NCBI RefSeq assembly: GCF_000739065.1
Contig: NZ_CP009149.1
Location: forward strand, 806,001-870,000
DNA from: Methanocaldococcus bathoardescens
GTDB taxonomy: Archaea > AGJL01 > Methanococci > Methanococcales > Methanocaldococcaceae
Direction: 5' to 3'
DNA length: 64,000 nucleotides
Shown: piece after piece, positions 1 through 64,000 of the stretch
Layout: each line of letters starts with the position of its first letter
Position numbering within the stretch: position 1 is the stretch's first letter
Translations under genes and position numbers: made by a program
The notes under the pieces: model-generated
What the model was told of the DNA's origin: nothing
The model's database searches: none
The model's input: the letters and a program-made list of their open reading frames with translations, nothing else

Positions 1-1830
<1,830 letters not shown>

Positions 1831-1866
1831 TTCAAAATTTTTATTTTTAATTTTTAAGGTGTTAAT

Positions 1867-2127
1867 ATGGATGAAAATATTAAAAAGGCAGAGTATTATT
1901 ATAAAAAAGGTGTGGGAGTTGGAAATAAAGGAGATGTAGAAAAGGCTTTAGAATACTTTAATAAAGCCATTGAATTAAATCCACTTTATAGAGATGCATG
2001 GTTTAATAAAGCTTTGGCTCTGAGAATTTTGGGAAGATATGATGAAGCGAGAGAGTGTTTTTTTAGAGGTTTATCTGTGGAAAAATACCTAATGTGTAAA
2101 AAACAAAATATTAATGATGAAAAATGA
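1867..2127 (+). CDS. Small TPR-repeat protein
   Basis: An 86-residue protein almost wholly made of two tetratricopeptide repeats (about residues 4-37 and 38-70), with the usual small/large residue pattern: Y..G, A...F..A..L.P, A..N.A..L. TPRs are protein-interaction scaffolds; no partner can be read from the sequence. It follows lysC by 36 bases with its own GGTG motif, so co-transcription is likely. The C-terminal tail is basic and unstructured. A specific function is not known to me. Confidence 0.85.
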   Translation: MDENIKKAEYYYKKGVGVGNKGDVEKALEYFNKAIELNPLYRDAWFNKALALRILGRYDEARECFFRGLSVEKYLMCKKQNINDEK

Positions 2128-2178
2128 AGGATTTAACTCTTTATTTTATTTTAATATTTTATCTATATATTTAAATTT

Positions 2179-2229
2179 TTTTAAAAAATATTAAAATGTA
2201 TTAATTAATCGAAAGGTATAAATATTACC
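2179..2229 (+). promoter_or_regulatory. Conserved promoter module, site 1
   Basis: Reads ATTAAAATGTATTAATTAAT, then CGAAAGG and the TATA box TATAAATA (2217-2224). The same block recurs upstream of 3911 and 5110. CGAAA fits an archaeal BRE directly before TATA. The conserved AT-palindromic part lies just upstream of the BRE, where archaeal activators commonly bind. Transcription should start about 25 bases downstream, before the OsmC-like gene at 2273. Confidence 0.7.
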
Positions 2230-2272
2230 TGATATATTTTCACTCATAGGTGGAAAATAATAAGGTGGGATT

Positions 2273-2842
2273 ATGAATCCAGAAATAATTATTGAAATGA
2301 TGAACTCAGATATTGCCAAAGAAATGGCTCCAAAGATGATGCCGAAGATGATGCCCTTAGCTTTGGAAAAGTTTTTAGATAAAATTCCTGAAAACGAAAG
2401 AAAAGAGTTTATAGCAAAGATAGTTGATATAATTGTAAATAAAGATGAGAAAAAGGAAATTTCCGCTGAGTTTTGTGATATGTTTGAAGTATTGTTAAAT
2501 ATTAAAGGTTTAAAAATTCATTCAAGGGGAGGAAAAGGGGCTGTAAAAGAAAAAATATCTCCAATGGATTTATTTTTAGCAGGGTTGTGTGGATGTATCT
2601 GCATAGCTGTTGGCAATACATTAAAAAGCAGTAATATAAATGCAGAGATAAAAGTTGATGGAAAAGTTGAGAAGGACTTTGAAAATGGAAAGATAAAGAA
2701 AATAACCATAAATATTCATGTAAAAACTAATAAAGACATGGATAAAGAAAAATTAAAAGAGTTAATTTTAAATGACTCTAAAAAATGTTTAATTAGTAAC
2801 TCTTTAAGTTGTGAGATTGAAAAAAATGTTATTTTTGAATAA
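2273..2842 (+). CDS. OsmC/Ohr-family protein with N-terminal extension
   Basis: The C-terminal ~115 residues match the OsmC fold: [13 protein letters not shown] at about 95-106 and a second conserved cysteine in SKKC near 170. These are the two redox cysteines that in OsmC/Ohr proteins reduce organic peroxides; in related families they handle sulfur. The first ~75 residues are an additional helical, methionine-rich region (several PKMMP-type repeats) not found in typical 140-aa OsmC proteins. It leads a unit with the small membrane protein and the DUF166 gene behind the conserved promoter module. A peroxidase versus sulfur-transfer role cannot be decided. A decayed partial copy lies at 4319-4450. 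Confidence 0.8.
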
Positions 2843-2855
2843 ACGAAGGATTTTT

Positions 2856-3130
2856 ATGTGGTTTATGCCAATAGGCTTTGGAATGATGGGATTTCCAATT
2901 TTTGGATTTTTCTTTATGAGATTATTTTTTGTTATTAGTATTATAATCTTTATAATCGTTCTTATAGACATATTGAGGAGAGATGATTTAGACACTCTTG
3001 AAAAAATCTTATGGTTATTAGTTGTTTGGTTTTTAGGGATATTGGAGCAATAATTTATTATTTCCTTCCAAAAAGAGATAGTAAAAACAAAAAAAGAGGA
3101 GATTATGGCAAAGATATTGGTAGTAACTGA
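2856..3130 (+). pseudogene. Small two-helix membrane protein (PLDc_N type), frameshifted near 3040
   Basis: From ATG 2856 (AAGGA motif upstream) the frame encodes two hydrophobic helices (about residues 3-32 and 46-62) and stops at 3053. Skipping the missing base after GGGATA (about 3038-3042), the next frame continues as [15 protein letters not shown] to a stop at 3128-3130. This is exactly the GAIIYYF end expected of PLDc_N/phospholipase-D-nuclease N-terminal mini-proteins. I read it as a single gene with a one-base deletion, either a real mutation or a sequence error. The restored protein would overlap the start of the DUF166 gene at 3105 by ~26 bases. Confidence 0.7.
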
Positions 3131-3794
3131 TGGAGTTTATGGTTATAGAATTAAGGGGACAGTAAATTCATTTGGAAAGAAAAATAAATTCATTGGAATC
3201 TATAAAATTGATAAGCCAGATGATTTGATAGTTGATGATATAGAGTTTCCAAAAGAGTTATTAGAGAAGATTAAAGAGACAGATATTTTATTGCTTTATA
3301 CCCAACATCCAGATAACACTTATTATCTTTGCTATAAGGCAAGGAAATTAAATAAAGATATAGCTATAATTGTTACCACATGGAGTGGAGAAGGAGAGAA
3401 GAGAGAGCTAAAAAAATTTGATGCAATATGCCCAGAGGAGATGTGTTTGTTGGATGAAAAAGAAATTGGAAATTTGATAGATAAATATCCAAAATTAAAA
3501 GAATTTTTAGAGGAATTTGGAACTCCAAAAGTTAAAGTTTATGTTAAAGATAACAAGGTTGAAAATGTAGAAGTTTTAAGAACCTCTATATGTGGCTCTA
3601 CCTTATTCATGGCTAAGCTGATGAAAGGGATGGAAATTAATGATATTGAAGAGTTTAGCAAAAAATCAGCAATGCTAATTCAAAGATATCCATGTGTCGC
3701 TGGAAAGATAAAACTTTTTAGAGGGGATTGTAAAAAGCAAAAAGCCCTCAACATACATAAAGAGGCAATATTGGAAGGAATAAATTTTATTTAA
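3105..3794 (+). CDS. DUF166-family protein
   Basis: A 229-residue cytoplasmic protein with the N-terminus [13 protein letters not shown] and conserved cysteines in [15 protein letters not shown] and YPCVAG. I recognise the pattern as the archaeal DUF166 family (about 215-230 aa). That family was once described as thymidylate-synthase-related, but I would not assert that activity. A GGAG ribosome-binding motif precedes the ATG. It is co-directional with, and probably co-transcribed with, the OsmC-like gene. The clustered cysteines and redox neighbourhood suggest metal or Fe-S binding, which is inference. Confidence 0.7.
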
Positions 3795-3805
3795 ATATTT
3801 AAATC

Positions 3806-3856
3806 TTTTTTAAAAGTATTAAAATACATCAATTAATCAAAAAGTATAAATATAAC
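3806..3856 (+). promoter_or_regulatory. Conserved promoter module, site 2
   Basis: Contains ATTAAAATACATCAATTAAT followed by CAAAAAG and TATAAATA (3845-3852). It is nearly identical to the block at 5026-5078 and clearly related to that at 2179-2229. It precedes the ferredoxin-like gene, whose translation starts at 3911. The match extends well beyond a TATA box, so a shared regulator is the simplest reading. Confidence 0.72.
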
Positions 3857-3910
3857 AATTACAAGTAAGATTATTGGTGTAGAGTTTTATCAAGCAAAAG
3901 AGGTGGAATT

Positions 3911-4285
3911 TTGAATGATGAACTTCCAGTAATTGGGAAAGATGCATTAGGTAGAGTTATAAAAGATTGGAGTTTTAAGCCATGGTGGGGGGTTGATAGG
4001 AAAGAAATAGAGTGGTATCCTAAAATAAATTATGATAAGTGTATTGGTTGTGGGGTGTGTTTTATAACTTGTGCAAATAGGATTGTGTTTGACTGGGATG
4101 AAGAAAAGAAAAAACCTGTTGTAGCAAGACCTTACAATTGTGTTGTTGCATGCACAACATGTAAAACACTCTGTCCAGTAGATGCCTTAGAGTTTCCAGA
4201 AAAAGAATACATACAAAATATTATTAAAAAGCACAAAATTTTAGTAAAGGCTAAGGAAACTCTAAAAAATCACAATTTAATTTAA
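3911..4285 (+). CDS. Ferredoxin-like protein with two [4Fe-4S] motifs
   Basis: A 124-residue soluble electron carrier. The first cluster motif is CIGCGVCFITCA (about residues 41-52), a standard CxxCxxCxxxC. The second is CVVACTTCKTLCP (about 76-88), which has CxxxCxxCxxxCP spacing, slightly unusual. An N-terminal ~38 residues rich in Trp precede the clusters (FKPWW, EWYP). Translation appears to begin at TTG 3911, just after AGGTGG. It stands alone behind its own copy of the conserved promoter module. The partner enzyme is unknown. Confidence 0.85.
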   Translation: MNDELPVIGKDALGRVIKDWSFKPWWGVDRKEIEWYPKINYDKCIGCGVCFITCANRIVFDWDEEKKKPVVARPYNCVVACTTCKTLCPVDALEFPEKEYIQNIIKKHKILVKAKETLKNHNLI

Positions 4286-4318
4286 TAATCCTTTTTTAAA
4301 TTCTTATAAATTTTTTAT

Positions 4319-4450
4319 GATGCATTTTATGATGCATTTGAAGTATTGTTAAACGTTAAAGGTTTAACTATTCACTCAAAAAAGGATAAAATTTCCCCAA
4401 TGGATTTGTTTTTAGCTGAATTGTGTAGATGTATTTGCAAATTCCCATAA
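4319..4450 (+). pseudogene. Decayed partial copy of the OsmC-like gene
   Basis: One frame reads DAFEVLLNVKGLTIHSK, then [16 protein letters not shown] and a stop. This closely matches the middle of the intact OsmC-like protein at 2273-2842 ([31 protein letters not shown]). Start, N-terminal extension and C-terminal third are missing, and the internal GGKGAV segment is deleted. It is therefore a remnant of a duplication, not a gene. It sits between the ferredoxin-like gene and the UspA gene. Confidence 0.85.
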
Positions 4451-4528
4451 ACAACAAAACGTTAATAAATAATTAAGATAAATTTTATTATGCGAAAAGA
4501 TATTTCAATCAAATTTGGGTGAGAAGTG

Positions 4529-5002
4529 ATGTATAAAAAAATTCTTTACCCTACAGACTTTTCTGAAGTAGCTGAAATGGTATTAAAACATGTCAAAGCA
4601 TTTAAAAACCTTGGGGGGGAGGAGGTTATTTTACTGCATATTGTAGATGAGAATGATATTAAAAAGAAGGATATATTCTCTCTACTATTGGGGGTTGCTG
4701 GATTAAACAAATCAATAGAAGAGTTTGAAAATGAATTAAAAAAGAAACTTAGTGAGAAAGCAAAAGACAAAATGAAAAAAATTAAAAAAGAACTTGAAGA
4801 TGTTGGATTTAAAGTTAAAGACATTGTTACTGTAGGAAGTCCTCATGAAAAAATTGTTGAAATTGCAGAAGAAGAAAATGTTGATGTAATCATAATTGGT
4901 TCTCATGGAAAAACCAACTTAAAAGACATCTTGCTTGGTTCAGTTACTGAAAATGTAATTAAAAAATCAGACAAACCAGTTTTAATTGTAAGAAGGGAAT
5001 AA
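4529..5002 (+). CDS. Universal stress protein (UspA family), ATP-binding type
   Basis: A 157-residue USP fold. It starts YKKILYPTDFSE and ends with the nucleotide-binding signature VGSPHEKI...IIIGSHGKT...LLGSVTENVI (the G-2x-G-9x-G-S/T pattern). In this family that signature marks ATP-binding members such as MJ0577. GTG 4526 is possible, but ATG 4529 has better spacing from GGTGA (4518-4522). It is probably a cytoplasmic dimer and a signalling or stress factor. It has its own promoter region, unlike the repeated module of its neighbours. Confidence 0.92.
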   Translation: MYKKILYPTDFSEVAEMVLKHVKAFKNLGGEEVILLHIVDENDIKKKDIFSLLLGVAGLNKSIEEFENELKKKLSEKAKDKMKKIKKELEDVGFKVKDIVTVGSPHEKIVEIAEEENVDVIIIGSHGKTNLKDILLGSVTENVIKKSDKPVLIVRRE

Positions 5003-5025
5003 AACTTAAAATTTAAATACTTAAA

Positions 5026-5078
5026 TACTTTTTAAAAATATTAAAATACATCAATTAATCGAAAATTATAAATATTAC
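5026..5078 (+). promoter_or_regulatory. Conserved promoter module, site 3
   Basis: Carries ATTAAAATACATCAATTAAT, then CGAAAAT and a TATA box at 5067-5074. With sites 1 and 2 it forms a three-member set within 3 kb. It drives the thioredoxin/CGGC/zinc-ribbon/permease run. A weaker fourth version (TTAATTAATTAACTCAAA plus TATAAAT, about 5784-5810) lies before the zinc-ribbon gene. Confidence 0.72.
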
Positions 5079-5109
5079 TTTAATTTCATATCTATTTTGG
5101 TGATAGTTA

Positions 5110-5358
5110 ATGGTTGTGATAAGAGTATTCGGAACTGGCTGTCCAAAATGTAATCAAACTTATGAGAATGTTAAAAAGGCTGTTGAAGAACTTGGCATAG
5201 ATGCTGAGATTGTTAAAGTAACTGATATAAATGAAATAGCAGAGTGGATTTTTGTAGCCCCAGGGGTTGCATTTGATGATGTAGTTGTTTTTGAAGGAAA
5301 AATTCCATCTGTTGAAGAAATTAAGGAAGAGTTAAAAAGTTATTTGGAGGAGAAATAA
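5110..5358 (+). CDS. Thioredoxin-like redox protein (CPKC)
   Basis: An 82-residue mini-thioredoxin/glutaredoxin-like protein with active-site CPKC at residues 11-14 after an IRVFGTG strand. It is of the methanogen 'redox-active disulfide protein' type. Its cytoplasmic dithiol/disulfide exchange partner is unknown. The stop codon overlaps the ATG of the CGGC-domain gene (TAATG), so the two are translationally coupled. Together with the zinc ribbon and ArsP-like permease downstream it resembles thioredoxin-permease pairs for metalloid or sulfur handling, which is inference. Confidence 0.9.
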   Translation: MVVIRVFGTGCPKCNQTYENVKKAVEELGIDAEIVKVTDINEIAEWIFVAPGVAFDDVVVFEGKIPSVEEIKEELKSYLEEK

Positions 5359-5750
5359 TGAAAGTTGCAATTATAGCATGTCAAAAAATGGTTGAAATGG
5401 GATGTCCAGGAAAAGAAGCATGCGTATCTTGTTTTAAAGCAATAAATGAGAAGAGTGGGGCTTTTGAAAGGTATAAAGATGTTGAGTTGGTTGCATTTAC
5501 AACCTGTGGAGGATGTCCAGGAAAAAGATTTCCAACAAGAGTTAAGTTGTTAAAAAATGCTGCTGGAGCTGAAGCTGTGCATATAGCAAACTGCACTTTC
5601 TTACAGCCAGAGTGTCCATACATAAACTTTGATGAAATTTGTAAGAAATTAATGGAAGAGTTAGAGATTCCAATTGTCTTTGGAACTCACAAATTAATTA
5701 GGAGAGGAGAAGTAGAAGTTGTTTGCACTTGTGGAGATAAAAAAGAATAA
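5358..5750 (+). CDS. CGGC-domain protein
   Basis: A 130-residue cysteine-rich protein with the defining CGGC at residues 50-53. It also has GCPGKEACVSC (about 15-25), CTFLQPEC (about 79-86) and CTCGD near the C-terminus. CGGC proteins are putative metal-binding or redox proteins with no settled function. The start overlaps the thioredoxin-like stop codon, implying a shared operon and probably a functional pair. The high cysteine count suggests Fe-S or zinc binding. Confidence 0.85.
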   Translation: MKVAIIACQKMVEMGCPGKEACVSCFKAINEKSGAFERYKDVELVAFTTCGGCPGKRFPTRVKLLKNAAGAEAVHIANCTFLQPECPYINFDEICKKLMEELEIPIVFGTHKLIRRGEVEVVCTCGDKKE

Positions 5751-5823
5751 CTTTCCATCTAAATTTTTATTTTTATAAATATTTTAATTAATTAACTCAA
5801 ATTTATAAATTAATGGTGAGATA

Positions 5824-5994
5824 ATGATAGTTTGGAACCTAATTTGCCCAAATTGTGGGAAAAGAATGAGATTTACTGCAGATGTCTGCCCATGCATGGC
5901 TTCAGAAGTAGAAATTCCAAACTGTCCAGATTGTGGGGAAAAAATGACTTACGATATTAGTTCTATGAGAGGGAGGAGAAGAATAAGAAGATAA
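5824..5994 (+). CDS. Small double zinc-ribbon protein
   Basis: A 56-residue open frame from ATG 5824 (GGTGAG just upstream) to TAA 5992-5994. It has three cysteine pairs: CPNC near residue 8, CPC near 22-24 and CPDC near 34-37. The last ~10 residues are almost all Arg (RGRRRIRR), which suggests nucleic-acid contact. It lies between the CGGC gene and the permease gene in the same direction. The start is supported by the ribosome-binding motif and the dense cysteine pattern. Function unknown. Confidence 0.8.
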   Translation: MIVWNLICPNCGKRMRFTADVCPCMASEVEIPNCPDCGEKMTYDISSMRGRRRIRR

Positions 5995-6029
5995 AAGACA
6001 ATCTATAAGAAAATTAGGAGGGGATAAAA

Positions 6030-7121
6030 ATGGATGCTGTATCTTTTGTATTGTACATAATTAACGTTATGATAAACACAATTATTGATTATTTAAATGT
6101 AAATAGAGTTTTAGCATTATTAACTGCTTTCTTAATGGCTGGAGGTATTGCATCGATGATTAACAAAAACTTTATTATAAAATATTTCGGCTCAACTACA
6201 CCAAAACACATATCTTATACTGTAGCCGCTATTAGCGGAACTTTATTAGCTGTTTGTTCTTGCACTATCCTTCCATTATTTGCCAGCATATATAAAAGAG
6301 GTGCAGGAATAGGACCAGCAACAACATTTTTATTTTCAGGGCCAGCAATTAATGTTTTGGCAATATTCTATTCAGCAGCATTACTTGGATGGGATATTGG
6401 TTTCTTAAGAGCAGTGTTTGCAATAATTGTTTCCATATTTATTGGCTTATCTATGGAAATGATATTTAGAAAAGAGGAAAAGAGGAGAGCTTTAAGAGTT
6501 CCAAAAGCTGATAAAATATCAGATAGGCCATTATATCAAACAATAACATTCTTTGGGTTGCAGTTTATTATGCTACTTGTAATTACTGCTTCACCTAAGC
6601 TGTTTCCAACTTTATCAACGCCATTATATGGTGGATTTTTATTAAAGCATTTACTATTTATAATACTTGGTATTATCTTGGTTATAACAACAAAAACTTG
6701 GTTTAAAAAAGAGGAAATAAAAAGCTGGCTTAGAGAAACATTTGTATTATTAAAAATTGTATTTCCATTGCTGATTATTGGGGTTGCTATAGCAGGAGTT
6801 ATTAAAGCAATCATCCCACCAAGTTATATAGCCAATTACGTTGGAGGGAACTCCATAACAGCCAACTTCATAGCTTCATTTATTGGAGCTTTAATGTATT
6901 TTGCTACATTAACAGAAGTTCCAATTATAAAAGCTCTAATGGAGCTTGGTATGGGTGTAGGGCCAGCAATGGCTTTATTGTTAGCTGGGCCGAGCTTGAG
7001 TATTCCTACAGTTTTAACAATCTCAAAGGTCTTAGGAAAGACAAAGGCATTAACTTATTTAGGTTTGGTAGTTATATTTTCAACAATTTGTGGTTATATT
7101 GCTGGAATAATTCTTGGATAA
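6030..7121 (+). CDS. ArsP/DUF318-type permease (UPF0718 family)
   Basis: A 363-residue integral membrane protein with about 10 hydrophobic segments. The hallmark CSC in LLAVCSCTILPLFA (about residues 70-83) is followed by FLFSGPAINVLAI, and a second pseudo-symmetric half has LLLAGPSLSIPT. This is the family of the organoarsenical permease ArsP, also annotated as a predicted permease. AGGAGGGG precedes the ATG at 6030. It is the last gene of the thioredoxin-CGGC-zinc-ribbon run, a context often seen where a small thioredoxin supports the permease. The substrate is unknown. Confidence 0.88.
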   Translation: MDAVSFVLYIINVMINTIIDYLNVNRVLALLTAFLMAGGIASMINKNFIIKYFGSTTPKHISYTVAAISGTLLAVCSCTILPLFASIYKRGAGIGPATTFLFSGPAINVLAIFYSAALLGWDIGFLRAVFAIIVSIFIGLSMEMIFRKEEKRRALRVPKADKISDRPLYQTITFFGLQFIMLLVITASPKLFPTLSTPLYGGFLLKHLLFIILGIILVITTKTWFKKEEIKSWLRETFVLLKIVFPLLIIGVAIAGVIKAIIPPSYIANYVGGNSITANFIASFIGALMYFATLTEVPIIKALMELGMGVGPAMALLLAGPSLSIPTVLTISKVLGKTKALTYLGLVVIFSTICGYIAGIILG

Positions 7122-7123
7122 AA

Positions 7124-7294
7124 TTAAAGCTCTTTTTTAACCTTTTCATTTAGCTCTTTTAATTTATTGTATAGTTCTTCATATTCCTTAGTTTCTAAGC
7201 CAAGTTCTTTTAATTGGTTTATTATTGCCTCAAAATGCTCTTCTGTATGATGTAGAGTGTGAAGAAGCTTTTTTATCAACTTCTCTCTCTCCAT
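7124..7294 (-). CDS. Small helical protein, unrecognised
   Basis: A 56-residue frame read leftward from ATG 7294, with GGTGAAAAT directly before it, to TAA at 7124. The sequence is charged and heptad-like, with LHTLHHTEEHFEAI in the first half and Lys/Glu-rich helix after; it is predicted all-helical or coiled-coil and soluble. It is convergent with the permease, the two stops lying 2-3 bases apart. I know no family. Confidence 0.7.
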   Translation of the reverse strand: MEREKLIKKLLHTLHHTEEHFEAIINQLKELGLETKEYEELYNKLKELNEKVKKEL

Positions 7295-7385
7295 ATTTTC
7301 ACCAGTTAGTTATTTATACTTAACAATACTAAAATAATGTTATCCAAAGTATATAAATGTTATTAAATTTTTGAGGGATAGTAAT

Positions 7386-7886
7386 ATGCAAATGTGTGAG
7401 TTGTGCGGAAAGCTTGTAGATAAGCTTCATAAGGTAATTATTGAAGGCTCTGAAATGTATGTCTGTAAAGAATGCGCCAAATTTGGCAAAAGTCCAAAAA
7501 CATATTCAAGATTAGGTAAAAAACCAACAATAATAGGAAAAGGTGGGATAACTACTAATAAACAAGTTAAAAAACCTGTGAAAAGAAGAAGAGATATATT
7601 TGACACTCTACCAATGTTAAGAGAAGATTATGGGGATGTTATTAGAGAAGCAAGAGAAAAGAGAGGTTTATCAATAGAAGAGCTTGCTAAAAAACTTAAA
7701 ATGAAAGCATCCACTTTACAAAAATTTGAAAGATATGAGTTAGAACCAAATGAAAGAGAAATTAAAATATTAGAGAAAGAGTTAAAAATTACTTTAACTG
7801 AAAGTGTTGGGGAAGAAAGTTCATATTATGGCAGTGGAGATGAAGATGGCTTTACATTAGGTGATTTCATTAAAATTAAAAAATAA
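7386..7886 (+). CDS. Multiprotein-bridging-factor-1-like transcription factor (aMBF1)
   Basis: A 166-residue archaeal MBF1. An N-terminal zinc ribbon (CELCGK...VCKECAKFG) is followed by a basic linker and a Cro/C1-type helix-turn-helix ([21 protein letters not shown]...[11 protein letters not shown]). In archaea it binds translating ribosomes; in eukaryotes the homologue bridges activators and TBP. ATG 7386, with GAGGGA five bases earlier, is preferred to the upstream TTG 7371. The C-terminal tail is acidic. It is a stand-alone gene. Confidence 0.92.
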
Positions 7887-7903
7887 TTGTTTATATTTTA
7901 TTT

Positions 7904-9196
7904 TTAATCCTTCTTTTCTATAAACTCCCTCAAAACAGAGGTTGCATAATTTCCTTTTTTTAAACAAAATTGTAAAACATAGCTATCATCTTCAATCCAA
8001 TATTTCATATTGTATATTTTTCCAATCATTGCCCTTCTATCTCCAATAAATGAGCCAAACTCACCAATCTTGAAATCTTTTGGACTTAGATTTTCCCTCT
8101 CATAAATTTCTCTCTCAATTTCTCCTTGAATGCCTTCAGCGAATCTTGTTTTATATCCAAACAATGCTCCACTTGGCACATTATCAATTAAAATATCCCC
8201 TTCCATTGGTTCAAAGCCATATTCAAACCTTCTATTAATTATCTCATTGAATAAATAGGATTGATAGGCATTTATAAACATGCATCTTAAGTATGGTGGA
8301 AGAATCATAAATGCCTTTTGATAGCTCCCAGTTTCCATATAAGCTTTAATCATTCTCCTTTCATAAAAGAATGCCTTTGGGAATTTTTTATATGCTTCTT
8401 TAAAGTTTTCTTCATCAACCAATTCTCTTGCTAATTTTGATTTTTCATCATCATAAGGTAAAGGAGTTCCACAATATGCATGGAAAGCCGCTTCCCAATC
8501 CCTCTCTATAATAAATCTCCCTACAATGTGAGTTATTGGTCTTGTAGTTCCAAATCTTTGAACTCCATAATAATTTAGGAAATATTTTAGCTTACATAAC
8601 TCATTTAAAGCTTCTTCCAATTCTTTTCCTTTAAGTTCTGGTTCCCTAACTCTTATAGTAAATCTATTCCCCCACAAATCCCCCAATCTTATTTTTTTAT
8701 TTGTTTTTTGGAAATCCCTTAATGTAATTCCTTTAATCTTAACTTTCATTAAATCTTCTAACTTTACATTAAAACAGCCAACTCTTTGAGTAGTTATGGC
8801 ATATTTATCTTTATTTCCAGCAAATCCAAAATGTTTTCTCTGCTTTCCTACTCTGTTTGCTATCTCTCTAATAGCATCTAAAGTTGTCCAATTCCTTTTC
8901 TCCAAGGTGAAGTGTATATAATTTCCCTTCCAGTTTTCTTCATCTTTAAATTCTATACTCTTTCCAACTTCTAAAATAATTCCATCTGATGTTATCTCTT
9001 CAACAATAAAATCTTCCGGATATTTTTTAATAATTCCTCCTGTATAAACGTCAGTTAAGTATTTATTCATGTTTAATGGCATTTCTTTTAGCTTTTCTTT
9101 AATCCTACTATCTCTCAATGTTTTTCTATATCTTTTTAATTTTTCTTTCAAATTTTTTTCACTTTCTTTCTTTCTCTGCTGAATCAAAAAGTACAT
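7904..9196 (-). CDS. truD: tRNA pseudouridine(13) synthase TruD
   Basis: Isomerises U13 of tRNA to pseudouridine. The catalytic block FAGNKDKYAITTQRVG contains the essential aspartate (about D130). Other family motifs are KYFLNYYGVQRFG and a C-terminal ...LFGYKTRFAEG...RR.M region, with the TRUD insertion domain between. At 430 aa it has a basic N-terminal extension of about 40 residues (KKESEKNLKEKLKRYRK) beyond the bacterial length. The ATG at 9196 follows GGTGGT. Its promoter region contains TIR element copy 2. Confidence 0.94.
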   Translation of the reverse strand: MYFLIQQRKKESEKNLKEKLKRYRKTLRDSRIKEKLKEMPLNMNKYLTDVYTGGIIKKYPEDFIVEEITSDGIILEVGKSIEFKDEENWKGNYIHFTLEKRNWTTLDAIREIANRVGKQRKHFGFAGNKDKYAITTQRVGCFNVKLEDLMKVKIKGITLRDFQKTNKKIRLGDLWGNRFTIRVREPELKGKELEEALNELCKLKYFLNYYGVQRFGTTRPITHIVGRFIIERDWEAAFHAYCGTPLPYDDEKSKLARELVDEENFKEAYKKFPKAFFYERRMIKAYMETGSYQKAFMILPPYLRCMFINAYQSYLFNEIINRRFEYGFEPMEGDILIDNVPSGALFGYKTRFAEGIQGEIEREIYERENLSPKDFKIGEFGSFIGDRRAMIGKIYNMKYWIEDDSYVLQFCLKKGNYATSVLREFIEKKD

Positions 9197-9228
9197 ATAA
9201 CCACCTACAACAACTTTAATAGTAATTA

Positions 9229-9332
9229 TATAGTTTTTTGCAAAATATCTTGGAATGAATAAGGAAGCTCTGAAGCTCTATTGGGCTTCAAATATGCCTT
9301 TTTAATTTAAATAAGTTTTGCAAAAAACTATA
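9229..9332. repeat. Short terminal-inverted-repeat element, copy 2
   Basis: Perfect 17-bp terminal inverted repeats TATAGTTTTTTGCAAAA (9229-9245) and complement (9316-9332), with a central GAAGC/GCTTC palindrome. The internal CTTGGAAT...AATAAGG matches copies 3 and 5. The element fills almost the whole gap between the divergent truD and the gene at 9352. It therefore either supplies or separates their promoters; an AT-rich TTTAATTTAAATAAG inside its right half could act as TATA for the rightward gene. Confidence 0.8.
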
Positions 9333-9351
9333 ACTTCATTTGGGTGATAAT

Positions 9352-9660
9352 GTGAGACCTAAAGAGGTTTGGAGAGAGTTGTTAGAGATAGCAAAAAATT
9401 ACTATGATGAGGATAAAATTTTTTATTCAAAAACTAAAAGAGGTGCTTATAGGATAAAAAACTTTAGTAAAGATAAAATTGTCATTGAAAAACTTAGAGG
9501 AAAATTGAATGAAGTTTTAGGAAAAAGAAGATTTGTTGAAAATTGGGATAAACTTGTTCATGGTGTTGAATGGAATATTCCACCAGCAATAAAATCTTTT
9601 TTAAAGTTACATCCAAAAATAGTTGAGGATGAGAATGGAAATCTCATATATAAAGAATAG
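9352..9660 (+). CDS. Conserved hypothetical protein, unrecognised
   Basis: 102 residues from GTG 9352, which has GGGTGAT seven bases earlier; the in-frame TTG 9340 lacks such a signal. It is soluble, basic and without cysteines; it has mixed helix/strand character with the segments WRELLEIAKNYY and WDKLVHGVEWNIPPAIKSFL. I do not recognise a family. Its stop abuts the stop of the convergent C2H2 gene (9660/9661). Transcription must start within or just after TIR element copy 2. Confidence 0.7.
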   Translation: MRPKEVWRELLEIAKNYYDEDKIFYSKTKRGAYRIKNFSKDKIVIEKLRGKLNEVLGKRRFVENWDKLVHGVEWNIPPAIKSFLKLHPKIVEDENGNLIYKE

Positions 9661-9801
9661 TTATTTCTTAAAAAGATGTCCATGAGCTTTATTTACATGT
9701 CTTGTATAATCTTTTGAGTATCTGAAAATCTTTCCACATCTTGGACATTTAAAGAATGTTTCCCCATCTCTACTTGTTATTTTTATAGCTTTTAATCTCA
9801 T
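9661..9801 (-). CDS. Single C2H2 zinc-finger mini-protein
   Basis: 46 residues, leftward from ATG 9801 with GGGGGGTGA upstream. It contains one finger: [22 protein letters not shown], i.e. Cx2C-x12-Hx4H with the conserved aromatic (F) and hydrophobic positions of a classical C2H2 finger. Flanking residues are basic. Such stand-alone C2H2 proteins are known in archaea and are presumed to bind nucleic acid. Target unknown. Confidence 0.85.
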
Positions 9802-9932
9802 ACAATCTCACCCCCCTATAATTGTTATTGCTGAGGAGGTGAGTTATATAAATGTCAAAATAGATATTATCTAAATTAGGAATGTTAAAATGAGTATAAA
9901 AATTTTTCTCTGAAAAATGTGGGGGAGGGATT

Positions 9933-12032
9933 ATGAGCTTAAAATATATTTTTTATCCAAAATCTATAGCTGTTATAGGAGCTTCAAAAACTGAAGGGAA
10001 GGTTGGCTATGCACTAATGAAAAACTTAAAAGATTTTAATGGGAAAATATATCCTGTAAATCCAAAATATGATGAGATATTTGGAATAAAATGCTATAAA
10101 TCAGTTTTAGACATTGAAGATGATGTAGATTTAGCTGTTATAGTTGTTCCAAACGTTGTTGTTCCTAAAGTATTAGAAGAATGTGGAGAAAAAGGAGTTA
10201 AAGGGGCTGTAATTATTACAGCTGGATTTTCAGAAGTAGGAAATTATGAGTTGGAAAATAAAGTTAAAGAAATAGCAAAAAGATACAACATAAGAATTAT
10301 AGGGCCTAATTGTTTAGGTATCATGAATACTCACATAAACCTAAATGCTACATTTGCAAAGATATTCCCACCAAAAGGAGGAGTTTCAATAATCTCACAA
10401 AGTGGAGCTGTTTTAAACGCCATATTAGATATCGCCCCTTTATTGAATATTGGTTTCTCTAAGGTTGTTAGTATTGGAAATAAAGCGGATATTCAGGAAA
10501 GTGATTTATTGGAATATTTTTTAGATGATGAAGATACTAAGATAGTTGTTTTATACATAGAAGGATTAAAGGATAAGAGATTTTTAAAAGTTGCTAAAAA
10601 GCTATCTAAGAAAAAGCCAATAATTGCTTTAAAATCTGGAAGAACTGAAATGGGGAAGAAGGCAGCAAAATCCCACACAGGCTCTTTAGCTGGAGAGGAT
10701 GCTATTTATGAGGCAGCGTTTAAAGAAGCTGGGATAATTAGGGCATATACGTTTGAAGAGTTAGTTGATTTAATTCATCTCTTTTCAACTCAGCCAACAA
10801 TAAGCTCAAATGAAATTGGGATTATAACAAATGCTGGAGGATTTGGAGTTTTAGCGGCTGATAGCTGTGTTGATTATAACATGAGATTATCTAATTTTAG
10901 CCAATCAACAATAGAAAAGCTTAAAGAAATTTTGCCTCAAACTGCCAATATATCAAATCCGTTAGATATTATTGGAGATGCCACACCAGAGAGATATAAA
11001 AAGGTTATAGAAGTTTTAGCTGAAGATAGCAACGTTAAAGGGCTTTTAGTTATATTAACACCACAAGAGATGACAAAACCGTTAGAGGTTGCTAAATCTA
11101 TTATAGAAGTTAAAAATTACCATAAAGAATTTGAAAATAAACCGTTAATTACTTCATTTGTTGGAGGAGTTTCAGTTAAAGGAGCTAAAAGTTATTTAAG
11201 GAAAAATGGAATTCCATCCTATATAACACCAGAAAATGGAGTCAAAGCTCTATCTCATCTCTATAAATATAACTTAATGAAAGTTAAGGAAGATTATGAT
11301 GAATACTTAGAAAATATTAAAGAAGAGTTCTTAAAAATCACAGAAGAAAATAGAGATATTATTAAAGAATTGCTACAAAATCCAAACGAGTATAAAGCTA
11401 AAAAATTATTGAGCATTTATGGATTTCCAGTTCCTAAAGGCTATTTAGCTAAAAATGAAGATGAAGCTTTAGAATATTGTAAAAAATTAGGAAAATGTGT
11501 AATGAAAATTGTTTCACCACAAATAATACATAAGACAGAGGCAGGAGGAGTTATAATAAATCCAAAAAATCCTAAAGAGGCATTTAAAAAATTAATTGAA
11601 AATGCCAAAGAATATGCAAAAAGAATGGGCATTGATGATTTAATTATAGAAGGAGTGTTAGTTGAAGAGTTCATTGAGAAAGATAAGATGGAAATTATAG
11701 TTGGAGCTAAGAGAGATGATATTTTTGGCTCTGTTGTGATGGTTGGATTGGGAGGAGTGTTTGTTGAAGTTTTAAAGGATGTGAGCTTTGGCATTTCACC
11801 AATAACAAGGGACTTTGCTCTTAATATGTTAAAAGAATTAAAATCATATAGAGTGTTAGAAGGTGTTAGAGGAAGGCCTAAGAGAGATATTAACTTTATT
11901 GCTGATACTCTAATAAAGATTGGAGTATTTATGGACATTCACAATGAGATTAAGGAAATGGACTTAAACCCAATATTTGTCTTTAATAATAAAGAAGGTG
12001 GTTGTATAGGAGATGCAAGAATAATAAAATAA
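9933..12032 (+). CDS. ADP-forming acetyl-CoA synthetase, fused alpha-beta
   Basis: Converts acyl-CoA + ADP + Pi to acid + CoA + ATP (substrate-level phosphorylation), cytoplasmic. The alpha part (about residues 1-460) has a CoA-binding start YPKSIAVIGAS and the phospho-histidine loop SHTGSLAGED with H248. The beta part (about 470-699) is ATP-grasp, with IIHKTEAGGV carrying the second conserved His. The 699-aa length fits single-chain ACD/NDP-forming acyl-CoA synthetases. It has a strong GGGGGAGGG ribosome-binding site. Substrate preference (acetyl versus other acyl) cannot be read. Confidence 0.92.
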   Translation: MSLKYIFYPKSIAVIGASKTEGKVGYALMKNLKDFNGKIYPVNPKYDEIFGIKCYKSVLDIEDDVDLAVIVVPNVVVPKVLEECGEKGVKGAVIITAGFSEVGNYELENKVKEIAKRYNIRIIGPNCLGIMNTHINLNATFAKIFPPKGGVSIISQSGAVLNAILDIAPLLNIGFSKVVSIGNKADIQESDLLEYFLDDEDTKIVVLYIEGLKDKRFLKVAKKLSKKKPIIALKSGRTEMGKKAAKSHTGSLAGEDAIYEAAFKEAGIIRAYTFEELVDLIHLFSTQPTISSNEIGIITNAGGFGVLAADSCVDYNMRLSNFSQSTIEKLKEILPQTANISNPLDIIGDATPERYKKVIEVLAEDSNVKGLLVILTPQEMTKPLEVAKSIIEVKNYHKEFENKPLITSFVGGVSVKGAKSYLRKNGIPSYITPENGVKALSHLYKYNLMKVKEDYDEYLENIKEEFLKITEENRDIIKELLQNPNEYKAKKLLSIYGFPVPKGYLAKNEDEALEYCKKLGKCVMKIVSPQIIHKTEAGGVIINPKNPKEAFKKLIENAKEYAKRMGIDDLIIEGVLVEEFIEKDKMEIIVGAKRDDIFGSVVMVGLGGVFVEVLKDVSFGISPITRDFALNMLKELKSYRVLEGVRGRPKRDINFIADTLIKIGVFMDIHNEIKEMDLNPIFVFNNKEGGCIGDARIIK

Positions 12033-12108
12033 ACATAAATTTTTAAAATTTTTAAAAAATTATCCATAAATTAATTTATTTCAGAAAAAACAGATAAATA
12101 ATAATAGA

Positions 12109-12142
12109 GCTAACCGGTCCCAAAATTGGGTTCCCGGTTAGC
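12109..12142 (-). promoter_or_regulatory. Archaeal SECIS element
   Basis: Read leftward, the 9-bp stem GCTAACCGG/CCGGTTAGC encloses an asymmetric internal loop, GAA on the 5' side and a single A on the 3' side, then a short CCC/GGG stem and an AU-rich loop. This GAA/A loop topped by a short GC stem is the signature of archaeal SECIS elements, which sit in the 3' UTR and direct Sec insertion at UGA. Here the stop codon (12138-12140) of the selenoprotein gene lies inside the stem itself. The hairpin directly follows the HesB-like frame with its in-frame TGA, so both lines of evidence agree. Confidence 0.92.
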
Positions 12143-12425
12143 ACTCACCGCTACCTTTTATCTTAAGATACTTTCCAAATATTGACCTTCTTAATGAGAT
12201 ATTAACTTCATCAAGCCATTGGTCTGCTATAGGGTCGATGTAGATTTTAAATTCGTTGTCATAGATTAATTTGTCATTTTCATTTGGTTGAGCTATTGAA
12301 ATTCCAAATTTAGGTCCTCCTCACCCAAACCCTTCAAAGTGTATAACTACTGTATCCTGGTTAGCTTTCTTTAACTTATCCAAGATGAACTCCTTAGCTT
12401 CATCTGATATAACTACCTTCTTCAT
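12138..12425 (-). CDS. HesB/IscA-like selenoprotein (Sec at UGA codon 35)
   Basis: Read leftward from ATG 12425 (GGTGAT upstream) the frame gives 95 residues: VVISDEAKEFI at the start, then FEGFG-U-GGPKFGI with TGA at 12321-12323, and ends SGEC. The GCGGP-type motif of HesB/A-type Fe-S carrier proteins has its cysteine replaced by selenocysteine. The coding sense continues in frame beyond TGA for 60 residues with no further stop, and a SECIS hairpin follows immediately. HesB-like selenoproteins are known in methanogens. The role is presumably Fe-S or selenium/sulfur handling. SepSecS for making Sec-tRNA is encoded at 23527-24831. Confidence 0.93.
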
Positions 12426-12583
12426 TTTTTATCACCACGCATTATCTGATTTATTATTATAACTTATCTCATATATATAATTTATGGTTATGTCAATACT
12501 TAACACAACCACTGATAAACTACAAAAGAATAAAAAAGAATAAAAATAATATAATTAATTTTATTATAAGATGAATAATTGAA

Positions 12584-12604
12584 AAACATCCAAAGCTGAT
12601 GTTT
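12584..12604 (+). promoter_or_regulatory. Small hairpin in the psmA leader
   Basis: AAACATC and GATGTTT (7 bp, 7-base loop) form a perfect inverted repeat 32 bases before the psmA start codon. It could be an operator for a dimeric repressor or a leader hairpin. Apart from this, the 210-base divergent region shows only AT-rich promoter-like sequence. Confidence 0.35.
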
Positions 12605-12635
12605 ATTTAGATTATTATATTTTTGGAGGGAAAGC

Positions 12636-13421
12636 ATGCAAATGGTGCCACCAAGTGCTTATGATAGAGCAATTACAGTATTTAGCCCAGAGGGTAGATT
12701 GTATCAAGTGGAATATGCAAGAGAAGCTGTAAGAAGAGGGACAACAGCGATAGGTATTGCTTGTAAAGATGGTGTTGTCTTAGCGGTTGATAGAAGGATA
12801 ACAAGCAAACTCGTAAAAATTAGGTCAATAGAGAAGATATTCCAAATTGACGACCACGTTGCTGCTGCTACATCTGGATTAGTTGCTGATGCAAGAGTTT
12901 TAATTGATAGAGCAAGATTGGAAGCTCAAATTTACAGATTAACATACGGAGAGGAAATATCAATTGAAATGTTAGCTAAAAAGATTTGTGATATTAAACA
13001 AGCTTATACTCAACATGGAGGAGTTAGACCGTTTGGAGTTTCATTATTAATTGCTGGAATAGACAAAAATGAAGCAAGATTGTTTGAAACAGACCCAAGT
13101 GGGGCTTTAATTGAATATAAAGCAACAGCAATAGGTAGTGGAAGACCTGTAGTTATGGAACTCTTAGAGAAAGAGTATAGAGAGGATATAACATTAGATG
13201 AAGGTTTAGAGTTGGCAATAACTGCTCTAACAAAAGCAAATGAAGATATAAAACCTGAAAATGTTGATGTTTGTGTTATAACAGTTAAAGATTCACAATT
13301 TAAAAAAATTCCTACAGAAGAAATAAAAAAACTCATAGAAAAAGTTAAAAAGAAATTAAATGAAGAAAATAAAACAGAAGAAGAAAATAAAGAAGAAACT
13401 GAAGAAAAACAAGAAGAATAA
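12636..13421 (+). CDS. psmA: 20S proteasome alpha subunit
   Basis: Forms the outer seven-membered rings of the archaeal 20S core; its N-terminal gate is opened by PAN. The alpha-type N-terminus is intact: MQMVPPSAYDRAITVFSPEG with RLYQVEYA, the family signature. GTTAIGI and later proteasome-fold segments follow. The length, 261 aa, is usual. The last ~25 residues are a Glu/Lys/Asn-rich acidic tail that probably hangs free. GGAGGG lies before the ATG. It is a single gene, with the beta subunit not in this window. Confidence 0.97.
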   Translation: MQMVPPSAYDRAITVFSPEGRLYQVEYAREAVRRGTTAIGIACKDGVVLAVDRRITSKLVKIRSIEKIFQIDDHVAAATSGLVADARVLIDRARLEAQIYRLTYGEEISIEMLAKKICDIKQAYTQHGGVRPFGVSLLIAGIDKNEARLFETDPSGALIEYKATAIGSGRPVVMELLEKEYREDITLDEGLELAITALTKANEDIKPENVDVCVITVKDSQFKKIPTEEIKKLIEKVKKKLNEENKTEEENKEETEEKQEE

Positions 13422-13573
13422 ATCATAGTAAAATTTTTAAATCCGCTATTTTAAATTATTTTTTAGATATTAATAATATTTAGAGTATCTTGCTCATTAT
13501 TACTCACTAAAGTAATTTTTATAAATTCAAAACCCTTTAGCCGAAACATTTATATAATGTGGGGAGGGATATT

Positions 13574-14281
13574 ATGGTGTCCTTAGAAGAGGCAGTAATT
13601 GCAAGATATAATTCACATGGCGAAAAATTTGAAATTTTAGTTGACCCATATTTAGCAGCTAAGCTTAAAGAAGGTCAAAATGTAGATATAGATGACCTTT
13701 TAGCTGTTGAAGTAGTGTTTAGAGATGCAAATAAAGGGGAAAAAGCCCCTGAAGAGCTTTTATCAAAGGTCTTTGGAACAACAGATGTTAAAGAAATTGC
13801 TAAAAAAATTATATTAAAAGGTCAAGTTCAATTAACTGCTAAGCAGAGAGAAGAAATTAGAGAACAAAAGAAAAGGCAAATTATAACCATAATTAGTAGA
13901 AACACCATAAATCCCCAAACAGATACACCACATCCACCACATAGAATTGAAAAAGCAATGGAAGAATTAAGAATTAATATTGACATTTACAAAAGTGCCG
14001 AAGAACAAGTTCCTGAAATTGTTAAAAAGCTTAAAAAAGTTCTTCCTATTAGGTTTGAAAAGAGAGACATTGCTGTTAAAATCCCAGCAGAATTTGCTTC
14101 TAAGGCATATAATGCTTTATACCAATTTGGAGCTGTTAAGCAGGAAGAATGGCAGCCAGATGGTTCTTTAATTGTATTAATTGAAATACCAAGTGGTATT
14201 GAAGCAGAGTTCTATGCTCATTTAAACAAAATAACCAAAGGAAATGTTCAAACAAAAGTTGTTAAGAAGTATAGTGAATAA
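13574..14281 (+). CDS. SBDS ribosome maturation protein homologue
   Basis: Archaeal orthologue of Shwachman-Bodian-Diamond protein (Sdo1), which in eukaryotes releases eIF6/Tif6 from the 60S subunit. It contains the SBDS N-terminal domain ([19 protein letters not shown]) with the helical middle domain [24 protein letters not shown] and a C-terminal ferredoxin-like domain. 235 aa from ATG 13574, which follows GGGGAGGGAT; the upstream GTG 13559 would sit in the ribosome-binding site. It heads the L37Ae-RpoP-Brix-Pcc1 run, a common archaeal arrangement. Confidence 0.95.
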
Positions 14282-14312
14282 TTTATAGAAATTAAAGATG
14301 AGGTGAGAGAGT

Positions 14313-14591
14313 ATGTTCAGCCACACAAAGAAAGTAGGACCAACAGGAAGATTCGGACCAAGATATGGTTTAAAAATTAGAGTTAGAGTTAGAGATGTTG
14401 AAATTAAAGCAAAAAAGAAATATAAATGCCCTGTTTGTGGATTTCCAAAATTAAAGAGAGCTTCAACATCAATATGGGTTTGTGGAAAGTGTGGGGCTAA
14501 GATAGCTGGAGGAGCTTACACACCAGAAACTGGGGCAGGTAAAGCTGTTATGAAAGCAATTAGAAGAATCGTTGAGAGAAAAGAAGAATAA
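14313..14591 (+). CDS. rpl37ae: Large ribosomal subunit protein eL43 (L37Ae)
   Basis: A 92-residue zinc-binding ribosomal protein: [17 protein letters not shown] at the start, zinc ribbon CPVCG...CGKC (about residues 38-60), and basic C-terminus [18 protein letters not shown]. Length and sequence are typical. GGTGAGAG precedes ATG 14313. It belongs to the SBDS-RpoP-Brix unit. Confidence 0.96.
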
Positions 14592-14654
14592 TTTATCAAA
14601 ACTTTATATCTAATTTTTTCTTTTAAAATACCAAAATTATTTTGGGGATAAATT

Positions 14655-14795
14655 ATGGTTGAATATAAGTGTTTAAACTGTAAAAAAATTATAAAATTTG
14701 AAGAGTTAGGAAATAGAGCAAGATGTCCTTACTGCAGTTATAAAATATTAGTTAAACTTAGACCAAAAGTAGTTAAACATGTAAAGGCGAGGTAA
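14655..14795 (+). CDS. rpoP: DNA-directed RNA polymerase subunit P (Rpo12)
   Basis: 46 residues with the Rpb12/RpoP zinc finger: YKCLNCKK at the start, then [12 protein letters not shown], with a basic C-terminus ([11 protein letters not shown]). Subunit P is essential for archaeal open-complex formation. The ATG at 14655 follows TTTGGGGAT. The stop is one base before the ATG of the Brix-domain gene, so the two are coupled. Confidence 0.94.
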
Positions 14796-14796
14796 A

Positions 14797-15312
14797 ATGA
14801 TACTCACAACCTCAAGAAAACCTTCTCAAAGAACAAGAAGTTTTGTTAGAGATTTAGAGAGAACTTTAAATTTGCCTTATGTTCAGAGAGGGAAGCTTTC
14901 ATTAAAGGAGATTTTTGAAATGGATAAGCATGTTCTTTTAATTGGTGAATTTAAAGCCAACCCTGGAACTTTAGTTGTTTATGATGTTGAAAATGAGAGA
15001 AGGTTGTCAAGCTTCATTTCTGTTAAGTTACAGAGAGAGATTTGTGGAGAGAAAATATATAATGATGATGGAATAAGAATAAAGATTAGTAAAGAGCTTA
15101 AAGATAATGAAGAGTTCCAAAAACACTATGAAATCTATGATGAATTTTTGTTCCAACATTTAAATATTGATGAAGATAGCGAGATAACATTAAGATTAGA
15201 AAAAGATTCAAAATATCTATTTGCTATCCAATTTTATAAGGGAAGGGTTAAGATAGGTCCTTTAATTAGAGTAAAATCTATTAAGCTATTTGACAGCCTT
15301 TATGATAAATAA
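14797..15312 (+). CDS. Brix-domain rRNA processing protein (Imp4-like)
   Basis: A 171-residue Brix fold: [22 protein letters not shown] at the start is the Imp4-type signature, and [14 protein letters not shown] lies near the end. Eukaryotic homologues act in pre-rRNA processing. The archaeal single-domain form is presumed to act in ribosome assembly. It is immediately downstream of rpoP, with GGCGAGG as ribosome-binding site, and upstream of Pcc1. Confidence 0.9.
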
Positions 15313-15321
15313 GGGATTTTT

Positions 15322-15564
15322 ATGAATTCTTTTGAACTAATATTAGAGTTTGATAATGAGGAAGAGGCAGGAGTTATTTATAAATCTATATTTTTAGAAC
15401 ATTTAACTTCTCAAATAAAATCCTCTGCTACAATGGAAATAAATAAAAATGTAATAAAGATAAATGTTAAAGCTGAAGATATTTCTATATTAAAGGCATC
15501 CATCTACTCTTACTTAAGATGGATAGGTGTAGCACAAAACATTTATAAGATTTGTAAAGAATAA
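15322..15564 (+). CDS. KEOPS complex subunit Pcc1
   Basis: An 80-residue dimerising subunit of KEOPS, which makes threonylcarbamoyl-A37 on tRNA with Kae1/Bud32/Cgi121. It shows the small alpha/beta Pcc1 pattern: ELILEFDNEEEAGVIYKSI, then INVKAEDISILKASIYSYLRWIG. The position right after the Brix gene is the conserved archaeal context. A weak AAGGGA motif precedes the ATG. Confidence 0.88.
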   Translation: MNSFELILEFDNEEEAGVIYKSIFLEHLTSQIKSSATMEINKNVIKINVKAEDISILKASIYSYLRWIGVAQNIYKICKE

Positions 15565-15612
15565 ACTACCTAAACTCTTTTATTGATAAAGTTGATATGA
15601 GGAGGTGGTAAT

Positions 15613-15840
15613 TTGGCTAAGATATTTAGAATAACAGGGCAAATATTAAAAAAAGGAGAGCCAATGTTATTTAGAAAGGAATACAAAGCTTTAAAGCCAG
15701 AGCATGCTTTAGAGATACTATACTCTGAATTTGGGGGAAGATACAAAGTTAAGAGGTCAAAAATAAAAATCTTAAATATTGAAGAAATAAGTCCAGAAGA
15801 TGTAACAGACCCTGTCTTAAAGAAATTAGTTACAGCTTAA
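15613..15840 (+). CDS. rpl18a: Large ribosomal subunit protein eL20 (L18a/LX)
   Basis: 75 residues matching archaeal LX: AKIFRITGQILKKGEPMLFRKEYKALKPEHALE, ending SPEDVTDPVLKKLVTA. Translation starts at TTG 15613, placed ideally after GGAGGTGG. It is the last ribosomal gene of the run, with a T-rich stretch (15842-15880) after the stop that may terminate transcription. Confidence 0.9.
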   Translation: MAKIFRITGQILKKGEPMLFRKEYKALKPEHALEILYSEFGGRYKVKRSKIKILNIEEISPEDVTDPVLKKLVTA

Positions 15841-15921
15841 ATTCTTTTTTTACCTATTTTTTATTTTTATAATTTTTATTTTTGGCCCTATTTAATTTTA
15901 AAATTTTATTTTGGTGGTATT

Positions 15922-16336
15922 ATGGAAGATAGGATTGAATTTATCGCTAAGCATAAAAAATGGTTTGTAGTGAAAAAATTAAAAATAGATGAAAATACTG
16001 AAGATATTGAGATAGCAAGATTATTGGCATCTATAGATGAGACAGTTTTAAATAAAATCCCAGAATATTTACCATTTGATATGAATAAGTTATATGAGAT
16101 TGCAGATGAAATATATCAGAAGAAGAAAGGAAGAATTACAGAAGAAGAGATAGCAGAGGTGTTGAAAAAATTAAAATCACCTGCAACTACAAGAAAATTA
16201 AATGAAATTACTGAATCAAAGGAAGGAAAAGAAATACTTAAAGCTATTTTAAACAATATAATCTTAGAGAGATTAGGAATTCAAACAAGAGTCTCTCCAA
16301 AAGTTATTGAGAAATATATAGAGAAGGAGAGAGAAA

Positions 16337-16347
<11 letters not shown>
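15922..16347 (+). CDS. DUF2240-like archaeal protein
   Basis: A 141-residue mostly helical soluble protein. The N-terminal part DRIEFIAKHKKWFV and the winged-helix-like middle ITEEEIAEVLKKLKSPATTRKLNEI fit the archaeal DUF2240 family. No catalytic motif is evident; a nucleic-acid-binding helix-turn-helix is possible. The stop overlaps the start of the radical SAM gene by 11 bases, so they are in one operon. Confidence 0.6.
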
Positions 16348-18174
<1,827 letters not shown>

Positions 18175-18195
18175 ATTTTAATTCTAAAATTAATT

Positions 18196-18981
18196 TTAGT
18201 TCTTTATGCTTTCTTTTAATAAAACAATCTGCTCTCTCAATTTATGATTTCCTACTTTTCTGGCAATACTTAAAATTGATTCAACCTCCTCATCAAAATT
18301 TTTTAAAATTCCTTCTTCAATTCTATGAATCTTTAAATTTATTAAGAAGAGGGCTTCATAATCAAAAGATGATTTAAATTCTTTTTTATCTATAAAGTCT
18401 TTAACCATTTCTAAAATCTCTATAATTGATAATCTCTTCTGTATAAATTCTTCAGTTAATTTTCTCCTTCTTCTTCCAGTTAATAATAGCTCAATCTCAT
18501 TTTTTAACTCATAACTTCCCACTCTTAAAGCCATATTAGTTAAGCTCCTAACCTCGGAGTTATAATCTAAAACAATCCCCTCATCTAACCTTAAAATTTT
18601 TAAACCTATTAAGTTTAAAACGTGTCTATCTTCATAAGATTTATACGGTTTTTTCTCTATGTATCCTTTCAAATACTCCAAAATCTCAATAATCTTCTTT
18701 ATTTTATTTTTTTGAGACTTTGTTAATCTTTTCTTTTCCCCAAATAGTAAAAGGTTTATTTCTCTTTTCATGTCAAAGCTACCAACTTTTTTAGCTATTT
18801 CTGAAATTTTGCTTGCTATTGGTAGGATATCTTCATCTAAAATATCTCCTTTTTCAAGGTAATTTAGCATTAACCTTATAATTGCCTTTTCATCACTTCC
18901 TTCTTTTGCATACATACCTAAAATCTCCAAAATATAAATAAATTGCTCTATAATTTCTATTTTATTTTTCTTTAGTAGCAT
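18196..18981 (-). CDS. Hypothetical protein made of three internal repeats
   Basis: A 261-residue, all-helical, charged, soluble protein. Three units of ~80-85 residues are visible. Each ends in A.KVGSF/A.RVGSY/A.KVGNH followed by K.EI.LLL or REQIVLL, and each includes IIEILE near its start. I do not recognise the family; it may be Methanocaldococcus-specific. Transcription runs leftward, convergent with thi4 (22-base gap). No motif for catalysis or metal binding is seen. Confidence 0.75.
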   Translation of the reverse strand: MLLKKNKIEIIEQFIYILEILGMYAKEGSDEKAIIRLMLNYLEKGDILDEDILPIASKISEIAKKVGSFDMKREINLLLFGEKKRLTKSQKNKIKKIIEILEYLKGYIEKKPYKSYEDRHVLNLIGLKILRLDEGIVLDYNSEVRSLTNMALRVGSYELKNEIELLLTGRRRRKLTEEFIQKRLSIIEILEMVKDFIDKKEFKSSFDYEALFLINLKIHRIEEGILKNFDEEVESILSIARKVGNHKLREQIVLLKESIKN

Positions 18982-19025
18982 TTGAATCCCTTCATTAAGA
19001 GAAGATTATAAAAATAAGCTAAAAA

Positions 19026-20306
19026 TTACTCTAAAGATTTAAACACTTCTTCCATTGCATTAATCGTCTTATCAATAACTTCATCATCATGCTTTATTGA
19101 TGTAAAGCAACATTCAAACTGTGAAGGAGGAACAAAAACCCCTCTCTCCAACAATCCCCAGAAGTATTTCATAAATCTCTCAACATCACTCTGCTTAGCA
19201 ATTTCATAATTCACAACTTCTTTATCATTGAAGTAGATTTGAAACATTGAAGCAATATTATAAACTTTAGCTGGAATGTTATACTTATCAGCCAACTCTC
19301 TTAAAGTATCTGCCAATATCTTAGCTGTTCTTGCTGTTTCTTTATAAAACCTATCATCCAATTGTTCAAGTGTTGCAATTCCAGCAGTTATTGATATTGG
19401 ATTTCCGTTGAATGTTCCTGCTTGATATATAGCTCCTAATGGAGAGAATTGCTCCATAATCTCTCTCCTCCCCACAATAGCACCAATTGGAAATCCTCCT
19501 CCTAATATCTTTCCTAAGGTAGCAATATCTGGAACTACTCCAAAGTATTCTTGTGCCCCTCCCTTAGCTAATCTAAATCCAGTTATAACTTCATCAAATA
19601 TCAACAAAATCCCATTTTCCTCAGTTATCTCTCTCAAAAACTCCAAATAACCATCTTTTGGTAAGATACATCCGACATTACCCATAACTGGCTCGACTAT
19701 AATACAGGCAATTTCATCTTTATTTTCATTTATTGCTTTTTTTACAGCATCTTCATCATTAAACGGAATTAAGATAGTATTTTTTGTTGTCTCTTCTGGA
19801 ATTCCTGGAGAGTTTGGATGTCCATGAGTTAGAGCTCCGCTACCACTTTTAACTAAAACATAATCATGAGCTCCATGATAAGCTCCATCAAACTTAATAA
19901 TCTTCTTTCTTCCAGTAACCCCTCTTGCTAATCTTATTGCTGACATTGTAGCCTCTGTTCCAGAATTAACAAATCTAACCATTTCAGCACATGGAACTCT
20001 TTTAACAACCTCTTTAGCTAATATAATCTCTTTCTCTGTTGGACATCCATAAGCACTTCCCAATTCAAGTTGCTCTTTTACAGCCTCAATTATCTTTTCG
20101 TTTGCATGACCTAAAACCATTGGACCATAAGCTAAGCAATAATCTATATAGCAGTTTCCATCAACATCAAATAAATAGCAATCTTTAGCTTTTTCAACAA
20201 AAAATGGATATGGCTTAAAGTATCTAACTGGACTATTAACTCCTCCTACCAAATATTTTTTTGCTTCTTCAAATAATTCATTTGACCTATCCATTTTTAA
20301 AACCAT
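19026..20306 (-). CDS. hemL: Glutamate-1-semialdehyde 2,1-aminomutase
   Basis: Converts glutamate-1-semialdehyde to 5-aminolevulinate for tetrapyrroles (F430, cobamides, haem), PLP-dependent. It shows VGGVNSPVR near the N-terminus, the NSGTEATM pyridoxal-phosphate loop, FDEVITGFR, and GKILGGGFP with the Schiff-base lysine (about K266). 426 aa from ATG 20306, chosen because GGTGAAAAT precedes it; an upstream in-frame ATG (20339) lacks that signal. HemB, the next enzyme, is at 54349. Confidence 0.96.
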
Positions 20307-20354
20307 ATTTTCACCTCTAACAACATAAATAATTTTCAATTTTCATTATTTCAT

Positions 20355-20630
20355 TTAAACCAACCCATTAAACTTTAACACCCAAACTACTATTGCCACT
20401 AAGAAAAATGGTAAAACTCCACAACCTAACCATTGTTTTTGAGTCAAACTTTCTTCTCCAAATGCTTTAGCAAAAATATGCCCAAAAATCACAGCCCCAA
20501 TAAATAAAAATATTAAGGTAGAGATTCCACTAAACATCCCTAACCCAGCAGTGTATACATAATTTGCCAAATAACCAAAAATAATTCCACCAATTGCGTG
20601 AATTAAACAGCATTTTCCTTCTAAATCCAT
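20355..20630 (-). CDS. Small three-helix membrane protein
   Basis: 91 residues with three hydrophobic segments (about 11-30, 34-53, 68-87). The N-terminus is MDLEGKCCLIHAIGG, with cysteines on the likely cytoplasmic side, and IFAKAFGEESLTQKQWLGCG lies between helices 2 and 3. It resembles a methanogen-only family (possibly DUF5379), but function is unknown. It starts right at the stop of the preceding gene (20632), so the two are coupled. Confidence 0.75.
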   Translation of the reverse strand: MDLEGKCCLIHAIGGIIFGYLANYVYTAGLGMFSGISTLIFLFIGAVIFGHIFAKAFGEESLTQKQWLGCGVLPFFLVAIVVWVLKFNGLV

Positions 20631-20631
20631 A

Positions 20632-20871
20632 TTAATCCCTCTCTATATCCTCTATTATATAAACCTCTATTTTCTCTTTAGGTCTCTTTGAATCCGTAAA
20701 ATAGTAATCAACCACAACTTCAACCTCATCATTAGCCCAAAATTCTTTATTGTCTAAGATTTTATCCCCTATTTCTAACAAAAATGCAAACTTCCTCTTT
20801 GTTTTTAACGAACCTTTATCTATCTCAATAATTTCTTTTTTACACTTTGGTTTTATTATGGAATAGTGCAT
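20632..20871 (-). CDS. Small soluble protein, unrecognised
   Basis: 79 residues, rich in beta-strand: IIKPKCKKEIIEIDKGSLKTKRKFAF, then EFWANDEVEVVVDYYFTD and KEKIEVYIIEDIERD. No family recognised. It is upstream of, and adjacent to, the small membrane protein and directly downstream of a short frame broken by a stop (20872-21019). These three may once have been one transcription unit. ATG 20871 has GGGATGA upstream. Confidence 0.65.
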   Translation of the reverse strand: MHYSIIKPKCKKEIIEIDKGSLKTKRKFAFLLEIGDKILDNKEFWANDEVEVVVDYYFTDSKRPKEKIEVYIIEDIERD

Positions 20872-21019
20872 AAATCATCCCTAATCTCTCCCATTCTTTC
20901 TCTTTCATCTTTTTATAGCCTTTTTCATAAACCTTTAAGTCAGTTTCTTAAACATCTTTCTTAAAATCTTCACCAAGCTCTTTAAGAAGTTCTTTACTTG
21001 ACATAATATCAATTTCCAT
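20872..21019 (-). pseudogene. Possible remnant of a small gene with one nonsense codon
   Basis: From ATG 21019 the leftward frame reads MSSKELLKELGEDFKKDV, hits TAA at 20948-20950, then continues in frame with coherent, charged helical sequence (VYEKGYKKMKEKEWERLG) into the next gene. A single base change would give a protein of about 55 residues. No homologue is recalled. A real 23-residue peptide is an alternative. Confidence 0.35.
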
Positions 21020-21045
21020 AGTATCACAAAAAAATAAAAATTAAT

Positions 21046-21969
21046 TTAGCCATTATAAGCCTTCTCCAATGGTGGAACAACCTGTTTCTTTCTTGACATA
21101 ACTCCTTCTAAGAATACACTGTTTCCTTCAACTTTAACATTAAATGCCTTTTCAAACATCTCCTTGTTACCTACAACTAATGCTTCACTACCCTCCTTCA
21201 TAATATCAGTTATTAAAAAGACGATTAAATCATAGCCCTCATTCTTCAACTTCTCCTCTAATAATTTGTAAATATCTTCTTTTTTACTCTCAACCTCACT
21301 AACATCTATAACCTCAACCTGCCCAATTCCAACCTTTTTTCCATTGAAATCAAAGTTCTTAAAGTCCATATTAATAATTTCTTCTGGTTTCAACTTACCA
21401 ACAATTGACTTTGCCTTTAAAATTTCCATACCAAATTCTTCTATATTGCTTATTCCAGCTATTTCAGCTAATTTTTTAGCCATCTCTTTATCTAAGTCAG
21501 TTGTTGTTGGTGATTTGAATAAAACAGTATCTGATATTATTGCACTCAACAATAAACCAGCTAAATCTGCTCCCAATTTTTTCTTCTTACCACCAATCAA
21601 ATCAATGGCATCTTTAAAGTAGAGCTCAGCAATAACTGTTGCTGTTGAACCAACTGGCTTTGAATAAAAGAGTATTGGCTCAGTTGTTGTTAAACCAACC
21701 TTGTGGTGGTCTATAATAGCTATTAACTTCCCTTCATCTAAGTCATCAAAGCTTTGGCTCTTTTCTGAATGGTCAACTAAAATTATTTCTTTACCTTTGG
21801 CTGATGTTATTAATTCTGGCTCCATAACTCCAAATTTTCTTAAAACAAACTCTGTTTCTGGATTTATATCTCCCAATCTTGCTGGGTAGCAATCTAAGAA
21901 GTAAGCTAAAACAATGGCTGAGCAAATACTGTCAGTATCTGGGTTTTTGTGCCCTACTACGTATCTCAC
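21046..21969 (-). CDS. ppaC: Manganese-dependent inorganic pyrophosphatase (family II)
   Basis: Hydrolyses PPi to 2 Pi, pulling biosynthetic reactions forward. It is a DHH phosphoesterase with metal motifs VGHKNPDTDSI (about residues 4-14), VDHSE and IDHHK (the DHH motif, about 87-91), and the C-terminal DHHA2 substrate loop SRKKQVVPPL. 307 aa, the family's usual length. It is divergent from the H/ACA-like RNA at 22033 and has a strong GGTGAGAG before the ATG. Confidence 0.96.
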   Translation of the reverse strand: MRYVVGHKNPDTDSICSAIVLAYFLDCYPARLGDINPETEFVLRKFGVMEPELITSAKGKEIILVDHSEKSQSFDDLDEGKLIAIIDHHKVGLTTTEPILFYSKPVGSTATVIAELYFKDAIDLIGGKKKKLGADLAGLLLSAIISDTVLFKSPTTTDLDKEMAKKLAEIAGISNIEEFGMEILKAKSIVGKLKPEEIINMDFKNFDFNGKKVGIGQVEVIDVSEVESKKEDIYKLLEEKLKNEGYDLIVFLITDIMKEGSEALVVGNKEMFEKAFNVKVEGNSVFLEGVMSRKKQVVPPLEKAYNG

Positions 21970-22032
21970 TCTCTCACCTTCATAATTTTGTTGTGCTAAC
22001 TTTTATATAACCGCATAGAAATATATAATTAT

Positions 22033-22182
22033 CCCCCAACGAACCGACCCAAATGGAGCATATCCAAAGAGTTGCGATGATAGCGGGTTCGAAGTTGGGG
22101 GGACATTAAAGGAGGTCTGGGCGAGTCGTGGGAGAGGGCTTTGCTCAATGAAGATGACCACGATACAGCACGACCTCCTACA
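22033..22182 (+). ncRNA. Putative H/ACA guide RNA with two hairpins
   Basis: A GC-rich island in AT-rich DNA with no frame. Hairpin 1: stem CCCCCAAC (22033-22040)/GTTGGGGG, upper stem ACCC (22047-22050)/GGGT (22085-22088), then ACA at 22103-22105. Hairpin 2: stem AGGAGGTC (22110-22117)/GACCTCCT (22172-22179), upper stem TCGTGG (22126-22131)/CCACGA (22158-22163), K-turn-like AGATGA, then ACA at 22180-22182. The distance from each upper stem to ACA is about 15-16 bases, as required for a pseudouridylation pocket. I could not match a target. The strand follows from the ACA boxes. Confidence 0.75.
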
Positions 22183-22215
22183 GATTTTTAAGATTATTAG
22201 ATTAATTATTTAGTT

Positions 22216-23514
22216 TTAGTTTTTGACTATGTTGAATACTCTTTTTGTTACCTGCCTATAAATAATCTCAAATATTAACACTCCAATAAATGTTACTATT
22301 ATTCCATAAAACACAAATCTATGGGTTTCCCATTGGTAATATAATAAAAGTAGAAAAACTCCCAATACAACAATAAAGCTAAAGATTACAATTTCCTTCT
22401 TTCCTCCAACTTCATCAATAAGGATATAATGAGAGAGGATAACAAAGAGATATATCACCATAAATATAGCACTTGTTATTGATGCTACACCCTCCATATT
22501 AAAGAGTAATGCAAACAACACTCCGAGGGTTGAAGTTATATAAAGCCCCTCTGTAGATTTAAACCATACCTTTCTTTCAAAGAATTTTGGAAGCTCTCCA
22601 TCTTTTGCTAATGAATAGGCAACATTAGCCCCTCCATATATTGTAGCATTCATTGCTGATGAAATTGAAAATAAAGCTCCAATGGATATTAATAAAAATC
22701 CTAAGTTTCCTAAAAATGGTTTTGCCGCCACTGCTAAAGCATTTTCACTGGCTTTAATTAACTCATCTATTGGCAGATTTCCTATTGCTGAAATGGCAAC
22801 TCCAACATATATAAACATAACAATCAATATGCTTATAAATATCGCCCTTGGAACATTCTTCTCAGGGTTTTCAATATGTTCTGAAGCGTTGGTTATAACT
22901 CCAAAACCCATATAGGATAAGAAAAAGATAGCTGATGCAAAAATCATTCCACTTATTGCGGATGGAGATGTGCTTGGAATTATGTATGAAATATGGAGAG
23001 TCATCAATCCAACAAATATAAAAATTCCCAATATCAAGAGTTTAATTAAAACAATGAAAAATTCGGCTCTTCCCACAGCCTTAGAACCAAAGAAATTTAG
23101 GGCAGTGAAAAATGCAACTATGGCTATTTCAGTTATAGCTATATTAAACGTATTTGTTGAAGCATTTATTAAAGGTAAAAAGTAGCCCGCAAATCCTTTT
23201 GCAAATAAAGCAATTGATATAACATAACTCATCCAAAGCAAAATACTTAAAGCTCCAGTTATTACACAATCTCCAATAGCTTTATGAATAAACGCAATAG
23301 GTCCTGCATCTGAAACTATCTTTGACCCAAGTTTTGAATAAGAGTACGCAACTAAAAGTGCATAAATTCCAGACAATATAAATGTTTCTGGAAGATTTTT
23401 TCCGGCTATTTTTGCTCCCACCCCAAATATAGAAAATATGCTTGCTCCAATCATTACACCAATAGCCATAGACACAGCTTCCCACAAACTAAGCTTTTTA
23501 TTTTTTAACTCCAT
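22216..23514 (-). CDS. apcT: APC-family amino acid transporter (ApcT type)
   Basis: A 432-residue, 12-helix amino acid permease. The unwound helix 1 motif GVMIGASIFSIFG (about 19-31) binds substrate. K158, in helix 5 (EFFIVLIKLL), matches the proton-switch lysine described for M. jannaschii ApcT (MJ0609), a sodium-independent, proton-coupled transporter. It lies in the cytoplasmic membrane. It is downstream of SepSecS in the same direction, 12 bases apart; the link is probably only transcriptional. Confidence 0.93.
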   Translation of the reverse strand: MELKNKKLSLWEAVSMAIGVMIGASIFSIFGVGAKIAGKNLPETFILSGIYALLVAYSYSKLGSKIVSDAGPIAFIHKAIGDCVITGALSILLWMSYVISIALFAKGFAGYFLPLINASTNTFNIAITEIAIVAFFTALNFFGSKAVGRAEFFIVLIKLLILGIFIFVGLMTLHISYIIPSTSPSAISGMIFASAIFFLSYMGFGVITNASEHIENPEKNVPRAIFISILIVMFIYVGVAISAIGNLPIDELIKASENALAVAAKPFLGNLGFLLISIGALFSISSAMNATIYGGANVAYSLAKDGELPKFFERKVWFKSTEGLYITSTLGVLFALLFNMEGVASITSAIFMVIYLFVILSHYILIDEVGGKKEIVIFSFIVVLGVFLLLLYYQWETHRFVFYGIIVTFIGVLIFEIIYRQVTKRVFNIVKN

Positions 23515-23526
23515 AATTATCCCTGT

Positions 23527-24831
23527 TTATAAAACTTCATCCAATTTTTCAATAACTTTGTAGATGTCATCCTTTTTAACTCCAATAGCTGAATTTACAA
23601 CTATGTAATCATAAGGATACCCTTTTAAATAGCAAGTTCCAAATTTATCATTCCTTCTAACTCCTCTTGGCCCTGTAACCCTTAAATTATATAACTTACC
23701 AGCAACATCCAATGGGTCTTTTTTTGTTGTTATGCATGAAGATATAGGGTTTTCAACATTTAAAACCCTTTCATCTTTTTTCTTTGCCAAATCTTCTAAT
23801 AATTCATCCAATAGCTTTTTACATTCTTTCTGTTCCTTCATTAAATTCAGATAGTTTTTAGTTCCAATTGCTAAGAGAGATATTAGGATATTAACAATTG
23901 GATTTGCTGATGCCCTTCCAGGATATGTTAATGAAATCTCTTTTAAAAAACTCTCATCCTTTGTATATATAATCCCTCCACCAATTGGTGTAAATAGATT
24001 TTTATCTGATGAGCTAACTACTGCATCAATTCTGTATTTTAGAGCTTTTTTCAGCTTCTCAATATAGTAGAAGTTTTGGATAGCATAAGCTCCATTTATT
24101 ATATGAGGAATATTATATTCTTGGCATATCTTTGCTATTTCCTCAACATCATCACTCTTCCTTGGTGGGAAAAAAGTTAGAGTGCTTAAAACAACTGGGT
24201 TGTTGTTTTCATTAATTTCTTTTCTTATAGCATCTTCAACATCCCCGACATTAACTTTAACAATATCTCCATCTAAAACTGTCTCAACCAACCTCATCCT
24301 CATGCCAATAAATGAAGTTGCCTTTATAGGACTTTTGTGAGCTGCATATGGGTAGATAACAACATTTGAATTATATTTTTTCCTTGCAGCTGATAAACAT
24401 AAAGCTAAGCTCATCCCAGTAGCTACAGGTGTTGCTATCGCTTTAACTTTCAATCCTAAAGTTTTTAAAAAGCTCTCTAACAATTTATTAGTTAGTTTAT
24501 ACATTACACTTGCTCCAGGTGCTTTTGGTTGAGGGTCTATTAAATTTCCACTCCTTCCAACACCATGACAGAAATCAAAAACTCCTTCTCTTTGCAGTTT
24601 AGTATAAACTCTCGCCTCTCTCTCACCAATTTGCACAACATTTGGGTCTTTATCTGTATCCATAAAGGATAAAATTCTTAATAAAAGCTTTATATGTTCT
24701 TCATCAATTCCATTTTCAGGAACTTTTCTCTGCTCTAAAATATTTTCAATAATTTTTAAATTTTCTTTTAAAGTTAGTTTTCCTCTATTTTCCATGTGTT
24801 TGGGAATAAAGCCAGTTATATTAAGTTCCAT
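23527..24831 (-). CDS. spcS: O-phosphoseryl-tRNA(Sec) selenium transferase (SepSecS)
   Basis: Converts phosphoseryl-tRNA(Sec) to selenocysteinyl-tRNA(Sec) with selenophosphate, PLP-dependent. 434 aa. It shows the phosphate-binding HGVGRSGNL (about 89-97), PQPKAPGASVM, and the pyridoxal lysine in SSSDKNLFTPIGGG (about K277). The C-terminal GPRGVRRNDKFG matches the family. Its presence shows the organism decodes UGA as Sec, which supports the HesB-like selenoprotein at 12138-12425. ATG 24831 follows GGTGATTGA. Confidence 0.95.
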   Translation of the reverse strand: MELNITGFIPKHMENRGKLTLKENLKIIENILEQRKVPENGIDEEHIKLLLRILSFMDTDKDPNVVQIGEREARVYTKLQREGVFDFCHGVGRSGNLIDPQPKAPGASVMYKLTNKLLESFLKTLGLKVKAIATPVATGMSLALCLSAARKKYNSNVVIYPYAAHKSPIKATSFIGMRMRLVETVLDGDIVKVNVGDVEDAIRKEINENNNPVVLSTLTFFPPRKSDDVEEIAKICQEYNIPHIINGAYAIQNFYYIEKLKKALKYRIDAVVSSSDKNLFTPIGGGIIYTKDESFLKEISLTYPGRASANPIVNILISLLAIGTKNYLNLMKEQKECKKLLDELLEDLAKKKDERVLNVENPISSCITTKKDPLDVAGKLYNLRVTGPRGVRRNDKFGTCYLKGYPYDYIVVNSAIGVKKDDIYKVIEKLDEVL

Positions 24832-24925
24832 TCAATCACCTTTTTATAACCAATAATTAATTAATAATATGTATTTAACAAAATAAAAATCATTAAAACT
24901 TTGAAACTTTGGGGGAGGGGTAAAA

Positions 24926-25498
24926 ATGATTAACATTTTAATAGTAGGGATTTGCATAGCTATGTTTATTATTAGTGTTTTTATGCCACAACTATATTAC
25001 TATTTTGCATTATGGCCAAATCTCTTTACCAATATGCCTTGGCAGATAATTACAAGCATGTTTATGCACGCAGATATAACTCATTTATTGGTGAATATGT
25101 TCGTATTATTTATATTTGGAACATACTTAGAAAATATGGTTGGCTCAAAAAAATATCTTATTATCTTTTTAATATCAGGAATTATAGGAAATTTGGCTTA
25201 TATTGCCTATGCCTATCTCACTGGAGATTACAATCCATCAGTTGGAGCTTCTGGAGCGATATTTGGAATAATGGGAGCTTTAGCTATTCTATCACCACAT
25301 TTAAAAGTTGTCGTCTTTCCATTACCAATTCCAGTTAGTATAAGAGTGGCAGTGGCTATATTTGCACTTATAGATTTAATTTTACTACCATATTCTTTAA
25401 AAACAGGAATTGCACACATAACACACTTAGCTGGGCTTATAACTGGATTAATATTTGGAAAATTATTGTATGATAGGATGGACGTAAAATATTACTAA
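24926..25498 (+). CDS. Rhomboid-family intramembrane serine protease
   Basis: 190 residues, six membrane helices. The catalytic dyad is visible: Ser109 in GASGAIFG and His167 in HITHLAGL. HADITHLLVNM (about 48-58) gives the conserved His/Asn oxyanion segment. It cleaves substrates within the membrane; natural substrates in methanogens are unknown. It has a strong GGGGGAGGGG ribosome-binding site and is followed by the M50-type protease gene 29 bases on. Confidence 0.93.
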   Translation: MINILIVGICIAMFIISVFMPQLYYYFALWPNLFTNMPWQIITSMFMHADITHLLVNMFVLFIFGTYLENMVGSKKYLIIFLISGIIGNLAYIAYAYLTGDYNPSVGASGAIFGIMGALAILSPHLKVVVFPLPIPVSIRVAVAIFALIDLILLPYSLKTGIAHITHLAGLITGLIFGKLLYDRMDVKYY

Positions 25499-25527
25499 TA
25501 AATTTATAAGATTAGATGGTGAAAAAA

Positions 25528-26103
25528 ATGAGTATGTTTAGATTTTCACAGAGAGAGATAATTGATTTAATAGTATCAGTATTGGCAATAGCATTTATTT
25601 TTTCTTATCCAAATTTTTCAATAGTTATTTTTATTATTAGTTTAATAGCCGTTGGTAGTGGTTTTATATTTCATGAATTAATGCATAGAACAGTGGCAAG
25701 GAAGTTTGGAGCATGGAGTGAATTTAAGGCATGGTATGAAGGTTTAGCATTAGCTTTAATCTTAAAGATTTTTTTAGGAGTTACATTCATAGCCCCTGGA
25801 GCAGTGTATATTTACAAAGACTACTTAACTTATGAAGAAAATGGAAAAATCGCCTTAGCTGGACCTCTAACAAATGTTGCTTTGGCATTTATATTTTTAA
25901 TATTAACTTTAATCTTTAAACCAAGTTCTTTGTTATACTGGATAGGGAAATATGGATTTCACATAAACTTATTCTTAGCTGGCTTTAACATGCTTCCAAT
26001 TTCACCATTTGATGGAGAAAAAGTTCTAAAATGGAATCCAATAATTTGGGCAATTGTTGGACCTCCTTTAATTGGATACATGCTATTTGTGATGTTTTGG
26101 TGA
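25528..26103 (+). CDS. Site-2-protease-like (M50) membrane metalloprotease
   Basis: 191 residues from ATG 25528, which has GGTGA correctly placed; ATG 25516 is upstream of that motif. Zinc motif HELMH (about 49-53) lies in helix 2. The third ligand region [16 protein letters not shown] near 156-171 is the NPxxxxDG-type motif. About six membrane segments. It acts within the membrane on unknown substrates. Two intramembrane proteases side by side suggest a shared regulated-proteolysis role, which is inference. Its stop overlaps GTG 26100 of the disrupted PAP2-like gene. Confidence 0.9.
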
Positions 26104-26737
26104 GAACCTTGAATATAAAAGAGATTTTTCAAATACTTTCTTTGATGTATTTATTATTTTTATACGTTGGATTTCTAATTGTCTCAAAATTTGATATACT
26201 ACTATTATCTTTAGCATTTTTTGTCCCTTGTGTTTTTTGTATATCTTGGGCAAAAATAAAAGGGGAAACATGGGATATACCAAATAGAGAAAATAGATTA
26301 ATTCCCTTAATTTTTACTTTAGTTTATTTATCAATACTAACAATATTTTGGAAAAGTCAGTTTATAATAATTTTTTTAGTTAATGTTTCGATAATTTTAA
26401 TAATCACAAAATTTTGGAAGATTATAGTGTCTTTCAAAACATCTTGGGATAATCAAGGTATAAATGAACGCCTTCCCAAAGGAAAGCGTTCAAACCTTCC
26501 TTAATAAATTTTATTAATTTTGAAAGACACTATAGTTTGCATAACTATGGGCTATCAGCTATAACTTACCTCATATATATTTTCACAAACAGTATTTGGC
26601 TATCTACTTTATATCTGACATTGATGATTATTACTGGCTATGCAAGAATCTATTTAAGGAAACATACATTTTCTCAAGTTATCGCTGGAACTATATTAGG
26701 AATTTTAGTTAATTACATTTTATTAAATCTTATTTAG
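26100..26737 (+). pseudogene. PAP2-like membrane phosphatase gene split by a TIR element
   Basis: The left part (GTG 26100 or TTG 26109 to 26422) encodes several membrane helices ending ITKFWKI. The right part (from 26535) continues [11 protein letters not shown], then a helix and the PAP2 motif [20 protein letters not shown] with its catalytic-type His. Between them lies a 108-bp TIR element. Removing it with one TA copy rejoins the frame exactly, giving KISLHNYG, a typical motif of this PAP2-like subfamily. As it stands the product is truncated after about 135 residues (stop 26502-26504). It was probably a lipid phosphatase. Confidence 0.85.
26423..26534. mobile_element. TIR element copy 3, inserted in the PAP2-like gene
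   Basis: Termini TATAGTGTCTTTCAAAA (26423-26439) and complement (26518-26534). The central palindrome GAACGCCTTCC/GGAAAGCGTTC is shared almost verbatim with copy 5 at 55354-55381. The flanking TA at 26423-26424 and 26533-26534 is the target duplication: excision between them restores the host reading frame. It has no coding capacity, so it would depend on a transposase elsewhere, as MITEs do. Confidence 0.88.
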
Positions 26738-26761
26738 GTGAAATATATAGAAAATAAAAAC

Positions 26762-26890
26762 CTAACAATGAAACCTTAAGAAAGTTGAACAAATCCTAAC
26801 GGATTTGTAGCCAGAAAGCAGAGCTTTCTGTTGAACAAAACTCTTCGAGTTTTGTAGCTCGAAGCTAACTCTTCGATTTCATCAAAATAT
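26762..26890. repeat. Array of four short palindromes flanked by a duplicated gene start
   Basis: Four hairpins follow one another: AAATCC/GGATTT, AGAAAGC/GCTTTCT, CAAAACTC/GAGTTTTG and CGAAG/CTTCG. Hairpins 1 and 3 share the frame TTGAACAAA...TTTGTAGC. The array is bounded by ATGAAA/TTTCAT ends. Left of it (26737-26769) lies a degenerate copy of the ribosome-binding site and first ~8 codons of the prephenate dehydrogenase gene that starts at 26920. Its start codon is now ATA. Confidence 0.7.
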
Positions 26891-26919
26891 ATACTACAAA
26901 TCCTATAAGGGGGAATATC

Positions 26920-28260
26920 ATGAAAAATACGAACTTAACAATCTCAATTATTGGAGGGACTGATGGTTTAGGAAAATGGTTTGCGAGATATTTAAAAAAT
27001 AAGGGATTTAATGTGATAGTTACTGGAAGAGATATAGAAAAAGGAAAAAGTGTTGAAAAAGAGTTAGGGGTTGAATTTACTAACAACAATATTGAAGCCG
27101 CTAAAAAAGGTGATATAGTTATTGTAGCAGTTCCAATAAATGTTACAGAGAGAGTTATTAGAGAGATAGCTCCTCATGTTAGAGAGGGTTGTTTGTTAAT
27201 GGATATAACATCAATTAAAGAAATTCCTACAAGAGCTATGGAGGAGAATGTTAAAGAGGGGGTTACAGTCATCCCCACCCACCCAATGTTTGGGCCTTCA
27301 ACACCTTCTTTGTTGAGGCAAGTTGTTATCTTAACACCTTCTGAAAAGCATAAAAAAAGTGAATGGTTTAAGAAAGTTTATAATTTTTTAAAGAAAGAGG
27401 GGGCTAAAGTTATTGTTATAGATGCAGAAAAACATGATAAAATTATGGGAATTGTTCAAGGTTTAACACACTTTGCATTTATTTCTTTAGGAGCTACATT
27501 GAAAGAACTTAATGTTGATATAAAAGAATCGAGGAAGTTTGCTTCCCCAATATACGAGTTGATGATTTCTATTATTGGAAGGATTATAGGGCAGAATCCT
27601 TATCTATATGCTGACATCCAAATGTTCAATCCAAGGATAAAGGAAATTCATGAAACTTTTATAAATCAATGTAAAGAAATTAGTGAAATTGTTAAAAATA
27701 AAGATAGAGAGGGTTTTGTTAAGATAATGAAAGAAGCTGCAAAACACTTTGGTAGTGAAGCAAAAAGAGGAGTTCATTACTCAGATAAAGCTATCTTTGC
27801 CCTAACTTCCGAAATAGAAAAGCTGAACAAACTCATAGGTAAAGAAATAGCTGTAAAAAATATAAACTCAAATATTATCCATTTTGGGGTTTTAAAGGAT
27901 ATCGAAGATGATTATTTAATATTGGATAAAAATGGTAAAGAGCAGAAGTTTAATATTTTGAAGGTTGAGGTATTTTCTGGAGATGAGCTAAATGAGCTAA
28001 AAAAGAAACACTTAGAGAGGAAGTATATAGATGTGTCTGTTTTATTTAAAAAAGATGTTAATGAAGAAGTTATTTTAAATTTATTGAAAAAAATGTTTGA
28101 CATTGAAATAATTGACATTTATGAAGGAGATAAAATTGAAAATGGATACAAGAGTATTACATTTAGAATTTATGGATATAGCAAAGAAGAATTAAAGAAT
28201 ATCGAAAAAGAATTCTTAAATATAATTAAAAATATTGGTGGAAAGGAAAGATTCAAGTAA
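26920..28260 (+). CDS. tyrA: Prephenate dehydrogenase (TyrA) with C-terminal extension
   Basis: Oxidative decarboxylation of prephenate to 4-hydroxyphenylpyruvate for tyrosine. An N-terminal NAD-binding motif SIIGGTDGLGKWFARYL (residues 9-25) is followed by a helical dimerisation domain with HPMFGPS and QGLTHFAF. About 150 C-terminal residues (from ~300) form an extra region whose last ~75 residues (VSVLFKKDVNEEVILNLL...) look ACT-like and may sense tyrosine. 446 aa. GGGGGAATATC precedes ATG. Its 5' end is duplicated upstream (26737-26769). Confidence 0.93.
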   Translation: MKNTNLTISIIGGTDGLGKWFARYLKNKGFNVIVTGRDIEKGKSVEKELGVEFTNNNIEAAKKGDIVIVAVPINVTERVIREIAPHVREGCLLMDITSIKEIPTRAMEENVKEGVTVIPTHPMFGPSTPSLLRQVVILTPSEKHKKSEWFKKVYNFLKKEGAKVIVIDAEKHDKIMGIVQGLTHFAFISLGATLKELNVDIKESRKFASPIYELMISIIGRIIGQNPYLYADIQMFNPRIKEIHETFINQCKEISEIVKNKDREGFVKIMKEAAKHFGSEAKRGVHYSDKAIFALTSEIEKLNKLIGKEIAVKNINSNIIHFGVLKDIEDDYLILDKNGKEQKFNILKVEVFSGDELNELKKKHLERKYIDVSVLFKKDVNEEVILNLLKKMFDIEIIDIYEGDKIENGYKSITFRIYGYSKEELKNIEKEFLNIIKNIGGKERFK

Positions 28261-28272
28261 ATTTAGAGAACT

Positions 28273-29307
28273 TTACGGTTTTAAATAGAATAAATGACTC
28301 TTACATTTACAGTCAGAACATCCAAAGTTTTCAATAAAATCAAATTTTTTTATAAATTCATTAGCAACATCACATTCAACTCTCTCATTAGTAACAAATA
28401 TTTCCTCAATTTTACCAAATTTTAGAAGGTAATCAATATGCCAGTGTATCTTTTTATCATCTTTTAAATGCCTCTCTATCCTATTTTTTAAATTTATTGA
28501 ATTTCCAAAGGCAGAACCTACATAGAAATAATATCCTTTCTTAAAAAATCTATCATTTTTCCCAAACTTTATTTTTTTGCTATCTTTCAATCTAATTTTT
28601 AAGATATAAGTTCCTTTTTCATCAGGAATGTTATTTTTTGATATCTTTCTAAAGTTGAACTTTTTTATAATACTTTCAAAATGTTTAATTTTTTCATAGT
28701 AAGGGCATTTCTCTTTTATTTCTTCAAAACATTTATTGCATTTTGGTTTTGGAGAGCAAATCTCTCTTCCAAAAACTACTAATAAATTATTTATTACTTT
28801 CCAATATTTTTTAGGAAGCTTTTTTCTTAATTCAAACTCTGTTTCTTCAGGGGTTTCAGTATCAACTATTTCCCATCTATTACAAATTCTATGGACATGG
28901 GTATCTACACAAATTCCATCTTTATTGAAAGCTAAGGTTATAACCAAATTAGCTGTTTTCCTTCCAACCCCTGGGAGCTTTAACAACTCTTCCAAAGAGT
29001 CGGGAACTTTTCCATCATAGTTTTCTTTTAAAATCTTAGCCAATTTCTTTAAATTTTTAGCTTTTGTTTTATAAAACCCAGCAGGATATATTAAATTTGC
29101 TAATTTTTCTTCATCTATATTTAATAAATCATCAACATCCCTAACTTCTTTAAATAACTTCTTAGAAACTTCTTCAGTTACTTCATCCTTTGTTCTTGCA
29201 CTTATTATCGTTGAAATTAAAACTTTAAAAGGGTTCCTATCTTTAGCTATTTCAGTAACAACAGCATTTTTGTTTAGTTTCTTTAATAGTATATCAATCA
29301 GCTCCAT
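28273..29307 (-). CDS. nth: Endonuclease III fused to a DUF123 (GIY-YIG-like) domain
   Basis: The N-terminal ~205 residues are a DNA glycosylase/AP lyase of the Nth family: helix-hairpin-helix LPGVGRKTA with catalytic Lys (about K117), Asp in [10 protein letters not shown] (about D135), and a four-cysteine [4Fe-4S] loop C-P-K-C-N-K-C...C. Residues ~225-344 form DUF123, a GIY-YIG-related fold ([34 protein letters not shown]). The length from ATG 29307 (344 aa) equals what I remember for the M. jannaschii orthologue. It removes oxidised pyrimidines; the extra nuclease-like domain may assist incision. Confidence 0.92.
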
Positions 29308-29380
29308 AAGCATCCCAAAATAAACATTTAAAATTAGATAAAAATAAAAATAAAACACTAAAAAAGATTTATTTCAGAAA

Positions 29381-29767
29381 TTATTCACATTCTCTCTTTT
29401 CAGCTGCAACTATGAGTAACATTCCAATTAAATCTCCTTTCTTTACCTTTCCACTCATTCCACAGGCAAAAGCAGCCATATCTACTTCTCTCTCAACTTC
29501 TATTGGCATTGGAATTTCCTCACCAACAGCTATAACCTGCCCTACCCTATGTCTTCCGTATGGACAGATTAAAAGGACTGACATTGGTGGTATCTTAATC
29601 TTCTTAATTTTTATTGGTTTTATATCTCCTTGCTTAAATTCTTTGTCTTCATCGGCAACTATTGGCTCAATTTTTGCTTCATTTTTAATTATTAAATCAT
29701 ATCTTGCCTCTTCTTCCCTAATTTCTTTCTCTATTTCAGTCATCCTTCCAAGTATTCTAAATACCAT
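29381..29767 (-). CDS. Conserved methanogen protein, possibly DUF22
   Basis: 128 residues from ATG 29767, preceded by GGTGGTG; upstream in-frame starts lie inside that motif. The N-terminal ~30 residues are a charged helix (RMTEIEKEIREEEARYD), then a beta-rich domain with PPMSVLLICPYGRHRVGQVIAVGEEIP and MAAFACGMSGKVKKGDLIGMLLIV. It somewhat resembles archaeal DUF22, without certainty. It lies downstream of atpD in the same direction. Function unknown. Confidence 0.65.
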   Translation of the reverse strand: MVFRILGRMTEIEKEIREEEARYDLIIKNEAKIEPIVADEDKEFKQGDIKPIKIKKIKIPPMSVLLICPYGRHRVGQVIAVGEEIPMPIEVEREVDMAAFACGMSGKVKKGDLIGMLLIVAAEKRECE

Positions 29768-29831
29768 AAACACCACCAAAAATAAGAAAATTATTATGTA
29801 ATAAATTTTAGTAATATTAGTTTTTAATTCA

Positions 29832-29955
29832 TTTATACTGTCTCGCCCTCTGCTTCCCTCTTTTCGATTCTTGACTTAATCAACTTCAATCTGAAGAAGT
29901 TCCCCCTGCAACTTTTAGAAAAAGTTGCATCAAAAATTATTTTGCTAAGTTTTTA
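29832..29955 (-). repeat. Duplicated atpD 3' end plus palindrome
   Basis: Bases 29832-29903 repeat 29955-30026 (offset 123) with about 90% identity, including the final ~22 codons and the stop of the ATPase D gene. The outer copy still translates as [21 protein letters not shown], most changes being silent. Between the copies is a perfect palindrome, on the minus strand GCAACTTTTTCTAAAAGTTGC-like (29908-29929). It is preceded by TTTTGATG, a design that recurs at 37774-37800. Confidence 0.85.
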
Positions 29956-30606
29956 TTATACTGTTTCTCCCTCTGCTTCCCTTTTCTCAATTCTTGACTT
30001 AATCAACTTCAATCTGAAGAAATTCTCTCTTTCCATCTCATCCAATCTCATAGAGATGTATTTCTTGAGAGCTTTTAATCTTGGAATTATAACATACTCT
30101 AAAGCGTTAACTCTTCTCTTTGTTGTAATAATTTCTTCAGCTAAGAGTTTGATTGATGTCTCTATTTCAGCCAATTCAGTTATTAATTCTAAAGCTTCTT
30201 CAAATTTCTTAGCTGCTTCATCTAACTTTGAGCTAACGCTGTAAGGTGAATAACCTCTCTCTCCAACCTTTCTTCTAACGTTGTATATTTCAAAAGTAGG
30301 AACAGTGACACCCATAATATTCTTTGTATCCATATCAACTTCTAATTTATCATTCTTTGCTGCTAAAGATGCCTCTTTAACAGCTAAAGTCCCCATAACT
30401 GTTTGAGCCATTATCAAATCCTTGTAAGCTTCAGCCAACTTTGCCTCTACTTTATCTCTCAAATCTGAAGCTTGCTCTATAATTTGGAAAAACTCCATGA
30501 TTAAAGCATCTCTTTTCTGCTTAAGCAATTTGTGCCCTTTTTCTGCCAATTTAATTTTATTTTTTAATTTTAATAATTCCATTCTTGTTGGATTCACCCT
30601 TTGCAT
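29956..30606 (-). CDS. atpD: A-type ATP synthase subunit D
   Basis: Central stalk rotor subunit of the archaeal A1Ao ATPase. 216 residues with the V-type D signature: [31 protein letters not shown] at the start, [13 protein letters not shown] in the middle, and the C-terminal helix [23 protein letters not shown]. It is mostly coiled-coil. It sits apart from other ATPase genes, as I recall for M. jannaschii. Its 3' end is duplicated immediately downstream (29832-29903). Confidence 0.96.
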
Positions 30607-30698
30607 ATAAATCCCTCTCTGCCATTATAATAATTAACAACCTATTAGCAACATTATAACATAAAAATTTAATGGTTGGATTATAAAAATTTTTTTAA

Positions 30699-31178
30699 TT
30701 AATCTAATTTAAACATTTCTCTAACCTTTTCATCTGATGCATAAACTTTTTTCTTCATCTTTTCTCTATATTCAGCTAATTTTTTTGCAATATTTTCATC
30801 TTTTAACGCTAAAATCTCTAAAGCTAATATAGCAGCGTTTTCCCCTCTATCAATCCCAACACTTGCAACAGGAATTCCAGGAGGCATTTGAACTATACTT
30901 AATAAAGCGTCTAAACCATCTAACTTTGCATCAACAGGGACAGCAATAACTGGTTTTGTTGTTAAACTTGCTATAACTCCTGGTAAGTGGGCAGCTAATC
31001 CAGCAATAGCTATAAATACATCTGCCTTTGAATTTTTAACAATCTCTTCAACCAACTCTGGGGTTCTATGGGCTGAGGCAACTCTAACCTCAAACTCTAC
31101 ACCAAACTCTTTTAAAACATTAACTGCCTTTTCAGCTATTTTTAAATCACTCTCACTACCCATTATTATACATATCAT
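30699..31178 (-). CDS. purE: N5-carboxyaminoimidazole mutase/AIR carboxylase, PurE
   Basis: Carboxylation step of purine synthesis giving CAIR. Motifs: MGSESDL at the start, VASAHRTP (about 38-45), and the substrate loop [13 protein letters not shown]. 159 aa from ATG 31178, placed after GGTGGT; the TTG at 31190 lies within that signal. No purK is seen here. The class (I versus II) cannot be settled from motifs alone. It is a stand-alone gene, divergent from the fumarase gene. Confidence 0.94.
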
Positions 31179-31301
31179 TGCTACCACCAAAAAAGAGGAT
31201 GTTTAAATTTATGTTTAAATTTTAATTTAGTTTTCAATAAAATTAATTATAAATAGATTATGGTCTAATATAAAAATAAGTTATGTAAAGAGGTGGAAAT
31301 T

Positions 31302-31886
31302 TTGGAGTATGTACTTGATAGACTAACAAAAAAGGACGTTAGGAAGTTAAAAGTTGGGGATATAGTTTATTTAAACGGTAAGATATATACTGCAAGGGAT
31401 GAAGCTCATTTAAAAATTATTGAAATGATAAAAAATAAAGAAAAACTTCCTTTTGATTTAAATGAAGCTATTATCTATCACGCAGGGCCTATAATGAAAA
31501 AAGTGAATGAAGAATGGGTTTGTGTCTCTATAGGCCCAACAACATCTGCAAGGATGAATGATGTTGAAGAAGAATTTATAAAATTAACAAACATTTCTGC
31601 AATTGTTGGAAAGGGTGGAATGAAAAAAGAACTATTAAAGGCATTTAAAGATTTTGGAACAGTATATTTAGCAGCTCCTGGGGGTTGTGCGGCTTTATTG
31701 GCTAATTCAGTAAAAAGAGTTAATAATGTATATTTTTTGGAAGAGTTAGGAATGCCAGAAGCTGTTTGGGAATTGGAAGTTAATAATTTTGGCCCATTAA
31801 TTGTGGCAATGGATACCTTTGGAAATAGCATATATGAAGATGTTGAAAAAAATGTCCATAAAAAACTAAAAGAACTGTTAAAATAA
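31302..31886 (+). CDS. fumB: Fumarate hydratase class I, beta subunit
   Basis: C-terminal half of the two-subunit Fe-S fumarase of methanogens (fumarate + water to malate), in the incomplete reductive TCA pathway. Hallmarks: YLNGKIYTARDEAH, the IYHAGPI loop, GPTTSARMN, GKGGM and AAPGGCAAL. 194 aa from TTG 31302, spaced correctly after AGGTGG; the GTG 31293 reading start lies inside the ribosome-binding site but is possible. The alpha subunit is not in this window. Confidence 0.92.
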   Translation: MEYVLDRLTKKDVRKLKVGDIVYLNGKIYTARDEAHLKIIEMIKNKEKLPFDLNEAIIYHAGPIMKKVNEEWVCVSIGPTTSARMNDVEEEFIKLTNISAIVGKGGMKKELLKAFKDFGTVYLAAPGGCAALLANSVKRVNNVYFLEELGMPEAVWELEVNNFGPLIVAMDTFGNSIYEDVEKNVHKKLKELLK

Positions 31887-31887
31887 A

Positions 31888-32184
31888 TTATAAATGCTTT
31901 TTTAATATTTCAATAACTTCATCTTTTTTAATTTCTTTTATTAATATAGTTTTTTGTGGATTTAGCTTTCCAGCAACTATTTCAACATCTTTTTTAAAAA
32001 TTTCCTTAAAAAATTTAATTATTTCTTTATTTGCCTTACCCTCAGTTGCAGGAGCCTTTATTTTTATAGCCAATCTCTTTCTCCACTCATTTATTCCTGT
32101 AATCTCATTCTTTTTAGCACCAGCATGAACATCAATATCAATTAAAACCCCATCTTTACTTTCTTTAATAATTTTTTCAATCAT
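31888..32184 (-). CDS. UPF0235/DUF167 family protein
   Basis: 98 residues from ATG 32184, overlapping the end of the Tes gene by 8 bases. It has the family pattern VHAGAKKNEITGI, RLAIKIKAPATEGKANKEIIKFF and VEIVAGKLNPQKTILI, typical of the ~100-aa YggU/DUF167 fold. Function unknown across all domains. The overlapping start indicates coupling with tes. Confidence 0.9.
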   Translation of the reverse strand: MIEKIIKESKDGVLIDIDVHAGAKKNEITGINEWRKRLAIKIKAPATEGKANKEIIKFFKEIFKKDVEIVAGKLNPQKTILIKEIKKDEVIEILKKHL

Positions 32185-33682
32185 CATCTCCCATTCTATG
32201 CATTTTTCTCCATTCTTCCAATGGTATTGAAAATTTCTCTTCAACTTCCTGTCTATATATTGTATTATAGGTGCAGAATGGAATTATTCTATTATCAGGG
32301 GTTGCATAGTGAATACAGCATCTCTCCGCCCTCTTGATATCGAAGTTATACGCATCCATGAAGTGCATACAACTAATCATCAACATATGGTAGTGAAGTT
32401 CAGCTAAAGCTTTATAATCACTCTTCAAAACTCCTAAGATTAAATCAACTATCTTTTTTATATTCACTGATTTTGGAGCCTTATCTAAGTCAATTAAAGA
32501 TGGTAATTTTAAGGCAATTTCTCCTAAAACTTTAACATCATGTATTTTTGATTTTCCAATCTCATCAATATTCTCTTTAACCATTTCAAAGAATCCCTCA
32601 ACATCTATAAATCTTGTAATTGGAATTAATTTTCCATCTTCATCAACAAAAACATAGGTTGATGCCCCACAATGTTGATGAGAACTTAATATTGGTTTTC
32701 TATCATTGGTTAATTTTTCAACTAACACAGAGATTGGAGCTACTGATGGAACAGGATAAAAATCTTCTTCACAAATCTCCCCATCTGTTTGTTCTTCCAC
32801 TAACTTTATAAAGTCAGGGATTGTTATTCTTCCCTCCAATCTTGTTCTTTCATCAACTCTTCCAGCAAATGAAACTGGTTGGAAATTAACTCCTCTAACA
32901 ACATCTACATTCTCAGCAGCATATCTTATAATTCCTCCAATTTCATTATCATTAACTCCCCTAACTAAAGTAGGAACTAAAACAACACTATCAAAATTGA
33001 TTTCTCTACAATTCTCAATAACTTTCTTTTTTATAGGAAGGAGGTTTTTACCCCTCGCAGTTAAATATGGTTTTTCAGAAATTCCATCAAATTGTAAATA
33101 GATTGTTGATAATCCAGCTTCTTTTAACTTTTTAAGATAATTTATATTCTTTAATTTTATACCGTTTGTTGCAAGTTGGACGTGTAAAAATCCCATATCT
33201 CTTGCCAGTCTTATTAATTCAGGTAAATCACTTCTAACAGTAGGTTCTCCCCCTGCAAACTGAATAGCTGGTGTTGGTGGAACCTCTTTTCTTAAATTTT
33301 CCATCATCTTCTTTATCTCTTCAAAAGATGGCTCATAAACCTTTCCAGATTTATTGGCGTTGGCAAAACATATAGGGCAGTTTAAATTACACCTATTTGT
33401 TACATCTATATTAGCCAATATAGTTGTAGATTTATGAATTGGGCAAAGACCACAATCAAATGGACAGCCGTTTTCTACATTTGTATTTGTTATTTCAACT
33501 TTTCCAATAAATCCATAGTCATCAAATTTTTTGTATAACCCTGCATCCCCCCAATATATATCTTTAAATTCCCCGTGTTCTGGGCAAGTTTTTTTGATAA
33601 TAATTTTTCCATCTTCTTCTAAAATTGTTGCAGGAATTCTTTTTAAACATATGGGGCAAAGTGATAATGTTTTTTTCTCCAT
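32177..33682 (-). CDS. tes: Radical SAM tetraether lipid synthase (Tes/GDGT-MAS)
   Basis: Joins the phytanyl chain ends of archaeol lipids to make GDGT and macrocyclic archaeol in the membrane, via radical sp3-sp3 coupling. 501 aa. N-terminal cysteines C9, C12 and C33 and a second group C73, C77, C80 form accessory cluster sites. The radical SAM motif is CNLNCPIC (C98, C102, C105), with FAGGEPT as the SAM-binding stretch. More cysteines cluster near residues 430-470. It matches MJ0619, proposed first as a pterin methylase and later shown to act as GDGT-MAS (from memory). Confidence 0.88.
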   Translation of the reverse strand: MEKKTLSLCPICLKRIPATILEEDGKIIIKKTCPEHGEFKDIYWGDAGLYKKFDDYGFIGKVEITNTNVENGCPFDCGLCPIHKSTTILANIDVTNRCNLNCPICFANANKSGKVYEPSFEEIKKMMENLRKEVPPTPAIQFAGGEPTVRSDLPELIRLARDMGFLHVQLATNGIKLKNINYLKKLKEAGLSTIYLQFDGISEKPYLTARGKNLLPIKKKVIENCREINFDSVVLVPTLVRGVNDNEIGGIIRYAAENVDVVRGVNFQPVSFAGRVDERTRLEGRITIPDFIKLVEEQTDGEICEEDFYPVPSVAPISVLVEKLTNDRKPILSSHQHCGASTYVFVDEDGKLIPITRFIDVEGFFEMVKENIDEIGKSKIHDVKVLGEIALKLPSLIDLDKAPKSVNIKKIVDLILGVLKSDYKALAELHYHMLMISCMHFMDAYNFDIKRAERCCIHYATPDNRIIPFCTYNTIYRQEVEEKFSIPLEEWRKMHRMGDDD

Positions 33683-33845
33683 TTCATCACCATAATAATT
33701 TAATACTATTCTGTCATAACCATAATTATTGGTAAATAGTTTGTTTAATAGAAAGATTCTAATAACTAATACTTAATAATTGCTATTGCACAGTTAAATT
33801 TTATTGTAGTGCTATATAAAACCTTTAAATTGTGAGGGGATAGCG

Positions 33846-34721
33846 GTGAAGCTTGGCATAATTACCATAGATAGAGATGAGGTTATTAATGATTTAATAA
33901 AATCTTGTGAAAAATTTGAGGTTGATTATAAAATTATAAACCCCAAAAACATTGTAGCAGGATTTAATTTGGATTTTAAATTAAAATATTACAAATCATT
34001 TTTAAATGAATTAGATTGCTGTTTTGTTAGAAATCTTGGCTGGGATAGTTTTTTTAGATTTGATGTTTTAAAATATCTAAATCAATATGTTCCAGTTATA
34101 AACCCTCCAGACGGAATAGATAAAGCATCAAATAAGTTCTTAACTTCAATATTTCTTGAATTAAACAATATTCCACAGCCAAAAACTGCTGTTACAGAAA
34201 GTATAAATGAAGCTATAGTTTGGATAGATACATTTGGTGAAGCTGTTTTAAAACCAATATTTGGATGTGGTGGGGAGGGAATCATTAAGATTAAAAAAGA
34301 ATCCCCAATTTCTAATAAATTAAATACCTTAAATGAATTTAAAGAGAAATATAAAACATTCTACATTCAAGAGTTTATAAAACCTTTGGGGAATGAGTAT
34401 AGAGATATAAGGGCTTTTGTTATTGATGATGAGGTTGTTGCGGCAATGTATAGAGTTGGAGGAGATAATTGGAAAAACAATGTTTCTCAGGGGGGAAGAG
34501 TAGAGGAATGTGAAATAACTGATGAAATTGAAAAATTAGCTTTAAAAGCAAAAAATGCTATTGGTCTATTTTATGCAGGGGTTGATTTAATTGAGTCAGA
34601 AAATGGGCTAAAAGTTTTAGAAGTTAATTCAACACCTTCTTGGATTGGACTATCTAAGGTTTCTAAGGTTAATATAGCTGATAAGCTTTTAGAGAAAATA
34701 ATTCAGTATGTTAAATCTTAA
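33846..34721 (+). CDS. mptN: Tetrahydromethanopterin:alpha-L-glutamate ligase (MptN)
   Basis: RimK-type ATP-grasp ligase that adds glutamate to tetrahydromethanopterin, giving tetrahydrosarcinapterin. 291 aa, as in MJ0620. It shows GEAVLKPIFGCGGEGI (ATP lid region, about 135-150), FYIQEFIKPLGNEYRDIRAFV, and metal-binding end GVDLIESENGLKVLEVNSTP. It starts at GTG 33846 after GAGGGG. A TATA-like CTATATAAAA lies at about 33811-33820. It lies next to and divergent from tes. Confidence 0.92.
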   Translation: MKLGIITIDRDEVINDLIKSCEKFEVDYKIINPKNIVAGFNLDFKLKYYKSFLNELDCCFVRNLGWDSFFRFDVLKYLNQYVPVINPPDGIDKASNKFLTSIFLELNNIPQPKTAVTESINEAIVWIDTFGEAVLKPIFGCGGEGIIKIKKESPISNKLNTLNEFKEKYKTFYIQEFIKPLGNEYRDIRAFVIDDEVVAAMYRVGGDNWKNNVSQGGRVEECEITDEIEKLALKAKNAIGLFYAGVDLIESENGLKVLEVNSTPSWIGLSKVSKVNIADKLLEKIIQYVKS

Positions 34722-34740
34722 TAATATTATTCATTATTTA

Positions 34741-35259
34741 TTATTCGTTTATTTTCTTTGCAATTATCTCTAATGCCTTCATAAACGCATCTTTCTCTGG
34801 AATAATAACAGCTACGGGAACATTAACAATTTTTTCAATTGTTGCACTAACAATAGGAGCACAAACAATGCCCTTAACTCCTTCCCTCTCAGCTCTAACA
34901 GCGGCAACAATACACTCTTCCAAAGAACCAGCAGGATATTCCTTTATTAAATAACTTTTTCCATTAATTTCTATTTTTCTTGTTGTAATTTTATTTAAAG
35001 CAGGTCTTGCAGCTATAATTGCTATTGTATCAATATCTTCATCTTTTTCAAAAGACCTTATTGTCTTTAAAATTTTTATAAGTGTTGAAACTCTAAAATC
35101 TTTCCCTTGAACAACTTTGTATAAGGTACTATAAGGAATTCCGGAAATTTCAGAAAATTCTTTTAAAGTTAAACCCAATTCAAGTAAAATCCTTTTAAAT
35201 TCTTCTACAAATTTTTCTGGTGACTCAATTTTTAATAACAATCTTTCACATGCCTTCAT
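34741..35259 (-). CDS. Helix-turn-helix regulator with ligand-type C-terminal domain
   Basis: 172 residues from ATG 35259 (TTAGGGGTT upstream). Residues ~25-70 form a Cro/C1-type HTH: LGLTLKEFSEISGIPYSTLYKVVQGK. The C-terminal ~100 residues (TIAIIAARPALNK..., EYPAGSLEECIVAAVRAEREG, VKGIVCAPIVSATIEKIVNVPVAVIIPE) resemble the PrpR-N/putative sensory fold of methanogen regulators. Ligand and targets unknown. It lies 59 bases past the ftsZ stop, downstream in the same direction. Confidence 0.85.
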   Translation of the reverse strand: MKACERLLLKIESPEKFVEEFKRILLELGLTLKEFSEISGIPYSTLYKVVQGKDFRVSTLIKILKTIRSFEKDEDIDTIAIIAARPALNKITTRKIEINGKSYLIKEYPAGSLEECIVAAVRAEREGVKGIVCAPIVSATIEKIVNVPVAVIIPEKDAFMKALEIIAKKINE

Positions 35260-35317
35260 AAACAACCCCTAAAAAATTAAAATTAATAATAAAAATTAAA
35301 GCCAAAAAGTTAAATAA

Positions 35318-36418
35318 TTATACTATAAAGTCAATTCCTCCTATTTTACGTTCTTTTCTTTGACTTTGTTCTTTTGAAATCTTTGGAATTATCCTGTTTG
35401 ATTTTGAATCTTTTCCTACAATGTTTGGTGATTTAACTCCAGTAATTATTGCCATAACTCTAATACATCCTTCCATCTCTGGATCTATTCTCGCTCCCCA
35501 TATAACATTTGCTTCTGGGTCCAATTCCTTTGTAATTCCTTCTCCAATATCATTAGCTTCCTTTAATGTTAAATCTGGCCCTCCTGTTATATGGATTAGA
35601 GCTCCTTTAGCTCCTTTATAATCAACATCCAATAATGGACAGCTTAATGTTTCTCTTACAACATTTTGAACCCTATCTCCTCTATCGCTGCTATCAACTT
35701 CCCCAACACCAATCATCGCTACTCCTCCACCGCTCATAACTGCCTTAACATCTGCAAAATCAATATTTATTAAACTTGGAACGGCTATGGTTTCAGTTAT
35801 CCCCTTAACTGCTTGAGCTATAATCTCATCAGCCACTTTAAATGCATCATTTATAGGCAAGTTTGGAACTAAATCCAAAAGTTTATTGTTATCTACAATA
35901 ATTACAGTATCACAAACCTCTGACATTCTTGCAATTCCTTCATCTGCCTTTTTCATTCTTGCTCTCTCAATTTTAAATGGGTATGTTACAACTCCAACAA
36001 CTATAGCTCCATTTTCTTTAGCTATCTCAGCCACGACAGGAGCTGAACCTGTCCCTGTTCCACCACCCATTCCTGCAGTAACAAATACTAAATCTGCTCC
36101 TTTTAACTGCTCTTCCAATATATTCTTAGCCATTTCAGCCGCTTTTCTTCCAATCTCAGGATAACCACCAGCACCTAAACCCCTTGTTAGTGCAGATCCG
36201 ATTAAAATTTTTTTATCCGCCTGAATAACCTGTAAATGTTGTTTATCAGTGTTAATTGCTATTGTTTCTGCCCCTTGAATACCAATTTCCATTAATCTGT
36301 TAATTGTGTTATTTCCTGCTCCACCACAACCAACTACTACTATTCTTGCTTCCCCAAATTCGTCTTTTAAGTATTTAGTTGTATCACTTCTTGATAAGGC
36401 ATCTTTTACGAGTTTCAT
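35318..36418 (-). CDS. ftsZ: Cell division GTPase FtsZ
   Basis: Tubulin-like GTPase of the division ring. 366 aa from ATG 36418, which has AAGGATG before it. Motifs: [15 protein letters not shown] (about 30-44), the tubulin signature [16 protein letters not shown], and the T7 loop [11 protein letters not shown]. The C-terminus ends with KIGGIDFIV. It corresponds to one of two archaeal FtsZ paralogues (MJ0622 by synteny). Confidence 0.96.
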
Positions 36419-36662
36419 AATTATCATCCTTAATATTTAATTTTAAATTTATTTCCCAATTTTCACTTAAATTACACTTAATAACCTTACAAACTAAAAG
36501 TTAAGGATAAACCAATACTATTAGATGGTTTAGTTGCAAAAAACTATAACAAATTTACTCTATATTTTTCAATTATATATATTTAACTTAAAAATTAAAG
36601 TAATGAACTTCTAATGCACTACCACAAACTATATATAAAGAGTTATAGTTATATTATTAATT
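36419..36662. other. Promoter region between ftsZ and the SRP RNA gene
   Basis: No gene is seen. It holds the ftsZ promoter (leftward) and, for the SRP RNA, a TATA box ACTATATATAAAG at 36628-36640, about 25 bases before the mature RNA's 5' end. A solitary TTGCAAAAAACTATA at 36535-36549 equals one end of the TIR element family without its partner, i.e. a possible solo end or chance match. Confidence 0.6.
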
Positions 36663-36988
36663 GGTGTGCATGGCTAGGCCGGGGGGTTGGGCGTCCCCTG
36701 TAACCCGAAATCGCCCTTATGCGGGGGCCGAAAACTTGGGGGCGGCATGTTCTCCAGCCCTCTCTTCCCAGACTCCTCGATGATGCCTCGTCCCGTGGGG
36801 CTCGGCGGTGGGGGAGCATCTCCTGTAGGGGAGATGTAACCCCCTTTACCTGCCGAACCCCGCCAGGCCCGGAAGGGAGCAACGGTAGGCAGGACGTCGG
36901 CGCTCACGGGGGAAGCGGGGCTGAGAAGGAGTCTGGGGGCGAGGGAGGGCTGGAGGGCATGCCCACCCCAAGGAAGCCATGCACACCA
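36663..36988 (+). ncRNA. ffs: Signal recognition particle RNA (7S RNA)
   Basis: A GC-rich transcript in AT-rich surroundings. The 5' GGTGTGCATGGC pairs with 3' GCCATGCACACC (helix 1, archaeal feature). The S-domain helix 8 signature CCAGGCCCGGAAGGGAGCA (about 36862-36880) is present; it binds SRP54. Central helix 5 and the Alu-domain GGCCGGGGGG/CCCTGTAACCC segments are at the 5' side. It guides membrane-protein ribosomes with SRP19/SRP54. A T-rich tract at 36991-37020 probably terminates it. Confidence 0.97.
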
Positions 36989-37062
36989 CTATTTTTTAAA
37001 TTCTTTTTTATTTTATTATTGTATCTTTGCTCAAATTTATTCTAATTTTATGAGGGGAGATT

Positions 37063-37542
37063 ATGCTTATTGGTGTTATCTCTGATACTCATCTCTACGA
37101 TAGAGCCACTAAACTACCAAAAACTGTTTTTGATGAATTTTCCAATGTGGATTTAATTATTCACTGTGGGGATATAACTGATAAAGAAATTTTAGACTCA
37201 TTAAAAGACTTAGCTAATGTTGTAGCTGTTAAAGGGAATATGGACTATCTTGATTTACCAAGACATGAAATTTTAAACATAAATGATGTCAAAATAGGAG
37301 TTATTCATGGGGATGTTGTTTATCCAAGAGGAGATAGATTAAAATTAAAGCTATTGGGAAAGGAGATGGGAGTGGATATATTAATCTCTGGACACACCCA
37401 TACACCATTTATAGATGATTGTGGAGATATTATATTGTTAAATCCTGGCTCACCAACAGTCCCAAGATGTCCTATAAAATCAATTATGAAACTAAATATT
37501 GAAGATAAATTGGAAGCTAAATTAATCCCAATAGAAGAATAA
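37063..37542 (+). CDS. YfcE/MJ0936-type metallophosphoesterase
   Basis: 159-residue calcineurin-like phosphoesterase. Metal motifs in order: VISDTHLYD (about 5-13), HCGDITD (about 38-44), KGNMD (about 64-68), VIHGDVV, and ISGHTHTP (about 112-119). It likely hydrolyses phosphodiesters such as cyclic nucleotides; the physiological substrate is unknown. GAGGGGAGA precedes the ATG. The ferredoxin gene begins 15 bases after its stop. Confidence 0.92.
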   Translation: MLIGVISDTHLYDRATKLPKTVFDEFSNVDLIIHCGDITDKEILDSLKDLANVVAVKGNMDYLDLPRHEILNINDVKIGVIHGDVVYPRGDRLKLKLLGKEMGVDILISGHTHTPFIDDCGDIILLNPGSPTVPRCPIKSIMKLNIEDKLEAKLIPIEE

Positions 37543-37556
37543 TATTGGTGCTACAA

Positions 37557-37727
37557 ATGGGGATAAAAATATTGGAGAAATGTGTTGGTTGTGGAAACTG
37601 TGTTGTATTCTGCCCAAAAAAAGCAATAAAAACCTATGGAGTTGCTATAGTTGATAAAAATAAATGCTCAAATTGTGGAATTTGTGCAAGATATTGTCCG
37701 ATTAATGCTATTAAAATAGAGACATAA
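37557..37727 (+). CDS. 2[4Fe-4S] ferredoxin
   Basis: 56 residues from ATG 37557 (GGTGCT upstream). Two classical motifs: CVGCGNCVVFCP (about 9-20) and CSNCGICARYCP (about 38-49), so a low-potential clostridial-type electron carrier. The last ~14 codons plus downstream sequence are repeated at 37798-37842, after two palindromes. The repeated version would read [12 protein letters not shown] and stop, possibly the ancestral C-terminus. Confidence 0.93.
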   Translation: MGIKILEKCVGCGNCVVFCPKKAIKTYGVAIVDKNKCSNCGICARYCPINAIKIET

Positions 37728-37737
37728 GTCTAAGAGG

Positions 37738-37842
37738 CATTGCCGAGCGTAGCGAGGCAATGCATCCCGTTTTGATGAAACTTTTTCTAAAAGTTTCGTG
37801 TAAGATATTGTCCTATAAATGTTATTATAGTAAAGAGGTGAG
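37738..37842. repeat. Palindrome pair followed by duplicated ferredoxin 3' end
   Basis: Palindrome A: GCATTGCC/GGCAATGC (about 37738-37764). Palindrome B: GAAACTTTTTCTAAAAGTTTC (37777-37797, listed as two arms around TCTA), preceded by TTTTGATG. Directly after it, GTGTAAGATATTGTCC and following bases (37798-37842) repeat the ferredoxin gene end at 37684-37728 with about 75% identity. The second copy contains the ribosome-binding site of purO. The same palindrome core AACTTTTTCTAAAAGTT and TTTTGATG lead-in occur beside the atpD duplication. Confidence 0.8.
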
Positions 37843-37845
37843 TTT

Positions 37846-38454
37846 ATGTATATTGGAAGATTCTTAGTAGCTGGAAAAACTAAAGAAGGAAAGCCATTTG
37901 TTGCATATAGAGTTTCAAGTAGAAGCTTTCCAAATAGAGAAGCAAGAAAAATAAATGATAACACAGTAGCTATAATCCCAAAAGACTTAAATGAAATTTT
38001 CAAAAACCCATATATAACTTACAACTGTATAAAAGTTGTTGATAACGTTATTGTTGCATCTAATGGCTCACATACAGATTTCATAGCTGAAAAATTGCAT
38101 TTTGGGAAGAGAGATGCGTTAGCTTATGTATTGGCAGTTATGGACTATGAAAAAGATGATTATAAAACCCCAAGGATTGCGGCTATTTTAGATGAAAATG
38201 AGTGCTATATGGGTTATGTTGCTCATGATGATATTAGAGTTAAGAAAGTTGAGCTAAAAGAAGGGAAAGGTTATTATTTAGGAGTTTATAATGCCTGTAA
38301 AATAGATGAAAACCAAGTTATAGATATTGAAGGAGAGACAGCTGAAGAAATAGCTGAATATATTTTAAATTATGAGGAATTTGAGCATCCTGTTGCATGT
38401 GCTGTAGCAGTTATTGATAAAGATGGGATAAAAATAGCTACTAAGAGTAGATAA
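37846..38454 (+). CDS. purO: IMP cyclohydrolase, archaeal PurO type
   Basis: Closes FAICAR to IMP, the last step of purine synthesis in many archaea. 202 aa. It shows [30 protein letters not shown] at the N-terminus, [20 protein letters not shown] and YNACKI, all typical of PurO. AGAGGTGAG lies before the ATG, within the duplicated segment of the ferredoxin end. There is no purH-like domain. Confidence 0.94.
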
Positions 38455-38514
38455 TTTCTCTTTTTTAAAATTGCTTACTAAATTTTAGTTTGAAATATTT
38501 TTTTGGAAAATAGT

Positions 38515-38622
38515 CAAAATATCCCCCGAGGGGTCTGATTTTATGGAAAGAAAAATTTAACAAAACTTTATAAAAGTTTAGAGTGGTAAGATGTTTCCAT
38601 TCCCTAAAGGGTCTGATTTTAT
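38515..38622 (-). CRISPR. Two degenerate CRISPR-repeat-like units (remnant)
   Basis: GGGTCTGATTTTAT occurs at 38531-38544 and 38609-38622. The right unit, 38593-38622, is 30 bases. Read leftward it is ATAAAATCAGACC, a CTTTAGG core, then GAATGGAAAC. This closely resembles the Methanocaldococcus CRISPR repeat as I remember it (TTAAAATCAGACC...GGAATGGAAA). The left unit (38515-38544) keeps only the ATAAAATCAGACC half. The 48 bases between are spacer-like in length. Only two units and no cas gene nearby, so at most a relic. Confidence 0.5.
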
Positions 38623-38872
38623 ATCTTATATTTTTGCTGAATCTAATATATATACTTTTCTAAAAAACAAAAAAATTAAATATATGAATGTGGATAGTTA
38701 AAATGTCTCATAGCTATATCCATAGATTTTTTTTGGGTATTTTAATAAGATTATTTAGTTATTTTTCCTTATTAGAAAAGATTGTTAAATTAGCCACATT
38801 ACTTAATTATAAAACATCACTGAGCTTAATAGAAAAGTTTATATATACAGTCATATAATAATAAAAAATTGA

Positions 38873-38893
38873 GGGGGTAGTTATTCTACCCCC
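38873..38893 (+). promoter_or_regulatory. Strong hairpin at the 5' end of a leader
   Basis: GGGGGTAG-TTATT-CTACCCCC, an 8-bp perfect GC-rich stem with a 5-base loop. It lies about 30 bases after a TATA box and 38 bases before the start of the small membrane protein gene. It is not followed by a T tract, so a terminator is unlikely. Translational control or mRNA protection is more plausible. Confidence 0.55.
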
Positions 38894-38930
38894 AATAATG
38901 ATGTAAATTTACAAATTTGGAGGTGAAATT

Positions 38931-39155
38931 ATATTCCAAAAATACAAAAAAATACATCGTATAAAAATAGAAAAAGCAGAAAGAGATGAAATATATTATG
39001 AAGAAAAGGAAATATATGAAACAATTGGAGATTACGAAAATAAAAATATAACAAAATTTGATAAAATTTTAGAAGTGCTTAAGATATTTATGCAGATAAT
39101 TATAGCAGTAGCTCCACTTATTATAGAATTAATAAAACAAATGTCGGCATCTTAA
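38931..39155 (+). CDS. Small C-terminally anchored protein, apparent ATA start
   Basis: 74 residues in an uninterrupted frame. The N-terminal ~50 residues are highly charged (IEKAERDEIYYEEKEIYE), followed by one hydrophobic helix (MQIIIAVAPLIIELI) near the C-terminus. GGAGGTG is placed exactly where an ATG should be at 38931, but the codon is ATA. Alternatives are a lost start or initiation at ATT 38928. No family recognised. The frame quality and ribosome-binding site support a gene, or a very recent loss. Confidence 0.5.
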   Translation: MFQKYKKIHRIKIEKAERDEIYYEEKEIYETIGDYENKNITKFDKILEVLKIFMQIIIAVAPLIIELIKQMSAS

Positions 39156-39288
39156 ACATAATTTTTTCTTTTATTTTTTCCAATTTAAATTGGTTTATAT
39201 ACATATATAATAATTTGGTAGATAAGGATTATCTTTTTAATATTACAAACCAAATAAAAATTTAGTAATATAAAAAGATGTGATTACT

Positions 39289-39918
39289 ATGTCCATTTTT
39301 TTATTTGAAAGAAATGATGAGAAAAGTATAATTAACAATCTTAGGTTGTTAATCCACATGTCTCTAAAAAGCATTGAGTTATTAAAAGAGTATATGAGCT
39401 GTAAGGATAAAAAAATATTAAAAGAGATTATAAAAATAGAGGAAGAAGGGGATGAAATTACAAAAAATATAAGGATAAACTTAGAAAAGGCATTTTTACC
39501 AAATATGAGAAGAGAGTTGTCAAGGTCTGCAGAGCTTTTAGATGAAACATTGGATAGCTTAAAGCATGCTGCTATGTTGTATGAGTTGTTGAAAGGTGAG
39601 CTTGATAAGTATTTAAAAGATGAAATTGACCTCGTTTTAATGATTTCTGTAGATATGTTTATACACTTAGAAAGAGTTTTAGACGTTATTGAAAAAGGTG
39701 GGGATTTAGACCCAATTATTAAAGAGATTAAAGATAAAGAAAAATTTATTGATGACATTTATCAAAATAGGATTTATAAGTATTTAATTAATTTAGAAAT
39801 TGTATCATTTTGGGAAGGGAAAATCTTGTGTGACTTTATAGACTACATAGTAAATATCAGCGACTATATAGAGGATGTGGCTGATGAGTTGCAGATAATT
39901 TACCTCCATACAAAATAA
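39289..39918 (+). CDS. DUF47/PhoU-like phosphate transport accessory protein
   Basis: 209 residues, all-helical, PhoU-like: E-E-G-D-E-ITKNIR (about 45-57) is the metal-binding E/DxxxD motif, and SDYIEDVADEL near the C-terminus is the second. DUF47 proteins accompany PiT transporters and regulate or assist them. The PiT gene begins 21 bases downstream, in one operon. ATG 39289 is preferred; GTG 39280 is an alternative. Confidence 0.9.
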   Translation: MSIFLFERNDEKSIINNLRLLIHMSLKSIELLKEYMSCKDKKILKEIIKIEEEGDEITKNIRINLEKAFLPNMRRELSRSAELLDETLDSLKHAAMLYELLKGELDKYLKDEIDLVLMISVDMFIHLERVLDVIEKGGDLDPIIKEIKDKEKFIDDIYQNRIYKYLINLEIVSFWEGKILCDFIDYIVNISDYIEDVADELQIIYLHTK

Positions 39919-39939
39919 TCATATTTATTATTATAATAG

Positions 39940-40836
39940 GTGGTCGTTATAGAGATTTCCATAGATTTAAAGCTAATCATAAGTTTTTATTTATTGTTTA
40001 TTCTTGGAGCTAATAATGTTGCTAATGCTATTGGCACTGCTTATGCTTCAAGAGCAACAACATATAAGAATTTATTGATTTTATTTAGTGTTTGTGTTAT
40101 AATTGGTTCTTTATTTGCTAAAAATGTTGGAAATACAGTTAATAGCTTATCTTCTGATGCTTTAATGGCTTTAATAATTTCAGCGTTGGTTATGACACTT
40201 TCAACATACAAAAAAGTGCCAATATCTCTTCACACTACAATTATCTGCTCACTAATTGGGTTAAGCTTTAAATCATCAAATTTAGCTATATTTGGTGAAA
40301 TATTATTGAGTTGGATACTATCCCCAATCATAGCAGTTATCATTGCCTATGTATTGTATTTAGCTTATGAAAAGATAGAAATTCCAATTCTTAAAAAGAT
40401 AACTATGATTAAATATCTCTTATTAATAAGTGCTGGAGTTGTTGCGTTTAACTTAGGAAGTAATGATTTACCAACTGTATTGGGAACATTTACAACATCT
40501 CAAATAATTTATATTATTGGAGCTATTTTTTTATGCTTAGGAGCGTACTTATATGGAAATAGGGTTTCAGAAACATTATCTATGATAACTAATTTAAGTG
40601 TAACCTCTGCATTTATAGCTCAACTTTCAGGTGGTTTAGCAGTTACAATCTTTACAGCCCTTGGTATGCCAGTTTCAACAACTCAAGCAATAATTGGAGG
40701 AATTTTAGGAGTTGGTTTAACTAAAGGGATAAAAACTGTGAGGTGGAAAGTTTTAAAAAACATTATTTTTTGGTGGATTATAGCACCAACAATAGCTTTA
40801 ATAGCAGGTTTTATAATTAATAGGATGATAGAATGA
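39940..40836 (+). CDS. pit: PiT-family phosphate permease
   Basis: 298 residues, ~10 membrane helices. Two inverted PiT signatures: FILGANNVANAIGTAYASRA (about 23-42) and the second half's GMPVSTTQAIIGGILGVGL. It moves inorganic phosphate with a cation across the membrane. The frame's GTG 39940 lies within the AGGTGG ribosome-binding motif. The normal position for initiation would be ATA 39949, so the true start is unclear. The stop overlaps the next ATG (ATGA). Confidence 0.93.
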   Translation: MVVIEISIDLKLIISFYLLFILGANNVANAIGTAYASRATTYKNLLILFSVCVIIGSLFAKNVGNTVNSLSSDALMALIISALVMTLSTYKKVPISLHTTIICSLIGLSFKSSNLAIFGEILLSWILSPIIAVIIAYVLYLAYEKIEIPILKKITMIKYLLLISAGVVAFNLGSNDLPTVLGTFTTSQIIYIIGAIFLCLGAYLYGNRVSETLSMITNLSVTSAFIAQLSGGLAVTIFTALGMPVSTTQAIIGGILGVGLTKGIKTVRWKVLKNIIFWWIIAPTIALIAGFIINRMIE

Positions 40837-41342
40837 AGGAAATGTTATTGGATAAACTAAAGAACTGTAAAAAATTAGTTATTATGGGTATTGGAAATGA
40901 GTTAAAGGGAGATGATGCTGTTGGAATATATGTAATCAAAAAATTAATGAAACATTTTAATAAAGATGAAGAGTTTGCAAATATCAAAAATCTCTATTTG
41001 ATAAACGCTGGAACTGTTCCTGACTTTTTTACAGATATTTTAAAAGAGATAAAACCAACCCATATTTTAATAATTGACTGTGCATTGATGGATAAAGATG
41101 TTGGAGAGGTTAAGATTATAAAAGAGGATGAAATAATAAATTACAGTTTCTCAACTCATACATTGCCATTATCTATAATAGTTAAATATTTAAAAAAATT
41201 TATAAATGCAGAGATAATTATTTTAGGAATTCAGCCAAAGATTATTGATTTTTGCCCAATATCTGAAGAGGTTAAATTAGCTGGGGATAAATTAGTAGAT
41301 ACACTTATTGAGATTATAAAAGAGCTAAAATTAACAGAATAA
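40833..41342 (+). CDS. [NiFe]-hydrogenase maturation endopeptidase
   Basis: 169-residue HycI/HybD-type protease that trims the C-terminus of a hydrogenase large subunit after nickel insertion. The signature IMGIGNELKGDDAVGIYV (about 18-35) contains the nickel-sensing Asp. A second Asp lies in IDCALM (about 87) and His in FSTHTLPLSIIVKYL. The family includes coenzyme-F420-hydrogenase FrcD-like members. Which hydrogenase is processed is unknown. Confidence 0.92.
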   Translation: MKEMLLDKLKNCKKLVIMGIGNELKGDDAVGIYVIKKLMKHFNKDEEFANIKNLYLINAGTVPDFFTDILKEIKPTHILIIDCALMDKDVGEVKIIKEDEIINYSFSTHTLPLSIIVKYLKKFINAEIIILGIQPKIIDFCPISEEVKLAGDKLVDTLIEIIKELKLTE

Positions 41343-41387
41343 TAAAAGAAAATTAAAATAAAAATAAACAAAAAGGATGTGATGGTT

Positions 41388-44207
41388 ATGATTGACTTTA
41401 AAGAAATAGAGAAAAAATGGCAAAAAAGATGGGAAGAGGCAAAGATATTTGAAGCAAATCCAGATGATAGGGAGAAGTTTTTCATTACAGCGGCATTTCC
41501 ATATTTAAATGGGGTTTTACACGCTGGGCATCTTAGGACTTTCACAATCCCAGAGGTTGTTGCAAGATTCCAAAGAATGAAAAATAAGAATGTTTTATGG
41601 ACTTTTGGTTATCATGTCACAGGAACACCAATCTTAGGTTTAGCTGAGTTGATAAAAAATAGAGATGAAAAAACAATATGGGCATATACTGAATTACACG
41701 GCATTCCAAAAGAAGAACTTTTAGAGCTAACAACACCAGAAAAGATTGTTGAATATTTCTCAAAGAAAGCTGAAGAGGCATTTAAAAGAATGGGATTTAG
41801 CTTAGATTGGAGAAGGAACTTTAAAACAGATGATAAGGTCTTTAACAAATTTATTGAATGGCAGTTCCATAAATTGAAAGAAAAAGGATTGATTGTTAAA
41901 GGTTCTCATCCTGTTAGATACTGCCCAAGATGTGACAACCCTGTAGAAGACCACGACATATTAGTTGGAGAAAACGCAACTTTGGTTGAATACATCTTAA
42001 TAAAATTCACAACAGAAGATGGCTGTATAATGCCAATGGCTACTTTGAGACCTGAAACTGTATTTGGAGTTACAAACGTTTGGGTTAATCCTGAAGCAAC
42101 TTATGTAAAAGCAAAGGTCTATTTAGAGAAAGAAACTGAAAATGGAATTGAATTAATTGATAATGGTATTTGGATAATGGCAAAGGAGTGTGCTGAAAAA
42201 TTAAAACACCAAGATAGAAAGATAGAGATTATTGAGGAATTTAAAGGAGAAAAACTTATAAACAAAAAGGTAAAAAACCCAGTAACAGGAAAAGAAGTCC
42301 CTATATTGCCAGCTAAATTCGTAAAAACAAATATTGGAACTGGCTGCGTTATGAGTGTTCCAGCACATGCACCTTACGACTACATAGCGTTGAGGGATTT
42401 GGGCTTAGTTGATGAAATCGGCTTAATTCCATTAATTAAAGTTCCTGGTTATGGAGAATTCCCAGCAAAAGAGATTGTTGAAAAGATGGGTATTAAAAGT
42501 CAGGAAGAAGAAGATAAATTAGAAGAAGCAACTAAAAAAATCTACAAAGATGAGTTCCACAAAGGAGTTTTAAATGAAAACTGCTTAGATTATGAAGGAA
42601 TTCCTGTTAGAGAGATTAAAGACAAATTAACAAAGGATTTAATTGATAAAAATTTAGCAGAGGTAATGTATGAGTTTAGTGAGGAGAAGGTTATTTGTAG
42701 ATGTGGAACTCCATGTATAGTTAAGATGGTTAAAGGGCAGTGGTTTATCAAATATTCAGATGAAAAATGGAAAGAGTTAGCTCACAAATGTGTAGATAAA
42801 ATGAAATTCATCCCAGAGAATTTAAGGCAAGTATTCCATGAAAAAATTGATTGGATGAAAGATAAAGCATGTGTTAGAAGAAGAGGTTTAGGGACAAAGT
42901 TCCCATTTGAAGATGGATGGGTTATTGAATCTTTATCTGACTCAACCATATATCCTGCATATTACACAGTTGCAAAATACATCAATGAGCACAATATAAA
43001 GCCAGAACAATTAACTTTAGAGTTGTTTGATTATGTATTCTTAGGTAAAGGAGATGTCGATAAAATTGCTGAAGAGACAGGTATTCCAAAGGATATTATT
43101 GAAGGTATGAGGAAAGAGTTTATTTACTACTACCCAGTTGATTGGAGATGCTCTGCCAAGGATTTGATTCCAAACCATTTAACATTCTACATCTTTAATC
43201 ATGTAGCAATATTCCCAGAGGAGTTCTGGCCAAGAGGTATTGTAGTTAATGGTTATGTCACAATTGAAGGGAAAAAGTTATCTAAATCAAAAGGTCCTGT
43301 ATTACCAGTTTTAGAAGTTGCTGAGAAATTTGGAGCTGATGTTGGTAGATTCTATATAACAACCTGTGCTGAACTACCTCAAGATGCCGATATCAAGTTT
43401 AAAGAATTGGAAAATACAAAGAAGGTTTTAGAGAGGTTGTATTTATTTGCAAAAGAAATTGCTGAAAGAAAGGAAGAAAAAGGTAATGAGTTGAATTACA
43501 TTGATAAATGGTTATTGAGCAGATTGTATAGAGCTGTTAAGCAGTATGATGAATATATGGAAAACTTTGAACTAAGAAAAGCTGGAATTTTGCTCTATCA
43601 GTTGTTGGATGACTTAAAATGGTATAGAAGAAGAGGAGGAAACAATATAAGAGTTTTAGAGGAGTTTTTAGAAGTTATAATAAAATTGATGTCACCATTT
43701 ACACCACATTTATGTGAAGAGATGTGGGAGATTTTAGGAAAAGAAGGATTCGTTTCATTAGCTAAATTCCCAGAAGTTAAAGAGGAGTTTATAAATGATG
43801 AAATTGAGAAGGGAGAGGAGTATTTAAAATCAGTTATGGAGGATATTAAAGAGATTATAAACGTTGCTAAGGTTCAGCCAAAGAGAATCTACTTATATAC
43901 AGCTGATGACTGGAAGTATGAAATATTGAAGATTATTAAAGAAAATGAAGGAAAAACAGTTAAAGAACTAATGCCAATCATTATGAAAAACCCAGAGTTC
44001 AGAAAGTATGGTAAAGAGATTCCAAAGTTAGTTAATCAATTAATAAAACTTAATGCAGAGATTATTAATGAGGTTGAGGTTTTAGAAAATGCCAAAGAAT
44101 TCTTAAAGAAAGAGTTTGGTGTTGAGGAAATTATAATCAATGGTGAAGACAAAGCCAATAAAAAGAGAGTAGCTATTCCATTTAAACCGGCAATCTACTT
44201 AGAATAG
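41388..44207 (+). CDS. leuS: Leucyl-tRNA synthetase (archaeal type)
   Basis: Class I synthetase charging tRNA-Leu. The HIGH-type motif is FPYLNGVLHAGHLRT (about 30-45). The CP1 editing domain (about residues 180-380) has TLRPETVFGVTN, and the KMSKS-type motif is KLSKSKG (about 625). 939 aa from ATG 41388, spaced from AAGGATGTGA; ATG 41382 and GTG 41379 are alternatives. The TAG stop at 44205-44207 is contributed by the left boundary of the repeat element there. Confidence 0.96.
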   Translation: MIDFKEIEKKWQKRWEEAKIFEANPDDREKFFITAAFPYLNGVLHAGHLRTFTIPEVVARFQRMKNKNVLWTFGYHVTGTPILGLAELIKNRDEKTIWAYTELHGIPKEELLELTTPEKIVEYFSKKAEEAFKRMGFSLDWRRNFKTDDKVFNKFIEWQFHKLKEKGLIVKGSHPVRYCPRCDNPVEDHDILVGENATLVEYILIKFTTEDGCIMPMATLRPETVFGVTNVWVNPEATYVKAKVYLEKETENGIELIDNGIWIMAKECAEKLKHQDRKIEIIEEFKGEKLINKKVKNPVTGKEVPILPAKFVKTNIGTGCVMSVPAHAPYDYIALRDLGLVDEIGLIPLIKVPGYGEFPAKEIVEKMGIKSQEEEDKLEEATKKIYKDEFHKGVLNENCLDYEGIPVREIKDKLTKDLIDKNLAEVMYEFSEEKVICRCGTPCIVKMVKGQWFIKYSDEKWKELAHKCVDKMKFIPENLRQVFHEKIDWMKDKACVRRRGLGTKFPFEDGWVIESLSDSTIYPAYYTVAKYINEHNIKPEQLTLELFDYVFLGKGDVDKIAEETGIPKDIIEGMRKEFIYYYPVDWRCSAKDLIPNHLTFYIFNHVAIFPEEFWPRGIVVNGYVTIEGKKLSKSKGPVLPVLEVAEKFGADVGRFYITTCAELPQDADIKFKELENTKKVLERLYLFAKEIAERKEEKGNELNYIDKWLLSRLYRAVKQYDEYMENFELRKAGILLYQLLDDLKWYRRRGGNNIRVLEEFLEVIIKLMSPFTPHLCEEMWEILGKEGFVSLAKFPEVKEEFINDEIEKGEEYLKSVMEDIKEIINVAKVQPKRIYLYTADDWKYEILKIIKENEGKTVKELMPIIMKNPEFRKYGKEIPKLVNQLIKLNAEIINEVEVLENAKEFLKKEFGVEEIIINGEDKANKKRVAIPFKPAIYLE

Positions 44208-44304
44208 GACTTTCGCAGGAATAAAGTCTTTAAAGGAAAACTGATGCCTTTGGCATCAAAAGTTCCAAATTATATATAAAAACTGCGAAAGTCCTATTAG
44301 AATA
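44205..44304. mobile_element. TIR element copy 4, inserted at the leuS stop codon
   Basis: Terminal inverted repeats GGACTTTCGCAG (44207-44218) and CTGCGAAAGTCC (44283-44294). The central perfect palindrome is TGATGCCTTTGGCATCA (44242-44258). It is flanked by direct repeats TTAGAATA (44199-44206 and 44297-44304), consistent with an 8-bp target duplication. The ends differ from copies 1, 2, 3 and 5 but the architecture is alike, so it may be another subfamily with a different transposase. Confidence 0.75.
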
Positions 44305-44647
44305 AGAATTATTTTCAAAATATTTTCTATTTTTCTTTCTTAATTTCATATTTTCCCATGAAATACTTATTTAATTATTCTAAAAAATAAAGAATGGTTT
44401 TATTAACAATCTCAAATAATAAAAAATTTTTTATATGATTACCAACATTGTTAATATGAGAGCAAGTGCTAATTTTTGGAATACTTAAATTTTTGGTTAA
44501 AAGGATGTTCTATTTTTTAGTCTAAAAGATTTAGACAATTTTCGAGAACTTTAGCTTATCTATGATGGAAAAATAGATTACAAAAGTGTCAAAAAGCTAT
44601 AACAAAATATCCAATCATTTAAATTAAATGCTATAAGAGGTGAAATT
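44305..44647. other. Intergenic region before the aminomutase gene, with a possible gene remnant
   Basis: The first ~190 bases are AT-rich with nothing recognised. At 44501-44602 one frame reads KDVLFFSLKDLDNFREL, a stop, then LIYDGKIDYKSVKKL and another stop. This has the composition of real protein and may be a decayed gene, but I know no homologue. Promoter elements for the aminomutase gene must lie after ~44560. GAGGTGAAATT precedes its ATG. Confidence 0.4.
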
Positions 44648-46510
44648 ATGGAAACAAAATCAATGGCTAAATATGGAACACTCAACCACAAAACATTTTT
44701 GGAAATTTTCAATATAATTCCAGAGATTGGAGAGATTTTAGAGGAAAGTGAGAGTGTAGAAGAGGCGAGAGAAAAATTATTTGAATTTTGTAAAGAATTA
44801 GAGTGGGAAATTAGAATGGGAAGAATAAAGTTTGATAATGAAGTTGATAGATGGTTGGCTTTAAAGGCAATTGAAATATTTTTGAATATAATATCTAAAG
44901 ATAATGAGAGATTGGCAGGTTTCAGCACATTAGAATATTTATGGAAGGCATATAAAGGAGATGAAGAAGCTTTAAAAGAAATTAAGGAGGGGTTTGTTGA
45001 AGAATTCAAACATTTATTCTTAGCAATGTCTGGGAAGGCTAACTATTCATTAGGATTCTTAGGAGAGAGATTGTTGGAAGAAGGAGTTAAATTTATTGAT
45101 TTCAGTGAAATAAAAGGTAGAGAAGCTGGAATAGCGAGGTCTAACTTTTTAGATAAGGTTTATGAAATTATGAGAGAATATGTCAGCAGATACCCAAGTG
45201 GATTAGATAAGAGAATCATATTAAAGAGAAAAAAGAATAGAGAAATTTTAGAGGAATTCTTTGGAATAACCGATGAAGAATGGTTTAATTACAAATGGCA
45301 ATTTAAAAATGTATTAAGGGGGTTAAAAGGAGTTGAAATATTAAGAGAGCTTAGAGAAGAGACAAACTTTAAGATATCAGATGAAGATTTAGAGATTATT
45401 GAAAAAGCTGTAAAAAATGGCATACCTTTTGGAATGACACCATATTATTTACATTTATTTGACTTTGAAAACCCTTACGTTGAAGATTTAGCCGTTAGAA
45501 GGCAGGTTATTCCACCAGAATGGTATGTTGAAAAGATGATTGAGCACAAAGAAGATAGAAGTATTGCCTTTGACTTTATGGGAGAGCATGACACTTCACC
45601 AATTGATTTAGTAACAAGGAGATACGTCGCTATAGCTATTATTAAACCTTATGAATCCTGTCCACAGATTTGCGTGTATTGTCAAAGAAATTGGATGGTT
45701 CAGGATTTTGATGCTAAAGCCTTTAAAGGTTGGGAGAAAGTTGAAAAAGCATTAGATTGGTTTGCTGAACATGATTCAATGATTGAAATTCTTATCACAG
45801 GAGGAGACCCACTTAGCTTAAATGATAAGGCAATTGAAAGAATATTGGATAGAATATCTGAGATGAACCATGTTATAGGAGTTAGATTTGGTACAAGAAC
45901 AATAGTAACAGCCCCAATGAGAATAACAGATGAATTAGCTGAGTTATTAGGAAGCTTTGAAAAGAGTTTAATGATTTCAACACATGTAGAGAGCTGTTAT
46001 GAGATAACTCCAGAAGTTGCTGAGGCAGTTAAAAAATTGAGAACAAATAATATCTGCGTCTATAACCAACATGTATTCCATAGATATGTAAGTAGAAGAT
46101 TTGAGAACGTAGCTTTAAGAATTGCATTAAAGAAAGTTGGAATTATCCCTTACTACACATTCTATCCAAAAGGAAAGATGGAGCATAAAGATTACTTAGT
46201 TCCAATAGCAAGATTAGCTCAGGAAATTAAGGAAGAGGCAAGATTACTTCCTGGTTCGTTTAGGACAGATGAACCAATATTCAATGTCCCAAGAATGGGG
46301 AAAAACCATTTAAGAGGTTGGCAAGATAGAGAATTAATAGCTATAAAACCAAATGGAAGTAGGGTTTATTTAATGCATCCATGGGAAAAAGGAATATATC
46401 CAACTAAACTCTACACTTACGAAGATGTACCAATTAAAGAATACTTAGACAGTTTAAAAGAGATTGGAGAGAATATTGAAGAATATAGAACTATATGGTA
46501 TTACTACTAA
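44648..46510 (+). CDS. Lysine 2,3-aminomutase-family radical SAM protein
   Basis: 620 residues. The radical SAM cluster motif is C338-PQI-C342-VY-C345 (CX3CX2C), with TGGDPLSL as the SAM-binding glycine motif. PLP-dependent KamA-family features follow: RFGTRTIVTAPMRIT, MISTHVES and YNQHVFHR. Classical KamA is about 416 aa. Here ~220 additional residues at the N-terminus are helical and unique. The substrate may be lysine, glutamate or another amino acid (beta-amino acids serve as osmolytes in methanogens). The Lpd-like gene follows 11 bases after the stop. Confidence 0.85.
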   Translation: METKSMAKYGTLNHKTFLEIFNIIPEIGEILEESESVEEAREKLFEFCKELEWEIRMGRIKFDNEVDRWLALKAIEIFLNIISKDNERLAGFSTLEYLWKAYKGDEEALKEIKEGFVEEFKHLFLAMSGKANYSLGFLGERLLEEGVKFIDFSEIKGREAGIARSNFLDKVYEIMREYVSRYPSGLDKRIILKRKKNREILEEFFGITDEEWFNYKWQFKNVLRGLKGVEILRELREETNFKISDEDLEIIEKAVKNGIPFGMTPYYLHLFDFENPYVEDLAVRRQVIPPEWYVEKMIEHKEDRSIAFDFMGEHDTSPIDLVTRRYVAIAIIKPYESCPQICVYCQRNWMVQDFDAKAFKGWEKVEKALDWFAEHDSMIEILITGGDPLSLNDKAIERILDRISEMNHVIGVRFGTRTIVTAPMRITDELAELLGSFEKSLMISTHVESCYEITPEVAEAVKKLRTNNICVYNQHVFHRYVSRRFENVALRIALKKVGIIPYYTFYPKGKMEHKDYLVPIARLAQEIKEEARLLPGSFRTDEPIFNVPRMGKNHLRGWQDRELIAIKPNGSRVYLMHPWEKGIYPTKLYTYEDVPIKEYLDSLKEIGENIEEYRTIWYYY

Positions 46511-46521
46511 AGGTGGAATTA

Positions 46522-47695
46522 ATGAAAATAGCTGTTGTTGGAGCAGGACCTGCAGGAAGAACAGCATCAATGTGTTTGGCAAAAAATGGCTTTGATGTTG
46601 ATTTATTTGAAAAGGATAAGATAGGAGGGACATGTTTAAATTATGGATGCACATACATAACTGGACTTAGAGAAATGGCAGATATTGTAAATAATTTAAG
46701 TATTTTAAAAGGAAAAAAAGTTCATTTAGAGGAAATAATTTCATTTAAAGAGTTACAGGAAAAAATAAACAAAATTCAAGATAGGATTAGAAATAAATTA
46801 GAAGAAGAAACAAAAGAAGCTGGAATAAATATAAAATACAAAGAATTTAAGGAAGAATATAGGGAAGACTATGATTATGTAGTTTATGCTACTGGAAGAA
46901 ATTATCCAACTTCTTATAATGGATATGAAGATGTATTAACTCATAAAGATATACCAAATTTAAGAGAACTGCCAGAAAATATCTTAATTATTGGTGGGGG
47001 AGTTGTAGCTACTGAATACGCTTCAATATTTTCTGATTTTGGCTGTAATGTTGTTTTATATGTAAGGTCTAAAATTTTAAAGGAAATTAAGGATGAAGAG
47101 ATTAGAAATTATCTAATGAGAAAAGTTATAAACTTTAAGATAATTAATGACAAAGAAGAGCTTGAAAAACTCTTAAAAGATGAAAGTTATACAAAAAATC
47201 TTAGCTATTGGTGGAAAAGGAATTTTTGAGACAGATGACTATTTAAGAGTAATAAATAAAGAGAGAACTTATGCTTGTGGAGATTGTGTGATAAATAAAG
47301 GTGGAAATACACCAATTTCAAGAATGGAAGGAAGGGTTGTAGCTCAAAACATATACAACGAAATAAACAATAAACCTTTAATAAAACCAAATTATGAGCT
47401 AATTCCAAAAACTATTAGGCTGTCTCTCACTATTTCTTATGTAGGAAAACAAACAAATGAATATAAAACAATAAGAAGCCATGTAGGGAAAGGTAATTTC
47501 TTTAAAGTTTTAAGTGGTGTGGGAATAAACAAAATCTATTATGAAAATGGAAAGATTGTTGGGGCTATAATTATGACACCTTGTGCTGAGATTCTTCCAT
47601 ATTTCACTCAATTAATTAAAGGAATAGATGTTTATAACAACTTTATGGAAATCCATCCATCAACTGATATCTTCTATAAAGAGTTCAGGTCATAA
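46522..47695 (+). pseudogene. Dihydrolipoamide-dehydrogenase-like flavoprotein, frameshifted at 47193-47198
   Basis: Starts ATG 46522 (AGGTGGAATT upstream) with FAD motif VVGAGPAGRTAS, redox disulfide GGTCLNYGC (C38/C43), and NAD motif ILIIGGGVVATEYASIF. Around a six-A run (47193-47198) the frame shifts. Removing one A gives KILAIGGKGIFETDDYLRV and then RTYACGDCV to the stop at 47695, with a C-terminal HPS motif. Restored length is about 390 residues, short versus ~460 for Lpd. The mutation may be a real pseudogenisation, a slippage site or a sequence error. Confidence 0.82.
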
Positions 47696-47715
47696 GAATA
47701 AAGAACAAAAAATGA

Positions 47716-48534
47716 TTAATCAAAAACAGGATATCTTCCTAAAAGAATAATGAATGTTGTATGTCTCTCTAAAGATTTTAAAATTTCTTCTAATTTTTCT
47801 TTTCCATCTTCAAAGTCAATATAAAATATATAAGTTCCTAACCTCTTTTTTGAAGGTCTTGACTCAATTCTTGTTAAGTTTATATTTTTTTCAGCAAATT
47901 CTTTTAAAATATGATATAAAGCTCCTGGTTTATCTTCTTTTAATTCAAAAACAATTGAAACTTTATAATTTTTTGGAAGTGTTTTAAATTTTACATCTCT
48001 ACCAATTAAAATAAATCTCGTCCTATTGTTTTTATAATCCTCAATATTTTCATCTAATATTTTTAAGTTATAATATTCTGCTGATTCCTTTGAGCCAATA
48101 GCTCCTAAAGTTTCATCTTTACTTTCAGCAACAATTTTCACAGCCTTAGCTGTACTTTCCACTGCCTTAACTTCCCAGCCATGTTTTTTTATATAATTCC
48201 TACATTGAGCCAATGCCTGTGGATGAGAAATAACTGTTTTTATCTTATTTTTATCATACCCTATCAGATTGTGATGTATATCTAAAGCTAACTCCCCTAA
48301 TATTTTAATATCTTTAAATTGCAACAGTAAATCTTGTGTTAAAGATACAGAACCTTCAATAGAGTTTTCTATTGGAACTACTCCCAAACCTCCATTATCT
48401 ACTTTTTCAAACACATCATATATAGAATTGCAATAATCTATTTTATAATTTCCATCAATATACTCTAAAAATTTCTTTGTAGCTCTTTCACTATACGTTC
48501 CTTTTGGTAATGTATAAATGCTTAAGTTTTTCAT
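47716..48534 (-). CDS. pheA: Prephenate dehydratase
   Basis: Converts prephenate to phenylpyruvate for phenylalanine. 272 aa. It shows YTLPKGTYSERATKKFL at the N-terminus, the conserved VVPIENSIEGSVSLT (about 57-71), SHPQALAQCRNYI, NRTRFILIG with the catalytic Thr-Arg-Phe (about 170), and a C-terminal ACT domain from about 190 (FELKEDKPGALYHIL, ESRPSK). Tyrosine's prephenate dehydrogenase is at 26920. Its start overlaps the methyltransferase stop. Confidence 0.96.
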   Translation of the reverse strand: MKNLSIYTLPKGTYSERATKKFLEYIDGNYKIDYCNSIYDVFEKVDNGGLGVVPIENSIEGSVSLTQDLLLQFKDIKILGELALDIHHNLIGYDKNKIKTVISHPQALAQCRNYIKKHGWEVKAVESTAKAVKIVAESKDETLGAIGSKESAEYYNLKILDENIEDYKNNRTRFILIGRDVKFKTLPKNYKVSIVFELKEDKPGALYHILKEFAEKNINLTRIESRPSKKRLGTYIFYIDFEDGKEKLEEILKSLERHTTFIILLGRYPVFD

Positions 48535-49208
48535 TCTTTCACCATCTCAATAATTAAGAACTGCCCTTTATTTTTAAAAATTTTTGAGAGTTTTTTATCC
48601 ATAGGCTTCCAATATTCTATGATTTTTGACAAAATTATTGGTGGGAATATCTTAAAAATTGAAGGTAAAAAATATACTGAGTTTGAATAAACAATTTTAA
48701 AACCGTTTATTTTAAAATCTTCAATAGATAACGGCTTATGAAAAATTTCAAAATCGTTAAAGATTTCTTCTTTAATTAAGCTATCTTTATTTACAACAAC
48801 AACTATTAATTTTCCTTTATTTTTTAAAACTCTCTTTATTTCATTTAAAGCTTTTAAATAATCTACATGCTCTAACACATTTATACATAAAACTAAATCA
48901 AACGTGTTATCTTTAAAAGGTAAGTGTAAGATATTAGCACAAATTTTTCGCTCTTTGAGTTTAAATTTTTTGAGCAAATTTAATGATATATCTAAATATA
49001 CAGTATTAAAATCTTTTGTTAAATTATAAAAAGCCCCAAAACCACATCCACAATCTAAAACCAAAAAATCTTCTTTATTTTCAAATTTTTTGATTAATTT
49101 TTCTATTTCATTAAAAATTAGCTCATCAGCAAAATTCATAAGAATCTTTACATAGTTTGGGAAACTTTTTGGCTCCCAATTATCATAAAAATCTTTAACT
49201 TCTTTCAT
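48531..49208 (-). CDS. SAM-dependent methyltransferase (class I)
   Basis: 225 residues with the Rossmann methyltransferase pattern: motif I VLDCGCGFGAFYNLT (about 50-64), acidic D-I-S-L-N-L-L, motif IV LPFKDNTFDLVLCINVLEHV, and post-motif LIVVVVNKDS. Substrate is not evident. It overlaps pheA downstream and the small protein upstream by 4 bases each (ATGA type), so it is part of a three-gene operon. Confidence 0.85.
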   Translation of the reverse strand: MKEVKDFYDNWEPKSFPNYVKILMNFADELIFNEIEKLIKKFENKEDFLVLDCGCGFGAFYNLTKDFNTVYLDISLNLLKKFKLKERKICANILHLPFKDNTFDLVLCINVLEHVDYLKALNEIKRVLKNKGKLIVVVVNKDSLIKEEIFNDFEIFHKPLSIEDFKINGFKIVYSNSVYFLPSIFKIFPPIILSKIIEYWKPMDKKLSKIFKNKGQFLIIEMVKE

Positions 49209-49492
49209 AATATCTCACATGTCAGTGTGTATATTATCTCATCCTCAAATAGCTTTTTAATTTTTTCTTTAATCTTTTCAATCTTTTCTCTATCTAATTC
49301 TTCTTTTAGCTCTTTATCGAGCATAAATCCGCATCTGTAATAATAGCCGTTCTCTGAAATTAAAGCCAACTCTGGATATTCAACAGATAAGATTTTCACA
49401 TCTTCCCCCAAAATTTTTAAAACCTCTTTAAATGCTTTTTCAAAATTAAATCCTTCTCTTACATAAAAAACAGCATCTACAGCTAATTTCAT
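49205..49492 (-). CDS. Small conserved methanogen protein, unrecognised
   Basis: 95 residues from ATG 49492, which has GGTGAAAAC upstream; the in-frame ATG 49504 precedes that motif. Alpha/beta pattern: MKLAVDAVFYVREGFNFEKAF, YPELALISENGYYYRCGFML, and a charged C-terminal helix. No catalytic motif. First gene of the operon with the methyltransferase and pheA. Confidence 0.7.
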   Translation of the reverse strand: MKLAVDAVFYVREGFNFEKAFKEVLKILGEDVKILSVEYPELALISENGYYYRCGFMLDKELKEELDREKIEKIKEKIKKLFEDEIIYTLTCEIL

Positions 49493-49646
49493 AGTTTTCA
49501 CCATTAATTAATTTTATGATTAGATGATTTTTAATAATAAACTTCAAAATTTCAATAATAATGGATTACTACTTTTTTTCATAAATTGCATAGGTTACTA
49601 ATTTAACTCAATTCAAATTATAGTGATAATTTATATAATAATTTCT

Positions 49647-50210
49647 TTAATTGGAACTTAATACATAAACATAAAACTGTCTTAATGTGTTAGCAAAGCA
49701 AAAGAAAAAATGAAAAACCAAAAATACTGCTAAAAAATCCCAAATATCAAAAACCAGTAATATCAAGATAAATAAACTTACAGCCATTAAATAAAGTATT
49801 GAAGCCAGAAGTACTTCCCAAATTTTTCTTATTTTTTCATTTTTATGAAATTTTAACGTCAATAATAATACAATTGCATTAAATAAAAAACCTGTAAGTA
49901 TTGAAAATGATGTTAATAAATTACTTTTTGTAGATTCTTTTAATGAACTTATAAATATTATGTTTATTACCAGATGAATAATTGACTTAACATCTAAAGG
50001 TATTTTTACGGTATTTTCTCCGAAAACCAATAATATTAAAAAAGATGTTAAAAATGGAGCAAAACCTAACCAGATTATTAATGTTTTTTTAGTATATCCA
50101 TTATAATATGGTGATGTCTGAATAAAATAATAATGATTAAAAATATACCAGAAATTTATAAATTTAAATTTATCAGACAGACAATCCTTTATTTTCTTTT
50201 TTATAAGCAT
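49647..50210 (-). CDS. Multi-spanning membrane protein of a two-gene module
   Basis: 187 residues with four to five hydrophobic helices (about 42-64, 74-91, 98-119, 132-153, 155-176). The core motif is SFSILTGFLFNAIVLLLTL. It has a basic N-terminus (MLIKKKIKD). It begins 9 bases after the stop of the soluble 348-aa protein, with AGGTG, so the two are coupled. I do not recognise it firmly. The size and topology resemble membrane effectors of two-gene defence modules such as KwaA or RexB, which is only a structural analogy. Confidence 0.65.
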   Translation of the reverse strand: MLIKKKIKDCLSDKFKFINFWYIFNHYYFIQTSPYYNGYTKKTLIIWLGFAPFLTSFLILLVFGENTVKIPLDVKSIIHLVINIIFISSLKESTKSNLLTSFSILTGFLFNAIVLLLTLKFHKNEKIRKIWEVLLASILYLMAVSLFILILLVFDIWDFLAVFLVFHFFFCFANTLRQFYVYVLSSN

Positions 50211-50219
50211 TAAAACACC

Positions 50220-51266
50220 TTAATTTTGTCTTTTAGATAGTGCTTCATTTAAAGAAGAATTAAACAATTCATCATTTTTTAACTCATCAATAACCTTTTT
50301 TAAATCGTTAGGGTCTTTAAATTCATAAATATAATCTTCTCTAAATATAATTCCATCTGGGCTAATTCTAATAATTTTTTCTTCGTCAGATTTTAGCTTA
50401 GTTTTAAGTTTTATAAATTCAATGTCTTTTTCTTTGTATATGGGGTTAGAATCACCATCCAACCCAAAAATAGTTTTGAACTTATCAATTGTTTTTTGAA
50501 TATGGTCAGGCTCATAAATTTTTAAGATTAGCTTATCAATTGACTGTAGTTTATATTTTGGTTTGTTATCATTATTACTTGGAAGACTTTTTATTAACTC
50601 ATCTGCTAAATCTTGGTTTTTTGATATGTGGTAGATATTAATTTCTTCTATGCATTTTATTTGTTGTATTATGTCAATTGACGTAAATTTTATTATTTTT
50701 ATTGGCTGTGGTTCTTTATTATTTCTTTTCTTCTTTTTTCTTATATCTGCTTTAATACTTTCTGTTCTTATTCCTAATATTTCATCTATTGGTTTTACCA
50801 GATTATTTTCTTTTTCATAATATTTTTCTCTTATAAATTTGTTAAATTGCCGAACGGTATTTTCAGCTATTCCCCATGTTTTATATCTACTTGCCATAAA
50901 ATATATCTTATCGTCATCAATGGGCATGAAAAATAAATAAAAATTATTTGGAACTGTTTCATCTTCTTTAACGTTTTTTCCTGTTTTTTTATTAGTACGT
51001 ATATTGATTATATCTTTTTCCTGTCCAAATTCGCCCCTGTGGATTAAACCTGCAATCAATTCGAAAGTTTCATCCCCCACTTTGATATTATCCTTTATAA
51101 TTTCTTGGCACGATAAATAGTCTCCGCTTTTTTCATTTACAAATTCATACTGCTCTAAAAATTCTTCAACAAATTCAGGTAAGTTATCTAAATCTAAATT
51201 TAAGTTATTTACATAAAATTCATTAATTTGTAATAAATAAGGAATCAATTTTATTTTAACTACCAT
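50220..51266 (-). CDS. Soluble partner protein of the two-gene module, unrecognised
   Basis: 348 residues from ATG 51266, immediately after GGGTGGTGAA; the upstream TTG 51278 lies before that motif. Features: an N-terminal domain with LIHRGEFGQEKDIINIRTNKK and FYLFFMPIDDDKIYFMASRY, a basic linker (about 185-195, ADIRKKKKRNNKE), and a C-terminal domain with DSNPIYKEKDIEFIKLKTKLK and IRISPDGIIFREDYIY. Very Lys/Ile/Asn-rich, no cysteine motif. It may be a DUF4868/DUF4747-like defence protein, but I cannot confirm. It is followed by a membrane protein. Confidence 0.65.
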   Translation of the reverse strand: MVVKIKLIPYLLQINEFYVNNLNLDLDNLPEFVEEFLEQYEFVNEKSGDYLSCQEIIKDNIKVGDETFELIAGLIHRGEFGQEKDIINIRTNKKTGKNVKEDETVPNNFYLFFMPIDDDKIYFMASRYKTWGIAENTVRQFNKFIREKYYEKENNLVKPIDEILGIRTESIKADIRKKKKRNNKEPQPIKIIKFTSIDIIQQIKCIEEINIYHISKNQDLADELIKSLPSNNDNKPKYKLQSIDKLILKIYEPDHIQKTIDKFKTIFGLDGDSNPIYKEKDIEFIKLKTKLKSDEEKIIRISPDGIIFREDYIYEFKDPNDLKKVIDELKNDELFNSSLNEALSKRQN

Positions 51267-51467
51267 TTCACCACCCAAATTAGTTAATCAACTCCTACAT
51301 CAATTTGATTATAGAATCTACTTATAAGAAGTTTTTAATCTTAATATATAAGGATTATATTATATCATATATTTAAATAGACTAATTAAAAATATGCTAA
51401 GCTTTCATAATACATCAATATATGCATATACAAAATACAAATCAAAAAAAGCTAAGATTTATTAAAA

Positions 51468-52442
51468 TCAACAACCACAAATAAACTCTTTCTCAAAATC
51501 AAAAACAATTTCTTTATTTTCACCATCAGTGATATACAATTTCTTTTCAGCTATAACCTCTCCACAGATTTCTGCTGTCATTTCAACATCTTCAAAAATA
51601 TCTTTAATCTCTTTAAAGTTTTCTTCTTTTGCAGTCAAAACATAACCACTACCCGGATAAACTTTAAGCCAATGAATTAAATCAATCCCCTCTGGTTTAG
51701 GGATTTTTGTTATATCAACAACTCCTCCCTTCCTTGAAACCTCTAAAAGCATTCCTAAAGTCCCAATAGCTCCTGGATTGCTTATATCTTTACATGAGTT
51801 AGCTAACTTATTCTCTGCAATTTGAACTAAAGCATCCATCTGGGCTTTAACTAATTTCTTTGATTTCATTGTTGTTGTATCCCAATTTAATGGAAATGAT
51901 TTATAGATTTGCCCAACTAAATCATAGGCAAAGATAATTTTATCCCCAATTTTTGCATTATCACTTCTCAATATACAATCCTTTTTAGCAATTCCAGTTA
52001 TAGAAACATCTAAAACATTACACATAGCATCTGGATGTGTATGCCCTCCAACCATTGGCACTCCAAATTTTTTCACACCATCTTTAACTCCTTTTAAAAC
52101 CTCTCTGCAAATATCTTTATCTTTTATACTTATTATATTAGTCATGCCTACACATTTTCCTCCCATTGCCGCTATATCCTTACAATTAACTAAGACAGAG
52201 CAATAACCAGCCCACCAAGGGTCTGCCTCTAAAAGCTTTCCCCAAATTCCATCAGCGGCTAATAAAATAGCATTATCTCCATCTATCCCTATAACTGCCG
52301 CATCATCTCCAAAATCTACTATAATGTCAAATTCATAATCCTTATCATCAAAATCAAACGTTTCAACAACATCTTTAATAGCTATCTTCCTTAAAATCCC
52401 TTCAAAATTTCTTATCTCATTAACTACTTTTTTTAAATTCAT
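51468..52442 (-). CDS. Methanogenesis marker protein 2 (AIR-synthase/SelD/ThiL fold)
   Basis: 324 residues of the PurM/SelD/ThiL superfamily: FDIIVDFGDDAAVIGIDG (metal/ATP site, about 40-57), DGIWGKLLEADPWWAGYCSVLVNCKDIAAMGGKCVGMTN, and VPMVGGHTHPD. A C-terminal CGC is present. This combination with the W-W-A-G segment identifies methanogenesis marker 2, found across methanogens with unresolved function, likely an ATP-dependent activation step. It is not SelD: the SelD N-terminal Cys/Sec-Lys motif is absent. Confidence 0.85.
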   Translation of the reverse strand: MNLKKVVNEIRNFEGILRKIAIKDVVETFDFDDKDYEFDIIVDFGDDAAVIGIDGDNAILLAADGIWGKLLEADPWWAGYCSVLVNCKDIAAMGGKCVGMTNIISIKDKDICREVLKGVKDGVKKFGVPMVGGHTHPDAMCNVLDVSITGIAKKDCILRSDNAKIGDKIIFAYDLVGQIYKSFPLNWDTTTMKSKKLVKAQMDALVQIAENKLANSCKDISNPGAIGTLGMLLEVSRKGGVVDITKIPKPEGIDLIHWLKVYPGSGYVLTAKEENFKEIKDIFEDVEMTAEICGEVIAEKKLYITDGENKEIVFDFEKEFICGC

Positions 52443-52611
52443 AGAATCCCCTTTCTTTTTGGTAATATTGTCTTTTTAATTTTTAATACCATTTCTTTTA
52501 AAACTTTCGATTTGGTTTTATTTCAAATATCCAATTCAAATCAATTACCAATACAAAAATTACACAACAATAATCAAAATAAAAAATTAAAAATAAATTT
52601 TTTTATTGATT

Positions 52612-53859
52612 TTATTGCCCTTTATACTTTTTGTAAGATTCCTTAAGCATCTCTATTACTGGCAATTTCTCTCCAGCCAAGAAATCTAAGGTAGCTCCAC
52701 CTCCTGTACTAACGTGGTCAATCTTATCAGCAATTCCAAATAACTCAGCTGCAGCTGATAAATGCCCTCCTCCAATAACTGAAAATCCTTTTGAGTTAGC
52801 TATAGCTTTCAACAACTCTTCAGTTCCTTTTGCAAATGCCTCTTTTTCAAACACACCCGCAGGACCGTTAGCAACAATGGTATTTGCTTCATTTATAATT
52901 TCACTGTAAAGTTCAATAGTTTTCTCTCCAATATCGTTAATTAAATGCTCTACTTTTTCATCTTTATTTAAATCAGCTTCAACTCTCTCTTCATCAATAT
53001 TTAGAGCTACATCAACAGGAACAACGATTTTATCTTCAAATTTATCTAACAACTCTTTAGCAATCTCTATCTGGCTTTTCAATCCAAGATTTTCAATAAC
53101 TTCCTCATTAACCCCTAAATCATATCCCATAGCTACAAGGAAGATATTAGCAACAATTCCTGAGGTTAAAACTTTATCTGCTGTTCCATTCTCTAAGACG
53201 TTTTTCATAACTCTTATTGAATCATCTGCCTTAGCTCCACCTAAGACATAAACACAAGGTCTTTCGGGATTCTCTAAAACCTTTGATAAAACTCCAACTT
53301 CTCTCTCCATTAATCTTCCAGCAATCATTGGCATATAGTAAGAGAAACCAACTAATGATGGTTGAGCTCTGTGTGCAGCTGCAAAGGCATCATTAACAAA
53401 ATAGTCAAATAATGGGGCTAATCTTTTAATTAAATTTGTCTCTGCCTGTTTTTTTGGTGTAATATCTTCCCATTTTTTCCAATCACTTAATACTTCTTCA
53501 GAATAAAACCTCACGTTCTCTAACAATATAACATCTCCACTTTTCATATTGGTTATTGCCTCTCTCGCTGTAGAGCCTATAACTTCATCAATATACTCTA
53601 CCTCTTTACCAATAACATCTGATAAAACCTTTGCGTGGTTTTTTAATGTTGTAAAATCTTTCTTCCCTGGCCTACTTTGGTGGGCTAAGATAACAACCTT
53701 AGCATTTTTGTTTATGAGCTCTGTAATTGTGTTCTTAATCTCTCTAATCCTCTTATCATCCAAAATCTCTCCTGTATTTGGGTCTATTGGACAGTTTATA
53801 TCTATTCTCAAAACTACTCTTTTCTCATCAAAATTAAAGTCATCTAATGTTAAAAACAT
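52612..53859 (-). CDS. pgk: Phosphoglycerate kinase
   Basis: Glycolytic/gluconeogenic interconversion of 3-phosphoglycerate and 1,3-bisphosphoglycerate. 415 aa. The N-terminal [12 protein letters not shown] and HQSRPG segments bind the acid substrate, with [14 protein letters not shown]; nucleotide side: [20 protein letters not shown] and a C-terminal [13 protein letters not shown] and [14 protein letters not shown] typical archaeal Pgk. Confidence 0.96.
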
Positions 53860-53928
53860 AACTATCCCTCAAAAATTATGTGGTGATATGTTTGGGTATT
53901 TTTTATTTTAGCAGGAAGTTTATAAATT

Positions 53929-54234
53929 TTATCCAACAACATCTTTTAGCCATTTTATATACTCATCATTCACATCTTCAACATCCATCTTCATAATTAA
54001 GGGTGTTGTGTAAGGATGTAATTCTTTAATAACCTTTTTTACCTCTTCCCATTTATCATCATCTGTCTTTAAAATAGCTCCTATTTCATTATCTTCCTCA
54101 ATCTTACCTTCCCACCAATATAATGCCTTATGCTCCCTTAAATTTGCACAAGCGATTAATTTTCTCTCAAGAAGAGCTCTAACTACTTTTTCAGCACTTT
54201 CCCAATCTGGAAATGTTGTATATACAACAATCAT
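53929..54234 (-). CDS. cutA: CutA1-type divalent-ion tolerance protein
   Basis: A 101-residue trimeric ferredoxin-like protein: VVYTTFPDWESAEKVVRALLERKLIACANL at the start, YWWEGKIEEDNEIGAILKT and HPYTTPLIMKMDVEDVNDEYIKWL. All are CutA hallmarks. It is linked to metal tolerance in bacteria; the role in archaea is unclear. It is divergent from hemB, 114 bases apart. Confidence 0.94.
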   Translation of the reverse strand: MIVVYTTFPDWESAEKVVRALLERKLIACANLREHKALYWWEGKIEEDNEIGAILKTDDDKWEEVKKVIKELHPYTTPLIMKMDVEDVNDEYIKWLKDVVG

Positions 54235-54348
54235 AATATCACCAAATTTAATAAATAGCTTTCAGTTATAATTTAACTAATTTTAACTTTTATAAATTAA
54301 TTTTTTAAATATTTTATGTGGAAAAATAAAAAATTAAGGTGAGCGTTA

Positions 54349-55317
54349 ATGTTAATAAGACCAAGAAGATTAAGAAAAAACCAAAAAATTAGAGATTTAG
54401 TTAGAGAAACAACCTTAACAAAAAATGATTTAATTATGCCAATTTTTGTAGATGAAAATTTAAAAGGAAATGAAAAGAAGGAGATTAGCTCAATGCCTAA
54501 TCAGTATAGGTTTAGTGTAGAGGGGGCTATAGAAGAGGCAAAAGAAATAGCTGATTTAGGTATTCCAGCTGTAATATTATTTGGTATTCCAAAACATAAA
54601 GATGAAGTGGCAAGCTCAGCTTATGACAAAAATGGGGTTGTTCAAAGAACTATAAGGGGAATTAAAGAAGAGTTAGGGGAGGAGCTTTTAGTTATTGCTG
54701 ACTGCTGTTTGTGTGAATATACAAGCCATGGACACTGTGGGATTGTTAAAGATGGAAAGATTTTAAATGATGCCACTCTCCCTATATTGGCAAAAATAGC
54801 TTTATCTTATGCTGAAGCAGGTGTTGATATTGTTGCTCCATCAGACATGATGGATGGAAGAGTTAGAGCTATAAGAGAGGTTTTAGAAGAAAACGGCTAT
54901 GATGATGTTGCTATAATGAGTTACTCTGCAAAATATGCTTCATCATTTTATGGACCTTTTAGGGAAGCTGCCGAAAGTGCCCCTAAGTTTGGGGATAGGA
55001 AAAGCTATCAGATGGACATTGGAAATGCCAAAGAAGCTTTAAAAGAAATTGCCTTAGATATAGAAGAAGGGGCTGATTTGATTTTGGTTAAGCCAGCTCT
55101 ACCATACTTAGATATAATAAGGATGGCTAAAGATAACTTCAATGTGCCTATTGGTGGTTACTGCGTTAGTGGGGAGTATGCAATGGTTGAAGCAGCAGCA
55201 AGAAATGGATGGTTGGATAGAGAAAAGGTTATTTATGAAATACTGCTAAGTATAAAAAGGGCTGGAGCTGATTTTATCATTACATATTGGGCTAAGGAGG
55301 TTGCTGAAAAATTATAG
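54349..55317 (+). CDS. hemB: Delta-aminolevulinic acid dehydratase (porphobilinogen synthase)
   Basis: Condenses two 5-aminolevulinates to porphobilinogen. 322 aa. A zinc-cysteine cluster [11 protein letters not shown] (about 123-133) indicates a zinc enzyme. The first Schiff-base lysine is in MSYSAKYAS (about 200) and the second in [11 protein letters not shown] (about 252). HemL is at 19026. The TAG stop (55315-55317) comes from the left end of TIR element copy 5. Without the element the protein would end one leucine later at TAA. Confidence 0.96.
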
Positions 55318-55424
55318 TTTTTTGCAAAACATTTTGGAATACATAAGGTATTTATGAACGCCTTCCCAAAGGAAGGCGTTCAAATCTTCCATTTTAATTT
55401 TAATAACTTTTGCAAAAAACTATA
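55313..55424. mobile_element. TIR element copy 5, inserted at the end of hemB
   Basis: Termini TATAGTTTTTTGCAAAA (55313-55329) and complement (55408-55424), identical to copy 2. The central perfect palindrome GAACGCCTTCC/GGAAGGCGTTC (about 55356-55381) is shared with copy 3. Flanking TA dinucleotides fit a TA target duplication. It lies between hemB and the RraA-like gene and must be transcribed through, or contain a promoter, because that gene starts 16 bases later. Confidence 0.88.
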
Positions 55425-55439
55425 TTATAAGGGAGATTT

Positions 55440-56030
55440 ATGAATATCTTAAAAAATTTTTCAGTTCCTAATTTGTGTGATGCTGGAGCTAAGCCATTAA
55501 AAGGCATTAAACCTATTTTAGAAAATCAAAAAATTGTTTTTGGTGAAGCAATTACAGTAAAAATAAGCTATAATGACTGGGGGACTCTAATTAAAGCTAT
55601 AAGCTTTGCTAAAAACAAATTTATTGTTGCAGAGGTTGTTGGAGAAGGAAAATATGAGACAGCAGTTTGGGGAGGTTTAGCTTCACTAAATGCCAAAATT
55701 AAGGGAGTTAGAGGGGTTGTTATAGACGGATGTGTTAGGGATGTTGAGGATATAAAAGCCTTAAAGTTCCCAGTTTTTGCAAAAAACTTCTGCCCAAATG
55801 CAGGGAAACCTTTAAATCTTGGAGAGATAAATGTTGCTGTGAATTGTGGTGGAGTTGTGGTTGAGCCAGGAGATATAGTTGTTGGAGATTACAATGGAGT
55901 GGCAGTTATAAAAAAATCCTCTCTTCAAGAGGTTATTGAGAATGCTAAAAATATAAAGGAGAAAGAAAGAAAAATTAAAGAAAGGATATTAAGAGGGCAA
56001 GATTTAAGAGATATCTTAAACTTAGAATAA
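55440..56030 (+). CDS. RraA-like/demethylmenaquinone-methyltransferase-fold protein
   Basis: 196 residues with the RraA fold: VPNLCDAGA, FGEAITVKISYNDWGTLIKAI, AVWGGLASLNAKIKGVRGVVIDGCVRDVEDI and CGGVVVEPGDIVVGDYNGVAVI. Family members include RNase E inhibitors in bacteria and HMG/oxaloacetate aldolases that use the G...D..RD metal site seen here. With no RNase E in archaea, an aldolase-like role is more plausible. GGGAGA precedes ATG 55440. It is just downstream of TIR copy 5. Confidence 0.85.
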   Translation: MNILKNFSVPNLCDAGAKPLKGIKPILENQKIVFGEAITVKISYNDWGTLIKAISFAKNKFIVAEVVGEGKYETAVWGGLASLNAKIKGVRGVVIDGCVRDVEDIKALKFPVFAKNFCPNAGKPLNLGEINVAVNCGGVVVEPGDIVVGDYNGVAVIKKSSLQEVIENAKNIKEKERKIKERILRGQDLRDILNLE

Positions 56031-56102
56031 ACAGAATAAATAAAAATATACAAATATCGAATATAAAGATTATAACAATAAAAATCTGCAGGGTGATATG
56101 TG

Positions 56103-56675
56103 TTGAATGTTCCGCGTAGTCTGAAATCAATCCTAAATACAATAAATGGAGAATCTGGAACGAGATATATAGTTAGAGGACTTATTGATGGCTCTCTATC
56201 AGCTCTTGGGGTTGTTATTGGAGCGAGTGGTTCAGCTGATGCATCTGTTATTATTGCAGCAGGATTGGGTGGAGGGATAGCTAACGGTTTATCAAATATT
56301 CTTGGGGCATTTACAGCTGAAAAGGCATCGTTAGAAAGGGAAAGAATACAAAAAGAAAAGAGTTTATTAAAGCATAATGGATATTTAAAGAAATCCATAA
56401 TTTACAAAAAGGCAATTAGAGAGACAATGATTTGTGGGCTTATTGATGGAATATCAACAGCTCTTGGTTCTGCCCTTCCAGTAATTCCGTTCTTTTTATT
56501 TGATATAAAAACAGCCCTATATATAGCTATAGCCATAACTATAGCGATATTATTCATATTGGGAGTATTCATAGGAAAGATTTCTAAGGAGAATGTTGCA
56601 GTTTCAGGAATAAAGATGGTTGCTGGAGCTTTAATTGTGGCAGTTTTATGCTTCATGATAGAAAGGGCATTTTAA
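56103..56675 (+). CDS. VIT/CCC1-like membrane transporter family protein
   Basis: 190 residues. Two related halves: GLIDGSLSALGVVIGASGSADASVIIAAGLGGGIANGLSNILGAFTAEKA and GLIDGISTALGSALPVIPFFLFD, followed by two more hydrophobic helices. These are the signature repeats of VIT1/CCC1 iron/manganese transporters. Start: TTG 56103 with GGTGA six bases before; GTG 56100 is an alternative. Likely exports Fe/Mn from the cytoplasm. The DUF2115 gene starts 10 bases later. Confidence 0.82.
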   Translation: MNVPRSLKSILNTINGESGTRYIVRGLIDGSLSALGVVIGASGSADASVIIAAGLGGGIANGLSNILGAFTAEKASLERERIQKEKSLLKHNGYLKKSIIYKKAIRETMICGLIDGISTALGSALPVIPFFLFDIKTALYIAIAITIAILFILGVFIGKISKENVAVSGIKMVAGALIVAVLCFMIERAF

Positions 56676-56685
56676 TTGGGAGAAT

Positions 56686-57189
56686 ATGAAAGCAAGGGAA
56701 TTATTTGAAAAATTAAAGAAAGAACTTGATAATTTTAGCATATATGATATAATAATGGTTAGAAGCTTTATTGAAAAAGATGCTAAATATCTTCCCCCAC
56801 AATACAAAAACCATTATGTTGAGGCGATGATGAAGTATTTAATTGAAACATTTAATGAGATTAAAAAGAAAAAAGTTGAAGAAATTAAAGATGAAGAAAT
56901 TGACGAAGAAAAATTAAATGAAATGCTTAAAAGGATTGAGAAGTTTAGAAAATACAACACTGAAGATGAAGAGAGATTTATAAACCTTTCAAAAATCTTA
57001 TGTCCATATTTAGCTTTTATTGATAGAAAACCACTACATCCAGAGTATTTAACATTTCCTGGCAATGTAAAAATTATTAAAAAAGGCAGTATTTATTATT
57101 GCCCAGTTAAAAATAAACAGCTTAATGAGTATTCTCTCTGTGAATTTTGTGTAGCTAAAAGTATGGATGAGTTGGAAAATGAAAGCTAA
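56686..57189 (+). CDS. UPF0305/DUF2115 family protein
   Basis: 167 residues, helical N-terminal two-thirds with a long charged stretch (IKDEEIDEEKLNEML). C-terminal conserved part: HPEYLTFPGNVKIIKKGSIYYCPVKNKQL and CEFCVAKS, with a cysteine pair. This is the methanogen-restricted UPF0305 family; function unknown. It follows the VIT-like gene closely, so the same operon is probable. Confidence 0.82.
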   Translation: MKARELFEKLKKELDNFSIYDIIMVRSFIEKDAKYLPPQYKNHYVEAMMKYLIETFNEIKKKKVEEIKDEEIDEEKLNEMLKRIEKFRKYNTEDEERFINLSKILCPYLAFIDRKPLHPEYLTFPGNVKIIKKGSIYYCPVKNKQLNEYSLCEFCVAKSMDELENES

Positions 57190-57338
57190 TTGCATTTTAT
57201 TTACTTTTTAATTATATTATCTCTACAAAAATTTTTAATAAAGTTCATTTTTGTGGCACAATTATAATCATCAAAAAGAATATAAAAGAAACTACTTAAT
57301 AGAAAACCAAATAACCCCACAAAAAAGATGGTGAGGAA

Positions 57339-58685
57339 ATGAGGGCTGTAATTATAGGAAGTGGAGCTGGTGGATTAACTACTGCATCAACAATTAGAAA
57401 ATACAACAAAGATATGGAAATAGTTGTAATAACAAAAGAAAAAGAAATTGCTTACTCACCTTGCGCAATTCCTTATGTTATTGAAGGAGCTATAAAGAGC
57501 TTTGATGACATTATTATGCACATACCAGAAGATTACAAAAAAGAAAGAAATATTGAGGTATTAACTGAAACCACTGTTATAGATGTTGATTCAAAAAATA
57601 ACAAAATAAAATGTGTAGATAAAGATGGAAATGAGTTTGAGATGGATTATGATTACTTAGTTTTGGCAACTGGAGCCACGCCATTTATCCCCCCAATTGA
57701 GGGTAGAGATTTAGAAGGAGTTTTTAAAGTTAGAACTATTGAGGATGGTAGAGCTATATTAAGATACATTGAAGAAAATGACTGTAAAAAAGTTGCTGTT
57801 GTTGGAGCTGGAGCTATTGGCTTAGAAATGGCTTATGGTTTAAAAAAGAGAGGTTTAGAAGTCTTAGTTATTGAAATGGCTCCGCAGGTATTGCCGAGAT
57901 TCTTAGACCCAGATATGGCAGAGATAGTTCAAAAATATTTAGAAAAAGAGGGAATTAAGTTTATTTTATCAAAACCATTAGAAAAGATTGTTGGAAAAGA
58001 GAAGGTTGAAGGAGTATGTGTTGATGGTAAGTTGTATGATGTTGATATGGTAATAATGGCTACTGGTGTAAGACCAAATATAGAATTAGCAAAAAAAGCT
58101 GGATGCAAAATTGGAAAATTTGCAATAGAAGTAAATGAAAAGATGCAAACATCCATTCCAAACATCTATGCTGTTGGAGACTGTGTTGAGGTTATTGATT
58201 TTATAACTGGAGAGAAAACATTATCACCATTTGGAACAACTGCTGTAAGGCAAGGAAAAGTGGCAGGTAAAAATATAGCTGGAATTGAGGCAAAGTTCTA
58301 TCCAGTTTTAAATTCAGCGGTTAGTAAAATAGGGGAGTTAGAGATTGGAGGAACTGGATTAACTGCATTCTCAGCTAATTTAAAAAGAATTCCAATAGTT
58401 ATTGGTAGAGCTAAGGCATTAACAAGGGCAAGATACTATCCAGGCGGAAAAGAAATTGAGATAAAGATGATATTCAATGAAGAAGGAAGAGTTGTTGGAT
58501 GCCAAATCGTTGGTGGAGAGAGAGTTGCTGAAAGAATAGATGCAATGTCAATAGCAATATTTAAAGGAGCTACAGCAGAGGAGCTTGCAAATATGGAATT
58601 CTGCTATGCTCCACCAGTTTCTATGGTTCATGAACCATTATCTTTAGCTACTGAGGATGCTTTGAAGAAGTTGAATAATGGATAA
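57339..58685 (+). CDS. nox: CoA-disulfide reductase/NADH oxidase-like flavoprotein
   Basis: 448 residues, pyridine nucleotide-disulfide oxidoreductase family. FAD motif VIIGSGAGGLTTASTIRK, single redox cysteine C42 in AYSPCAIPY, NAD motif VAVVGAGAIGLEMAYGL, second FAD motif NIYAVGDCVEV, and a C-terminal dimerisation domain. The lone Cys fits NADH oxidase, NADH peroxidase or CoA-disulfide reductase, not glutathione-type enzymes. It likely serves oxygen or thiol stress. ATG 57339 follows GGTGAGGA. Confidence 0.92.
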   Translation: MRAVIIGSGAGGLTTASTIRKYNKDMEIVVITKEKEIAYSPCAIPYVIEGAIKSFDDIIMHIPEDYKKERNIEVLTETTVIDVDSKNNKIKCVDKDGNEFEMDYDYLVLATGATPFIPPIEGRDLEGVFKVRTIEDGRAILRYIEENDCKKVAVVGAGAIGLEMAYGLKKRGLEVLVIEMAPQVLPRFLDPDMAEIVQKYLEKEGIKFILSKPLEKIVGKEKVEGVCVDGKLYDVDMVIMATGVRPNIELAKKAGCKIGKFAIEVNEKMQTSIPNIYAVGDCVEVIDFITGEKTLSPFGTTAVRQGKVAGKNIAGIEAKFYPVLNSAVSKIGELEIGGTGLTAFSANLKRIPIVIGRAKALTRARYYPGGKEIEIKMIFNEEGRVVGCQIVGGERVAERIDAMSIAIFKGATAEELANMEFCYAPPVSMVHEPLSLATEDALKKLNNG

Positions 58686-58722
58686 TTTTAACTTTTATTT
58701 TGATTTTTTTTGGTGAAGGAAT

Positions 58723-59205
58723 ATGGATTACGGAATGTTATTTGGAATTATATCGACAATTGAAGTGTTGATAATTATTGTAATAATATTAAGTTCTGTA
58801 TTTCCGATATTACATATTATAGCAATTATAATAATCTCTGTAATTATAATTTTAATATTGTTGTATAGATCAAAAAGATTCCTATTAATCTTATTAAAAA
58901 GAAAAAACTTAAATAATAATGAATATAGTAAAAAATATATAGAATTACTTAAATATTCTATTATATCAATAATATTTTTACATATAGTTTTATTTTTTAC
59001 TTTTACTGATTTATTTTTTCACTTCATACATACACATTTTCATTTGAATACTTCCGAGGATTTATGTAAATATATTAACAACACAACTGAACTAATAATG
59101 AATACTAAAAATCCTATAATTGAATTTGCATATAATAATATACCAATATTTATATTTATTATCTACATCACTTCGTCAATTTATTTAATTATAAAAAACC
59201 ATTAA
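58723..59205 (+). CDS. Orphan membrane protein (four helices)
   Basis: 160 residues with four hydrophobic helices (about 6-28, 28-50, 80-101, 138-156). The His-rich loop FFHFIHTHFHLN (about 98-109) could bind metal. GGTGAAGGA precedes ATG 58723. Codon use is even more AT-rich than neighbours (many Ile ATA/ATT). No family recognised. It sits with another orphan membrane gene between nox and sppA. Confidence 0.6.
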   Translation: MDYGMLFGIISTIEVLIIIVIILSSVFPILHIIAIIIISVIIILILLYRSKRFLLILLKRKNLNNNEYSKKYIELLKYSIISIIFLHIVLFFTFTDLFFHFIHTHFHLNTSEDLCKYINNTTELIMNTKNPIIEFAYNNIPIFIFIIYITSSIYLIIKNH

Positions 59206-59287
59206 AAATCGTGGAATACTCTCCAACTACTATCAAGTTAATAACATTAATATATTCTCCCTTTAGTTTAGCTTTTTAGCAATACCT

Positions 59288-59878
59288 ATGTTATTAACTA
59301 TATTTTGTTCAGGGGACGTCTATACTTTGGTTCTACTGTTTGTAATATTTTGTATTTATTTGATATTTGATGAAGCTATCAAGACATATAACAAAATCAT
59401 TAGAAGCTATAAAGATATTGAAAATCTATGGACTGAAATAAAAAATAAATATAACAATAATGATAATAAATCTACAATTGATGAAATATTTAAATTAAAT
59501 GGAAAAACATTACATTTATTTTTATGGTCATCATCATTCATAACTTTACTAATTTCTTTTATAAGAAATGAGTTTGTAGTATTTTACATTCTTCTAATTC
59601 CTCTAATCTTATTAATTCACTGGACTGTTGCAGTTCTCTTTAACCCAATACAAAAAATAGAAGAGATTAAAATTATTGGAGAAACTGACAATGAGTATAA
59701 AATAATAAAAAACGCTTATCTTATAGAAGAAACAGACAGAGAGTATATTATAATCTGTAAAAATAATGATATTTTAAGGATTCCAAAAGATTCATGCATC
59801 TTAAAAAATGTAAGAACTCCATTAGATGAAATTGAAAGTAATGGTGTAAGTAGAGATAGTGAAGATTCAGCTCAATAA
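59288..59878 (+). CDS. Orphan membrane protein with C-terminal cytoplasmic domain
   Basis: 196 residues: hydrophobic helix near residues 8-27, a charged helical region (30-75), a hydrophobic pair (about 80-118), then a cytoplasmic-looking beta-rich C-terminus (IKIIGETDNEYKIIKNAYLIEETDREYIIICK). No clear ribosome-binding site before ATG 59288. No family known to me. It is convergent with sppA, overlapping its 3' end by 12 bases. Confidence 0.55.
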   Translation: MLLTIFCSGDVYTLVLLFVIFCIYLIFDEAIKTYNKIIRSYKDIENLWTEIKNKYNNNDNKSTIDEIFKLNGKTLHLFLWSSSFITLLISFIRNEFVVFYILLIPLILLIHWTVAVLFNPIQKIEEIKIIGETDNEYKIIKNAYLIEETDREYIIICKNNDILRIPKDSCILKNVRTPLDEIESNGVSRDSEDSAQ

Positions 59879-60802
59879 TTCAACTCTTCCATTAATCTTT
59901 TCCATTCCATATAAAACTTCTCCAAGTCCTTTTCCAATTCCATAACCTAAATAGTATGTTAATCCAAACAATCCTTTATTCTCTTCTAAGCCATATTCAA
60001 CAATCTCAGGATTTGAGACATTAGCCAACTCTTCCAATTTTTTCAAAGCATCTTCTTCAGTTCCAACTTCATCAACTAATCCAACTTTTTTAGCATCCTC
60101 CCCACTATATATCTTTCCATCAGCTATTTTCAATGTGTAATTTATTGACAAATTCCTATGCTCTGCCACCCATTTAATAAAATCCATATATGTTTCATTT
60201 ATCATCTTTTGCAAATATTCCTCTTCTTCTTTAGTCATTGGCCTAAATGGGGAACCAATATCCTTATACTTCCCAGCTTTTATTGTAGTTACATTTATAC
60301 CAAGTTTTTTCATTAATCCATAGTAGTGCATTAAATCCATCCTAACTCCAATACTTCCAACTATCGAGTGTTTTTCAGCAACTATATAATCTGCAGGAAC
60401 TGAAACCATATATGCCCCCGAAGCATCTAAGCCCTCAACATAAACAACTACTGGCTTTTTCTTTGCAAGCTCTTCAACTTTCCTTGCTAATTTTTCACTT
60501 GCTATAACCTCTCCCCCTGGTGAATTAACAACCAATAAAACACCTTTAACTGAATCATCCTTCTCTAAATCATCTAATAAATTTATATAATATCTTGCAT
60601 CCTTTTTAGTTTCTGGGAAAAGCCCCTCTTCTTGATTATAGTCAAAATAGATTTCATTGCATAAATAAACTTTGGCTATTTTTTCCCCACCAAATAAATC
60701 AATATTTTCTCCTGATAAGCTCATAACCAATAATATACTTGCCCCCACTAAACCAATTAAAATTACAAAAAGAAGTAGAAGGATGATGTAGATTTTTTTC
60801 AT
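59867..60802 (-). CDS. sppA: Signal peptide peptidase SppA
   Basis: 311 residues from ATG 60802 (GAGGGATAAG before it). An N-terminal membrane anchor (IYIILLLLFVILIGLVGASILL) is followed by an exported serine protease domain. Catalytic Ser is in EGLDASGAYMVSVPADYIVA, and Lys in KAGKYKDIGSPFRPMT. VNSPGGEVIASE is the conserved oxyanion segment. It degrades leftover signal peptides in the membrane. The 134-aa CRM protein gene is just upstream. Confidence 0.93.
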   Translation of the reverse strand: MKKIYIILLLLFVILIGLVGASILLVMSLSGENIDLFGGEKIAKVYLCNEIYFDYNQEEGLFPETKKDARYYINLLDDLEKDDSVKGVLLVVNSPGGEVIASEKLARKVEELAKKKPVVVYVEGLDASGAYMVSVPADYIVAEKHSIVGSIGVRMDLMHYYGLMKKLGINVTTIKAGKYKDIGSPFRPMTKEEEEYLQKMINETYMDFIKWVAEHRNLSINYTLKIADGKIYSGEDAKKVGLVDEVGTEEDALKKLEELANVSNPEIVEYGLEENKGLFGLTYYLGYGIGKGLGEVLYGMEKINGRVELLS

Positions 60803-60818
60803 CTTATCCCTCAATTAT

Positions 60819-61211
60819 TTATTCTTTAATTGCCTTCTTCTTAAACTTTTCAAATAATTCAATAATCTTTTCATCTTTTTTAACCTTTTTCTTTGGTTTT
60901 TTAGCTAAATACTTTTTCCATCCTTCTCTTGGCCTAAATAAGGTTATAACATGACCTACTACACTAACAACCTCTGCATCACATGCCTTAGCAAGCTTTT
61001 CAGCAATTTCATATTTATCCTCATACAATAAAGCAGCTCTTCTAACCTTAACCTTTATTAAACCTCTCTCTTTCAACTGTCTATCAACCTCTTTAATAAC
61101 CTTCTCACTTCCTTCCTTTCCAACCCATACAACAGGTTCTAAGTGATGAGCTTTAGCTCTAAGCATTCTCTTCATTTTTCCAGTAAGTTTTCTTTTTTGT
61201 TCTTCTGTCAT
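60819..61211 (-). CDS. YhbY/CRM-domain RNA-binding protein
   Basis: 130 residues from ATG 61211 (GGTGATATTT before it). The N-terminal ~90 residues are a CRM domain: RKLTGKMKRMLRAKAHHLEPVVWVGKEGSEKVIKEV with the VGKEG loop, ending LFRPREGWKKYLAKK. A basic C-terminal tail follows. YhbY proteins associate with ribosomal precursors; a similar role is inferred. Co-directional with sppA. Confidence 0.92.
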   Translation of the reverse strand: MTEEQKRKLTGKMKRMLRAKAHHLEPVVWVGKEGSEKVIKEVDRQLKERGLIKVKVRRAALLYEDKYEIAEKLAKACDAEVVSVVGHVITLFRPREGWKKYLAKKPKKKVKKDEKIIELFEKFKKKAIKE

Positions 61212-61332
61212 AAATATCACCAAAAAATAAGTTTTTAATTTTATTACTGTAAATTTATTATTATGTTATAAAGATTAAAAATAGTTAATGTAAGATATGG
61301 TGTTAAAGTATATAAATCTAATGTTATCCTAT

Positions 61333-63864
61333 TTATTTCTTTCCTTTCCCTTTCATTGAAATGAATTCCATAACTTTTTTATGAAGTTCTGCAATCATCT
61401 TCTTCTTATCTTCCATAAACACTACATCCGATGAAGCTGAAACAACCAAATTAAATGCAAATGGTGAAGGTGAAGGCAACTCTAAATAATAAATTTTCCT
61501 TTTCTTAATTTTTTCAAAATAATCTAAGGCATTATCAATATCTAAGCTATCTTCTAAAATTTCCCTCAAGGTCTCCCTATATAAAGGATGGTTAACCTCT
61601 TTACAATACTTTAAAAGCATCTCAGCATTAAACTGCTGTCTATCAACGCTGATTTTTCTATTCATATATTTTCTCAAAATCATAAACCCTCTTGTAGCAA
61701 CATGTCTAAACCTTCTCTTTAAAATCTCACTCCTCTCTATACTTTCTTTCACATTTTTAATAATATCTAAGTTAAAAAGCTCAACAATATCTGCCTTCTT
61801 TATCTTTCTGTTTTTGGGTAGTATTAAGGCAAATCCATAATCATTCACTGAAATTCTAACATTACATTTCTTTATTTTTGATATATAATTTGCGAAAGCT
61901 CTTGCCAATGCTTCATTAGCCCTTCTTCCAGCTACAAAGTGGAATATATAATATCTTCTCTTTTCCTCATCAAAACTTTCTATCAATACCTTTTCATCAT
62001 CAGGAACTATTGCAAAGCTATTTTGCTCATTTATGTAATTTTTAATTGCCTTAGCTGTTTTTTCATCTATGTCATATTTTTCTTTAATATCTTTAATATC
62101 TGAAGATAAAACTTCTTTTCTAAATTTTTCAATATCTAAAGCTAAGTCATAAGCTAATGGTAATTGCTCAGAAAACCATGCTGGAATAGTTGGTTTTTCA
62201 TCAAAAACTTCCTTAACTCTAATTTTATTTCCTCTTCCCCCTAAGTATTTGTATGTTTTCCCTCCCAAAACAAAGATATCTCCTTTCATTAACTTTTCAG
62301 CAAATTCCTCTTCAACTTCTCCAATATATTTGCCATCAGCAATAACATCAACTGCTGTCTCATCGGGAATGGTTCCAACGTTCATATAGTATATAGCCCT
62401 AACACTTTTCCCTCTCTTTCCAAATTTGTTATCTTTAAGCCAAATTTTTGCATAGACATTTTTTTCTTCAATTCCACCAGCTAAATAATTTAAAACATCT
62501 AAAAAATCTTCTTTACTTAAATCTTTATATGGATAGGCTTTTTTAATTAGATTATAAGCTTCATCAACATCCCAAACTTTCTCTAATGCCATTCCAACTA
62601 AATGTTGTGCTAAAACATCCAAACAGTTTTTTGGAATATGAACTTTATCTATTCTCCCAATTTTTGCATCATAAGCGAGAACAACATTCTCTACCAAATC
62701 ATCCCTATCAAATGGAATTATAATTCCTTTACTTTTCTCATGCAACCTATGCCCACTCCTACCAATTCTTTGTAAAGCCCTTGAAACACTCTTTGGTGAG
62801 CCGAGAAGGATAACTAAGTCAATACTCCCAATATCCACGCCTAACTCTAAGCTGGTTGAAGATATACAAACTTTAATTTCTCCTTTTTTTAATTTCTCTT
62901 CAACTTCCAACCTATGCTCTCTACTTAAAGATGAGTGGTGTGTCTCAACCTTTTCGACTCCCAACTGCTTTAAATGAAATGCTACTCTTTCAGTAGCACT
63001 TCTTGTATTTGTAAATATTAAAGTTGTTTTATGCTCTTCTATGAGTTTTTTTAATAAATTGTATAATCTTTTACTAATTTCCTCTGAAGGTGTGTAAATA
63101 AAATCATCCACTGGTGAAATAACCTTTATCTCAATCTCTTTTGCATAATTAACATCTACAATATAGCAATCCCTCCCATTGCCTACTAAAAATTTGGCAA
63201 CCTCAGTTAATGGATGTATAGTTGCTGATAAACCAATTCTTATGAAGTTAGCTATTCTATTCAACCTTTCTAAAGAAAGCGAGAGATGAACTCCTCTTTT
63301 ATTTGTTAAAGCGTGGATTTCATCAACTATCACATATTTAATTCCACTCAATAGTTGAGAGAATTTTGGTGAATTCAAAGCTATAGCTAATGATTCAGGG
63401 GTTGTTATTAATATATGTGGCGGTTTTTTCAGCATTCTTTGTTTTTGTGAGCTTGTTGTATCACTTGTTCTGACAGCGACTCTAATTTCATCCAACTCTA
63501 TATTTAGCTCTTTAGCAACTTCATAAATCTCTTTTAACGGCTCTTTTAAATTTCTTTCAATATCGTTATTTAAAGCCCTTAGTGGGGATACATAGAGAAT
63601 ATAAATCCTATCTTCTAATTTATTTTCCATTGATAATTTTATTAACTCATTTATTCCTGCTAAAAAAGCTGATAATGTCTTTCCACTCCCAGTTGGTGAG
63701 CAGATTAAAACATTCTTTCCTTCATGTATTTCTTTAATTGCGTATCTTTGTGGTGGTGTAAAGCTCCCATATTTTTTTCTAAACCATTCTTTTACCGGCT
63801 CTTCTAAAATTTCATAAATTTCTTCATCAGAATACTCTTTTTTTAAATATTCTACCTTTCCCAT
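61333..63864 (-). CDS. lhr: Lhr-type DNA helicase (superfamily 2)
   Basis: 843 residues. Helicase motifs in order: Q-motif FTPPQRYAIKEI, Walker A CSPTGSGKT (residues 55-63), DEIHAL (DEVH box, about 179-184), SATIHPL, TNTRSATE, SSTSLELGVDIG and IGRSGHR. Long C-terminal domains (DEAD-associated/Lhr WH) follow. Archaeal Lhr/Hel308-like enzymes unwind DNA with 3'-5' polarity in repair. The start overlaps the end of the FdhD gene by 13 bases. Confidence 0.93.
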   Translation of the reverse strand: MGKVEYLKKEYSDEEIYEILEEPVKEWFRKKYGSFTPPQRYAIKEIHEGKNVLICSPTGSGKTLSAFLAGINELIKLSMENKLEDRIYILYVSPLRALNNDIERNLKEPLKEIYEVAKELNIELDEIRVAVRTSDTTSSQKQRMLKKPPHILITTPESLAIALNSPKFSQLLSGIKYVIVDEIHALTNKRGVHLSLSLERLNRIANFIRIGLSATIHPLTEVAKFLVGNGRDCYIVDVNYAKEIEIKVISPVDDFIYTPSEEISKRLYNLLKKLIEEHKTTLIFTNTRSATERVAFHLKQLGVEKVETHHSSLSREHRLEVEEKLKKGEIKVCISSTSLELGVDIGSIDLVILLGSPKSVSRALQRIGRSGHRLHEKSKGIIIPFDRDDLVENVVLAYDAKIGRIDKVHIPKNCLDVLAQHLVGMALEKVWDVDEAYNLIKKAYPYKDLSKEDFLDVLNYLAGGIEEKNVYAKIWLKDNKFGKRGKSVRAIYYMNVGTIPDETAVDVIADGKYIGEVEEEFAEKLMKGDIFVLGGKTYKYLGGRGNKIRVKEVFDEKPTIPAWFSEQLPLAYDLALDIEKFRKEVLSSDIKDIKEKYDIDEKTAKAIKNYINEQNSFAIVPDDEKVLIESFDEEKRRYYIFHFVAGRRANEALARAFANYISKIKKCNVRISVNDYGFALILPKNRKIKKADIVELFNLDIIKNVKESIERSEILKRRFRHVATRGFMILRKYMNRKISVDRQQFNAEMLLKYCKEVNHPLYRETLREILEDSLDIDNALDYFEKIKKRKIYYLELPSPSPFAFNLVVSASSDVVFMEDKKKMIAELHKKVMEFISMKGKGKK

Positions 63865-64000
63865 AATTCCCCACTTGTGTAAATATTAAATTTCCCATTT
63901 CTCGCAAAGCCAATCAACAATATACCATTTTCTTCTGCTAAATTAATAGCTTTATCTGTTGGTGGGGATTTTGAAATAATAACATTTAAACCACTATTTA
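63852..64000 (-). CDS. fdhD: FdhD-like sulfurtransferase, C-terminal part (truncated by window edge)
   Basis: The leftward frame ends [47 protein letters not shown], stop TAG 63852-63854. It matches the C-terminus of FdhD (VI.S..PT..A..LAEE.GI.LIGF.R...N.YT), which delivers sulfur to the molybdenum/tungsten bis-MGD cofactor of formate dehydrogenase. The N-terminus lies beyond base 64000. It overlaps the helicase start, an arrangement I recall as MJ0294/MJ0295. Confidence 0.85.
   Translation of the reverse strand, partial: NSGLNVIISKSPPTDKAINLAEENGILLIGFARNGKFNIYTSGELWER

Follow-up and report, generated by a model that had tools for sequence, protein, structure and literature searches.

A HesB-like selenoprotein gene of Methanocaldococcus bathoardescens whose SECIS begins in its last codons, and relatives that keep the UGA without a canonical SECIS

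Archaeal SECIS elements normally lie at or behind the 3' ends of their genes, the element in the 5'-UTR of fdhA being the known exception. Those of the methanogen genes fruA, vhuD, vhuU, fwuB, and sps are built from two stems split by a GAA_A bulge that resembles a k-turn, with a CCC/GGG apical clamp and a short loop. Archaeal selenocysteine insertion is held to need this GAA/A element, whose two As are invariant in vivo (PMC11881835); the factor that binds it is held to be unknown. An element moved directly behind the coding region remains functional, with no apparent impairment (PMC9622424). In selenoprotein genes of Lokiarchaeia, stop codon and SECIS are reported to overlap (PMC11227280, citing Mariotti et al. 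2016).

One archaeal selenoprotein family, TIGR01911 (HesB_rel_seleno), comprises MMJJ_08070 of M. maripaludis and its relatives, with a UGA codon in a UxGP motif and a SECIS at the 3' end. The HesB-like protein of M. maripaludis is known to be a selenoprotein from mutagenesis and 75Se labelling; its function is not known (PMC11097638). The gene considered here belongs to this family and shows no difference of substance from its members. It lies in a 64-kb stretch of the M. bathoardescens genome, all of which we call the window. The original prediction was right to see a HesB/IscA-like selenoprotein in this DNA, and right that such proteins are known in methanogens.

Reading of the minus strand from 12425 to 12138 gives a frame of 95 codons with one in-frame TGA, closed by TAA (Table 1). 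The TGA had been placed at the HesB cysteine position, and there it stands in 33/33 orthologues. This is very probably an ordinary, functional archaeal selenoprotein gene for a HesB-like (IscA-fold) protein, in which UGA35 directs selenocysteine by way of a canonical SECIS that begins at the last cysteine and stop codons. Expression of this particular copy, and its selenocysteine content, are of course predicted. Both tRNA-Sec and SepSecS are found in the genome, which also carries the same SECIS type behind its vhuU, fwuB-like, fruA, and sps genes. The family itself is already known, and the gene is a well-formed member of it; as a textbook case, it illustrates cleanly how the end of a coding region, a stop, and a recoding signal can be written on shared bases.

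Table 1. Coordinates in the window of the hesB-like gene, its signals, its neighbours, and a gene of the selenocysteine machinery
Feature	Position	Strand	Remarks
hesB-like selenoprotein CDS	12141..12425	-	95 codons, of which codon 35 is TGA (Sec) and codon 95, the last, a conserved Cys
ATG start of hesB-like gene	12425-12423	-	
In-frame TGA, codon 35, read as selenocysteine	12321..12323	-	GFG-U-GGPKFG; TGA in 33/33 orthologues
TAA stop of hesB-like gene	12138..12140	-	in lower SECIS stem, stem bases 3-5
Archaeal SECIS	12109..12142	-	12142-12134 pairs with 12117-12109 to form the lower stem; GAA at 12133-12131, faced by the A at 12118; 12130-12119 hold the apical helix and loop
GGTGAT, likely ribosome-binding site	12431..12436	-	just 5' of the hesB-like ATG; inferred from reading of the sequence
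AAATTATATATATGAG, likely TATA-box region	12468..12483	-	about 45-55 nt 5' of the hesB-like ATG; from reading of the sequence
ADP-forming acetate-CoA ligase family gene	9933..12032	+	convergent neighbour; end lies 76 nt from SECIS
Archaeal proteasome alpha subunit gene	12636..13421	+	divergent neighbour
SepSecS (O-phosphoseryl-tRNA:selenocysteinyl-tRNA synthase)	23530..24807 (genome 829530-830807)	-	Sec machinery; same window as hesB-like gene

Against TIGR01911 the protein scores 134.7 bits, with a curated cut-off of 66.35. The earlier remark that the gene is easily missed has to be set against this curated model, which already recognises it. The Pfam Fe-S_biosyn model gives 24.1, just under its cut-off of 26.3, and the protein is therefore a divergent relative of IscA. 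Its predicted structure (pLDDT 94) has the IscA/SufA fold. Foldseek matches it to IscA/SufA structures that include 1r94, 2d2a, and 1x0g, with E values of about 5e-6 to 1.4e-4; for these three, E is below 1e-5 and the TM scores by query length are 0.70-0.73.

The fold is thus shared with the A-type Fe-S carriers IscA, SufA, and ErpA; the ligands are not. IscA carries a CxC near its C-terminus and, earlier in the chain, the cysteine that is the first cluster ligand. The hesB-like protein lacks the C...CxC triad of these carriers, having selenocysteine where they have cysteine, and a single C-terminal cysteine in place of the CxC. We take U35 to occupy the expected site of the first cluster-ligand cysteine of IscA. 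In an alignment of 15 sequences, U35 and the C-terminal cysteine (C95) are among the invariant residues. Because only these two are invariant among the candidate ligand positions, the protein is filed as having the IscA fold, and not as an IscA. Our guess, by analogy with that fold, is that a U35/C95 selenol/thiol pair might handle Fe-S clusters or metal.

Orthologues are present in 33/36 Methanococcales genomes. All of them have UGA at codon 35 and a frame otherwise free of stops, and the hairpin is missing in three; no orthologue was found that lacked the UGA together with the hairpin, or that had acquired a second stop. Cysteine homologues aligned at codon 35, which the original prediction had proposed to look for, did not appear in the 36 genomes covered. 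None of the 33 orthologues has cysteine there, and a scan of genome contigs returned six loci, none a cysteine homologue; the phylum-level search took in the same 36 genomes. In one orthologue (L009, genome G009), the terminal cysteine codon 95 has changed from TGC to TAC (Tyr), which also breaks a pair of the SECIS stem; as the genome is a draft, the change may be genuine or may be an error of sequencing.

The SECIS, in strand order, consists of the stem strand GCUAACCGG, then GAA, then CCCAAUUUUGGG, then A, then the returning strand CCGGUUAGC, with nine pairs in the lower stem. The GAA faces the A, and the apical helix is of the CCC/GGG type with a short loop. The element has the features of an archaeal SECIS: two stems split by GAA_A, three G/C apical pairs, and a position at the 3' end of the gene. 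The hairpin had been described as following the frame. It does lie at the 3' end, but it starts two nt before the stop, within the terminal cysteine codon. The last two bases of that codon are stem bases 1-2, and the TAA, as had been seen correctly, is inside the stem as bases 3-5. Thus, stop and two coding bases are confined to the base of the stem, while 29/34 bases, including the GAA_A bulge and the apical stem, are 3' of the stop.

Statistical support comes from several directions. A covariance model (R1) built from 20 orthologous elements, the window's own among them, finds this SECIS in the 64-kb window at 41.8 bits (E 5e-8), with the runner-up at 14.3 bits. Because the element helped to train the model, its independent support is the conservation and covariation seen in the other 19. 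Across the 20 elements, 9/12 pairs have changed on both sides, and the covariation score was reached by 0/500 shuffles; the pairing collapses once partners are slid against each other. The A-A of the GAA bulge is invariant, and the fold has a z-score of -3.45 against shuffles. The hairpin therefore stands as the archaeal SECIS that it had been proposed to be. At gathering thresholds, Rfam returned no SECIS family match in the window; its sole match was the archaeal SRP RNA (36667-36983, plus strand, 253 bits). The plain pattern GAACCN{3,10}GGA was rejected as a SECIS finder, because its reversed control turned up about as often.

A different view might hold that the frame is a decaying gene, with a true stop inside it and a hairpin that is a terminator or a remnant. 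The loss of the SECIS in three relatives would fit this, as would the M. maripaludis disruption mutant, which is viable and fixes nitrogen (PMC11097638). Decay is, however, hard to reconcile with the purifying selection seen before the UGA as well as after it (dN/dS about 0.03-0.14 where computable), with the want of a second stop in 33 orthologues, or with compensatory changes in a hairpin whose bulge adenines never vary. We consider it very improbable indeed, and keep to the view of a working selenoprotein gene.

The overlap between stop and SECIS had been called unusual, and here the comparison speaks against the original prediction. All 11 SECIS-bearing orthologues of Methanocaldococcus have a stem that starts 1-6 nt before the stop and takes it in. 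One orthologue (L005), 89% identical, has a 34-nt SECIS identical to the window's, overlapping likewise. Among 18 loci in other genera, the stem starts at or before the first stop base in five and includes the last stop base in one; ten start 3-17 nt past the stop, and two were left unresolved by the scan. Over the Methanococcales as a whole, the stem start lies between -6 and +17, counted from the stop. In one hesB element (L023 of G017, 1787-1820), the bulge reads AAA_A where GAA_A is usual, and the pairing of the lower stem is imperfect; an AAA_A variant keeps some activity, though less of it (PMC11881835). Whereas the hesB stem starts before the stop, the other methanogen elements (fruA, vhuD, vhuU, fwuB, sps) start from 0 to over 100 nt behind theirs; within the genus, the elements of vhuU and of one fruA gene, names that were inferred from C-terminal sequences, start 0-3 nt past the stop.

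Might the overlap nevertheless be regulatory, each terminating ribosome melting the SECIS and so lowering selenocysteine insertion by the ribosomes that come later? The arrangement is maintained within Methanocaldococcus, where every SECIS-bearing orthologue has it. Over the order, however, the stem start varies without any hint that a single register is kept, the vhuU and fruA elements just mentioned start 0-3 nt past their stops, and placement directly behind the coding region costs no apparent activity (PMC9622424). Regulation of this kind therefore seems improbable to us. The related suggestion that the overlap could limit re-reading is unsupported for the last of these reasons.

We regard the overlap rather as a compact and tolerated layout that needs no special mechanism. 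A ribosome decoding UGA35 would be about 180 nt upstream of the SECIS, which can thus be folded when it is needed. Only a terminating ribosome would cover the element, and it would do the same to elements 0-5 nt past other stops. The layout can be tolerated because the conserved last cysteine (UGC or UGU) and the UAA fit the stem. The Lokiarchaeal genes also have the stop inside the SECIS (PMC11227280). Their stop is a UGA that belongs to an AUGA motif, in a SECIS of eukaryote-like type; the hesB-like stop is a UAA, and its SECIS is euryarchaeal, with the stop in the lower stem. The layout is ordinary for the family. In three close relatives, however, the SECIS has been lost.

In these relatives, Methanocaldococcus G013, G007, and G006 (loci L010, L011, and L003), the UGA and an intact frame are still present; the canonical SECIS is gone, and is therefore not strictly tied to the gene. 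In G006, the element has been cut to a plain 7-bp hairpin, GCUAACU-GGAA-AGUUAGC (L003 1485-1502, minus), without the GAA_A bulge or the apical helix. In G013 and G007 there is no remnant at all, and a junction lies just past the stop (L010 1786-1810; L011 1786-1815). Behind it is a dihydromethanopterin reductase gene, replacing the acetate-CoA ligase gene; the latter has been relocated in both genomes, with no orphan SECIS beside it. Because the rearrangement junction is common to both, the simplest account is a loss older than their split.

The missing element was not found nearby. There is no canonical SECIS within 1.5 kb of hesB in the three genomes, and none when both strands are scanned over about 10 kb, where nothing scores above 11.3 bits. 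No bacterial-type hairpin directly follows the UGA (z-scores 0.07 to 1.33). Past the UGA there is no in-frame ATG, GTG, or TTG, which leaves these genes no usual start codon for a restart. The machinery persists, at least in G013, where tRNA-Sec and SepSecS are intact and vhuD, vhuU, fwuB-like, and fruA still have good elements, scoring 20.8-37.1 bits with a model (R2) whose training set included the vhuD and vhuU elements and not the other two.

Between G013 and G007, the 60 codons past the UGA differ by seven synonymous changes and no amino-acid change. Neutral expectation makes about 71-80% of changes amino-acid-altering, and puts the chance of 0/7 at about 1e-5 to 2e-4 for what are seven changes in one genome pair, one member of which is a metagenome assembly. 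The G006 branch has seven synonymous and two amino-acid changes past the UGA. For G013 and G007, this sequence comparison supports translation through the UGA that would have been ongoing since the split, although each genome may instead have lost a hidden element on its own and late; it does not, of course, specify the residue inserted.

The SECIS-less orthologues suggest, as a lead and not a demonstration, either read-through without a recognisable SECIS or the work of an unrecognised element. Weak UGA read-through is the cheapest account of G013 and G007, because SECIS-independent suppression exists in M. maripaludis; it gives <1% of wild-type reporter activity, as compared with roughly 350 of 7,000-9,000 mU/mg with a SECIS (PMC9622424). 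Selenocysteine insertion under an unrecognised element is possible, and is the most interesting account. It is a tentative thought, which we doubt somewhat more than we believe, that G013 and G007, possibly with G006, still make a HesB-like selenoprotein, either with no cis-acting SECIS or by such an element, in which case archaeal UGA recoding would have no absolute need of a canonical SECIS. Were this true, a natural gene without a SECIS would make the GAA/A requirement directly testable. The open literature, without specialised reviews, yielded no report of SECIS-less hesB orthologues, and the novelty of these orthologues is provisional. The comparison in any case yields natural SECIS deletions in which the sequence past the UGA still looks translated.

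Directly after the UGA, the closest Methanocaldococcus orthologues have GGAGG (window 12315-12323, minus strand), which is Shine-Dalgarno-like, yet is also simply what two Gly codons would give.
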